Assembly (NCBI GenBank): GCA_018389105.1
Contig: JACATO010000317.1
Span: 4,831,501-4,895,500, forward strand
DNA: 64,000 nucleotides
Direction: 5' to 3'
Source: Nautilus pompilius
Taxonomy: Eukaryota > Mollusca > Cephalopoda > Nautilida > Nautilidae
Below, piece by piece: positions 1-64,000 of the stretch. A model generated the notes under the pieces. That model saw only the letters and a program-made list of their open reading frames with translations. It searched no databases and was not told the origin of the DNA. Position 1 is the first letter of the stretch; each line of letters starts with the position of its first letter. The position numbers were made by a program, and so were the translations under genes.

Positions 1-458
1 CCTTTCGCCTTGTATTAATGTCGCAGATATTTCTGTGTAATATAATTTTTTTCTCTTTCAGTGTTGTTATAAACAACTTCATTACTAACTGTCTGGCGAC
101 CAACAGAGGTCGCTGCTTTACCATTGGTTAAACCACCTGATTAACTCCTTCCTCTCCTTGAACATTGTCTACTATACTATACTACACATGATGCACTCTT
201 GTCGTTTACCTGACCCTTAGAAAAGAAGTCTTGTAACAGCATTGGCGGAAAATAATACATCTGATATAAATAAAAACGATCATATTGACTAATAAAGGAG
301 AAATCTTCGAGCTCTAGAGTATTATCGAACTTCATTGATAATATATACATATATTTGTGTTCTACCATTAGGAATACATCTTTCTCTGTTCCGAACAAGT
401 TTGAAGAGATTTCGCAGGGGTGGGTGGGACGATTGTTTTTGTTGTTTTGTTTTTTTTC
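1..458. other. Non-coding stretch outside the left inverted-repeat arm
   Basis: No recognisable gene. A minus-strand frame of 114 codons (177-521) is open, but the part outside the repeat arm resembles no family I know, and the copy at 62.9 kb diverges at the arm boundary. I treat it as chance. Confidence 0.4.
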
Positions 459-1333
459 TTCAATTTTTCGCTTTAGTAATCGACTTCTAATTTGCACATT
501 CTGTTTGTCCCTGATCTCCACAGTAATTGCGTCAATGGCCGACCGTTTCGCTGACCGATACTCAGCGCTACATCCGGTCTATCAGAGCGCCAGTCTGACA
601 GCCAAAACGGTCTGGTTCTCTATAAACGGTTCTGACTGCTACTTATCTGCTTACTCGTACCCCTAATAATCCCTAATTGGCAAACAAAGCTAATATCTCC
701 AGCAAAACACGGGCAACTAACTATCCTCCTGGCGAGGGTCACTTGCACATAGGATGTCATTAGATGTTGCAGCAGTTAAAGGATATTACAGTATTTCTAC
801 CGGGTACTGTACTAGATTGTTAGAGCTGTTGCCATGACACGTTTGTAGGATGCAGCTCTAGCATCCTTGTGGAGGAAGTGTGAACCAACCATTTGGGAAC
901 TGTCTAAACGTCCGATCTGTAAACCACCTCCCAGACTTTGCTATATTTCCGAGAGGATTCGTGTAGAGGAAGTCGATTTATACGTTTAAACCGGTGAGCG
1001 AGCAACGTCTCTGAAAGTAGCAGCTCGCGGTGCGGTTTAGTATCACATATCCAGAGATGACACCTAGGTGAAAGGTCAAGCGGCTACTTCCGCGTGATTT
1101 CAGCCGACTTCTGTCGAGAATGTTTTGACCAGCTTCCCCGCGTTATCTTTAGATTAAGATGCATTCTGTTTATGGTCACAGATTCTCTTTCCTTTTATCT
1201 TCAACTAAGTAAAAGTTTCTATTGTCCTACTGATCCAAGTTTAATATAATTATCATTGTAAAAATAAGATAAAGGATTCTGACTGGATTCCTGTCTTGAG
1301 CATGGGGTTCTCTATGGAATCTCAGACTATAAA
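459..1333 (+). repeat. Left arm of a 0.87-kb inverted repeat (loop ~60.7 kb)
   Basis: This stretch reappears as its reverse complement at about 62,055-62,927. Homology starts at CAATTTTTCGCTTTAG and ends at ATCTCAGACTATAAA on this strand. The arms are nearly identical. The differences I found are mostly one-base length changes, for example GGGCAACT here versus GGGCAAACT in the partner, and TAGGATG versus TAGGGATG. A short frame (about 475-666) is shared by both arms, but I recognise no protein. The arms bracket the whole receptor cluster. They may be copies of a dispersed repeat or a segmental duplication; I see no terminal repeats or target duplications at their ends. Confidence 0.9.
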
Positions 1334-1419
1334 TGGTCTTACTCTCCTTATTCCACAACACAAGATTATGTCACGTTTATGTTGGTTGGTTTAGATGTGG
1401 ACACGTGGTTTATCACATG

Positions 1420-1427
1420 ATCTAAAT
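1420..1427. repeat. hAT target-site duplication, left copy (ATCTAAAT)
   Basis: ATCTAAAT lies directly before the left terminal repeat and again directly after the right one (4253-4260). A perfect 8-bp duplication is the hallmark of hAT insertion. Confidence 0.92.
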
Positions 1428-4252
1428 CAGTGGTTTCCCAAACGTTTTCGGCAGCCGCCCCCTTGGCTCCCAGGCCACATCCCTAGCGCCCCCACACATA
1501 CAAAACACACCTCAATCTTGGTATAAGGTCCACTGCAAATTCAAAACAGCGACTACCAATCTAATACTACAAACAAGCGTATGTATTTCACAACTAAAAC
1601 TTAATCTAGTAAACCCGTTTATTTAGCAGTATGAAAGAGTACATTAATAGCCCACCTACTGCATTGTTCTGTCAACTTATAATGGAATGGATGTGCTTGG
1701 TGCAGGGATATCAACTTCTCAATATCAGGCTGAAAGGCACTATGAAGAAGTCTTAGATCCCCGTGGTCAGTAATTTTCTGTCTGTTTCTTTTTTTGGAAA
1801 GAAGCTTGGCGACTGCACGGAAGCCGCGCTCTACTAAATACTATGTTGGGAAGGCAATAAAGTACATCTTGACTTTATTCCACGGTGCAGGGTAGCGTTC
1901 AGAAATGTTTTTCTGTAACCAAAAGTCTTGATATGGTTTTTTTGAACTTTGGCTTCAGCTCAATGCCATTTTGGATCGAAATCAGTTTTACCTCCACCAT
2001 TCCTGTTTCTTCATTGCTGATATCTAGAAATGGATTGATCACCCAATCTGATATTTGAAGCAAAAGAAGATCCTGAAATCTGTCGGACATGTCTCTATGC
2101 AGTTCATCCAGGTGTGCACAATACACTTGAAGGTCGTCATCCGGTATCCTCTTCTCCAATTCAGAGAGGCTCGGAAACTGGAAGAGCCCAACGGGCTATG
2201 TTACGTTGAATAAACGTAACTTGGCAGAAACGTGGAGAAGGCTGATTTGACTTTGATATGGTTAACCTCATTTCCTTGCAGTTGCAAATTGACTTCATTG
2301 AACTTTGTGAATACATTTGAAAAGTAAGCAATGTCATGCTTGGTGTTTCTCATTTCATCACTGAGAGAAGCATTGGAGTCTTGAAAGAATTCTACAACTG
2401 TTTCAAAAAGTAAATAGAAGCGTCTCAGGCAGTTTCCCTTTGATAGCCATCTAATGTGTATGCAACAGCAAACGTTCAAAATCTTCATCATTCTCAGTGC
2501 AGAGCTTCCGAAACAGTCGGGAATTGAGAGTATGTGCCTTGATTCTATTTATCGCTGTGATGACAGTGCTTAATGATTTGTGAAGTCGATCACTTAGGTT
2601 TTTTGCGACCAGATGTTGCCTGTGGATTGCACAATGCACCGTAAACACACCAGGTACAGCTTATTTCAAGAAAGCGATGAGGCCACGATGACGACCTGTC
2701 ATCGATGGTGCCCCATCTGTTGCACAAGCAAGAATGTTGGTAAGCGGGATGTCTTTGTCTTTGAAAAATTTCTCAACAACACGAAATATCGACTCTCCTT
2801 TTGTATCTGTTTCTAGTTGTCTTGCGAATAGCAGCTCTTGAACCAAACCTTCATCTTTGACGAAGCGAGCACAAGAAAGAAGCAAAGATTAATTGCCTGG
2901 CAGAGTGGACTCATCTAACTGTAAGCCAAATTCTGTTGTTCTAAGCATGTTGCACAACGTGTCTTCAATGTTTTCATCCACCCTCCTTTGAACAGAGTTA
3001 TCACTGAGAGGAACAGCTTTAATAATTTGGTCAGGTGACTTGCGTAAAACCGCGCGCAGAACCTCTCTTACTGCTGGCAGAATAAGCTCTTCGATTGTAT
3101 GAGACTTACCAGATCTAGCAATCAGCAACGAGATGTTGTATGAAGCACGCAGACCATCGCTGGTCTCTGTGAAGATCCAGCAAACACATTTCCCGAGGTT
3201 TTCTGGAAGTGACTGAAAATATGCTAAGTTTTTGTCTGCTTTATCAAAGTGTCAACGAGCCTGGAAGGTTTCATGGCTTCATCTTTCACACAATAGGCAC
3301 ATTGGTTGCTGTTGGTTATTTGGTGCTGCTGTATTGCGGCCATATTTGTTCTGGAACCAAAAAAAAAAAAAATCCGATTTTCAATATACAATTTATAGTA
3401 TAAAAAATAAATGCAATCCAGAATAGATCCCGCCTACCCACACTTCCACCATTTCTCAGCCACACGCTTATTAACCCTCTCCCCCTCCTACCCAAATTTT
3501 CGTCATAACGTCACCAGCGTAATTACATCCCTGTCCTCACCATAACCCACATTCCCACTCAAGCATGTCTTTATATTATGTGTATGTACAGTACAAGATT
3601 GAAGGTAACTTGCAATGCTTACAAACTTAGAGCCTTGGCCCTTGCAGACGTGAAGACGTGATGATCCCCAGTCCCCACGACGTCTGGTCTGGCTGGCGAG
3701 TGGCGTCCTGTCCAGGTCACGTCGCCAAAATACAAATGTTCGGGCTCTAACTCAAACTTCAGACCACAAAATAAAATAGAACCATGTTTTTGTGTACATT
3801 GATCCGTCACCATTGGTTTCGCCGATTTTTAAATTATTTTATGGAAGTATTAATGAGTAGAACGGGAAAACACGTTATCTAGGATTCATATATACACATG
3901 GACTCTCTATCGCTTCAGCGGTGCAATGCAGCGGACTAGTTTCTTTGGATGAAAGGTTCGGTACAAATCCTACAACATATCCTTGAATCGGCCGAGTTTA
4001 CACGATATTAATCTAATTAAGAATCTTTTAAAATAAAATATTTAATTAATTTTATTTAAAAAAATGGGTTCCATATTAATCTTAACTTTTAATATTTATT
4101 TATTTTGCGAGTTGGGTGCCATTTATCGACAGATTTTTGTAAACAAAAACACGTCTCTTCACTCCCTTGATTCTGAACGCCCCCTTCCGCCCCGGATCTT
4201 CCCACCGACCCCCTGGGTGGGGGAGCGGTACCGCCCACTTTGGGAACCACTA
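1428..4252 (-). mobile_element. Complete but defective hAT-superfamily DNA transposon, 2825 bp
   Basis: The left end reads CAGTGGTTTCCCAAACG. The right end, reverse-complemented, reads TAGTGGTTCCCAAAGTGGG, giving imperfect terminal inverted repeats of about 15 bp, flanked by a perfect 8-bp duplication ATCTAAAT. Both subterminal regions are rich in CCCCC/GGGGG runs, as in many Buster/Charlie-like hATs. The interior holds a broken transposase read from the minus strand (about 1670-3345). The 3.35-4.24 kb part has no coding signal. The ends look usable but the transposase is broken, so movement would need a transposase supplied by another copy. The ends and target duplication are seen directly; the Buster/Charlie placement is inferred from the transposase. 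Confidence 0.93.
1670..3345 (-). pseudogene. Broken hAT transposase (ZBED5/SCAND3-like)
   Basis: Successive minus-strand frames match the hAT transposase related to the ZBED5/SCAND3 group in the correct order. They are: the end of the N-terminal zinc-finger region with MKPSRL (about 3245-3330); LQLDEST near 2900-2925, carrying the first catalytic Asp; ATDGAPSMTGR near 2685-2725, the second Asp region; HCAIHRQHLVAKNLS (about 2595-2645); RWLSKGNCLRRF (about 2415-2450); ISDWVINPF (about 2025-2055); FWLQKNISERYPAPW (about 1880-1920); and a C-terminal dimerisation segment with VERGFRAVAKLLSKKRNRQ down to about 1672. The frame shifts several times (near 2886, 2650, 2450, 2200 and 1830) and contains stops, so no full-length protein is possible. 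Family recognition rests on motif order. Confidence 0.9.
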
Positions 4253-4260
4253 ATCTAAAT
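4253..4260. repeat. hAT target-site duplication, right copy (ATCTAAAT)
   Basis: Perfect copy of 1420-1427, directly after the right terminal repeat. Confidence 0.92.
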
Positions 4261-4685
4261 AATGGCAATTAGTCATATAACCCTGTAGATTTTGAAAGTT
4301 ACAGAATTCAGACGCCACGGTCCTATTTTGTATCCTCATCTAACAAAACCACTCATTTATATATATTTTTCCTATTGTTTCAAACTTTGATCGAATTTAC
4401 TGAAGATTAAGTTTGAAATCCTCTGCCAAAGTCGACCCTAGTAGATTTCAAAGTACAAGCCGGGGTTGTTTTCATGCGCAGACATCACTTCCGGTAAAAC
4501 CATTCCAGATGGCTAGCGGAAGCACAATGTGGTTGTGGACAACGGGAAGGGAACGTAGTTGTGTATGACTTTTATGTAATTGTCGTAGCGGAGATTTTAA
4601 CAACATAATAGACCTTAATCTGGCAATCAGATTACTCCACTTTACTAATACTCGAAACTATCCAAACTATTTGTGTTACAAGGAA
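4261..4685. other. Unique AT-rich DNA, no gene seen
   Basis: No long frame, repeat or RNA-like structure recognised. Confidence 0.4.
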
Positions 4686-4689
4686 CGCT

Positions 4690-5738
4690 GTCGGTCAAGG
4701 ATGGAAAGGCGATAGCGAGCTAGAGAGCAAGAGAGCGGAAGCGAGAGAGCGAGAAGATTAAGAGAGAAGAGAGAGAAGCGAGAGCGAGACAGAGCGGGAA
4801 GTAGAAGAGAGAGATAGAGAGAGAAAGAGCGAGACAGCGAAAGAGGAGAGAGAGAACGTGAGAGAGTGGAGAGAGAGCAGCGGAGAGAGAAGAGAGAGAG
4901 CGAGAGAGATAGATAGAGAGGAGAAAAGCGCGGAGAGCGAGATAAAGAGCGCGAAATGATCCAGAGAGAGAGCGAAAGACAAGAGAAGAGAGACAGATCG
5001 AGAGTGAGAGAGAGAGAGCGAAGAGAGCGAGGGAGAGAGAGAGCTCGCGACGAGAGATGAGAAAGATCGCGAGATCCAGCGCGAGAAAGCAAATAGAGCG
5101 AGGAGCGACAAGAGGAGAGAGACAAATAAGAGAAAGAGAGCGAGAGAAGGAGCGAGAGAGAGAGACAGTAGCGAGAGAAGGAGAGCTGAGAGAGAGAGCG
5201 AGCGTCGCGTCGCGAGAGACAGAGAGAGCAGAGAAAGAGAAGAGTAAGAGAAAGCGGATATAGAGAGAGAAAGAGAGAGAGAGAAAGACTAAAGCAGAGA
5301 TAGCGAGAGAGAGCGGGATCAAGCGAGAGCCGCGAGCGACAGAGCGCGCAGCGAAGAGAGAGCGACAGAAGACGAGAAAGATAGATCGAACGAGCGAGCG
5401 CAGATACGAGAGAGAGAGCGAGCGAGATAGAGCGCGAGCGAGAGCGATCGAGAGAGAGAGAGCGAGAGCGATAGATAGCAAGAGCTCGACCATAGCCAGA
5501 TCTAGCGAGCTAGAGATAAAGAGAGAGAGCAGCTCAGAAAGCGACAAGGAGAGATAGCTAGGCGAAGAGCTAGAGATCGAGAGTCGAGCGAGAGAGAGCG
5601 AGCTAGTCGAGGAGAGAAGAGCGAGAGAGACAATCGATCTAGCGCGCGAGAGATAGATCGAGAGAGAAGCAGAGCAGAGAGAGAGCATAGAAGAGATAGA
5701 GATAGAGCGAGAGCGGATCTCGAGAGAGCTCGAGCTCT
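4690..5738. repeat. Polypurine (GAGAGC/GAGA) satellite-like tract, ~1.05 kb
   Basis: The plus strand is almost wholly G and A, built from GAGA with frequent GAGC and AGCGAG variants and scattered T. No fixed long unit is apparent. The Ser/Leu/Arg-rich frames across it (up to 322 codons) are by-products of the simple sequence and are not genes. The tract stops at the palindrome GAGAGCTCGAGCTCTC (5723-5738), after which the strand bias reverses. Confidence 0.9.
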
Positions 5739-5902
5739 CAATCTATCTCTCATCTCTCTCCCTCTCACAGATAGCTATATCTCTCCCATCTCTCCTCTCC
5801 TTCTCTCCCTCCCTCTAGCTCTCCTCTCTCTCTCTCTCTCCACTCTCTCTCTCTCCTCCATCTCTCTCCATCTCCATCTCTCTCTCTCCCTCCCTCTCCA
5901 CT

Positions 5903-5965
<63 letters not shown>

Positions 5966-6051
5966 TCTCTCTCTCCATCTCTCTCCATCTCCATCCTTCT
6001 CTCTCTCCATCTCCATCTCTCTCTCTCCCCCTCCCTCTCCATTCTCTCTCT

Positions 6052-6089
<38 letters not shown>

Positions 6090-6150
6090 TCTCTCCTCTC
6101 CATCTCTCTCTCTCTCTCTCTCTTCTCTCTTCTCTCTCTCTCTCTCTCTG
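5739..6150. repeat. Polypyrimidine (TC)n tract with CCATCTC variants
   Basis: Nearly pure T and C on the plus strand, mainly (TC)n with repeated TCCATCTC blocks. It follows the polypurine tract directly with opposite strand bias. The Arg/Glu-rich minus frames across it are artefacts of the repeat. Confidence 0.9.
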
Positions 6151-7189
6151 CGTACGCGAAAAAAACAGGGAAAAGTAAAGTAGCGATTGGCATACAGCGT
6201 CAAAAATAAATCCTCTGCCTGCTCTTGTTTTGGCGCATCATATCATCAGTCTTTGGCACTTGTATCATTTAAGCAGCAGATTTTATTCACCCAGAAAGGG
6301 GGGGAGGGGCAAACAAGGTCTTCCGTCTGTCTGCGCCTGCCGGCACGTACTCTCTCCCTCGTTTTCCACCTTAACCGATTTTTTTAACGCTCGAGTACAG
6401 AGAAATCGCCCTTTTGCTGAGAGCCAACAAAGTTGTTCGTAATAAATGGCTCCGGGAATAGTTGACTGGGCGAGAATGCGCGCGACTTCCATGGTTTGCG
6501 CAAGAGAAGAAAACTATCTACGGTGTCCGTTCCGTTCCATTAACCAACCTCAGTTATCGACATATCCGGCGTCCTTGTGGTTTAAGGTAGCACTCTCCCT
6601 CACGTACCTCCCTCCCCGACCCCTGACTATTGGATCGGCTCCTATTTCTCTCGTTCCCCAATAGCGAAGGTCATGCAAAGCATCATTTGACCCCTAGCCA
6701 CTAAACGTTGTAGGAAGGTGAGTAATGACCCTCAGGAAATCTCTGAGTCGAGAGGCGTCTCCCTCTTTCCATTACCGTTGTTTAGAAGGGAGACACGTTA
6801 AAAGGTTGTAAGCGAAATAAGATTCATTATAAACCATACAAATGATGAGGGAGACACTTCTCAGTCTTCGCGAAACTCTTGTAAGCTTTGTGTTTTTGAG
6901 GGTGTGTGCCCTTTGGCGAAACTACCTGATAAATAACCTTTACATTTTACGCCGTGTAGAGGCAGTGAGAGACTATCTTGTCATTTTTTAACACTCTCTA
7001 AGGTATGATAAGTTAACTGATGCCAAATTTGTAAAAAAAAATCCCTTTTTTGATGTAGCACGGAATGGAGCATCTGTCTGTTGGACGATGGGATTGACTG
7101 GCATTCTAAAGTCCAGCTACTTCTACGAACTACGTGACGTGGAACACGTTTCCGATCAGAACATTTTCAATAATCTTGCCAGATCAGCT
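6151..7189. other. No gene seen
   Basis: Only short unrelated frames (at most 72 codons). Nothing recognised. Confidence 0.4.
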
Positions 7190-7297
7190 TAGTTGAGTCA
7201 TGTGACCTCAAACGAGAATTCTTCACGTTTTATAATTAGACAGTAGTTGAGTCATGTGACCTCAAACGAGAACTCTTCACGTTTTATAATTAGACAG
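7190..7297 (+). repeat. Perfectly adjacent 54-bp tandem duplication
   Basis: Two copies of a 54-bp unit (7190-7243 and 7244-7297) begin TAGTTGAGTCATGTGACCTC and differ at one base (GAATTC versus GAACTC). Each contains TGAGTCA and CATGTGAC, which resemble AP-1 and E-box-like cores, but no gene is adjacent. Confidence 0.95.
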
Positions 7298-9092
7298 TAT
7301 ACATCATAAAATTGGGGGAAAGATCTCAAAGGTGTGATACTAATTCTTCGAAGTAACGCATACATTCCTAGAATGATCAGTTATACGCATTTGTCTATTC
7401 GCACTACAATGCTACACTCATGGTGGCCAGGGAATTAACGTTTATGAAAACCAGAGATCTATACCTGCATTATAAAATCAAAACGAAGCATGAATGTTCA
7501 TGTCTATTTCCAGTCATTTTATCAAATTTTAATGTTGATACATATATTTTTTCCATCATGCGATGATATGGCATAATCCCATGGGTCGGACAGTCAGACT
7601 GTGTTGTCCTCTTCTAGTTGCCTGTCTATTTTTTATGTACAGTTATCTCCCAAGCGCAAAGTTTTTCAAAATTTTCAAAGCATAAACATCTAACCTAGAC
7701 ACCAGACATAAGATACTCAAGACGAATGTGTCATGGTTGTCTCTGGCTATTGCTGTCTTCCAGCCGATGTTTATCAGATGTAGACAGACATGAAGAATCA
7801 CTTCCTTGTTGTAGCAGTTTTGGTCAGCTAACGGCACAGCCTGAAGTTCGGTCCACCTGTCGGATTTTCTAAAACAACATTACAGACGTTTTCTTCTACA
7901 GAAATCCCGTCTGTATACTGTAGGTGAACGTACTAATCGTATTATCGTCTTTTCTGACTTCAAAGAATAAACTCTTCACTGATTTTCAACATGGCGTTAA
8001 GAAAGCCAGTTAAAAAAAAATATTTAGCATTTTTTTTTCCTTTTCTCATTTTAGAAAAAAAAATATCGCTAAAACAAAACTCGTAACTGAACTTTGGAAA
8101 TATCTAATTTTTTTTCTCAAATAAGAGTCTGAATGGATTTAGATCAAGAGGGTTCCAGGTTAAATTCACTTGTTGCCATTTTCTTTCCTGTTTTTAGAAT
8201 CATCCTTATTTATTTTAGATTTAATTTAAAACAAAACCCAAAATCTAAACTAAAATTCTCTCTCTTGCTTTACCAGGTCAACTCCTTTTTAAAAAAAAAA
8301 ACAAATCTGCACTGATATAAATTGAGACGGTGCTCTCTGTTCATTGTAACAAATGATTTAATACACAATATCATTATCAGTAGTAACTAATAACTTGAAA
8401 ATGTCTTCGTTTAGAGAGAGAGGGAGATACACCAGTGGCCATCTTTGGTTACTGTGGTAACTATCGATTTTCGCTAGTGGGCCACAGTAGGGATGAATAA
8501 AGAGAATACGATAGGAAAGGAACGCTTAAAGATTCTCTTTTTTGAATGTTTGCTTATATTTTATTATTGAAGTCTTATTTTAATACGGCCTCTGTTAATC
8601 GTAAGACAGCCTCGCCAGTCCATTTGACGAAAGATCTCGGGAGTGCAGAATAAAATCTGTTACCTGCAAAACGCGTCGATCTCACTTGCTGTTTAAGTAG
8701 AAGATAAATACAATGTGCGCCATCGCAGCCCTTATTATCTGTACGATCATTAGTTCTGACCGCCCCGACCCCCCTCATCTTAACCACATGGAGGGGAAGC
8801 TCTCCTTAGCAACATGATAAGCTGGAGGGCTTAGCCCCCCTCCTTTACCTTAACCCCTAAACTTATTCCTTTACAAGTCCGTAGCCAAGGAGGGACCAGG
8901 GGAGTTGTCTGGCCTCTGCTAAGAAGCATCTGACAAGTTGTCTAAAATAAAGGAGCTTGACGCATGGTGACTACAGACATGTAATCGTAGATGGTGGGAG
9001 ACCGACCGACTACATCTTTATCAGCTGGAGCGGGCGACATGACGCCAAGATGGATAACCAGGCGTGCACCTGAGTGAGAGTCTATAAATACG
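7298..9092. other. Intergenic, no gene seen
   Basis: AT-rich DNA with poly-A and poly-T runs (8000-8300) and only short frames. Nothing recognised. Confidence 0.4.
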
Positions 9093-9134
9093 CTATTATT
9101 ATTATTATTATTATATTATTATTATTATTATTAT
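9093..9134. repeat. (ATT)n microsatellite
   Basis: Uninterrupted ATT units except for one phase slip near 9114. Confidence 0.95.
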
Positions 9135-9257
9135 GTCCATTTCAACTTGGAACTATTTTTTAGATCTCTGCTATTATAGTGTTTTAATAGCAACAGTTCT
9201 TTTATTGTTTTATACAAAAGGTTTTGGGACAAAGAATGTCAGCCATTTTGTATTACT

Positions 9258-9258
<1 letters not shown>

Positions 9259-9299
<41 letters not shown>
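9259..9299. repeat. (CT)n microsatellite
   Basis: About 20 CT units. It produces a false Leu/Ser run in the overlapping frame. Confidence 0.95.
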
Positions 9300-9302
<3 letters not shown>

Positions 9303-9674
9303 CTCTGGCTCTCTCTGCTGTAGTTTTACAGACAGTCATCGTGTAGCTCGATAGGCGCCGGACCCCCCTCTCCTCCCACTTACCCTAGAGCAGACGGTAG
9401 GTTTCCAAGAGATACAACGGTAGATCTTAATTTGAATACTACAAACTCTTCGACTGGCTCGGGCGCTCGCCCGAGAGAGGTGTAACTGCTCTTGAAACAA
9501 CGGGATTTCGAAATTGGAAAGGGGCTTTGGGAGAAAAGTTCCCAGCAGCTCGCGGGGTCGTCCGTCTGGACCCCTGGTGTCGGAATGAAGTGAACCAAGG
9601 ACGTGCGCTGAACCCGATCAAAATATCTCAAGCGGACTCTCAAGAGATATCTTGGAGAAAAAAACAGGTGCCGC

Positions 9675-9675
<1 letters not shown>

Positions 9676-9715
<40 letters not shown>
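9676..9715. repeat. (AAT)n microsatellite
   Basis: About 13 AAT units. Confidence 0.95.
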
Positions 9716-9877
9716 CTATTGCTGTATTCAGTTTCCTACTGTGGACTATAACTCGCATTCCGTGGTGATGATAACCAAAGTCTACGGAAGGAGACCTATT
9801 GATCAGGATGCTTGCAGTAGGACGCCAAACTCGCAAAAATGCGAGATTTAACCTCCAGATGCTCAAGATTAAATAAC

Positions 9878-9965
9878 CGAGGCTATGGCGCAGCCGGTAA
9901 AAGTAAGTGCGGCTGAAGACGTGCAAGGCGCCGTGAGGATGGAACTGAAAACCCTGGAAACACGA
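9878..9965 (+). repeat. Possible tRNA-derived SINE head (degenerate)
   Basis: The segment GGCTATGGCGCAGCCGGTA resembles an internal polymerase III A box. About 50 bases later, GGATGGAACTGAAAACC is a poor match to the B box. The spacing suits a tRNA-like head, but no clean cloverleaf or tail could be traced. Confidence 0.3.
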
Positions 9966-11760
9966 CATATTTTCAATGGAATCCGATAAGTAAAGGGAAG
10001 ATGGGCCGTCTCTTGTTTCTGATCGGTTGGACGCCAACTCTAAAATATTGACTATTTGGTCAGAAGCTAAGCTGGACAACAACAAGACGCTATCTCGGCG
10101 CTTCGGTGGCGCGTACGTCACACGAGGAGAAGATGGCGATATTCAAGCGCACAGACAACGTAATCTGGGCCGCTTGCTTATCAGATTGGTCTCAGCTTTA
10201 TAAAATGCCTTCAAATCTCTCAAAAAAACTTGAGATTGAAATTTCCTTCGAAAGAGGAGAGAGTTATTGTGAACAGGTATTCGAGAAACATGGCGACAGA
10301 CCGGACGGCACTATATTCTCAAAGAGAAGCATTCCCATCAATGTATTGCCCGTTGCCAGTCCTCACTTTCGACTCTGTCAAGGATTAGTCAAGCGAAGCA
10401 AGCTTCAGAGACGTCAGGCTGACCGTGAATATGGACATGAATAATTTTTTTGCGAAACTTTTCTGAAAAATAAAAAAACCACATCGAATTCTGCTGTTCT
10501 ATCAAATATAATATATTGTACTTTGTTCTTGTGACAGCTCAGCTTTAATGATCTTTTATGAACTGGTCTTGTGTTAAACACGTTAGTATTTTAGCGCGAT
10601 ATCTCAATACCTGCTGCATTATTGTGATGCGATACACGTAGATTACTACCTTCCCACTCTTTTGCTGTTAAATTAAAAATTACAAATAAAAAATTACAAA
10701 ATAATTCAATAACACCCTAAGTTAGTTGATCTTTTATAGCGCTCGCCATTAACCAGGAGTTAATCAGTAGAACAAATGTAATGAGACAGCTCTAAACATT
10801 AAAAAAAAATATTACCGGTACCATTAATTGATCATTCTTTAATGATGTCTCCTTCGCTTTTGTTGCAGACACTCATATCTGGTGCTTAAAGCTTGTGATT
10901 GATCAGCAGGCAGATCGATAAGCTATAAAGAGGTTTGACACTATCCATCTCGCTACAGTTAACGGAGCCAAATTGGCAGATAAGTAAATATCCATGTAAT
11001 AAATCTGCGACAATGGCCTTGAGCGTCTCAGGTGCTGTCAGTCGATTTGTATAGAGGTGTGAAATATCCACGGTTGTAAAACAAATTTTTATCGTTTTGA
11101 AATTGAAAGAAAGAGAATAGTTTATGGACTCTACTCATAAAATGGTATATTTTCTCCTTTATTTCAACCGTTAAAATATTTAGATATTTGAAAGTTATGC
11201 TGTTTTCCTAGTATCTTGAGGCTATGATTTGAAATTACGTGCATTTAATGAACTCTAATGGCCCCGTGTAGAATTAGTAGTATTAAGTTTGTGTCGTAAT
11301 GATGGGTATAAAGAAGAAAATCTTTTCTTACCAATAAACATTAACTGTGATTTTAAAACATGCTTTTATCAGGGAACTACTGTTTATTCTTACCGACGTC
11401 ACGAAGATTGCTGTAATTCAAAAAAAGGCTAATATCATTGCATTCTCGAATGCATTAAAAAGCCATTTAAACTAAGAGAAGACAGAGAGAGCTAAGCAGT
11501 CAGTCAGTCAGTCCACGTGACAGCGAGGCGCTACTGTTTTTTTTTTGTTTTTTTTTATGTTTGAGTCACACGTGCGCCGGCGAGATTTGGCATCAATTTG
11601 GTTACCAGGTTTATGGTATTGAACTCGAGTGGACGGTAATAGGCCAGTCACGCGGGAACTGATTCGGAGTTATAACTTGCTTTAATTTTGTTAGGCGTTG
11701 CTGTTCACTTCTATAAGATAAGTAACTGAGAAACATTCTGTTGTTCCAACACCTACAATT
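9966..11760. other. Intergenic; one unrecognised 112-codon frame
   Basis: A plus-strand frame at 10,106-10,444 is open for 112 codons and resembles no family I know. Without splice context or homology I do not call it a gene. The rest is AT-rich DNA. Confidence 0.35.
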
Positions 11761-11796
<36 letters not shown>

Positions 11797-11830
11797 ACTA
11801 CTGACTACTACTACTACTACTACTACTACT

Positions 11831-11869
<39 letters not shown>

Positions 11870-12027
11870 GACTACTACTACTACGACTACTACTACTACT
11901 ACGACTACTACTACTACGACTACTACTACTACGACTACTACTACTACTACTACACTACTACTACTACTACTACTACGACTACTACTACTACGACTACTAC
12001 TACTACTAACTACTACTACTACTAATA

Positions 12028-12078
<51 letters not shown>

Positions 12079-12120
12079 ATAATAATAATAATAATAATAA
12101 TAATATAATAATAATAATAA
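11761..12120. repeat. Compound (ACT)n / (AAT)n microsatellite, ~360 bp
   Basis: ACT units run to about 12,077 and change to AAT units up to 12,120. Between about 11,870 and 11,995 ACG replaces ACT every fifth or sixth unit, giving a roughly 15-18-bp higher-order period. Poly-Thr/Tyr and poly-Val frames here are artefacts. Confidence 0.95.
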
Positions 12121-13878
12121 ACAATTAAACTAAGAAGCCATGAAGGTAAAAAGGAATTTAACAAAAGCTGATGCTCCATAATTTGATAAAATTTATTTAA
12201 AAATTATAGTAAAAAAAAATTGATTTTTTTTTTTAGTTAAAAAATTTCTTGTAAACTTAATATTATTATTATTATTGTTATTGTTATTATTATTCTTTAG
12301 TGGTTAAGTCTTATTAGCATAAGTAGTTATTTGCGAGCTGGCTTAGTTTCCGTGGTCTTCTTTCTGGTTCCGCTGTTACTTTATAAAACCTTCCAGCCGA
12401 ACGACCGATCTGATCTTTTCACAGGAAATGAACGCATTCCTGCTCTGCTGCTTTTACACACGAATAAATCAACGAAGAGATAAATAAAAATGGAAAATAT
12501 GAAAAGACAAAACGAACGGTATAAATAAAGCCGGATTATCGTGGTTGTAAGATATTTTCTTTTGTATTCTTTTCCGATTAAAAGATGAAGGCTTTTTGAC
12601 AGAAACGTAGCTCGTTACCATTCAAAACTAACTCAGCCGAAAAATCTGGGAAATACCCGCTTTTTTAACGATCAAAGTATTTCGTTTAGCCCTCCTTTGT
12701 GTTCTTTAGCATTTCCACTAATAGAAGTGCACTTAAATATCCTATTTAATTTTTTTTTCCATTTAAATAGTTATTGGATACTTGCTATGGTGTCACGAGA
12801 TTTTGTATTCCCGACACCTGCTTTATTTCTCTCTTTCTTTGTCTCGGCTTGGCGGGTGATGCGGGTAGGAGAGAAAGGAACCCACTCGAACACGTTTCGC
12901 GATATAAGTTTCTCTAAGAGCGGATCTAACCCGAAAGACTGGAATTCCTGACTCCCAAAAAGCACTCCACCTTCGCGGCTCCTCTGCTGCGGAGCGGAAA
13001 GCAGTGTTTTCGTTAATCTCATGTTGTTACTTCTCATCAGAATGCAAAATTTTTTTTTTCTTTTCAAAAAGTTCAAATAATCGCACGAGTTTTTCTTACG
13101 ATTTTTACTGTCGGAGTGAAACTGTAGGAGCGTAATATCTGACGACGAGTGCTTCTTCATCCAACCCCCCTGTAAGTAGGTTCCGACGACCCTCGCCGTG
13201 TAGAAAGGCACTGCTGGTTAATTCTAGGGATCCAGTGTGTATCCTTCTGTTAATAATAACAACAGTAAAATACTTTTGGATAGTTAGACAAACCGTTTTC
13301 AGAGAGACAGAGTAGATTAAAGCTTTTAATTGGATAAATCTACCTATAATTACCATTACATCTCCAGATTATTTATAGGTTAAGTTATCTTCAACCACCC
13401 TAAAAATGTATTACCATTAAGTAATATTTTCCTTCTCAGGTGGTGGGGCTTGCTGTTTATTTAGCTAATACTACATCACTCCGGTTTCTAGCACCTAACC
13501 AGAAAGGGGGATGATAATCTCTCTGAACCGTGTCTATGGGAATGACTGGTGGCGGACTCTGCGCCGAATCTATGATAGCCGGTTGTTGCTGTCGTTATGG
13601 TAGCTACCAGCGAACGACCCACCAAAGAGTGAGAATTCATTATGGCTTGTTAGATCAGCGTCTCCTGGGTTTGATAACGAAGGGTAGAATATATATATCC
13701 CCATTACTCCACAGCTTTCAAAACATTTGATGACAGTGCGCTTGATAAATGTTTTACTATCTTGCTCGCCTAGAAGACTTCTCTTCTATTGTTGTTAATT
13801 ATCGTGTTTAAATATTTTAACTTAAATGTATTTAAATTGAAGAAAGTAATTTAAATGACGAAATATCTGGCATCTCAT

Positions 13879-13880
<2 letters not shown>
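12121..13880. other. Intergenic, no gene recognised
   Basis: The longest frame, on the minus strand at 12,771-13,211 (146 codons), has no recognisable domain and a composition typical of chance frames. Confidence 0.35.

Positions 13881-13935
<55 letters not shown>
13881..13935. repeat. (AAT)n microsatellite
   Basis: About 18 AAT units. Confidence 0.95.
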
Positions 13936-13936
<1 letters not shown>

Positions 13937-16900
13937 TAAGACAATTTTTTAAATCATTCAATGAAGTGTCGTTCAGTTAGATTATATTCAGACATTTTTC
14001 TTTAAGCCCCTTAAGCAGAACTCCCACACACTCGACATTACTGCTGTCCGGGATCTGGTGGTAAGTGAGTGTGATGGGGTTTTAAAATAAGAACAAAAAA
14101 AAAAAAAACAAACAACTGCAACAAGTTTCATTAAAAAACAGTTGCCAGCCATTATATCACTTCCCTTTCCGGAGAACCACTTCCGGAAAAGTTCGGTCAC
14201 GTGGTCTGAGCTCGTCACTATGGCACCCAGGCATAACCTCAGGGTCACCGGTCCGCGAAGCCTAACGATGAATCCATAAATCTCAACGGAAAAAAAAAAA
14301 GGTTCTCGTGGACTTCTAATTTACGTTCTTTTTTTCACAAAATTTATGAGATGATATGATTAAACTTTGATCTTTATACAGTTGTCGAATTTTTACTCGT
14401 ACATAATTTACTTTTTTTAAATTTTAGGTCGAAGCGCTCGGTATAGCGTTCGTGTTATTTTTAAGGTGACTATTTGAAAATTTTACATAAATATTCTTGC
14501 AACTTTCTAACTTTTTTGTTTTATTTTCATGTATTTTGTATATAATTTTTTTAAGTTGCATAATTTTGTACATTTTGTTTATCGCTTTTAAAGTTTCGTA
14601 TGTTTACCTTTCAGCTGTTTAAATACTCTACCTGACTTTAGAATAAGCGCGTGTTTGTAATTCCTTAGACGGTGGTTAATTTGTAGATACAAAAGAAGGG
14701 AAACTCACAAAATTATGACGAGTCGATGCATATAATTTACTGAAAAAGTCGTTTTTTTAAAAATAATTTTGCTATTTTTTTAAAAAAAATTTATTCTATA
14801 ACATTTTAAATGCAAAGTAACATAGGTATTTTTGGAATAGATATGTTAACCCTGCCAACCACTGTTAAATTCTAAATTTAAAATAAAAGATGCTTTAGCG
14901 TGTGTGATTTTTCTGTTCCACTATCGATTTTTTTATCTACTGATTGTAAATCCTTCTTGTATGCATACATTATTGAATTTTAATTGGTCTGAGTTGTGTG
15001 GGGGTCAGCAGATAGATCAACATCAACCGCATAAAATCCGAGACCCAGTCCATGGAGTTAAAGTTTAATACCTCTAAATTTCACAGAGAAAGGTAAGCAT
15101 TACCGTTCAGTGTACAAAGAATAAGTAAATAGGCAAATAAGGCTTGCAATTATGTTTAATAAAGTCGCCAAACATCGGGAACGCGACTAGGACTTTAATC
15201 GTGTTGTAAATCCTTAAATTCGACATTATACAAGAGTTAGGGGCCAACAGCACACCAGCTGGTCCTAGGGGGATAGTTCCTGGAGGCTGATCGGTAGGTT
15301 GACAACGGTCTGTTTCGGGATGGGGTCAGCAGGCCAGCGAAGGACAAGCGGAGCTGGATGCGGGAATTTCCAGCTTCAGCTTCGGTGATGCTAGACCGGC
15401 TGAACGACTGGGCGGTCGGTCCTCTCTTCTCGGCGAACCGGTTGGTCCCTCCCTCTAGAAATAGGAGGAAGTCTTCTGGGGATTTCTGACGTCGCGTCTC
15501 TCTCCTCCCTTACCACCAGCGGGGTCCAGACTTTTCGTCTGTGGTCTGGGGGTCTATTTTCCGCACAAAAGGATGACACCGCCGGTGGCCGCTGACCACC
15601 ATCGGCGGGGAGATTAAAATCGACCCGAGTACCCAGAGCCCATCAGATCGAGCCTTCCCTCGACACACTTGAATTAAATTACAAAGGCTGATTCCACGCT
15701 GAACAACTACAGCGTAAATAGGTCAGGGCGGTTAATTAAGGGACAAAACAGATTCCCTCTCCGTATCTTTAGTGACAGCACCAGTCAGATAAAAAGTCCT
15801 TAGATACACGAGTCTCCCTATTTTCGTCTCTAATACTCTTCAAAAACTGAAACCTATACGTTCACCTTCTGTCCTTCTCTCTTACACTTAAATGATTTTT
15901 TAAAAATCAATTTCTGCTTAATTGTTGAAGGCCATAAAACTTAAGACAGTTTCAAAAGTTTAATTTATTACTTTAAAAATCTTTTCTACTATCTGATTTT
16001 TTTTTTGGAATATTGTTAATACTTTTAAATTTATTTCTAAATGTATTGTCTTTGTCTTTATACTATTTCGGCTAAAAATTTTAAAAAAGGGATAATTTAT
16101 TATTTTTAATTATTCTACAACTTAAAGCAGATTTGCAACTTTGAAAATACATGTAAATAATAAATAAATGTACATTAATAGTCAATATTAAAATAAATGC
16201 AGTACCAAACATCCGAACTCATTCACTTTTTAGTCGATCCAAGAACCATAGATTTTAAAATGAGACAAGCAGTAGATCAGGAAACAAGCGTTAGACTCTG
16301 GCACCGGAGACTGAATATAAAACAGGTATCCGATCGGAAAAAATACACAAAACAAAGTTATTCGTCTTAATAATCAAAATTTTTATTGTTTTAAAAAGAT
16401 TTTTTTGCAAATTTCTCGTGATCGACGTAGAAAGGATCAGAAACTCCTGAAGTAGTATCCATAAATCATACGCTCAGTCCTTTTCCTTGAATGTATCTGT
16501 CTTTGAGAAATCGCTTTTGGTCTATACCGTTGGTTTCTGATTCTCTTTTTCCTCCTTTAAACAGCAATTCTTCAAATGTGAAACTCTGGTCCTGTTGTCG
16601 TCGTTTTCGGAGTAGAACTTTCCTAGTGTTTAAGGTGACAGAGATCTACAGTATGAAAATAATAGGGAGGTTTCTGGTGTTGCTCTAATACCGATTTGAT
16701 AGCAGACATTCTTTGAAGGTTTTCGTTTCGGCATCCTCTAATCCGATCACCCTTTTGGCGGAATCCGTTTAAATTTATAATCAAACTAAATGAATAAAAA
16801 AGGATCTTTGTGTTGGGCGACCAAAAGCCCGGATTCAGACATGGAAACGACAGGAGAAGACTTGTAACCTCCTACCAGTCACTATTTAGGAAGATATGAT

Positions 16901-19227
16901 AAAAAATATCCACCGGGCCAGAAGGATGAAAGATAGACATTATTATAAAGACATGCATTTACTATGAAACGGGGTCTAAATCGGGTTTATTTTTTGTGTT
17001 TCTTGCTGTCAATCTCCCAGAAAAAAGGAAACTTACGACATATTTTTACGCTGATATTTTCCAATCCATACAAATAACGTTGCCGGTGTTGTTGTTTTTG
17101 TTGTTTTTTTTTTTTTTAAATTTGCTTTTGTTACTTGAAAATGAGCGTTAGAATAAAAGCGGAACAGCCGCAGCGACTTATGTGATTGTACATGTTCTGC
17201 TTGAATGTGATTGCCAGACATCGACTTGGAATCCGGAAATATCTGTAGATGACTTTTAGGCTGCGGGGGGGATAATAATCCTACACTGAAAACTCGTGCG
17301 TTCAGTACACGTTTTGTTAATTTTTAGGCATGTCGCACCTGCTGAGACCGTGCAGTAAATATTATTAGTATTTCAGGTACAGGAAATACATTTTGACTGA
17401 GCAGATATTTGTAAGCACTGTAAAGCAAAACGGAATCTCAAAGGAAAATTGGCAAGAACTGAGTTATCAGAACATCTATAGCTCTGATTGGCGGCATGAT
17501 GCCTGTAGATACTATAACGGATATCAGTGGTGTATAAAATGTTCCGTAAATATATATATATATATGTTCATCTTTCTTTTTTTTTTTAAAATCATTCTAA
17601 TTTTAAGCTTTCGAACTCCAGTGGGACAGAATTTATTGAAGTTTTCAGCTTAAGCAATTAACCAGAGCATAGTTATATATATATACGGTTTTCTATTTTC
17701 CTTGTTTATCTAGACTGAAATATCGTAAAATACAGACGAGTATATATATAATATACTCTTAGCATAAGGTCACTTTTAAAAAATGTTAAAATCTTTTAAA
17801 TTAAATATAACGTTTAGAAAGACGGTCCTTTTATTACCGAACATCCAATTTGTTCTGACACCGGTTTTCTTTTGTATCCGTCACCGCCATCTTTAAGTGG
17901 TATTGAGATTGGAAATTGACGACGGTAATATTCATGTATAAAAGTTGGACGAAGCTTGAAGGAGATCATAGTTAATCCGCATATCAACATGGCGACCAAA
18001 AATACCACAATGGGAATCTTTCGATAAATTAATTAATTAACATCGTCTTGAAATACATTTAAAATACAACGCTGATATTAAAATAAAACCCATTTGCTTT
18101 CGAATACAGCCCGCGGACTTTGTGTTCAGTTTTACTAGGATTTCGCAACACTGAGAAAGTCTGTTTATCTTTATCCATGGAAACCTTAAAGTTGCATGTA
18201 CTTAACTATAGATTTAACACCAATTTTCATCCATGAGACAGAAGTCAGCGCGTCGATGTCTATAAGAATATCGAGTTTCAAGGAAAGAGATAAGTTTATT
18301 TTACGAGGGTTCGTTTTAAATTTTTTTTAAAAAAAAAAATCAGTTTTATTTATATTTAATTAAAAGTAATCATTTCTATTGAATTTTAATTAGAACCTAG
18401 TGGTTCCAACAGTAGCTTTCGAAGAAAGGTACAATAGATGTTCAGGCAATATAGAAATTTAAAGAACACAATTCCACTTTAAATCCTACTGAGCTCCGAT
18501 ATTTTTAGTTAGATAACTTGACTTTCCTCAGCACAACTCGGGAAGAAAGCCAGCAAGCTGTTCCCATATCTACCCCGAACACTCAGTACTGTGCCTTCCA
18601 AATTAAAGTTGGTAAGGTGATCAGTTTCTCCTGCAGCAGTCACTCAACAGGTAACTTTCACATTTCTCACTATGCAGCGTGGCCTCCACGGAGCCCTTCA
18701 AGAAGCAGTCAGTATACCTAACGCTGCATCTGTTTAGCTTATACATGGTGGAGTGAGCCAGAGAAAAGAAATAACAATCACTACGATCAACGGGTGACAG
18801 CTTTTATTTGAGATGTAGATAAAACGACAAGTTTTGTACCAGTAAGGTACGGTTTAGTTATTGTTGAACAGTTCCATACAGTGAGACACATTCTTTTACA
18901 ACGCTTACCAAATAATATTTCATTTGTTTCATATTAAATCATCACGGTGAGAAGAAGAGAGGGAAAGCTTACAGTGACAAACTGTCGGTACTTTTTTGGG
19001 AAAGAAATTACTCGGTCTCCTCTTACAAGAGGACAAACTGCACTTGGTTACCAGTACAAACTGACCACGGTTAAAATACAATAAACAATACGCCAGCATA
19101 GGGAAAGTTCCTTGAAGTAAAAAAGAACTGGAATATACCGTCCACATCCGATCTTCGTACGTTTGAAAGATGGGTAACTGGCGAGAAGATGCAGAATTTA
19201 AGACCAGGAAAGAGAAAAATAAAATAT
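13936..19227. other. Long gene-free AT-rich stretch
   Basis: More than 5 kb with only short frames, AT dinucleotide runs (for example near 17,545 and 17,675) and poly-T/poly-A tracts. A GC-richer patch at 15,250-15,650 stands out in base composition and could be a retroelement remnant, but no motif was recognised. Nothing supports a gene. Confidence 0.4.
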
Positions 19228-20243
19228 CTATTTACTCAGAACAATCGGCTTAGTCGATGTCCTGGGTCGGTGACTCGTCGTCGGTCTTTGGAAAAGCATA
19301 GACAAGAATTCTTCTCTGATGAGCCGCCCGCTGAACAAGTAGAGGAAAAAGTTGATAGCTTTACCTGTGTACATAAGCATGAATACCGTTGCAGAGACAA
19401 CCATCAACTTGTATTTGAACAAAACTCCTTGGCGAATCAAGTAAACATTGTTGTAAATAAAGACGTACAAACGGATGGGAGTTGTAGTCAGAAGGAAAAC
19501 TGCATTCAACGTGATGATCAGTTTCACATTAACGGTGCTTCGCTTTGATTTGTCTTGGATGGTATTTTGGCCCTCAGTCAGGTTTTTCGTTGCATATTTT
19601 AGCTTCCAAAGAATGGCCAAGTTAGCACTCAGTATGATAGTGAAAGGGAAGAATGCAGAGATAAAAATGTCTACCCACGGCCACTCGTCAGTCATGAATG
19701 CCTGATAATTAGGTTCTTTGATAATACTGCAGAAATACGTCGTGGTATTACCGTCATTTATTCCAGACCTAAATCCGTATAAAGAGTGGCTGTAGATGCC
19801 CATCATGATAACCAATGGACCGAGCAGTTTGAGCAGAGTGGAGCGTTTGGTACTTAATTGAGATGAAATGGGGAAATAAATGGACAAGAGTCTATCACAT
19901 GTGATCACGACTAAAACCCAGCTTGAATAAGTACCTGTAGTAAGTTGGATCCAGGTGAATAATGGGCATCCGACTCTGCCTTCATCCAGATAAACTTTGT
20001 ATATTACACCCAAAAAGTTATTCAGGAGGCCGGTGTAGAGGTGAACCGTGTCACTGAGAGCGAGAGCGATCAGAAAGTTAGCAATGTGGAGTCGCCTCAT
20101 GTTCTTACGGCACATCACCAATACTGTCAATGTATTACCGATTCCGCCAACCATTAGATAGCCGACCCTATGTATTTTATAATGTTTGACGAAATTTCAC
20201 TCAGTATTACCGCTGTATGAAACTCAGATGGTGTAAGATCCAT
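19228..20243 (-). pseudogene. Class A GPCR 1, frame break in TM1
   Basis: Rhodopsin-like seven-transmembrane receptor with no introns; ligand unknown. The likely start is the ATG at 20,243 (MDLTPSEF...), followed by 29 codons and a stop. One base appears to be missing near 20,155-20,158, after which the frame continues to 19,228 as a 308-codon stretch beginning in TM1. Visible landmarks: GGIGN in TM1, LALSD in TM2, VITCDRLLSI at the TM3 end (arginine kept, Tyr replaced by Leu), a KNLTEG-containing third loop also present in the receptor at 60.4 kb, LLTTTP in TM6, and NFFLYL in TM7. It lies 0.44 kb downstream of a second receptor on the same strand, so the two are probably tandem duplicates. 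The break may be decay or a one-base sequence error; everything after it is intact. Confidence 0.85.
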
Positions 20244-20679
20244 TTCCTCCTCAATTTGCTTGCAATATCTTTCTAAAGTAAATGAATATCGCTGTTTCAA
20301 AGCTCAAAAAGGAACAAATGAATTATCAGTTAAAAGAATTTGTTTCTCTTCTCGACGAATGGATGAAAAGGCTCTTCCCAAATTACTATAGCTGACTCTT
20401 CAGAGTGCCGGCGTAAGACTGAGAGTCGCTTTCATCCACACGGGTATGAATAGCTAGCAGCTCTGCCTCGTGATTGGATAATCCTGCGTCAGCGTTGATG
20501 GTTGGTCGAATTACATCGGTCGATAGGTTAGAAATTTTAACCAGAAGCATTTCCAATTCGTTTAAAAGCTAATTAAACAACGGCGTTAAATACTAAATGG
20601 CTACAGTTTGTTAAGCAATCTACGTAAGAAAATATTAACCGGAACATCAGACGGATTTTACGTGACTCGGGGTTGACTA

Positions 20680-21618
20680 TTACTGTCTCTTCTTAAGAAA
20701 AACAGAAAATAATTCTTGCCTTAGGAGCGGATCGAAGATCAAGTAGAGAAAGAAGTTGACACAGTTATTAATGTAAGATAGCATATATATTATAACAGTA
20801 ATAATTCCGATGTTGTAAGGTTGTAAGGGATCCTCACCGACGATAAGGCGCATGTACTTGTAAATAAAACTATAGACGGAGAATGGCATCTTCGTGAGCA
20901 GGAACACGGTATTCATTGCAAGGATAAGTTTGACGCTGACCGTTTTTTGTTCTTCTCTGACATTTCTCATTACAGTCTTTACTTTAAGCACAATAATTAT
21001 GCTAGAGATCAGTAAGATTACGAAGGGAAGTAGATTCATGAAAAAAGAGTCAATCAGGGGGAAAATTGTGAACAGGAATGAACGATACCGTCGATCGTCC
21101 ACGATTTTACACGCCCGATGTGTTATATTGTTAACAGTCGCAAGCGATATCAATCTGTTGCCGTACAGACTGTGACCGTTTAAGGCCATTAAGACGAACA
21201 GTGGAACAAGTAATCTTAATATATTTGACACTTTTGACCTGGATTTCAGTAAATAAGGATATAAGGAAAACAGAAGTCCGTCTACTGCGATCAACACCAA
21301 GAGCCAGGTAGAGTAGGACTTTGCGGTGTGTGTAACCCACCCGAACAGCTTGCAGGTGATCTCGGTGGCATCGATGAAGATTCCGAAAGTTTGCGATAAC
21401 CAGAATGTCATCAGGCTGATGTGAAGGTGGATGAAGTCGGAAATGGCCAGAGCTATGAGAAAGCTGTATTGTGTTATCCTCTTTCTCCACATCAGGATGA
21501 CGGTGAGCGAGTTGGTGAGGGCGCCAACTACTAAAATGGCTGGCGATAAATATTCCCACAGGCCTCTCACGATGTCTCTCCTCACCTGTATAGCTTGATA
21601 CAGCGATTCTCGATCCAT
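20680..21618 (-). CDS. Class A GPCR 2 (312 aa, intact), DRY arginine replaced by Gly
   Basis: Single-exon rhodopsin-like receptor in the plasma membrane, probably of the lophotrochozoan peptide/chemosensory type; ligand unknown. Landmarks by residue: TM1 Asn36, TM2 LAISD with Asp61, Cys89 at the start of TM3 pairing with Cys170 in the second outer loop, glycosylation site NIT 164-166 in the same loop, Pro245 in TM6, and NFFLY 288-292 in TM7. The cytoplasmic end of TM3 reads VDGL (112-115) where paralogues read VDRL, so the near-invariant arginine that contacts G protein is glycine. The codon is GGA, one substitution from AGA or CGA. The ATG fits the family N-terminus (MDRESLYQAI, compare MSLYEAVMLR at 49.3 kb). 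Length is normal for the group. It could be a receptor with altered signalling, a decoy, or an early pseudogene. Confidence 0.92.
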   Translation of the reverse strand: MDRESLYQAIQVRRDIVRGLWEYLSPAILVVGALTNSLTVILMWRKRITQYSFLIALAISDFIHLHISLMTFWLSQTFGIFIDATEITCKLFGWVTHTAKSYSTWLLVLIAVDGLLFSLYPYLLKSRSKVSNILRLLVPLFVLMALNGHSLYGNRLISLATVNNITHRACKIVDDRRYRSFLFTIFPLIDSFFMNLLPFVILLISSIIIVLKVKTVMRNVREEQKTVSVKLILAMNTVFLLTKMPFSVYSFIYKYMRLIVGEDPLQPYNIGIITVIIYMLSYINNCVNFFLYLIFDPLLRQELFSVFLKKRQ

Positions 21619-22406
21619 TTCGTATTCGATTGATTCGTTCTTTTATAATGATTTAGGCGTCCCTTTTTTTTTTCAAAGTACCTTAAAAGTTGTTAAATGA
21701 ACCGAAGTGAAATCTACTGCATCTCGCGCTGGAGGCGGCCACGCCTTTCAGGACCTCGAGCCAGATCAACACCGTTGCCTATGTAACCCTGAGAAGTATC
21801 GAGGAGAGTCGACAAGTTCTCTGCGTTTTCCCCCCATTTATACCCCCCCCCGGTTTAACATGGCGTCATTGGATAATGTCAGCCACATCCACCTCTTTAA
21901 GGCCGTGCCTATGGTTGATCGATAAGCCGAGCCACCATAGAGCAACTTCGGCCACATCTTTATTTCTCCTCTTAACTTGTCCAGTTTAACGAGCGGAAAT
22001 TCGCCGGGTGTGTGCATGCAAATGTTCCTGTCGCTGTGTTTTTTTCCTCAGTTATTAACCCTTAAAACCGACCGCGTAAGCAGCTAGATACCCTCCCACC
22101 CACCCCACACGATTAGAAAGCTCTTGCGCTCTAACGATGGAACATGCCGACAGCGAGAGGCGTCCAGTCCGATTGATTCCTTAGACCGGCACCTTGACAG
22201 AGAAGACTCGCATTTTTTTTCTAGCTGATGATAAAAATTACCAAAATAAACCCATTACAAAGAAAACACAGAATTAAAACCTTTAATCTCTTAGAATTAT
22301 TTCAAACTTTGTTTCTGTCGTTTGGTGGAGCAGTGGGCATGAATCTGCGTGCAGTACCTTCTCGTGACGGATATTTGTTCTGGACGACATTCATGAGAAA
22401 GCAATA
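21619..22406. other. 5' side of receptor 2, no gene seen
   Basis: Likely contains the promoter of the receptor ending at 21,618, but I see no convincing core element. No other gene was recognised. Confidence 0.35.
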
Positions 22407-22447
22407 AGAGAGAGAGAGATGGAGAGAGAGAGAGAGATGGAGAGAGA

Positions 22448-22484
<37 letters not shown>

Positions 22485-22596
22485 GGGAGAGAGAGAGAGA
22501 TGGAAAGAGAGATGGAGAGAGAGATGGAGATAGAGAGAGATGGAGATAGAGAGAGAGAGAGAGAGATGGAGATAGAGAGAGAGAGAGAGAGAGATG

Positions 22597-22651
<55 letters not shown>

Positions 22652-22660
22652 TGGAGAGAT

Positions 22661-22693
<33 letters not shown>

Positions 22694-22741
22694 AAGAGAG
22701 ATGGAGAGAGAGAGATGGAGAGAGAGAGAGAGAGAGAGAGA
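22407..22741. repeat. (GA)n tract with GATGGAGA variants
   Basis: About 335 bp of GAGA interspersed with GATGGAGA blocks. The Glu/Arg-rich frame over it is an artefact. Confidence 0.95.
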
Positions 22742-24849
22742 ATTAGGAACGTATTAAAGACAACATTTTAAAACGTGTAATTTTAAAAGTCGCTTACTTT
22801 GAGATCGGGCAGATTTCCGTGTTCATTCGCGAAGCGGTGAGTCGTATGTCCGACCCCCCCCCCCCGGACAGGACTGTAGAATGTCTGGAATAGACGGCTT
22901 GAATCAGCTTCACCCGGAAAGACGGCTGTTGCTCTCTGTTGCTCTCTGTCAGAATCTCCGGCTAACAGTTGATTCCTGACCCCGCTGCTCGTCCTCTGAA
23001 CTTGAAATAAAAACTTCGCACGTGATCGTAACTGCGGTGATCTGCAGAATAAAACAGCAATAACGAAATAACCACAATAACCACAATAGCGCCTTCCGGT
23101 GTTGAACCCCGTTCGATCTGAGTCCAGGATAAACTGACAAAAACGTACAATTTTCCGATCCTTGCTACCCAGTTAATATTTTTGTCACTATATTTCATTT
23201 AATTGAAATATGTATTGGACTGGGACGTTACATTTAAGAATTTAAAAATAATAATTGCGATTTTAGATTGTATTAGAATGAGTCAGTTTTGTGTTTCAAG
23301 TAATTTTTTCCCCGCTGGATCCATTAATCCCGTATTGTGGCTGCTGGCTGAAGAGTCGTTGGACGCCAATTTCTTTGGTGCCTCCAAACAACCCACTCCC
23401 AACATAAGCCAACCTGTAGAATGCCCCAGAGTCCAGCAGGAAGATAGATAGGAGTAGCACCTCGGACTGAGTTCAGAGAACAAATGGCGGAAATGAAAAA
23501 CGCACTGAATCTTCGATTAGACTAAAAACCTGCGAACAATCAAGGGGCTGTTTTCTTTCATCGAACCGTATAACTATTTATTGTTTACAGAACAAAGCTT
23601 GCTCGTCAAAATCAATATTCCTTTTGTAACGGCTCAGCCCTAATGGATCACAGACGTCTCCAAGATAATGTTAGTAAGAGACATTGTACCCAGCCAGTTC
23701 AGCACATCAACATCTAACAAGCAGAACCTGGTTCATACAATCTGTCGCCACCGTGTAATTAAATACTTACTGGCAGCTCATCATCTACGAATACCAGATT
23801 GACAGTTACTGACATGTAGCAAACTTTATAGCGCCCTCTTGTGACGATACTTGATTAACATTTATGGTTTAGAGTCTTTATATTGCCCTCTTATCACGAT
23901 ACCTCTAGCAGTTACTGCATTTTTAGCGCTCTCTTATGGCAGTCGAGTTTCATTTGATGGGTATTACTGACGAGGAATTCTGCTCTGTTTCTCGTTACTT
24001 TTAGTATATTTTTAAACCATAGTTACGCGATAAGTAAATTTGGTCCATTAATGGAATTTGTAGTCGTCTTTTAGTAACTAAAGTGTTGTACTCACCTAAG
24101 AATTAGACATGAAAGATTATTTTCAAAATAGTTTTTATGCTATCTAATTTGAATGATAAATGTTAATAAATATTAACTTGTAAGAATTTTAATCGGAAGT
24201 ATCGCCGTATTTTGGCTGAATTCACTCAAATGCATCATCACTCCCATCCATAGAGCCCTCCAAACTCCTTTCTATACTTGTAATTATTTACATAACTGCA
24301 TATCGCTGAAAATTCTTGGTAATCAACTTTATTTTACTTTTATTTGTTATGATCAGGTATTTTATTTTAACCTGTTTTATTATACTGTAGGCATAATGCA
24401 TTACATCTATTATACAAAAAAAAAAAAACTATTAACCTCTATTTTCTCCTAGGAAATTTTCAAGACAGTGTTTTTTTTCGATGACTTTATGTAATAACAA
24501 TTTAAAATCTAGTTGTTTGTCATTTGGTATCTGTTGTCTGTTCTACAGGGAATATGCAAGTAGATTAGCGTATGTCCAATAAGATGAAAACTGAACACCT
24601 GGTTCGGGATAGATATTTTTTATTTTTTACCAATTTTCTGCTGGTTTAATGTCACAGTATAATGTGAAAGTGTTTCGTGACGTCATGATAACATCGTAAT
24701 TTTCTTAGGTAATAGAATGACAGTAGTGTTTATATGTAATATACATTAAATATATTTGACATATATTAACACAGGTAAAAGGACACACGCACACACGCAA
24801 GACTCAGTTGCCATCAGCATCCGCAGCATCATTGCCGTACATGACGTCT
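22742..24849. other. Intergenic, no gene seen
   Basis: Only short frames. A C-run at about 22,853-22,865 and AT-rich stretches; nothing recognised. Confidence 0.4.
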
Positions 24850-26200
24850 GCTAAATTGGCCACTTAAACATTTTTCTCATTTCCGTCAATGTCAGTCTCA
24901 GACAGGAATGTCTGTGGCACGATGTCACCTTCCACCCATGTTCAGCTTGGATGAGGATGTCTGGATATGCAAGATGCGCGTTTTCCCATACGTGAGTTTG
25001 GTATTTGACCCGCAGAATCTGTATCTTCAGTGACGGTGGTGAGAGACTCAGATCGATTCCATAGTAGATGGTAAGTGTTGGACCAGATCCTGTCTGGAGT
25101 TTCTGCCCGGTCAAGTCATGGCGCAAATTGTTCACACCTTATGGTGGTTTACCGTACAGACAGAAAACAAACTTCTCCAGCCCGGTCTGCCAACCTTCAG
25201 AATCCTCGTCTGGGCCGTCAGGTGTCCTGAAAACGTCCATGAATACAACATGTTTTTCTAAGATCTTGGCTACGATCTTTTCCTTGCGAGTGACGACACT
25301 GATTGAGTCACAGAATGACACGCACTTGGTGAACACATCAGGGCACCGCGTTCATGGTTGTGGAATTTTACCACAAACAGTCGCCTTTTGTTTAAAACGT
25401 TTGTGTCAGTGTACCCATTCCGCTGTAGTTCGTTACCATAATACAGGACCAGCATGAACGATTCAGCATCGGACGATGAGGCCAGTTGTAGATGACGCGG
25501 CCACAGGGAAACGGTGCAACAAGATTCGTGTGTCGACTTCTTTCTGAGAAGAGAAAGTTTCTGGGACAAAAGAGCTTTCTATTGTCATGTCATCAATCAA
25601 AGTCAAAACAATTTGACGACCCTGTAGTTTATCGGGCACTCTTTTCTTTTCCAATCTTAAAAAAAGCTTGATTAAGTTAGTTTTATGCTTAATATTTGAC
25701 AGGAAAATTTCCCATTCTTTTGGCAGTTTCGTCGATGGGCTTTTTACCCTGTTTGCATCCGAAGATCCTTCTCGCCTCCTCTCAGCTGACTTAATCGAAT
25801 TGTTCTTGTGCTAGTGGTGACAAAATTCAATTTCATCATCTTGGGCAGAACAGTGAGTGGTGGCTGTGATAGAGTTATTGTAAGCAATCTATGTACCCAT
25901 TTCATCAACACACAGTTTCATCTTGAAGCTGATGAAAAGATTTGGTGTTGTCTGTTTTTATTTGAAAGCCGTCTGCTGTAGCTAACTCCCAAAGAACCGG
26001 ATTGAGTGGATACAACAATATCTCTTGCAGAAAGACGAAAGACAGAACAGATCGTCTTTGATTTCGATTTCAGAGGGATTGGTGAAGTTTTGGAAGGCAG
26101 TCATCTGTGACTGAAGATCTGTCTCGCCATGTTTAATCTAAGATTGTGGGCCGAGTTTTCGAAACCAGTCATGCCCACCATTTCCAATGTCGGATCTACA
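24850..26200 (-). pseudogene. Decayed coding region of a repeat-associated (transposon-like) protein family
   Basis: Broken minus-strand frames keep, in order, the landmarks of a protein family that is abundant and repetitive in marine invertebrate genomes, as I recall it. They are EILLYPLNPVLWELATADGF (about 25,960-26,030), EVDTRILLH (about 25,530-25,555), an FTKCVSFCDSISV block in the place of the family's usual FHALTGCDSTS (about 25,290-25,335), FVFCLYGKPP (about 25,139-25,170), and YQTHVWENAHLAYPDILIQAEHGW (about 24,940-25,015). Several frameshifts and stops prevent a protein. I do not know a biochemical function; repetitiveness suggests a transposon gene. The region up to 26,650 may be more of it, but I could not place that part. 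Confidence 0.5.
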
Positions 26201-29100
26201 TGGTTTGCTCTGGACTGTCTCTTCATACACCATCTGTACTAGGCCTGGGTAGTTTCTGTTAAATTCAATTATGCTTCCCCTGAATTTCGCATGACGACTG
26301 ATGTTTGTTCAATTGTCAAGGCAACAGGATTTCTCGATGTTGGTATAGCTAAACCAGACACACTAAACTCACAGTTTTACAGTATCTGCTTTTGGTAGGG
26401 TGGGTGTCAGAATGTAGGAAGACAGGCACCGGGCGTACTTGTGGTGGTCTACGCTGAAACACCTGCCAGGTGCGGATCGAAGTTGTTCTCTTTGGTAGCT
26501 CGAAAAATGTCAACGCCAACCAGATTTTGTCTCTGTAATGAATACAACAAAACCATGCAATTTGTTCCAGTTCACCGTTTTTCCATCTTGATCTTATACT
26601 GACAGGACGTTTCAAGAAGACGTTGACACCGGTCACTGGTTTCCTCACTTTGCTTGACTTCCAAGAACAGTCCTCTCGTCAGCGTTCATAGTTCACGCAA
26701 ACTGCAGCGCCACGGGGTAAAACATTCTATTGATGCCTCATGTGGTATAGGTCGGCAGAACTGCGTTGATCAAGTGTACTACTGCTATCTTTACTTTCAG
26801 CTATTGTCAATAACACTGGTTATAAACTCATCGAAATCAGACGAAAGCAGCAATTTCCAGGTAGAAAACAAACTTCTTTTAAAATCACTGTACTAGGCCG
26901 GGAATTCTTTCTCTATCCGGCTCGCGAACTTTTGAAGTATCATCTGTTAACATCCGATTATACTAAACCAGATTAAAGCAAATTGGCAGTAACGCTTGCA
27001 TTTATCCCAGAAGAAGCTTTTATGCCTTGTTTTTAAACCCCTGTATTTGCTCACTTTTGGTTAATATTTTTAAAAATCAGTTAGCACATTTGTCCCCAAA
27101 GCGAAACCCATTATCGACCAAGGATGCGGTCACCAAGCCAGATTTACAGAAAGTACGTGTAATCGGTGGCACGGGCGATTCTCATGGTTCTGGAACCAAT
27201 ACAGCAAACCCATCGTTGAGGGGGTCAGTATAATTTTGGTGCCCTTGCAGAGGTTAATCTATCCCGAAAGGTAAGGCTCAGCGGGGCCGAAGACGTTAGT
27301 TAGAAATCTAAGCTATTAACAGGATGCGGGTTCACGACGAACTCTGTCGCCTACGGCAAATTAACATTGTACACAGAGTTTCCGCGATCTCCCCACCATT
27401 CGCTGATGGCAGCGTCACCCATATTTAGGCCCGTCAGCCATTGCCAACTTGTTGCTGACCGGTTGTTTTTTTTTGTAACGCGTGGGGCTCCCTAACCCTT
27501 TTAAGTAATCGCGTTCTGAAGGCGGCAATGGCGAGTACTAACTAATGTTACAGAGCCAGAACTCGCCCTCTGTAAACGAGAATAAATTTAAAACAAACAA
27601 ACAAACTGCGAGCGGTTCGAAGAAAAAACCCCGCGTCCGTCTGGTTCACAACACCTGTGGTTGGAACGGTAAACTCGATATCTACTTCTTTCCATGCCGG
27701 GCATGAAGGCGAACTCGTTAGGAAAAGAAATCACGAATTTCTGTCCGTGCCTCGTTGTCGTGTAGCCCTGAGACAACTGGAGTCTTATCTGCTCACTTCT
27801 GTTTTAATTGCGCGACGCCGATCGCTAAATAACGCGTCTACGTGACTTTCCACCTGGCTGTGCATCGCAAACTCTCTATACAAAGCAGAAACTCGGGGTG
27901 TTGTGTTGTCCTGCCCATATAGTAACCGGACACTAATTGAGTCAGTTCATTTTCACTTTATTTTATAGGACATTTGTATTTATAGGACTTTTGTCATCAC
28001 AGACAACACATTAAAAAATGTTGTCTCTATGCAGGTTAGTGTTATGTTTATTCTAAATTCACCCTTATTAATTATTCGAAAAGACGATGTCACCACTATT
28101 AAATGTTCAAGGGAAACTCTCTTTTCCCGTCTAACGTCGCCTAGCTTTCTGGATCACTGGCGCCTAAACTACAGGTTTATCTCTATTTTTGTGAATGCCC
28201 TTTATTGTGTTTGAGGCAGTGATGACTTCCGGTTGCAAACGTTACTGCTTTTGTTATTAAATGATAGTGAGGCGACAGAGGAATTGATTAGTCTTCATTG
28301 ATTCCGCACTCTTTATTTTTGTCTTTTCTTTCGTTGACATTTCTGAAATTTGTTTTCAAACTAAGTTTTTTGTTTTATTTACGATATTTTGGATTCCCCC
28401 CCTTTTTTTTTCTTTTCGGAAATAACGAAATCTAAATTCATTAAGTTATTTCCGAATTTGGCTTACAATTTAATGTCTAGCTAGTGATAGAATACGCCTA
28501 CCTTTACAAGGTAGACAACTCTGGCGAGGGAGCGTAGTGCCACGGTTGTCCGCTACGAGGTGTTGCCATGTGCAGTCCTGCACTTCCGACTTTGACAGGA
28601 TCCCTACTATAGCGTTTCGTTTTCAGATGTGACTGGGAGCCGGGGAGTAAGAAGAAAGAAACCTACAGCCTGAAGGGGGTGGGGGCGAGAAGAATCATTT
28701 TTCGTTTTGATGTTTCATTTACATAATTGTAGCTAATGATTTTCGTGTTTGGGAAAAAAAACTTGAGAAATAACGGGTACAATGATAACTCTTCATCTTT
28801 TGATACTTTTATTTGGTAGAGTCGTCCACGTAGACGAGAAAGGGCTTAAGGATAACGTGGCTTAAGAAGTTATCAGTGGCCTCTGATCAGCTCTTCTAAG
28901 CTTATAGCCATTGTTAGACCCGCTGCGCTTTAATACTCACGCACTCAGTCGATGCAAGACTGGAACATTTAACAATACAATAAAACCAAACATAAAATAC
29001 TAAGATATTTTTCATTATACATCTCGAATATTATATGCAGGTTTGAAGGAAAAATAATGAAACATAAAATAAAGTTCGGCAAAGTTTTATTTTATGTTGT
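26201..29100. other. Intergenic, no gene recognised
   Basis: Scattered frames under 100 codons. The minus-strand frame 26,349-26,648 could be an upstream remnant of the decayed element at 24.85-26.2 kb. Confidence 0.35.
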
Positions 29101-29109
29101 CAGGAATTC

Positions 29110-29305
29110 GGTAGTCCGAAAGTCCGAATACGTAATGGTCTCGAGGTCTGAATACATAATGGCGTAGAGATCTATCTGACTGTTGTGGTGTGGACGCCTT
29201 TCTCTCTTTTAGCCCGGAGGCCTGACTCTGTTGTGGATTATAGGTCCGAAGATGTTATAGTCTGAAGGTACGACAATGTTGTGGCCTCGAGGTCCGTTCA
29301 CGATG
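29110..29305 (+). repeat. Degenerate minisatellite (GGTCCGAATACGTAATGG-like)
   Basis: Variants of GGTCCGAAxACGxAATGG followed by TCTCGAGG or similar recur about every 28-35 bases (29,120, 29,145, 29,245, 29,270, 29,290). Copies are strongly diverged and boundaries are approximate. Confidence 0.5.
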
Positions 29306-29619
29306 TGCTGTGTTGGTCTAAACGAGAACAGAGTTCCTTAGTTATATGTTATTTCTGTCCAGTAGGCTGACGAAGCACAGCTGAAAAGAAAAACCTTGGT
29401 CAGTCGTGACCGTAAGGAGCGCTGCGGTCAGGTCTGGAAGATATCTTTTCATTGTTTATTGTTCTGCAGCGGCAACTGTAATGCGGCCTGCAGATCCTAC
29501 ATCTAGTTGTGGCTTCAAAAGACAGAGACTTTCTTACAATTTTTACCGAGTCCTGGGCCAGGTTTTACTTAGTATGGCCACCGGCTGCGCGCTTCTTGTT
29601 CCATCCACACTCAACACAT

Positions 29620-30095
29620 TCGTATCTCGTTCTCCTCAGTCCAACTCGTTTGCATTTATAAGGGGTTCTCTCCGACCGTGCTAAACCACATCAGCAGATT
29701 TCCATTTACAGACAACGTCTTTGAGTAAGCCGTGATATCAGACCACCATATGTGGGTAACGTCTCGTGTTAGTTGTTTTAAGCCCATGGCGGCAGACAGC
29801 AGTATGCGGACGAAGAAGACCTGTCTTTACTCCGACCCGACCGTGCTGAACCATGGTGTTAGGCCTCCACATAAGGGAACATTCATGTATCCATTCTTAC
29901 TCAGACCAGACTTTCTGAAACCATGGCTCAGGCTACCATATACGGTGAATTTATTGTGTCTATTCTTCACCCCGATCTTGTTAAATCACGTCGACAGATC
30001 TCCACATATAGACAAATATTGGCTCCATTCTCCGGTTAAACCGTGGCGTCAGACCGTCATATACGGGACAAGGGATTATAACATTTCTTTCGGAC
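29620..30095 (+). repeat. Degenerate ~66-bp tandem repeat, partly open frame
   Basis: A motif GACCGTGCTxAACCATGGxGTxAG, followed about 12 bases later by CCACATAxxGGGAA, recurs at about 29,675, 29,838, 29,910, 29,980 and 30,035 with strong divergence. The plus frame 29,732-30,169 stays open across it and shows the peptide echo VLNHGVRPPH / FLKPWLRLPY / LLNHVDRSPH. This may be a remnant of a tandem-repeat protein, but more likely the repeat unit length is near a multiple of three. Not called as a gene. Confidence 0.5.
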
Positions 30096-30571
30096 AATAT
30101 CTCCTCCCCAGAGTATCGTGCAGATTCGAACCGGTTTGTTTCTTTCACATCGACTCGCTAACATTTTAATTAACATATATATTTTTTGGTTTCCAAAACT
30201 AAAGCAATAAAGAAAAAAAAGGGGTTTTCTTATATATCTTTCATTTCCTACGCTCCGCCATAGTCAAAATAAACTTCTCTTTTCTTTTCTGTTTTTTTGG
30301 TGTTGACTCGTACGGATGGTCGAGTCTAGAAATGCGGGTTTGATCAGTCTGTTGTTTATCATTAATGGTAAACTAATAATAATAATAATAGTGACAATCT
30401 CTATGTGGAATTCATAATGAATCCCCTGTAACGCTCTCTATTGCATAGTGCAAATCCTTTCTCACTTTTCTGTTTCGTCTTCTTAAGTACAAAAATAAGT
30501 TCGACAAAAGCCTACATTGTCATCACTGAGATTTTCGCTTTTACTATTTTTATTCTGTGAGAGAGAGAGAG

Positions 30572-31127
30572 AGAGAGAAATATGACGTCATTACGGAAAG
30601 GGAGATGCCGTTAGTACAGAGAGCGAGAAATATGACGTCATTACGGAAAGGGAGATGACGTTAGTACAGAGAGAGCGAGAAATATGACGTCATTACGGAA
30701 AGAGCGATGACGTTAGTACAGAGAGAGGAATATGACGTCATTACGGAAAGGGAGATGACGTTAGTACAGAGAGAGGAATATGACGTCATTACGGAAAGGG
30801 AGATGACGTTAGTACAGAGAGCGAGAAATATGACGTCATTACGGAAAGGGAGATGACGTCAGTAGAGAGAGAGGAATATGACGTCATTACGGAAAGGGAA
30901 ATGACGTTAGTACAGAGAGAGGAATATGACGTCATTACGGAAAGGGAGATGACGTTAGTACAGAGAGAGGAATATGACGTCATTACGGAAAGAGCGATGA
31001 CGTTAGTACAGAGAGAGCGAGAAATATGACGTAATTACGGAAAGAGAGATGACGTCAGTACAGAGAGAGAGAGCGAGAAATATGACGTCATTACGGAAAT
31101 AGCGATGACGTCAGTACAGAGAGAGAT
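30572..31127 (+). repeat. ~50-bp minisatellite, 11 units, each with a CRE-type palindrome
   Basis: Units of 46-54 bp carry TATGACGTCATTACGGAAAG, then a GATGACGTTAGTACAGAGAG segment and a variable GAGA spacer. TGACGTCA, the full CREB/ATF consensus, occurs in ten of the eleven unit starts (the unit near 31,027 has TGACGTAA). In three units the second site is also TGACGTCA instead of TGACGTTA. The array ends about 0.94 kb before the decayed receptor at 32.07 kb. Regulatory function is an inference only. Confidence 0.93.
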
Positions 31128-32067
31128 AAATACTCGTTATTCGTTGGCTGCACACACCATCCGGCTACAGTCTGCTGGCCACGACGTCTGTGACAAATCA
31201 GTGATTAGATCATGAAACTAGAGCAGTAATAAGTAAAGAGCAGCTTATTGCCTTGATAACTTAGGTACTGGTTGCTTTTGAAAAGAAAATATTCCGATTG
31301 AAGTGATGATCACACACACAAACGGTAAATAATTAAATAAATATTTTACAGGGAAGAAACCTATGGTGCCCATTTTTTAAAAAAAAAACTATTTTTTAAA
31401 CTATGCAAAAGAAACTTTAAAATAACTTTAACATTAAAAATAAAATCGAGCAGTCCGGTGGAGGAACTGCTGCACCCTGGAGATATATAACGTGTTGGAT
31501 ATAGTTATGAGGTTTTGCTTGTTGTTCTCTGTGTCTGTAGGCTCAGGATAATGGTGCGAATCGGATCCCTGACATCAGAAATCCTTCTCTGGTTAAGAGA
31601 GCCGTTTATTTACAATAGCTGCCCCTGTCCGTGATAATCTTATGCTTGGTTGGACGATATTTTACTCATTCCTCGTCGTCTATGTCTGCCTCCATAATTC
31701 ACGCCTTTTCTGCTATCTTTTTTTTTCTTTTATCGTTTTGACTCTCTATCTTATGTGATTTTTATATTTTCTACAGTAGAACGTTTCTTTTGTAATCGAG
31801 AAAAGTAAAAAGAAAGGAAACCATAAGATCCGCTTCAGTCAGTCGCCTTGAAGAAGCTGGCTATATAAAGAGACTGGAGTCGGCCTTCAGAAGTCGACGC
31901 CCAGACGCACGAATGCATGGCTGGTTTGAAAAAGTGCGGTTTTGTTTAACGAAACCTGAAATATTAGGATCGCATTTTAAAACTAAACGAAAATTTTAAA
32001 TGTCTCCGAAGCGGACTAGCGGGCTATACGGTGAATGCTGTTATAAAAATTAAAAAAAAACACACAC
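31128..32067. other. Intergenic between minisatellite and decayed receptor
   Basis: AT-rich. A TATATAA at about 31,485 and a TATATAAAG at about 31,861 could be TATA-like, but no start site can be assigned. Confidence 0.3.
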
Positions 32068-33105
32068 ATGGAGGTATCTGCCAGCCTTGATACGGTTCAG
32101 TGGCCAAGTTCGCGATTCTATTGATAATCCGGGAGCACACGAGACGACTTCGCATCACCATCTTTCTGATAGCTCCCGTCATCAGCTACACGGTGTTCGT
32201 GATTTCATTTCAAATATTTACAGAGAAAGCCGAGATCACTTGTAAGTCGTTCTAGATGCTAGCAATAACTCTCCATGTTTTTTAGTGATCACAGACAAAT
32301 TCTTGTCTGTTTACTACCATACTTTTCCACAAGGCGAATCTAAGCTGCCCAATGCACTGAAACTGAGGGTTCTTTCGATTATCTTAATGGCTATGAACGG
32401 TCACCACACGCACGTACAAGGTACTTTATCCTATTGATTGTAACAAAGGAACAAATTAATACGAGCTTTATCGGATCCTGACGATACATTTTAAATATAC
32501 ATTATTTGGTCGTGAAATGGCACTATCGTATCTTTTTTTCCTCCTATTTATCTGGATTTCTAACGAGGCCATTGTTTTAAAACTAGAAAATGGCCTAAAG
32601 AATCTGATAGGCGGACAAAAGATAACTAAGCGGAAAACCATCGATGAAATGTGGGCGAAAATATTGTTGTAACAATAGCAAACAGGTGATAATAAAATAA
32701 TTAGAAAATGCTTTAAGATTTTAATTTATAAGATCAGCGACATGGCTAATAGCGTCCACCGCGATATATTGTGTAGATTCGAACTGTTCTGTTTCTTTCG
32801 ACTCTCTCCAGCAACAACTCGCTATAAATTTCACATGTACAGATTAATGTCACGTTTGTTCCTACTCACCATGATGCCAATCTGTATATACGTCTTTGCT
32901 TACACCTATTTAGACGTCAACTTCTACATAAACCTTTGAAATACTGCACTGCACAGGTAACGGGCGCAGTCTCCTACACGCTGACGTTCGCAACTCCCCG
33001 GTTTTAGCCAGTGGCAGACTTATTAGGAAAGAGTTCGTGTCTGTGCTTGGTGAGCAACCTGTAGATCAACGCCGGCTGAGTGTTCCCTGTCATGCTCTGT
33101 TTTAA
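32068..33105 (+). pseudogene. Decayed class A GPCR lacking TM1
   Basis: Fragments in different frames align in order with the receptor at 60.4 kb. They are: TRRLRITIFLIAPVIS (TM2, about 32,136-32,185); EKAEITCKS (TM3 start, about 32,225); VITDKFLSVYYHTF (TM3 end, arginine replaced by Lys); SKLPNALKLRVLSIILMAMNGHH (TM4, about 32,338-32,405); SNEAIVLKLENGLKNLIGGQ (TM5 end and third loop, about 32,560-32,620); RLFLLTMMPICIYVF (TM6, about 32,850-32,900); and SGRLIRKEFVSVL (after TM7, about 33,010-33,050). A stop follows at 33,103. A candidate start (MEVSASLDTVQW) is followed by a stop, and the TM1 region is absent. Multiple frameshifts make this a true pseudogene, unlike the lightly damaged copies elsewhere. 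Confidence 0.85.
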
Positions 33106-33400
33106 TACCATGTGTCAAAAGTATTTTAATGATCTACACTTATAACTGCACTAGATTACCTTCATAGCTTGTCTTTTTTCCACGGTTGTTTCAGCGCAAC
33201 AGTAAAGTTAATTGACATCAAAATGAAATGAGGATTCCGATCATGGCCAAATAGGACTAACATTTCTCTAAGAGCGTGTTTTCTATACACGCTGTCTCGG
33301 TCACTTATGAGTCAAGACACAAAGTCATTGACGTGGTAACCGCCGCCTTCATTCTCTCCGATCGAACGCAGACTGGGTTTCCATCTCGTTGGTGTTACTC
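33106..33400. other. Short intergenic stretch
   Basis: Nothing recognised. Confidence 0.4.
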
Positions 33401-33656
<256 letters not shown>

Positions 33657-34204
33657 AAATCTTGGAGGTTTTGTACCTCATTTAACGTCGATTTCTGAAA
33701 CCAAATTAGAAACAGTCACAATAATTGGATGCACCTTATAGTGATACAGTTGAGAGCTCGCTGCTAAATTCAATTACAGAGGGCGGATCACGGGAAATTC
33801 AATTGCGTCAAATAAGTAAACTGTGGGGGGGATACTTTAGGAAATGATTGTGGAACAGCAAGAAGAGCGTTATAAAGGCTGTGTCGCTCTTATTTGTCAT
33901 ATTTCTTGAAAGATAAGAACGGAAACAAACAGAATATTTTTAACAAGAAAGAAAAGAAACTGCGAATGAGTTGTACGCTCCAACTAAACTTATTTCTGTT
34001 TGTAGGGATGGGCAGCGTTCTTTGAGATCCAAAATTACAAACACTTTTCGGGTATCAGCACAACTCTGATGCCAGGACGTCAGGTTATCTCAGAAACCTC
34101 TTTCATATAACTATTACATTATTAATATAATTTTTTATTATTATCATTCGTGAATTATTATCGACTTTCTAGTGTTTTTATTTAACTTTCCCTCATCTTT
34201 TCAA

Positions 34205-34335
34205 CGAGGAGCAGCTGAAAAACACGCAGACTGTCCGGCCAAGATTGACGGGTTTCGAACCCGGTCCTCCGGCCGTGGTAGCTGCCCGCTCGTTTGTTGT
34301 ACAGACAGTAAAACCACTATAAGTCATTGGCTGGC
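34205..34335 (-). repeat. tRNA-derived SINE fragment (B box on minus strand)
   Basis: On the minus strand GACCGGGTTCGAAACCCGTC is a perfect T-arm-like stem with the B box GGTTCGAAACC. It is preceded by GAGCGGGCAGCTACCACGG. No full cloverleaf with acceptor stem is present, so it is a SINE head or tRNA pseudogene. Confidence 0.55.
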
Positions 34336-34784
34336 GAGAAATCCGTCGATAAGGAAAGTTTAGAGATAAATCGTGTTTCTTACGGGTGTTTCTTCCCTTT
34401 GTGAGGACTAGCCTGGAACCGCTCTACGCCACCAGGTCAGCCATTCACGGCTGTTAACGGCGCCTTTCGGAAAATTTGTTCAACAACAAAGAATTGTCTG
34501 CCTTTTGCTATGGCAGAGAAAGTAACTTCCGGGTATGACCGTGAAAACTAAAATAGAAAGTTACAGAAAAAAAAAGATAAACAAATTAAATTTTGTTGTG
34601 CAGAATAAAGACAAAATATCGCTCGCTATCCAGTGAGTTTATCTGTCACAATAGAATCGTTATTAGAGATTCCCTTTTTAGTGACTATATCTTATCTGCA
34701 GGGGGTTAGCCTAGTTTCCATTGTGAAATCAGAAAAAGTTATAGGTCAAGACTTCCTCTTCTATGGCGTACTAACCGGATTGGG

Positions 34785-35030
34785 AAAAGGTGTATCTTCC
34801 CCCCCGAAGGGAAGCCTTACTAGATTCCTTTATTTCTTTGATGTGGGAGGAAACTGGAGTGCCCAAAGGAAACCCACCGGCTGGGGAAGAAAGTCGAGAA
34901 GAAGCCATGTTAATGAGGTGCGCCAAAACGAAGCCGATTCCGACCGGGATTCGAACTCTGGTCGTTAGTCACTGATAAAATCGGTGATTGCCGGCCATTG
35001 CGCTCTTTCTTTGACAGAATCGTGGTTTAT
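34785..35030 (-). repeat. tRNA-derived SINE with conserved central domain
   Basis: Read on the minus strand: AGCGCAATGGCCGGCAATC (A-box side, about 35,000) and GAGTTCGAATCCCGGTCGG (B box, about 34,950), followed by GGTGGGTTTCCTTTGGGCAC and CCAGTTTCCTCCCACATC (about 34,840-34,890). The last block is the central domain seen in broadly distributed animal SINEs (MetaSINE-like, from memory). The same domain appears at 40.5 kb in the opposite orientation relative to the tRNA head. Confidence 0.65.
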
Positions 35031-37565
35031 CGCCTCCTCTTGACCAAGAATAGTTTTCTCCAAAATTGCAGACATACACTTTTGCTGGCGCCCAGCTTTC
35101 CTTGTCCAGACTGGATCGTACCGTAAAAAAGATAGATAGTTACGGCGTAAGATTTGACCAAGAAAAATAAAACAATTAAAAATGCTAACTGCAACAAGTA
35201 AGGTAAATGTGGAAATAGTTCTTAAAAATGCATAAAATATTGTTAATATTGATTCACGCAATTTATAAATTCTCCTGTTTGGATAGATAATTCAAATAAA
35301 TACAGTCATATTCTGACTGTCTAGTTCATTCAAATTATCTTCCATTTACGATCATTAAGGTCAAAATCGGCACACATCTAAGTACAATTAAAGTTACCTG
35401 CCGAAGACGACAAATAACGAATTCCTCACCCAGTTACCGTGAAAATGACGTAAACTAAACATTATATAGTTATTTTCTCTACCATCTGTTGTTCTTAATT
35501 GCCTATTCTGCAATGAGAATCTTTAAAAATATTTTATATATATTAGTTTTATAACGAATTTTAAAAGTTTATATAGAAGAGCTTTTGTTTGTCATAATCT
35601 TCTGTTATATAAACAATACGGAATGTCTTTCTTGTATCATTAGTTATTCCCGCATGCGTAGTGAAAATATATGTAAAACTTCTTATCAAATTGTTATCTC
35701 CCCTTTGTCGCGTTATTTGTGCATGTTTTCATTGTATATCAGCAGAATGGTGGGGTGATTAGCTACTGCACTGTTTACTAACTTCCTCGGAAATGTCCCA
35801 TGATTGTTCAGAATGCCCTCATTTCGGAAATCTATATTTTTCTCTTGGTTCCATTACAGCCAGGTGTGAAGGTTGATAACCAACCTGCCTAGCCAGCAGG
35901 CTTACCCACCTACCGAGAAGAGTTCCTCGGCTCACTCATCGTAGGAAGAACAAACCCCTTAAGTGATTGATGACGTTATCCAGTTGGTGTTCTTCAGATG
36001 GTCACGTGTTCTATCAACGCCGATCTGTCCTCACCGAAGCGGTTAATACCACTGTATTCAATATCATCGTTATCGTAAAGGTTTCCTGGACACATCTGAG
36101 AACTTTCATTCTGCACCAGCTAAATGAGCGATTGCTGAAGTCAACTTTGCTATTACCTTCGTTTTTGTTTTTCCTTTCCTTTTTTAACGAAAGATTTTAA
36201 TGAGAAAGAAGATGGGGGGAAATACGTGCGAAACGTTTCGAAGAAATAGCGAGGATTTAAAATTTGTCCCATTGCTTCGTGTTCGCTGAAAATATTTATC
36301 TGAGAGTCTGGATAATCTGACGCAGTGTGCGTCCATAATTCGTATCGTTCATGCTCTAAAGAAAAGGGGCGGCAATACGTCAAATAAAGGAATAAAACAA
36401 ATCGAGTTATCGGCCCATTTTCTCTTGTAATCTTTGACATTAATTGCTGAAGAGTAGACAGAGAAATTAACAGCGTTCAGACCAGAGAGGGAGAAGACGA
36501 AGTGATAAAGTATCAAACCAAGACTGCAATCCTCGAAACAGTGATAGTCATCGCCGAAAACTATTAAAAGGCAGCAGTATACAGAGCTGCCATCATCAAC
36601 CCTCTCTCCTCCGTACCTTCGGCATTCGCGCGTACATCGTCTGTGAGTCTGGGGAGTTCTTGTACTTTCCAAGTATATTTTAACGGCTGTTGTTGCTTTT
36701 CCATGCGGTGGAATCGGGCAGTTTCGTTACCAAGGAAACCATTCAGATAATGGTAAGATTATCAGTCATAAAACTGCCAAGCATGGCGACAGGAAAACTG
36801 CAGACAGCTTTCAACGAATACATCTGTAGAAAGTGTCCGACCTACGCGTAGAAACATTTCAACTAAGCGATACGTGGAAACAAAAAGAAGTTTGCTATTT
36901 AAATTTTGTAAAATTCACAAATAAATATCAGCAAAACAACTTTTTCGAACCATCGTCACTAAATTTTTAATGTCAGTTTCAGGGACAGTAACTCTCGCCG
37001 CCTTCGTCTTCAAAATCAGTCGTTGTTCATATATTTCATGCTTAGCTGTTTCTAGATATTCCGGACTTTTGTTCCAATGTCTTTTTCCACGTCTAACCCA
37101 TCTACGCCGCTAATTCTGTGTCCGACAATGAATCGTTTACGGAAACTTGCTAGCATCCCTTGGAGTGACCGCTAGAGACCACCACACCATTATCAGAAAT
37201 TGACTTAACAACAATCAAACAATCAAGCTAAGCCACCATATCTAGCGGTGTAGACCCACAGATCCCTAAATGTCATTTGTATGAAACAAATAAACTATTC
37301 AAATAACTAATTTAAAAAAGTTTATATAAATTTAAACTGTTTTTTTTTTTTTTAAAAATTATCTGGAAACTATTAGTGAAAGAAATTTCTTGTTAGAAAA
37401 AGGTTCAAGATTTTAAGATGCATTCTTTTAAATTTTATCTGTATTTTTATTCCAATTGTTTTCCACGCTTAATTTTTCTTTTATCCTCTGTAATCTTTCT
37501 GAAATCCCACCTGAAACTGTTTTGAAGAGAGTCATTATACGTACTTGGCTAATCAATCTGTCTCA
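35031..37565. other. Intergenic, no gene recognised
   Basis: Only frames of about 100 codons or fewer with no recognisable domain. Confidence 0.4.
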
Positions 37566-37944
37566 TGAGAGCTGTTTTACCTGGCGTGTCTGTGTCTTGT
37601 GTCATATTCCAAAGAACTCTTATTCCCAGGTGTGATACAACTCCAAGGACTTTTGTACCTGCAGTGTTTATATGATTGATTGATTTTTCCATTTTCATAT
37701 CCACGATAGTCATCGAAACTGACAGCCTTTGTTCTCAACTCTGGTACAACTGCCATTCCGCTCTCCTTCCCTGTATTTATTTTCTACTTTACCTCGCGCT
37801 TTCTGATAAGATCGATAGGCAGACAACAGCAGACTTACGGCCGCGTTGTCAATCATTAGCAATGGTTTACTTACCTAGACTGTCACCTCTGCTAAAGTAT
37901 AGTTCTCTGCCCCGTCGCTGGTGGCGCTTCTTCTTTGTCCACTT
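37566..37944 (+). repeat. Left arm of a 0.37-kb inverted repeat (loop ~1.26 kb)
   Basis: Pairs with 39,203-39,568 in reverse complement. The arms share long identical blocks, for example CGTCGCTGGTGGCGCTTCTT and GATAGTCATCGAAACTGACA. Scattered substitutions and small indels separate them, so they are more diverged than the 60-kb-loop repeat arms. Confidence 0.92.
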
Positions 37945-38200
37945 GGAGAAAAAGAAAAGAATTTAAATCAACCTCCTTTTAAAGTTTTAACATTAAATTC
38001 ATTTCAATAAAGTGAAATTATGCAAAAATTAATCAACAAATAAATGAACGTTAACATCTTTATCTTATCTGAACAGTAAAGCGTAGAGTTCTATCAAAAT
38101 AGGATCACGAGTGATGAGCAATAAACTTAAAATTAAGAGATTTCTCTTTTATAGAAGTTTTGTGTACAAATCGTTTTCATGTTGCATATGTAAGAACAAT

Positions 38201-38431
38201 GAGAGAGAGGGAGAGATGTAGATGGAGGGGAGAGAGGGAGATGGAGAGAGAGAGAGAGATGGAGGGGGAGAGAGATGTAGATGGAGGCGAGAGAGGGAGA
38301 TGGAGAGAGAGAGAGATGTAGATGGAGGGGAGAGAGGGAGAGAGAGAGAGGAGAGATGGAGAGAGAAAGAGAGATGTAGATGGAGGGGGAGAGAGAAAGA
38401 GAGATGTAGATGGAGGGGGAGAGAGAGAAGG
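38201..38431. repeat. GA-rich tract with GATGTAGATGGAGG period
   Basis: GAGA sequence carrying GATGTAGATGGAGGxGAGAG every 40-65 bases. It lies inside the loop of the 37.6/39.6-kb inverted repeat. Frames across it are artefacts. Confidence 0.92.
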
Positions 38432-39202
38432 AAAAGACAAGTTGGCACAAAACGACAAGTGGTGACAGGGGGGGGGGGTAAGAGATAAAAGGAAGGAATA
38501 AGAACAAGGTAAAAGATGTAGGGAATAAAGCTAAATTGTGATAGTGGAAGAAGGACCAAAAAACTGAAGCAGCAAAATAGAAGTGGGAGAGATAGAGAGT
38601 AAGAGATGGGATGGGATGCAGAGAGACGGTAGAAGAGGAAATTGTGGGGAGAATGGGGGGAGAGCGGGAAAGAAAGTGGACTTGAGAAAAGGAAAAAAAG
38701 GAGGAAAGGCACATGAAAAAAATGTGTGCAGGTGTCAGAGAATCAGAGAAAGGAGAGGAGAGATTATGCGCAAAACATCTGAATAGTTTTGGAGGCTCTA
38801 TTATTGTAGTCAGAAGCGAAAGAAATAGAAAATAACTTATATTTCGGAGTAAAATGTAAGTTTATTTCCCGCACGCGATGACTGACAAGATTTAGAAATA
38901 TATGAAGACAGTAACCAGAAGCCCTTTACCTACAGACTGTCACAAGCGCGTCAGGGTTAATTCTTCTACAAGCCGTCACGCTCACGAAACAAACGGCCCA
39001 TCTTCAATGCATTACTCAGATACTGCTGCTTCTTTCGTGAGCTATTCATTTATTTCTACTTCTTACACACCTGTAATTACTTTGACTACGCTATTAGTTT
39101 TGCACACCTTTAAAGATTTTATTTGATTTACTTATCTGAGGTTTGAAGGATATTTTTTGTTGTTCTGGTAACGTGCTTCTTTTCTCTTCTTTCTATCAGT
39201 CG

Positions 39203-39568
39203 AGTAGACAAAGAAGAAGCGCCACCAGCGACGGGGCAGAGAACTATACTTTAGCAGAGGTGACAGTCTAGGTAAGTAAACCATCGCTATTGATTGACAA
39301 CGCGGCCGTAAGTCTGCCTATCGATCTTATCAGAAAGCGCGAGGTAAAGTAGAAAATAAATACAGGGAAGGAGAGCGGAATGGCAGTTGTACCAGACTTG
39401 AGAACAAAGGCTGTCAGTTTCGATGACTATCGTGGATATGAAAATGGAAAAATCAATCAATCATATAAACACTGCCGGTACAAAAGTCCTTGGAGTTGTA
39501 TCACACCTGGGAATAAGTTCTTTGGAATATGACACAAGACACAGACACGCTAGGTAAAACAGCTCTCA
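39203..39568 (-). repeat. Right arm of the 0.37-kb inverted repeat
   Basis: Reverse complement of 37,566-37,944; see that entry. Confidence 0.92.
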
Positions 39569-40485
39569 CTTTTGCTTTCTAGTTTATTTCTTTCAATTTC
39601 TGACCAGTGTGAAGGAATTCACCTGTAAATATTTCTAGCGTCAGCAGCAAGATGACAACTTTACAGTATAAAGGATGGGAGGATGGTGTCATACATTTAG
39701 ATGCGACGATCCGATGTCACGCGGATGATGCTGCTGAAATCTGAAATCCAATAAATCTTCTCGCCATCGCAGAGAGTATAAACATCCAGTTACATTCCGC
39801 AAACAAAAACAAATGATTTTGAGCGGCTTAAGAAGAGAGTTGATCGGATACTGTCGGAGATCGATAAATGTGAGGGTTAGGGCTTTCTAGGCAGTTTTTT
39901 TTTTTTTCAATTCACCAATTGTTTGATTACAAAAGTCGAACGGCTTCCGAGCAGTGTAGAGACAATCTGTGGAAAATTTCCGCTACACCATCTTTCTAGC
40001 CGAGTCTCTGGAACGCTGGTGATTCCGACAGAATTTTGCTTTTCTTAAATTTGGGACAGAGTACGAAATGCGGGGGAGCCGGTGCCCCGAGAGTCGGGTG
40101 GGTAGTAGTGGTTTACGTGAGACCTCGAGCGCAGGAGGCCTGGTCCAGTTGTGTACTTAACAAAGGTTACTGGTTGGCCGCCTATCAGTTCTAACCTGTC
40201 GCCAGTGACTGATTGCTCGCCCGCCTACCGGCGAGGTTTGAAACAGACTCCCTGTAGCAGAGACTCCGTAAATGTTGCAGAGCAATTCCTTGGGAAGGGT
40301 GGGGACGACTCGAGGAGATGGCAATTGAAAGATCTAACGGGTCGACTCCTGCGGCCGCTGATTTAGGTACGTGTGCGCGTACCTGGCTGCCGCTTTCTTT
40401 CTCTTGTTTACATGAGAGATAAGTTAGACCAGGCTGGCCCTCGGCGAAGAAATGTTCATATCCGCTTGTAAGAAAGGAACATAAA
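39569..40485. other. Intergenic, no gene seen
   Basis: Nothing recognised. A 141-codon minus frame (40,191-40,616) runs into the SINE at 40.5 kb and is not a gene. Confidence 0.4.
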
Positions 40486-40504
40486 GGTGTATACCTCCAC
40501 GGTG

Positions 40505-40697
40505 GTGATCGGGTGTAATATGGGAAGAGATCCGCTCGCGTGGGTTTTCGCAGAGCACCTTGATTTCCTCCCATATCTAAAAATGAAGAGTTATAGTAAG
40601 GGATTTCCGGGTACACGTGGTTCAGTCCCGCCGCACCTTGACGCTCGAAGAATCACCAACCGGAACTCGCTCGGCCACCAAGGCTGCTGATACCCCT

Positions 40698-40700
<3 letters not shown>
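40505..40700 (-). repeat. SINE with tRNA-Leu/Ser-like head and conserved central domain
   Basis: On the minus strand the head reads CTTGGTGGCCGAGCGAGTTC (about 40,675), which matches the A-box region of type II tRNAs (Leu/Ser). Then, at about 40,530-40,585, comes ATGGGAGGAAATCAAGGTGC followed by GCGAAAACCCACGCG, the conserved SINE central domain. The B box is degenerate. The CA repeat at 40.7 kb lies just outside the head. Confidence 0.6.

Positions 40701-40703
<3 letters not shown>

Positions 40704-40731
<28 letters not shown>
40704..40731. repeat. (CA)n microsatellite
   Basis: About 14 CA units. Confidence 0.95.
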
Positions 40732-41910
40732 AGCACCCGTCCCCCATTCTAGCTCCCTGCTGTGAGACGTCTTCAGACCCGGGAAGTCGGGGCAGGTTCG
40801 ACAAAAAATAAATGTAGATAAAAAGAAAAATTAGGTGTTCAAAGAAATAGTGTCATTTGGAGTTTGAACTATTATTATTATTTACAAATGCCATTGGCGC
40901 GCGTAGAAAGAAGGTAGACGAAATTCGATTTGACAGACTCCCGGTAATCGGACCGTACGGTCTCTTTGACGCCGGCGGAAGACGTTGTCGATTGAGGATA
41001 TCACCGTAGGATAACGAGGTTATCCCGTAAAACATCAACTATTTGAATGATACACGGCATCAGATATGCAGATTGGGTAGCTAATTCGTCTTATTAGTGC
41101 GGTTCGAATCTCATAATGACGAGACCACTGTCTAATTGTTCGTAAAACCTTCTTATATTCTAATTATTCAAACTAAGCTGCCATATTGATGATTAATAAC
41201 GTAACTGAGATCGATGCCCTACAAAGCTGCAGTGAGAGAATTCAGTTTTCTAATGAGCGAAACACAAGTATGAAGCCATTAACAGAAAACAGGGCCCAAA
41301 ACAGTGTACTTAGTGAGATATTTCACTTATTGCCTACCAGCTAAGACCCACGTGACTGATAGTCAACAGAAGATAAGCTCCCTTCATCTGATTGAAAGCA
41401 TGCGACCGCCTTCACAGGCTCCACCGAGAATTATAATTTGTGAGGAAATGTTGCAGTTATGGCTGGATTTCATTCATTTTTGTCTTACTCGAGCATAGTG
41501 AGTGAATAATAGTGGCAAAGTAATTTGGTGCTCACATTTAATGGATGCAGTCCCACGCGAGAGGCCCGCTTGGAGAAACAGTGAAATTCACACAATGGTT
41601 CCATCTTGTACCACTGTTACGGATCACTCAGTTTGAATGCTAAATTTACCAATCAAAGACCATCGGATGTATGCAAGAAATAATTCAGTATTCTCATATC
41701 GATACTCGGGAAACCGCCATCCCACGTTTCTCTTCTGACTTGAGTAAAAACAGAACATAGAGGATAGCATCCTACAAATATGACACCCAGCCGAACGAAC
41801 AGTGGGTGTGGTCAGAGGTGTGTCACACACCTCACCTCACTCGTCCCCTGGACTTGGTTTTCATTCAATCTCTGCCTGGAGAATGGGAAAAGGCATATTT
41901 AAAAGATATC
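40732..41910. other. Intergenic; weak tRNA-like B box at ~41,098
   Basis: TGCGGTTCGAATCTC at about 41,098 resembles a polymerase III B box, but the upstream half is too short for a tRNA. No gene recognised. Confidence 0.3.

Positions 41911-41975
<65 letters not shown>
41911..41975. repeat. (ATT)n microsatellite
   Basis: About 21 ATT units. Confidence 0.96.
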
Positions 41976-41976
<1 letters not shown>

Positions 41977-44974
41977 ATACTGGTAAAAAATAGAACAGAC
42001 ATCTTAATTTCAGGACGGGACTTTTTTCGCGATGGTGACGTATCATGACATCTCACACCTAACGCGGAGTAACTGTAGAAACTAGAAAAAAGAAGAGCAT
42101 CGGCGTCCGTCTCGACTGCAGGATCATGAAAGCACAAAATGACTAAAATCTCCTTAGAAGTGGCGCGTCTCTGGTTTCCTGTAGCTACGATGCCCTTTCT
42201 GCTTCTTTACTCGCGAAAAAGATTCTCACATTATAGAAATGTCGAACCCTCACCTAGAAAAAAAAAAAAAAAAAACACAAACCACAGCAGTCTTGCCACC
42301 TCCGGCTGCTGGCTCGGTTTACAGGTAATGGGAGGGTGAGCGAGTCTAGTCCAATTGAATCGCGCCTAAGGCTCTCTCGACCTTCAACCCACTTCCTTTC
42401 CTTCTTTCGTAGCCTCAGTCCGATGGGCGGAGACTTAACTCTAGACGCATGCGCAGAGATTGTTAGAAGCAAAGTAATCCGGGGACTATTGTCCTAAATG
42501 CATGAAAATCAATACTAGTGTCACATGACTTGATCAGCCAGCTAGTGAAGTGAATCGGTGCATCGTTCAGCCGCTTGAATAAAAGATCAGTCAGAGTATC
42601 AATAAATACATTATAAGATAGCTTGTAGGCCCCGTTAACCTGTTGATATCTGAAACACTTCTGTAGCAAAAACTTGACTTTATTTATTATAATTCATTAA
42701 AATGTCACGGGAAACTAGTCAGTTCCATTTTGGGAAAACATCCTCTTATAGCGACAGGTCTTTACGGCCTCGATGGTCGCTTGATCGGCGTCTAGGCTTC
42801 CTACATCATCCCAGTCTCCGCCTATTCTGTTTTTTTTTTTTTTTTTTTTGTCCCACTTCTAATTTAGTAGGTATCTTTCACCAGAGCAGCCGGAGGCATG
42901 GAGCCACTTCTGCCCGACTCGGGCGTCACGTTACAAACTCCCTTTTCCTGACCAGATGGCGATTTAGGTCCAGAAACAGCTCAACGGATTGATGGCGAGC
43001 GGGCAGCCATGGCAAGCAGACATGGCCTGCTGCTCGCGACGACACATAAGTAGAAAATTTTTTTTTTTTAATTTAAAAAAAAAAACCTTTTAAATGCATT
43101 TGGCTGCTGTTTATTTGATCTTCTCAAACTAATTGCGGACGGTGAGCAGAGGAAGAGACAGAGCCCAGCCTGCCCACTGAAACTTCTGCGTTCGCCAGCA
43201 GCTACGAGCACCAGAGGATTGGCGGATGCAAGGCCAAATGGGACTCTGTAAAAAAAAAAAAAAGTACGTTAAATTCCTACAGGATTTTGATTAAAAATCA
43301 ACGCAAGATGTGTTACATGCGGATCATCTTCTTTTCTTGCCTAACAGAGGTGCTTCTAAGTATTAAAGTTCCAGCCATGAGTAAGAATGAGAGAGAGAAA
43401 GGAAAGACGTTATCAAGGCTCTGCACTGAGACCGATAACGTTACCATTTTCCGGTCTCCCATCCACTCCAGAATGCTGATCCACAAGATAAATTTTAACA
43501 TTTCGCACCAGAAACAACCGCTATGTGAGCTGTATCGAAGTACAGGATTCCCGAGAATCGTTTCACCTTTTTGTTTTAAACTTTAATGTTGGAAAGCAAA
43601 TAAAAAGAATGAAATGGCTACTCATTCGAAATTCATAATATAACTAAACAAAGGGATCATCATTTCCGCTGTCCATACACCAAGATATTCTTATTCTTTA
43701 CAGTGATATGGCAGGCAAGTTTACAAATCGTGAATTCCTTTGTCTTTTATTTCACCGGACAGCAGAGGGGCAAGGGTTAAGATGTATCTAGTTATAGAGG
43801 ACGAAATAAATGTGCTAAGGCTCCAGATAGTGCGAGTCGACATAATCCGGTTGTTACTGTGATATTTATGGGGATACATCAGCCCATTAGTGAGACTCGG
43901 CTTAGAGATCCGCTATAGAGCATCTCAGCACATGAACACAAAAGGTAAAACCGGTATATCAGGAAAAACAAAGGATCAGAATTTTTCCACGATGTGCCAG
44001 CCATGCTTTGTTCATTTGTGTTGAGACAGAATCGATTCCAAGCGTCGCATTTAAAGTCAAATAGATTTTTAAAAAGGGTGACACCGATTAAACGTTTTTT
44101 TTTCATTTTAGAATGATAGATTCATCTGCTTGGTGACTGCTAGTTAGAAGGGACACTTTGTGTTTTTCTCTAGAAATACATTAATGACCATTTCTTAAAA
44201 TTGCTAACTGATATTCGAGAAGGTTTTGGCTGATTTGGAGGGCATTTCCAATGGCAGCATCCGCGGCTCAAACGCAGTATTATGAGGAATCTGCATTTAT
44301 TCCCAATCAGGTACGTAGACTCCATTCTGCATTAATACGGTTATGTTTGTAGTACAAATAAATATCGTTTATAATTTTAGATAGGTTATTAGAAAACTAG
44401 CTTCTTAATACCACAAAGATTTCTCTTCCAGACTACCATCATACTGGACGTATGGACGTGTAGTGACATAATCATGAAGAATATGGGCATCAGATCTTTG
44501 TAGCCAAGTCGGTAGTGAATGGCTTAGAACAATAATATTTGACAAAATCCACAATAAATGTATCTGTCATTGACCTGTGACAACTCCGGGTGGCCTATAA
44601 CAGGTAACTGATAGATATCGCGGAATTCGCCTATGTTCGACTCGGCTATACTACCTAACCACAGACGTATAATACATGCATCTCCACAAGTGAAATCTAC
44701 GAATTTTTTATTCTTTCACCGGAAAGTTTTTATTCACCTTCAGTACTTTGTGGTTTATTGAATATCCTAACCTGATATTAGAATTATAAACATTTCAATA
44801 TGGTAAAAGACAATTCATGCAAATTTTCATAAAAATTTCATTGTCAACTTACAAAATAAGCTGCTGTCGCAGGTGTATTATAGAACAAATCTATTAATGG
44901 GAGAATTAATAGAATAAGTTAGTAAATTTGTTTTGGTTTATTATTTTTTTCCAGTCAATGTTGTTGTTGTTGTC
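41976..44974. other. Intergenic, no gene recognised
   Basis: Contains poly-A and poly-T runs (42,258; 42,830; 43,055-43,085; 43,250). A 99-codon plus frame at 43,287-43,586 begins with a hydrophobic segment (MRIIFFSCLTEVLLSI), but I see no family and no support for expression. Confidence 0.35.
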
Positions 44975-46138
44975 AATCTACTGCTGGAGGCATTTTTAAA
45001 ATTGAAACAAAAAATAAAACAACGGATCACGACAGAGATGAATCGCCTGCTGTTGACGTTAATTCGGTTGATGTGTTGTTGTTGGAATAAGAAATTGAAT
45101 AAATCAGTCATCCACATTTAATGAACTCCGTCTGTTGTTGGTCGCCTTTAGTTTCCGAAGATGGCGGGTAGGGAGGCAGACTCTCTGCTCATCTCCTCTA
45201 TCTAGATTCGGTGGCACCGTTTTTGTTTTAGAAAGTCATTCTTCCAGCCTGGACACTGCACTAAAACGTACGGGACGAGTCCGGAACCCCGCCACGGATT
45301 ATTCCACACCGAGAGATTTCCAGGAATCGTGTATATGGGAATTTCTAAAAGTAAGCAACCGAAAACGAGCCGCGTGCAAGCTGAAGCAGGTCAGGTTTTC
45401 TCGTCTGTCGATAGACACAGCGCCCCTTCCACTGAAGAGTGAAACGGTTACCGTCGGGACAGGTAATTATGGTCACCCGGCTGACGCTGACGCTGATTTG
45501 ATCGTATTATCTGCCTGGTCCAGGGATTTAAGCTGATGCGGGTAGACCTCGTTCTGGCATCATAGCCACATAAGCCCCCAAACCTCTTGTGTCATGTAAC
45601 CCTGACCAGTGGCCAGAGCATCTCATTATTCAGGGCCACGCGGCAAAACAAGCGAAATATGTTAAGTAGGTAATTCCAGGTTTCTTATTGAAATACGGTA
45701 CGTAAGGAAATACACCCTTTCCCTGCCAGAAATATATAGGTTGTTTGTTGTTTTTTTAAAAATTACACAACTTAGAGCCAGAAATAGTGAAAATTCGATC
45801 GTTTGAAGGAACAGGAAAATGAAGTAAACAACTTTTTTCAGAATCCCCTCTATACATTCAGGTTTAAAATATTCTTGTTTAGGAAAGATATAAAAGTTCC
45901 GAAATCGTTGTCTTAAAAAATAAAGGATAAAAAACAGGGAGCGCGATCTCGTCTGAATAGCGGCCCAAACTAAAGTTTTTCACTCGAAAAAGACTAATAA
46001 GAAATTACTCATCATCTTCAAGTTTAGATTATCTTAAATTCTTGTTGTTTATTTAATTCAGTTTTATTCGTAAAACTCTTAGTAGGCGAGCCTAACTGCC
46101 AGCTTCCTGACATTTCTCTGTTAGCAGTCCTGCCCCTG

Positions 46139-46696
46139 GGGACGAAGAACGGCTCTCTCGCCGCCTCCTTACAGACAGACAGCCAAACGAGTCCCGCCAA
46201 GAATAGATATTTTATTCGGCATCAACAGAGGTGGACGAAGAACGGCTCTCTCGCCGCCTCCTTACAGACAGACAACCAAACGAGTCCCGCCAAGAATAGA
46301 TATTTTATTCGGCATCAACAGAGGTGGACGAAGAACGGCTCTCTCGCCGCCTCCTTACAGACAGACAGCCAAACGAGTCCCGCTCAGAATAGATATTTTA
46401 TTCGGCATCAACAGAGGTGGACGAAGAACGGCTCTCTCGCCTCCCTCCTTACAGACAGACAACCAAACGAGTCCCGCCAAGAATAGATATTTTATTCGGC
46501 ATCAACAGAGGTGGACGAAGAACGGCTCTCTCGCCGCCTCCTTACAGACAGGACAGCCAAACGAGTCCCGCCAAGAATAGCTATTTTATTCGGCATCAAC
46601 AGAGGTGGCGAAAAACGGCTCTCTCGCCGCCTCCTTACAGACAGCCAGCCAAACGAGTCCGCTCAGAATAGATATTTTATTCGGCATCAACAGAGA
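46139..46696 (+). repeat. 93-bp minisatellite, 6 copies (left arm)
   Basis: The unit is about 93 bp and includes CGAAGAACGGCTCTCTCGCC, CCAAACGAGTCCCGC and GAATAGATATTTTATTCGGC. Copies start near 46,142, 46,235, 46,329, 46,421, 46,514 and 46,606. Open frames across it reflect the unit length (a multiple of three) and break when the unit varies. Confidence 0.95.
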
Positions 46697-48340
46697 TGGT
46701 GCACGTTTTGTATTGTGCTAACCGACGATTGTTTACTGCAGACAGCGAGGTGCGATCTGGCTAAGCAGAAACGTGTACATATCGATTTGTTAATGGTATT
46801 TAAGCTCAGATAAACATTGCCACACTTTGTTACATAGACGGCCAGGCTAACAAGTCAAAAGAACAACGGACATGTTAACCGGTGTCGTCGGCAGAGAAGC
46901 AACTCCAGCCGGACGGACCGTAACACGTGCTAACAATAAAAGGGACACGTGCAGTTTCTTCTGCGCCCGGATATCAGAGTGGAGCGAACTTCCGCAGTTA
47001 TATCAAAACACAAACAGGACCTAAGATGATCGGGAAGGGAGTAGTAGTAGTATAGTGGAATCAGTGTAAGCGACTTGACCGACTGGAGGATATAAACTTA
47101 GTGTTCATTTGCACTGGTTACCAAAACTCTTCGATAAAGTCAAGGAGTTTTGCGAAAAAAAACCATTCAAAATACAAAACTAAAGTAATTAATTGATTTT
47201 CTTTAATCACCCATAATCCGGGTGCCAACTGGTGTATAACAGAAGGCAGGAATCTTTTAGCTTTAAAGGTCATCGCCCTCCCCCCCCCAAAAATCAGATC
47301 AGGTCCACAAATCTCTTAACTTAAGAAAACGTTACATTTTGCAATCCTGTTAATGTTTTCAAACACCAACAAACCCTACTTTCTAAACCGACAAAATATC
47401 ATTATCGAGTGCACGGGGGATCTTCAATCGTCGCGTGGTCCTCAGAGAGAAGCGATTCCGACAGTTTCTTGAAGAGACATTTTTGGCCGTCCCCTCGTCT
47501 GTAAGAGATTTTATATCCATCACTGAACTCGCTTCCTTCCTAAAAATAGGTTGTCGGACAGTGGATTCTTGATGTGATGCGCTCTAAACCTTCCTTCAAT
47601 TCCGCGAACCACAAGATACAGTTAACAGTAGGTCTGAGGAGGAAACTGTAAGTGCGCGACTTTCCGATACATTGTTATTATTCTCTCCCTTAGCTACATT
47701 GCCGTCAAACTTTGAGATCCCTAAAAAATTCACCTTGTATAGCTACAGCGACGTCATCGTTACTCTCCACCTAAAGGGTGTTGCAATAGTCGGGATCAAT
47801 TTCAAATCTGAGGTCAGCAGAATGTCTTCGTTCTTCATGCCAAGGCACCAGATATAGGTGGATCTCAGGAAGACCGTTTCCAAAATGCAAATGCCCAGGC
47901 ACCTTGTCCTAGCATAAGAAAAGTTACACCGATTTGAAAATGATGAAAAATTGACGACGAGTACTGCAAAAACGCCTATCTTTCAAGATGGTCTGAACAC
48001 TTTGGGAACTGCTTGTCTTTAAATGCTAGCGTTTTGCTCAATTCGTGAGTTAGAAGATTCTTGAAATTTCTATTTTTCTTTTTTCGTTACATCTAATTCC
48101 CTTGGTGAAGGACGAACACAATCGGCTGGAGCTAATGTCGTCGGATTGCTTGCCGTCTCGGTTTGTTATTATCAGAAGAAAGCGTCTTCCGGCTTTCACC
48201 TTTTAGCCTGCTGACGGCTCTGTTTCAAAGCCTGTATGCGTAGAGTAATTGCCGGATTCTCAAACCAGATATTACAAACTAAGGAGTAATCTACCCTCCC
48301 AGCAGGTATAGTTAGGAAATTAAGGCCCGGAAATATTTAT

Positions 48341-49289
48341 TTACTTTCTTTTTAGAGTGAAACTGCATCAAAGTAGCAAAGGAATTCTTTTCTGAAAATT
48401 GGAGCGAGGATCAGGTACACGAAAAAGTTAATAGAAAAACCAATGTACATGAAAGTGCGCAAAACATCTCTCGCAATGATCCTGTTAAGGTAGCTTATGC
48501 TATTTTCGTTATAAGAGGGTTTACTCATATAAATGGAAAGAAATTTGTAGGCAGTTATTGGTGACTCATAACGAGGAATGCGACGTTTAGCGTGACGATC
48601 AGTTTTACGTTTTCCATCGTTTCGGCTTCGGCCATATTTGTCGTCCCTGTTTTCCTTTTACAAAAAATGACCGCCGTGGCGATCATCAAGACAAGGATGG
48701 GAACAAAGGAGAAGGCAAAAAAGTCGATCACGGGCAGCAGCTGAAGTACATACATCGCATAAGTTTCTTTCTTCACAATGGTACAACGCCACTCCGTCGT
48801 GTTCTTGCTGTTGACAAAGGAAGTTACCTCGTAGCCGAAGAGCCAGTGGATGTGGTAGACGACGGTTAAGAGCAGGAGGACAAACAGCGTCACTGCAGGA
48901 GACCTTCTTGACCGGGAATTCAACAGAGAAGGAAACACAATAGACAGGAGTCTGTTCATCGTGATGAACACCAGCAGCCAGGAAAAATGGCTTTTTGAAA
49001 CGTTCAAACACCATCTTAATGCCTTACAAGTGAATGTTGTTGTGTCTGTCCATATTGCAAACATTCCTAGTAAATTTGTCAGGAGGTCGGCGTAAAGATA
49101 AACCGTCTCACTGATGGCCAGAGGTATCAAGTAGATGGCTACCCGATGTCGCTTCATCTTCGTTCGGCTCATCACCAGGACGATAAGAAGGTTACCCACC
49201 GTGCCAACTGTGAGAATCACCGGTGCTAAATACTTCCACAAATATGATATGATATTAAACCTTAGCATCACCGCTTCGTATAGGCTCAT
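48341..49289 (-). pseudogene. Class A GPCR 3, left copy (frame broken in TM6)
   Basis: Intronless receptor starting at ATG 49,289 (MSLYEAVMLR). It is open for 244 codons to 48,555 and then broken by a missing base in an AA pair at about 48,566. Homology with the other copy continues to a stop at 48,341, with two further one-base insertions near 48,403 and 48,362. Landmarks: GNLL in TM1, LAISE in TM2 (Glu61 where most receptors have Asp), Cys88 at TM3, MNRL at 111-114 (DRY Asp replaced by Asn, Arg kept), NTT glycosylation site before the loop Cys, and Pro in TM5. Each inverted copy is damaged in different places, which fits consensus error over a functional gene or independent decay. Confidence 0.88.
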
Positions 49290-51310
49290 CGCGTCTTTTG
49301 TACGGCTGATTCACTTCGTGCTGTCTGAATTTCTTATCGTGTGAACTCTGAAAGATGTATAAATAAATGAACAACCAGGTAAATTATCTCGCAAAAGTAC
49401 AAACATTCACTCGGTTTCTTACCCGTAGAAGACGGACAGCAAATTCTGTGTCTGAAGGATTTCACCTTCTCAGCCTATTTTGTTGCGCATTCACAGCAGC
49501 GAAACGTCATTGGCTGAACTAGCGACGGCCGTCTATGTGCTCACTCTTGAGATAGCTCGGCGCCAATTTGATAATTCTTCATGCTGTCGCCGCTCTTCTT
49601 ACAAGTTTCGTTCAGAGATCTGTAGATGTTTGCATGCGAATGGGTTTTTAACTAAAGGTAGCAGCGGTCCTACTTCCGGGTAGTTCAGCCAGAGCCCGGA
49701 CTATGGAACGAACGTCCAGGTGACCGCCAGAATGGGCCACACGCACAGGCCTTAGTATTCTTCCATATTCAACCCTTTACACGACGGATTGGGCGGAAAC
49801 TGTCTCTAATGCTAACAGCAGATTCTCTGCAGGACTTCACTCGCACCTTTTTATAATCATAGCTTCCCCGAAACCGTGTTGTAGACAGCTTTCAGTGACA
49901 AAACGGGGTAGATTTTAATGGTTCATTGAACATCTATCTTCTATTTTTTAATATAGATGAATAGAATCGTCACCAACTGGCCAAAGTTAAATGCGAACTA
50001 TATTTCGTTAAGGAATGCTTTAAAGGTCTTGAAGTAACGTGCACACACACAGAAAGATGGCTTTTCGGTTAACCCTCTTATTGCCTGTTTATTGCATTGG
50101 TTGGTTGTCCGTTACTCCGCAGAAATAAAGGTCTAGAGATTTCTTCATAAGGACAGAAAACAGATTTACCTGTGTATAGCATTCGAATCTGTTTCCAACA
50201 CCAATCATATCTTTGCTTTAGATATTGGATTTCAATGACGCCATGCATCTTTGTATTGTTTCCGATCACGCGCGCCCAGAAGCGCCCCTATTCACGGGTA
50301 TAAAGAGTCAGTGAAGCGAGACGTTTGGAACATGTCGCTGTAAAAGTCACACAGTAAATCTTTCATCCGTGAGCAAAAAGTAAAAACGGGACCACTCCCA
50401 AATCTAGTTGCTTTTGTTTATGTTTATGTTTATCTGTACTAATCGCTTTTTTGAAAAAAAAAAAAAAAGCAAAATAGAAAAGATTATTAAAATTTTGTAG
50501 TACAACTTTTATTTAATACTGAGATGTTTTATAGCCGATCTCTAATCTCTGCATACAGGAGGAGTACGTCACAGACTGAGCCTCATTTTACCTCTTGATG
50601 CGGCTTTCTATTGTCACCGTTAATGTCGTTGAGGCTGCGCTCACCTGAAAGTTAGCTTTGTCAAACTGTATGCCATCAAGCAAAGATGTCGCCTTTAGCA
50701 GATATTTATTCAGCTTCGAAGTATTTTATTAGTAACCACAAAGCAAACAGAAATATACAATACCCTGCCATAATAATGCATTTTCTGTATTGTTACAATT
50801 ATCTTGGTTTGTTTCGGAACCGCCAACTAGAGACGAGAAAATAGAGTAAAATTCTTTGTTATACTTGGTCGAGCCACCTTTTGCAGCGCCAAGAACATCT
50901 GACTGTTTGGCATTCAATCAACGGGATTTTGGATCGTAGACTGTCCCAACTTTTCCTATATCTGTGAGAGGATATCACATCGGGGAAACAAGCATGGGTT
51001 TTCTCATTGACAATCGGGTGTTCTCAAAGTTGTTCGAGTAGATTCATACCAGGGCTCTGTGGTGCCATTTTGTTGTTGTACTGCGGTACTCATTTCGGTT
51101 CCTCATCATGCAAGGCTAAAACATTTAGCGATCCACTTACAGCTGTTTTTTTTTTTAATTAAATGATTTATTTCTTCTTATTATTATTATTGTTGTTGTT
51201 GTTATTGTCAATATTGTTGCTTAAAATACCTATAATTAATAAAGAAAGGATAACTAGCTGGAGTGTTGGCCCCTTTTCTACCGCGCATAATCATTATTAT
51301 ACATTGATAA
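49077..51310 (+). repeat. Receptor 3 upstream region, duplicated inverted at 56,957-59,193
   Basis: From TCAGGAGGTCGGCG inside the receptor (about codon 72) through 2 kb of 5' flank to CATTATTATACATTGATAA at 51,310, the sequence recurs in reverse complement at 56,957-59,193, with few differences. No gene was recognised in the flank; only short frames occur. It presumably carries the promoter of receptor 3, since it is the part the chimeric receptor at 58,979 shares. Confidence 0.93.
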
Positions 51311-51965
51311 CAGCAGGAAGACCGTCCAAGGTGAGCTAAATCTCTGCAGCCTCGATTCTCTATGGTCCAATTACATCGCTGTCGTTGCTCCGGATTCGTG
51401 ATGTTGGTTGCCTGGGAAATACTTTGCGGCCTCTTCCCGATCTCGATTTATTTGAACAATCACCTTTTTTTTTATGAAATCCAGATTTTACTTCCTTTAA
51501 TATTTCTGATATAAATCTCTCGTATTCGTTCTGGACATTTTCGAATACCGTCAGGTGACATAGTAGTAAAATAGCGCAGAATTTGGTTATTAATTATACG
51601 AAAGCTAGAGACGACAGCCGGCGTCCGTGCCACACACGTGATCCTGGTTTAACTGTCAGTGTTGTTTTGAGAAACCCTGGTTCGGTTTTTATTGAAGTTT
51701 TCATATGGACAATAACTGTTACCGACACTTTACATAAATTCGAGTTGATCTGTCCATTTTCAACATTTATACATATGCACAGAAAACGTGGGAATCAACA
51801 AAAATTGTAGGTAATATTTTACTGCAATAATTACACAATATTACAAAGGGCAAAACAGAAAACCAACAGCAGACTGCGGACACACTGCCTACACTATCTG
51901 TCTACCAGCAAAAACAAAATAGTTTTCATATTTATTCTAAACATTATTTATTTACTTATTTATTT
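51311..51965. other. Unique spacer between inverted copies
   Basis: Not shared with the other arms. Contains a short frame at 51,583-51,810 with no recognisable domain. Confidence 0.5.
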
Positions 51966-52006
51966 ATTCAGACAGCACGAAGTGAACCAGCCGTACAAAA
52001 GACGCG

Positions 52007-52951
52007 ATGAGCCCATACGAAGCGGGTGATGCTAAGGTTTAATATCAATATCATATTTTGTGGAAGTATATTAGCACCGGTGATTCTCACAGTTGGCACG
52101 GTGGGTAACCCTTATCGTCCTGGTGATGAGCCGAACGAAGATGAAGCGACATCGGGTAGCCTCTACTTGATACCTCTGGCCATCAGTGAGACGGTTTATC
52201 TTTACGCCGACCTCTGACAAATTTACTAGGAATGTTTGCAATATGGACAGACACAACAACATTCACTTGTAAGGCATTAAGATGGTGTTTGAACGTTTCA
52301 AAAAGCCATTTTTCCTGGCTGCTGGTGTTCATCACGATGAACAGACTCCTGTCTATTGTGTTTCCTTCTCTGTTGAATTCCCGGTCAAGGTCTCCTGCAG
52401 TGACGCTGTTTGTCCTCCTGCTCTTAACCGTCGTCTACCACATCCACTGGCTCTTCGGCTACGAGGTAACTTCCTTTGTCAACAGCAAGAACACGACGGA
52501 GTGGCGTTGTACCATTGTGAAGAAAAAAACTTATGCGATGTATGTACTTCAGCTGCTGCCCATGATCGACTTTTTTGCCTTCTCCTTTGTTCCCATCCTT
52601 GTCTTGATGATCGCCACGGCGGTCATTTTTTGTAAAAGGAAAACAGGGACGACAAATATGGCCGAAGCCGAAACGATGGAAAACGTAAAATTGATCGTCA
52701 CGCTAAACGTCGCATTCCTCGTTATGAAGTCACCAATAACTGCCTACAAATTTCTTTCCATTTATATGAGTAAACCCTCTTATAACGAAAATAGCATAAG
52801 CTACCTTAACAGGATCATTGCGAGAGATGTTTTGCGCACTTTCATGTACATTGGTTGTTCTATTAACTTTTTCGTGTACCTGATCCTCGCTCCAATTTTC
52901 AGAAAAGAATTCCTTGCTACTTTGATGCAGTTCACTCTAAAAAGAAAGTAA
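52007..52951 (+). pseudogene. Class A GPCR 3, right copy (frame broken in TM1-TM2)
   Basis: Second copy of the receptor at 48,341-49,289, in head-to-head orientation. The ATG at 52,007 is followed within five codons by the first of several small indels (GCGGGTG for GCGGTG, extra bases near 52,040-52,070, AACCCTT for AACCTTCTT at about 52,110, TAGCCTCT for TAGCCATCT at about 52,160, CCTCTGAC for CCTCCTGAC at about 52,215). From 52,232 the frame is open to the stop at 52,949-52,951, giving TM3 to the C-terminus: MNRL at the TM3 end, Pro in TM5, NFFVYL in TM7 and a basic tail. An AATAAA follows at 52,952, two bases into the 3' side. It lacks one codon present in the left copy. Confidence 0.88.
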
Positions 52952-54560
52952 ATAAATATTTCCGGGCCTTAATTTCCTAACTATACCTGCTGGGAGGGTA
53001 GATTACTCCTTAGTTTGTAAATATCTGGTTTGAGAAATCCGGCAATTACTCTACGCCATACAGGCTTTGAAACAGAGCCGTCAGCAGGCTAAAAGGTGAA
53101 AGCCGGAAGACGCTTTCTTCTGATAATAAACAACCGAGACGGCAAGCAATCCGACGACATTAGCTCCAGCCGATTGTGTTCGTCCTTCACCAAGGGAATT
53201 AGATGTAACGAAAAAAGAAAAATAGAAATTTCAAGAATCTTCTAACTCACGAATTGAGCAAAAGCTAGCATTTAAAGACAAGCAGTTCCCAAAGTGTTCA
53301 GGCCATCTTGAAAAGATAGGCGTTTTTGCAGTACTCGTCGTCAATTTTTCATCATTTTCAAGGTGTAACTTTTCTTATGCTAGGACAAGGTGCCTGGGCA
53401 TTTGCATTTTGGAAACGGTCTTCCTGAGATCCACCTATATCTGGTGCCTTGGCATGAAGAACGAAGACATTCTGCCGACCTCAGATTTGAAATTGATCCC
53501 GACTATTGCAGCACCCTTTAGGTGGAGAGTAACGATGACTTCGCTGTAGCTATACAAGGTGAACTTTTTTAGGGATCTCAAAGTTTGACGGCAATGTAGC
53601 TAAGGGAGAGAATAAATAACAATGTATCGGAAAGTCGCGCGCTTACAGTTTCCTCAGACCTACTGTTAACTGTATCTTGTGGTTCGCGGAATTGAAGGAA
53701 GGTTTAGAGCGCATCACATCAAGAATCCACTGTCCGACACCTATTTTAGGAAGGAAGCGAGTTCAGTGATGGATATAAAATCTCTTACAGACGAGGGGAC
53801 GGCCCAGAAATGTCTCTTCAAGAAACTGTCGGAATCGCTTCTCTCTGAGGACCACGCGACGATTGAAGATCCCCCGTGCACTCGATAATGATATTTTGTC
53901 GGTTTAGAAAGTAGGTTTGTTGGTGTTTGAAACATTAACAGGATTGCAAATGTAACGTTTTCTTAAGTTAAGAGATTTGTGGACCTGATCTGATTTTTGG
54001 GCGAGTGAACCTTTAAAGCTAAAAGATTCCTGCCTTCTGTTATACACCAGTTGCACCCGGATTATGGTGATTAAAGAAAACCAATTAATTACTTAGTTTG
54101 TATTTGAATGGTTTTTTCGCAAAACTCCTTGACTTTATCGAAGAGTTTTGGTAACCAGTGCAAATGAACACTAAGTTTATATCCTCCAGTCGGTCAAGTC
54201 GCTACACTGATTCCACTATACTACTACTCCCTTCCCGATCATCTTAGGTCTTGTTTGTGTTGATATAACTGCGGAAGTTCGCTCCACTCTGATATCCGGG
54301 CGCAGAAGAAACTGCACGTGTCCCTTTTATTGTTAGCACGTGTACGGTCCGTCCGGCTGGAGTTGCTTCTCTGCCGACGACACCGGTTAACATGTCCGTT
54401 GTCTTTGACTTGTTAGCCTGTCCGTCTATGTAACAAAGTGTGGCAATGTTTATCTGCTTAAATACCATTAACAAATCGGATATGTACACGTTCTGCTTAG
54501 CCGGATCGCACCTCGCTGTCTGCAGTAAACAATCGTCGGTTAGCACAATACAAAACGTGC

Positions 54561-55030
54561 ACCATCTCTGTTGATGCCGAATAAAATATCTATTCTGGGC
54601 GGGACTCGTTTGGCTGTCTGTCTGTAAGGAGGCGGCGAGAGAGCCGTTCTTCGTCCACCTCTGTTGATGCCGAATAAAATATCTATTCTTGGCGGCACTC
54701 GTTTGGCTGTCTGTCTGTAAGGAGGCGGCGAGAGAGCCGTTCTTCGTCCACCTCTGTTGATGCCGAATAAAATATCTATTCTGAGCGGCACTCGTTTGGC
54801 TGTCTGTCTGTAAGGAGGCGGCGAGAGAGCCGTTCTTCGTCCACCTCTGTTGATGCCGAATAAAATATCTATTCTGGGCGGGACTCGTTTGGTTGTCTGT
54901 CTGTAAGGAGGCGGCGAGAGAGCCGTTCTTCGTCCACCTCTGTTGATGCCGAATAAAATATCTATTCTGAGCGGGACTCGTTTGGTTGTCTGTCTGTAAG
55001 GAGGCGGCGAGAGAGCCGTTCTTCGTCCCC
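54561..55030 (-). repeat. 93-bp minisatellite, 5 copies (right arm)
   Basis: Reverse complement of the array at 46,139-46,696, with five complete copies instead of six (GAGCCGTTCTTCGTCC near 54,641, 54,734, 54,828, 54,921 and 55,013). Confidence 0.95.
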
Positions 55031-56196
55031 AGGGGCAGGACTGCTAACAGAGAAATGTCAGGAAGCTGGCAGTTAGGCTCACCTACTAAGAGTTTTACGA
55101 ATAAAACTGAATTAAATAAACAACAAGAATTTAAGATAATCTAAACTTGAAGATGATGAGATATTTCTTATTAGTCTTTTTCGAGTGAAAACTTTAGTTT
55201 GGGCCGCTATTCAGACGAGATCGCGCTCCCTGTTTTATCCTTTATTTTTTAAGACAACGATTTCGGAACTTTTATCTTTCCTAAACAAGAATATTTTAAA
55301 CCTGAATGTATAGCGGGGATCTGAAAAAAGTTGTTTACTTCATTTTCCTGTTCCTTCAAACGATCGAATTTTCACTGTTTCTGGCTCTAAGTTGTGTAAT
55401 TAAAAAAAAAAAAAACAACAAACAACCTATATATTTCTGGCAGGGAAAGGGTGTATTTCCTTACGTACCGTATTTCAATAAGAGACCTAGAATTACCTAC
55501 TTAACATATTTCGCTTGTTTTGCCGCGTGGCCCTGAATAATGAGATGCTCTGGCCACTGGTCAGGGTTACATGACACAAGAGGTTTGGGGGCTTATGTGG
55601 CTATGATGCCAGAACGAGGTCTACCCGCATCAGCTTAAATCCCTGGACAAGGCAGATAATACGATCAAATCAGCGTCAGCGTCAGCCGGGTGACCATAAT
55701 TACCTGTCCCGACGGTAACCGTTTCACTCTTCAGTGGAAGGGGCGCTGTATCTATCGACAGACGAGAAAACCTGACCTGCTTCAGCTTGCACGCGGCTCG
55801 TTTTCGGTTGCTTACTTTTAGAAATTCCCATATACACGATTCCTGGAAATCTCTCGGTGTGGAATAATCCGTGGCGGGGTTCCGGACTCGTCCCGTACGT
55901 TTTAGTGCAGTGTCCAGGCTGGAAGAATGACTTTCTAAAACAAAAACGGTGCCACCGAATCTAGGATAGAGGAGATGAGCAGAGAGTCTGCCTCCCTACC
56001 CGCCATCTTCGGAAACTAAAGGCGACCAACAACAGACGGAGTTCATTAAATGTGGATGACTGATTTATTCAATTTCTTATTCCAACAACAACACATCAAC
56101 CGAATTAACGTCAACACCAGGCGATTCATCTCTGTCGTGATCCGTTGTTTTATTTTTTGTTTCAATCTTAAAAATGCCTCCAGCAGTAGATTAAAA

Positions 56197-56956
56197 ATAT
56201 TAATTTTGTTTTTTACAACCTCCGTTGTAATCGAAATTAACTCGTAATGGTTTGAAAGTAATTTCAACTTTGTAGTCGAAAGGAAGATATTAGATTTGTG
56301 GACAAATGGTTTATACAAAATCATTGCCAAACAAAACATCAACAGATATTTTAACGATGGCCTTAAACAAAGCGCAGAATTAAATCCAAAGAAATAAACT
56401 TACGTGAATAAATTATGGGAAGAATTCCGAACATCACTGTACAAAGCTGCTGTCAGTGTTTTCAATGTAATGCTGTCGATTGGTTAAACGAGACGGACAG
56501 CGAACCAGACGTTGAAAGCTTCGTTATGTCCAGAGATCTAAAATACTTAAGTAAATAATCATGCATCCTCTGTTCAAGTTTAAAATCCGAAAACTTCTGT
56601 TAGATTCTAAAATTGTAGAACCTTTATTGAAGTTCAAAATCCTGGAACATTTGCTCAAGTTTAAAGTTTTTAAATGAAATCTTGAAAATCTGCAAATCAT
56701 AAAATATTTGTAAGGTTAAAAATATTAAAACATGTACAAGCAGTTAACGTTCGCAGTAGGACGGTAGAAGTGGTTTGCCACGAAAGACCCAGTAAATTGC
56801 AATTACACAAACTTGCTACTTGTTTATGCGATTGCATATAAAGTAAAAGAAATCTACAAAGAGCCACTGCTGTTCAATGAATAAACGACCGAGGAATGTT
56901 GTACCGGTTCAACTTGGCGCATTTCTAACTCCCTTTGACTGAGTTTGATGACCTAT
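56197..56956. other. Unique segment between the two right-hand duplicated blocks
   Basis: AT-rich. Weakly repeated motif CAAGTTTAAAATCC / GAAGTTCAAAATCC between 56,570 and 56,690. No gene. Confidence 0.45.
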
Positions 56957-59193
56957 TATCAATGTATAATAATGATTATGCATGGTAGAAAAGGGGCCAA
57001 CACTCCAGCTAGTTATCCTTTCTTTATTAATTATAGGTATTTCAAGCAACAATATTGACAACAACAACAACAACAACAAGAAGAATAAGAAATAAATCAT
57101 TTAATTTAAAAAAAAAAACAGCTGTAAGTGGATCGCTAAATGTTTTAGCCTTGCATGATGAGGACTCGAAATGAGTACCGCAGTACAACAACAACAATGG
57201 CACCACAGAGCCCTGGTATGAATCTACTCGAACAACTTTGAGAACACCCGGATTGTCAATGAGAAAACCCATGCTTGTTTCCCCGATGTGATATCACTCT
57301 CACAGATATAGGAAATGTTGGGGCAGTCTACGATCCAAAATCCCGTTGATTGAATGCCAAACAGGTCAGATGTTCTTGGTGCCGCAAAAGGTGGCTCGAC
57401 CAAGTAATAACAAAGAATTTTACTCTATTTCTCGTCTCTAGTTGGCGGTTTCCGAAACAAACCAAGATATTGTAACAATACAGAAATGCATTATTATGGC
57501 AGGGTATTGTATATTTCTGTTTGCTTGTGGTTACTAATAAAATACTTCGAAGCTGAATAAATATCTGCTAAAGGCGACATCTTTTGCTTGATGGCATACA
57601 GTTTGACAAAGCTAACTTTCAGGTGAGCGCAGCCTCAACGACATTAACGGTGATAATTAGAAAGCCGCATCAAGAGGTAAAATGAGGCTCAGTCTCTGAC
57701 GTACTCCTCCTGTATGCAGAGATTAGAGATCGGCTATAAAACATCTCAGTATTAACATAAAAGTTGTACTACAAGAATTTTATAATCTTTTCTATTTTGC
57801 TTTTTTTTTTTTTTTCAAAAAGCGATTAGTACAGATAAACATAAACATAAACAAAGCAACTAGATTTGGGGAGTGTCCCCGTTTTACTTTTTGCTCACGG
57901 ATGAAAGATTTAACTGTGTGACTTTTACAGCGACATGTTCCAAACGTCTCGCTTCACTGACTCTTTATACCCGTGAATAGGGGCGCTTCTGGGCGCGCGT
58001 GATCGGAACAATACAAAGATGCATGGCGTCATTGAATCCAATATCTAAAGCAAAGATATGATTGGTGTTGGAAACAGATTCGAATGCTATACACAGGTAA
58101 ATCTGTTTTCTGTCCTTATAAAGAAATCTCTAGACCTTTATTTCTGCGGAGTAACGGACAATCAACCAATGCAATAAACAGGCAATAAGAGGGTTAACCG
58201 AAAAGCCATCTTTCTGTGTGTGTGCACGTTACTTCAAGACCTTTAAAGCATTTCTTGACGAAATATAGTTCGCATTTAACTTTGGCCAGTTGGTGACGAT
58301 TCTATTCATCTATATTAAAAAATAGAAGATAGATGTTCAATGAACCATTAAAATCTACCCCGTTATTGTCACTGAAAGCTGTCTACACGGTTTTCGGGAG
58401 AGCTATGATATAAAAAAGGTGCGAGTGAAGTCCTGCAGAGAATCTGCTGTTAGCATTAGAGACAGTTTCCGCCCAATCCGTCGTTAAAGGGTTGAATATG
58501 GAAGAATACTAAGGCCTGTGCGTGTGGCCCATTCTGGCGGTCACCTGGACGTTCGTTCCATAGTCCGGGCTCTGGCTGAACTACCCGGAAGTAGGACCGC
58601 TGCTACCTTTAGTTAAAAACCCATTCGCATGCAAACATCTACAGATCTCTGAACGAAACTTGTTAAGAAGGCGGCGACAGCATGAAGAATTATCAAATTG
58701 GCGCCGAGCTATCTCAAGAGTGAGCAGCCATAGACGGCCGTCGCTAGTTCCAGCCAATGACGTTTCGCTGCTGTGAATGCGCAACATAAATAGGCTGAGA
58801 AGGTGAAATCCTTCAGACACAGAATTTGCCGTCCGTCTTCTACGGGTAAGAAACGCGAGTGAATGTTTGTACTTTTGCGATAATTTACCTGGTTGTTCAT
58901 TTATTTATACATCTTATCAGAGTTCACACGATAAGAAATTCAGACAGCACGAAGTGAATCAGCCGTACAAAAGACGCGATGAGCCTATACGAAGCGGTGA
59001 TGCTAAGATATAATATCATATCATATTTGTGGAAGTATTTAGCACCGGTGATTCTCACAGTTGGCACGGTGGGTAACCTTCTTATCGTCCTGGTGATGAG
59101 CCGAACGAAGATGAAGCGACATCGGGTAGCCATCTACTTGATACCTCTGGCCATCAGTGAGACGGTTTATCTTTACGCCGACCTCCTGACAAA
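56957..59193 (-). repeat. Inverted copy of the receptor 3 upstream region and first ~72 codons
   Basis: Reverse complement of 49,077-51,310. It ends inside the coding sequence at about 59,193, after GACCTCCTGACAAA, where the downstream sequence switches to a different receptor. Confidence 0.93.
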
Positions 59194-59940
59194 CACGCTG
59201 CTAGTATTCAATATTTTTTTAAACCGAACGAAGATAACCTGTAAGTTATATATGTGGAGCATTTGCATTTCCAAGAGTTACTTTTGCTGGCTTCCAACCA
59301 TCATCTCACTTGAAGAAATATTTAATGTTTTTTCTGTTCCACCCTGACGAAATGCGCATCAAAGAGGTTCCCTGCTCTCAAGGTAATTGCGCCCCTGGCT
59401 CTCATTGTTGCTTTCCACAGTCATTTTCTCTACGGAAGCAGTCTGAATTTCTACGTCGATAGCCGTAACTTCACTCACTGGTCGTGCGGATTTGTACCCA
59501 ATGAAGCCTACCAGAATTTCCTGCTGAATTCCTGGACCTTCATTGATTCGTGCATCTCCTCCTTTCTCCCCTTCTTCATCCTGCTGATCGCTAGTGGCGT
59601 TATCTTTTGGAAAAGGAAAATATTCAATGCAAAAGGGAACATGGCGAATGCAAGACTGTTTATTACACTGAATGTTGCGTTCTTCCTCACTAAGATGCCC
59701 GTTCGCTTTTTCTTAATTAACTACAAAGGTGAAAAGATTTCGTACCAACGAGATCCTCTCGGTTTCTACAACGAAAAATTGATTTCCACTGCCTTGTACA
59801 TGCTGGTATACTTAGGTTGTTCTATCAACTTTATCCTTTACCTGATCAGCACTCCGCTGATCAGAAAGGAATTTTTTTGTATTTTTTCTAAAACCAAATA
59901 TAATCAGCGTTCAATCGCATCATCAGCAGTGTCTAACTAA
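58979..59940 (+). pseudogene. Chimeric class A GPCR (N-terminus from receptor 3), one frame break
   Basis: Codons 1-72 (MSLYEAVMLR to DLLTN, covering TM1 and TM2 with LAISE) are the same as receptor 3 apart from one residue (Tyr11 for Phe). From codon 73 the sequence is a distinct receptor body: FLNRTKITCKL before and at TM3, SLEEIF at the TM3 end (DRY Asp-Arg replaced by Glu-Glu), FLYG after TM4, NFT glycosylation site, LPFFILL in TM5, LTKMP in TM6 and NFILYL in TM7, ending at 59,938-59,940. The frame breaks at a run of six T (about 59,327-59,333), giving a stop at 59,345; the next frame is then open to the end. A one-base correction in that run would join the halves, so it may be a consensus error. 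The 2-kb upstream region is also that of receptor 3. Confidence 0.87.
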
Positions 59941-60369
59941 TTTCGATTTTAAAATTGCCATCACTCTTAATTGGTAACAATGCACAAATGTATAAGTGTA
60001 TATCATAGGAAGTACTTCATGAATTTATGCATCGATGACATTTACATGTTAAAAACGTTTTCCTAAAAAGAAAAGGAGATTACAATTGTTTGTTTTCAAA
60101 TTTTAGTGAAGCCTCGGTTCAGCGTGATGACTGCTGGATTCATCGGATTATCGGATTAGAGTCAATGGTCCACGCCCATGTCGGGTGAATAGAAATATAT
60201 TCTCACTACCAATAAGCAAGGCCACAAACATTAGCCGATGGTATACAAAAAAAAAGAAAGCAAGATCTTATAGTCACGCACAGTCAAGTTCGAGAATTTT
60301 TTCGACTGATAATTCTTTGTTTAGTGCAAAAAATACACTGTACGCGGCGCTTGAGAGATCTGACTAAAG
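59941..60369. other. Intergenic, 5' side of receptor 4
   Basis: No gene. Probably contains the promoter of the receptor starting at 60,370; no clear core element seen. Confidence 0.4.
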
Positions 60370-61371
60370 ATGCCTGTCGTTACAAGATCCGAATACGTTA
60401 CCATTATCTGGATAAATAAAACCATACTGTTTCTGTGGAAGTTTGTGTGCCCCGGAATACTGTTGGTGGGTACAGTGGCCAACCTGCTCACTGTGGTGCT
60501 GATGAGGAGAAAGAACATGAGACGACTTCCCGTCGCCAACTTTCTGGTAGCCCTCGCCATCAGCGACACGGTCACCCTGTACACCAACCTCTTGAGAAAC
60601 TGGTTCATGATGTCGTTGCACATCTTCATCGACAGAACCCGAATCACTTGCAAATTAATTTTCTGGGTGATGAAAATCGCCAGGAACTATTCTATCTGGC
60701 TGATCGTGGTCATCACCGTGGACAGATTACTGTCAATTTTTTTCCCCATGTTTTCCAAGTCAAATTCGAGGATGTCCAACGTTCTCAAGCTGTTCGTGCC
60801 CCTGGGCCTCATCATGGCCATCTACAGCCACGTCCTGTACGGCTTTACCTACTTCGTCTATGTCGACAACAGAAACGTAACCCGCTCCGCCTGTCAGCCC
60901 ATATACAGAAGTTACTCGAATTTCCTGTACATCCAGTGGCCGCTAATAGAGTTCTTAGTCTCCTCTTTACTGCCCTTCGCACTCGTCCTGACTTCCAACG
61001 TCGCCATTATTTGGAAACTGAAAACCAGGAGGAGGAAAAACCTCACAGAAGGACAGAGTAGCGAAAGGAACAGAGACTCGAAAAAGACCGTCAGCTCGAG
61101 ATTTATCATCACATTGAACATCGTTCTGCTGCTTACCACGCTCCCGATCTGTCTGTTCATCATCATCGGTAACTACGTACCGAACGACTACCACGGCAGC
61201 ACCTTAAGGTACTACATCATCCGCCTGATCGGCACCCTCTCCTACATGCTGATGTACACGGGCAACTCTGTCAACTTCTTCCTGTACATAATCAGTGGCC
61301 GGCTCATCAGAAAGGAATTTTTATCAATTTTTCAGTCCAAAGAAACTAGTCAACAGATTGGCGCCGAATGA
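60370..61371 (+). CDS. Class A GPCR 4 (333 aa, intact)
   Basis: Single-exon rhodopsin-like receptor, the best-preserved gene of the window; ligand unknown, membrane-located. Landmarks: outer N-terminus with NKT glycosylation site 16-18; TM1 about 26-46 with Asn38; TM2 about 56-76 with LAISD, Asp66; Cys94 at TM3, pairing with Cys175; VDRL 117-120 at the TM3 end; TM4 about 139-158; NVT site 169-171; TM5 about 191-215 with LPFAL, Pro202; basic third loop (KTRRRKNLTEGQ); TM6 about 245-268 with LTTLP, Pro259; TM7 about 287-308 with NFFLY 302-306; RLIRKEF start of the cytoplasmic tail. NFFLY in place of NPxxY is shared with its paralogues. It resembles receptor 1 most among the neighbours (LLSI-FP, KNLTEG loop). 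The first ATG in the frame gives the usual N-terminal length. Confidence 0.95.
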   Translation: MPVVTRSEYVTIIWINKTILFLWKFVCPGILLVGTVANLLTVVLMRRKNMRRLPVANFLVALAISDTVTLYTNLLRNWFMMSLHIFIDRTRITCKLIFWVMKIARNYSIWLIVVITVDRLLSIFFPMFSKSNSRMSNVLKLFVPLGLIMAIYSHVLYGFTYFVYVDNRNVTRSACQPIYRSYSNFLYIQWPLIEFLVSSLLPFALVLTSNVAIIWKLKTRRRKNLTEGQSSERNRDSKKTVSSRFIITLNIVLLLTTLPICLFIIIGNYVPNDYHGSTLRYYIIRLIGTLSYMLMYTGNSVNFFLYIISGRLIRKEFLSIFQSKETSQQIGAE

Positions 61372-62054
61372 CGACGACGCACGTTTTCTCTTTTCCCAGA
61401 TTCTGCACGTGTTGTTTAAATGTGAATATTAAAAAGAACATTTCCTTTACCCCGGTCAGAATCTCACCTGTGAGGTTGTTGTGTTCCTTGATGCGGACCA
61501 CACTTTCACGAAGGTATTTTCACATCCTTACTGCTCACCGGGACGGTGTAACTAAAGCATCGTCGCTTACCGCTGTCTGTTTGGGAGTAAATTTGCCAAC
61601 TCTTTAAGAAAACGAACAATAACCACGTTCGGTATTTTGTGAATTTCAGTTCCAAATCTGTGTTTTTTAAAATATAAATATCATGAACCGTCAGGTTCTC
61701 ATAGATTACGATTTCCAGAATGTTGTGTTATTATTCCTCACGTGTGTATTTCAACAGCACGATAACAAAAGTAACTCAAAGAATATGCAATTAGCGAGTG
61801 TCTTATTAAAATTTTCGTGATGCTTATTATGCAAAGCACAATTAACGATTATGTATACTGTACTTGAATAAAATGCTAATTGTGAACGAAATGGTCCATG
61901 CGCATTTTTATTAAATCGTTATCAATGGAAGCAGAGGAATACTTGGAGCTCAAGTAACCGTAACCCAGAATATGGACCAGATCAACAACGGGGTGAAGTC
62001 AGGGTTACGTGTAAAACAAAAAATATATCCTGAAAACGGAATGGACGTAACTTT
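61372..62054. other. 3' flank of receptor 4, no other gene seen
   Basis: AT-rich with short frames only. Confidence 0.4.
61867..61872 (+). terminator. Candidate polyadenylation signal for receptor 4
   Basis: AATAAA about 0.5 kb after the stop codon of the receptor ending at 61,371. A plausible 3' end, but the motif is common in AT-rich DNA. Confidence 0.3.
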
Positions 62055-62927
62055 TATAGTCTGAGATTCCATAGAGAACCCCATGCTCAAGACAGGAATC
62101 CAGTCAGAATCCTTTATCTTATTTTTACAATGATAATTATATTAAACTTGGATCAGTAGGACGATAGCAACTTTTACTTGGTTGAAGATAAAAGGAAAGA
62201 GAATCTGTAACCATAAACAGAACGCATCTTAATCTAAAGATAACGCGGAGAAGCTGGTCAAAACATTCTCGACAGAAGTCGGCTGAAATCACGCGGAAGT
62301 AGCCGCTTGACCTTTCACCTAGGTGTCATCTCTGGATATGTGATACTAAACCGCACCGCGAGCTGCTACTTTCAGAGACGTTGCTCGCTCACCGGTTTAA
62401 ACGTATAAATCGACTTCCTCTACACGAATCCTCTCGGAAATATAGCAAAGTCTGGGAGGTGGTTTACAGATCGGACGTTTAGACAGTTCCCAAATGGTTG
62501 GTTCACTTCCTCCACAAGGATGCTAGAGCTGCATCCCTACAAACGTGTCATGGCAACAGCTCTAACAATCTAGTACAGTACCCGGTAGAAATACTGTAAT
62601 ATCCTTTAAGCTGCTGCAACATCTAATGACATCCTATGTGCAAGTGACCCTCGCCAGGAGGATAGTTAGTTTGCCCGTGTTTTGCTGGAGATATTAGCTT
62701 TGTTTGCCAATTAGGGATTATTAGGGGTACGAGTAAGCAGATAAGTAGCAGTCAGAACCGTTTATAGAGAACCAGACCGTTTTGGCTGTCAGACTGGCGC
62801 TCTGATAGACCGGATGTAGCGCTGAGTATCGGTCAGCGAAACGGTCGGCCATTGACGCAATTACTGCGGAGATCAGGGACAAACAGAATGTGCAAATTAG
62901 AAGTCGATTACTAAAGCGAAAAATTGA
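62055..62927 (-). repeat. Right arm of the 0.87-kb inverted repeat
   Basis: Reverse complement of 459-1333; see that entry. The boundary inside the loop is near TTTATAGTCTGAGATTCC and the outer boundary near CGAAAAATTG. Confidence 0.9.
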
Positions 62928-63573
62928 AAAACCCACTAAACCCCTACTATTTTGAGTTTTAAAACCAATTACGCTATTTCTTTTTACAACTTCCGCAAGT
63001 ATTTAAGAATAGAAATTACCATTAAAAATGGTCATATTTGAAAATGTCATCTATTAACTACGAGTGATAGCGCAAGTTATGTAAAGTGCATCCAGCCGAT
63101 GAGAGCCATTTAAACCAAAGCAACTCGGGTTGGCGAATAACGTTTAAAGGGGACAGATGTTAAAGCGTCGGTTTATGAATTTGAAAATAAAGTAAAACTA
63201 ATTAACAGGGAAATTTACAAAACTCTGTATCATAACTACCACTACTAATAACTGCAATAAAAATTATTATAACAATAACAAAAATCTTTAATATGTCTAG
63301 AAATAAGCCATTGTCTCTCATTGTTGTAAGGTGACGTTCAAAAGATGCAGAAGAATTTTATTTTCACGTTGCTGCTAGAAAACGATTAATTAGACCAATG
63401 GACAAAGCTAAAATGCTAGAATGGGCTACAGTTCTATAAGTAGGATAATCTCTATCTGAGCTGCTCCTAGGTATATGTTCAGCGACGAAGTTGTTCAAAG
63501 AAAAGTACGTAACTATGAAGCAAAGTGTGAAGGAAAGGCTGTGTTCCGGAGTTTTTTTGCATTGTAGACAGAA
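62928..63573. other. No gene seen
   Basis: AT-rich, with nothing recognised. Confidence 0.4.
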
Positions 63574-63999
63574 TTATGAAAATAGGTAAGTTATCATCGA
63601 ATTCTTGTCCACGCCCGCCGCACCATCAAAACTACGTCTTGCTGATCGAAGACTCACTTTAGCAGGAGACCATGTACGAATGAAAGAATGCTTTCCTAAA
63701 TACATGAAATGAGTACCGCGTTTTCTAGATTTGTTCCTTACTGAAATTATCTGTCTAGAATTAATTAGACGGCCTTGTGAAGTATCAGATTTCAAATGTA
63801 CAACACCTATGGGAATTTCTTCCATCTGAGGTGAAGTTAAATAGTGAACAGATGGAAAAACTCTTAGAGAAACTTTCCCATATCTGCAAAGGGCAGCTAC
63901 TCCGATGAGCCATTGGTTCGAGAAGAGAAACCCTGTGTGTTCACTGTGTATTATTATATTTATATTACTCTGGTTTCCAAAAAAATAATCAAGAGACAA
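63574..63999 (-). other. Unrecognised open frame running off the window end
   Basis: A minus-strand frame of at least 141 codons reaches the window edge and ends with TAA at 63,574. The composition is balanced (not simple sequence), and it includes a stretch such as SLRVFPSVHYLTSPQMEEIP. Possible splice donors (CAGTAAGG at about 63,740, AAGTGAGT at about 63,655) lie within it, so it might be an exon with intron read-through. I recognise no domain and cannot say that it is a gene. Confidence 0.25.
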
Positions 64000-64000
64000 A

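Follow-up and report, generated by a model that had tools for sequence, protein, structure and literature searches.

A chimeric receptor locus with a broken reading frame in Nautilus pompilius, probably formed by local duplication and exchange between paralogues

Hybrid L/M opsin genes of primates are produced by unequal exchange, in which the body of one paralogue acquires the 5' end of another together with its upstream region; the parent genes are very similar and lie as tandem direct repeats, and the consequence of the hybrids for expression is known. Human OR8U1 is described as a fusion of OR8U8 and OR8U9 by NAHR, with a 119 bp identical exchange tract shared by the parents and with both alleles reported in people (PMC2570968). 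The candidate chemoreceptors of Aplysia are described as rhodopsin-type GPCRs that are chiefly single-exon and clustered, with pseudogenes among them (PMC2700072). False duplications arising from haplotypes and read errors are reported to be common in assemblies (PMC9516828).

We analysed a chimeric receptor locus, part of a cluster of smell-receptor-like genes, in a stretch of 64,000 nucleotides of N. pompilius (the window, lying within a 5.5 Mb contig of a 727.6 Mb assembly). As in the opsin hybrids, one paralogue contributes the body and another the 5' end with its upstream region, but the nautilus partners are not very similar tandem direct repeats. The locus also resembles OR8U1 in that neighbouring paralogues have been joined into a chimeric receptor gene in register, in frame and at a homologous position. 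However, only one of the two parents is present (receptor 3; the body has no near copy), protein identity between the partners is about 37%, and the locus has an inverted block and a broken frame. The likeness to the Aplysia genes extends to rhodopsin-type, chiefly single-exon, clustered receptors with pseudogenes present, but the Aplysia signature FERCLCIA (two subfamilies) was not seen in the window receptors (VDRLLSI in R6), and kinship was compared at the level of class A only. With the false duplications the locus shares near-identical neighbouring copies with error-type differences (except in the outer match between copies A and B), whereas no gap lies between the copies in the window (0 N). 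When the literature was searched for chemoreceptor chimeras that involve an exchange of promoters, the only match concerned sea urchin immune genes. A chimera made by exchange is a plausible reading, and one ordinary in kind, a receptor fusion by exchange of the OR8U1 type, with a real chance of being an artefact.

The features of the locus are as follows (A, the receptor 3 block; B, its inverted partial copy; C, the chimera copy).

44975..51313, minus strand: A, the full-length block, with 2 kb upstream (U), the 5' end (h), and the receptor 3 body and 3' flank (D); found by self-blastn
48555-49289, minus strand: receptor open reading frame in A, 244 aa, after which the frame breaks
51314..51965: S1, the 652 bp spacer between A and B
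51966..56192, plus strand: B, an inverted partial copy of A (h and D, no U), with its body frame open; found by self-blastn
56193..56952: S2, the 760 bp spacer between B and C
56953..58937, plus strand: the copy of U in C, receptor 3 upstream DNA lying before the chimera; found by self-blastn
58938..59193, plus strand: h, 256 bp common to A, B and C, with 41 bp before the ATG and codons 1-72 less one base
58979..59347, plus strand: stretch over which the chimeric frame stays open, 122 codons followed by TGA
59194..59940, plus strand: body of a different receptor (TM3-TM7), with 59344-59937 open in a second frame
59331..59343, plus strand: frameshift region just after the LEEI motif, in or near the T-run at about 59331, its exact place estimated

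The sequence-only reading had described identity with receptor 3 from about 2 kb upstream to about codon 72, stopping sharply at about 59193, and both self-blastn of the window and protein alignment agreed with this. The match between A and C pairs 56953-59193 with 51313-49075 at 96.8% over 2260 columns and ends abruptly at 59193. The shared block starts 2026 bp upstream of the chimera ATG at 58979 (the ATG of receptor 3 is at 49289, minus strand), and its last base is the second of codon 72 (59192-59194), which is AAC in the chimera and AAT in A, a silent difference that leaves Asn in both; the sequence at the join is GACCTCCTGACAAATTTACTAGG in A and GACCTCCTGACAAACACGCTGCT in C. Over codons 1-72 the chimera and receptor 3 proteins are identical at 71/72 positions, while from codon 73 onward the identity with A is 16/46 plus 45/116, or 61/162, counted only as far as the first frame of A extends, and that with the body of B is 16/46 plus 66/188. 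The change from 71/72 to 61/162 (Fisher p about 9e-22) is thus not due to chance. The receptors aligned without a gap on either side of the join, which is in frame and in exact register; random non-homologous ligation is thereby ruled out. The loop after TM2 was one residue shorter in receptor 3 and the chimera than in the other window receptors R1, R2 and R6.

Copy B, which the sequence-only reading had overlooked, begins inside the same 256 bp (h) where the receptor 3 part of the chimera ends, and its span of 51966-56192 corresponds to 49330-44975 of A. Written in segments, A is U-h-D, B is S1-h-D and C is U-h-body5 (body5 being the body of the chimera), and B and C jointly cover all of A in the circularly permuted order S1-h-D-S2-U-h-body5. 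A 93 bp tandem array is present in six copies in A (46140-46699) and five in B (54562-55028). An origin of B as a retrocopy was ruled out by its 3.2 kb of 3' flank, which includes this array, and a simple short-spacer foldback artefact by loops of 2.6 and 5.6 kb. Elsewhere in the window we observed an inverted repeat pair at 456-1333 and 62053-62931 (881 columns, 98.5%), possibly a mobile element, and a further local inverted duplication at 37566-37961 and 39182-39568 (93.7%).

In the assembly, U-h was found only at A and C, with h also at B, apart from an interspersed repeat, among the 40 of 347 first-look candidates that were scored; 37 of these 40 rows were the repeat, which lies inside U at about 57295-57516 of the window (query 343-564) and occurs at 70-84% identity in many contigs. 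For the initial 2.6 kb of B, the candidates (3 of 3 scored) lay at A and B and, through h, at C, and nowhere else. Thus, the search for a haplotig elsewhere in the assembly found no second contig with the U-h block or with this part of B. In the genome search S1 occurred at a single place, besides a weak match of 48 bp, and S2 at a single place; neither shows any receptor similarity, so that neither supplies the 5' end that the paralogue lacks. The DNA of the chimera body had a single near-identical place, its own, and one weak match to R6. A search of the whole assembly for a close relative of the body outside the chimera found none; the best other protein matches were at 36-41%, and the 5' half of the paralogue was not found. 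The 72-residue 5' end matched 113 places. The sample compared took in 34 loci and six genes of the window, out of a larger family; in it, 106 receptor pairs shared a block of at least 85% identity, and the longest block ended inside the coding region in six: four were blocks of 49-56 bp, and the two long ones were A-C and B-C. Long-block fusions were not a habit of this receptor family in the sample, and the layout was singular there.

By Pfam, R6 (57.5 bits), R1 (62.2), R2 (42.4) and A (36.8) scored above the curated 7tm_1 cutoff of 30.5 bits, and B (23.3) and the 122-aa frame of the chimera (17.4) scored under it; the best match of the latter was TAS2R at 18.6, under the TAS2R cutoff of 22.2. 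The pieces of the chimera body matched no Pfam family, in a test that is sensitive to the start chosen and so gives weak evidence; the body of B gave its 7tm_1 score (5e-5) if started at 52232 and nothing if started at 52190. By tblastn the chimera body matched R6 at 9e-34, and R2, R1 and receptor 3 similarly. In a tree of the bodies it grouped with that of receptor 3 (UFBoot 95, 5 taxa), so that the exchange partner is plausibly a sister paralogue. The frames of R2 and R6 are fully open, and R1 looks frame-broken, its first residues apparently being encoded in a different frame immediately before the open one (20150-20260, minus strand). The idea that window receptors without a near copy are all intact did not hold up against R1. 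A degraded receptor fragment at 32094-33075 (plus strand) matches R1 and R6 in three frames. Five other window open reading frames gave no Pfam matches, and Rfam and tRNA searches gave none.

The chimera had been taken as one open reading frame over 58979..59940, which does not hold: read from 58979, the frame runs for 122 codons, short of seven TMs, before it meets a TGA at 59345-59347, and the following 198 codons (59344-59937) read in another frame. The replacement of the DRY region by LEEI, also part of that account, was borne out by alignment of the receptors, in which this position reads CDRLL in R1, VDRLL in R6, VDGLL in R2, MNRLL in receptor 3 and LEEIF in the chimera. Receptor 3 itself has NRL rather than DRY, and R2 also lacks the Arg; in the chimera, Glu takes the place of the class A arginine at the end of TM3. 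Because of this Glu and the stop after TM3, the chimera as assembled would not make a working, signalling receptor. In its present form the locus is either a pseudogene or a gene with its frame masked by leftover sequencing error. Being out of frame, and lying in a duplicated block that is prone to error, the assembled copy has the look of an ordinary recombinant or a broken gene, not of a proven new receptor.

We favor a genuine fusion, at a probability of roughly 0.58. A block carrying receptor 3, a class A GPCR, would have undergone local segmental duplication, after which unequal homologous exchange, or a deletion-fusion, at a homologous codon with a neighbouring old paralogue would have joined the 5' flank and TM1-TM2 of receptor 3 to the TM3-TM7 of the paralogue. 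Going by the coordinates, inversion of 49331-51965 between the inverted repeats of A and B would restore a direct tandem order, U-h-D-S2-U-h-body5, such as a tandem duplication followed by fusion should leave. The sharp in-register junction, the duplication layout and the broken frame are features of the assembled sequence; from these we infer the order of events and that the exchange took place in the animal rather than in the assembler. Substitutions differed between A-C (46/2257) and A-B (44/3814; p 0.008), so B and C do not fit as pieces of one copy made at once.

The main and serious rival, which we consider somewhat unlikely, is misassembly or false duplication, in which noisy long reads of an inverted, possibly heterozygous duplication were assembled with the join at 59193 or 51966 made by the assembler inside h. 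The core A-B match had 30 substitutions and 38 indel events (26 of 1 bp; 24 homopolymer-type), A-C had 46 substitutions and 29 indel events, and the first 256 bp of B (h) differed from A by 7 frame-size indels and 2 substitutions, an indel excess with P 0.008 against an assumed one-third indel share. Among receptor pairs of at least 93% identity, gap bases per mismatch were 50/29, or 1.72, for the three window pairs versus 176/906, or 0.19, for 10 pairs of receptor duplicates, not all independent, that lie on other contigs; the value was 0.54 over 39 pairs from the C605 array and its kin, many of which are blocks containing only a few mismatches. The difference between 1.72 and 0.19 points to residual long-read sequencing error as the source of the small-indel excess in the window copies and in part of the C605 array. 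Errors of this kind are reported to persist in repeats of bacterial assemblies (PMC8812927). An indel-rich block makes its own assembly suspect and so counts against a genuine fusion. In addition, the receptors of A, B and C are all frame-broken, and the circular permutation of B and C over A, with h at both ends, has the shape of a threaded repeat. However, the C copy of h is clean and open, as is the sequence spanning 59193, a shared segment of 256 bp offers little length for a misjoin of long reads, the outer A-B match (14 substitutions, 6 indel events) is not indel-rich, and neither an N in the window nor a second contig with the block was found. Poor polishing of repeats is also not the sole cause of broken frames, which occur without a near copy in the chimera body (none in the assembly) and apparently at the 5' end of R1 (none in the window); among the sampled receptors, frames were broken in 11/23 with a near copy versus 2/11 without (p 0.14, not significant). 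Badly polished sequence could equally come from a real duplication. The C605 array itself (G000:C605, 439-530 kb) is a dense array of related receptors with about 16 places, many of them frame-broken, and with indel rates that are uneven between pairs.

The sequence-only reading had proposed exchange or conversion of the 5' end. Exchange between paralogues remains the best account of a sharp, in-frame, in-register junction, but conversion, with the 5' block of receptor 3 copied onto a receptor gene already at the place of the chimera, is less likely than duplication plus crossover because its left edge at 56953 lies in non-homologous, non-coding DNA. The right edge does fall within homologous coding sequence, as conversion would have it; however, a 2.2 kb tract whose outer 2 kb lack a homologous target is hard to convert and S2 has no match elsewhere, which together leave this origin very improbable. 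Also very improbable is the opposite polarity, in which the U-h-body5 gene is the original and A the recombinant (5' from C, body from B), since, even if recombination between any two of A, B and C could formally yield the third, the differences seen within h are all private to B or C, so that A sits between them, and h would have had to be near-identical in B and C beforehand.

If the fusion formed as we favor, the divergent body would lie behind the 5' flank of receptor 3. By eye and against consensus sequences, U holds what we take to be a TATA-like TATAAAAAAGG at 58409-58419; putative splice-type motifs are GTAAGA, donor-like, at 58846 and a CAG, acceptor-like, whose last base is 58920, and similar sequence is present in A. 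The body may have been taken over by the promoter of receptor 3. A short element around CTATAAAACATCTCAG is shared between 43902-43944 and 57723-57763 (81% over 43 columns).

In this assembly, the indel errors of some duplicated receptor blocks call for caution, as they can create false pseudogenes and perhaps false chimeras. If the fusion is real, exchange at a homologous codon can put a body under the 5' flank of a paralogue even when the receptors are only about 37% alike. It is doubtful that the join is real, that the frame break is a sequencing error and that the body with Glu-Glu at the DRY position is expressed from the promoter of receptor 3, all at once; if this were true, the locus would be a natural promoter-swap experiment in a chemoreceptor-like family.
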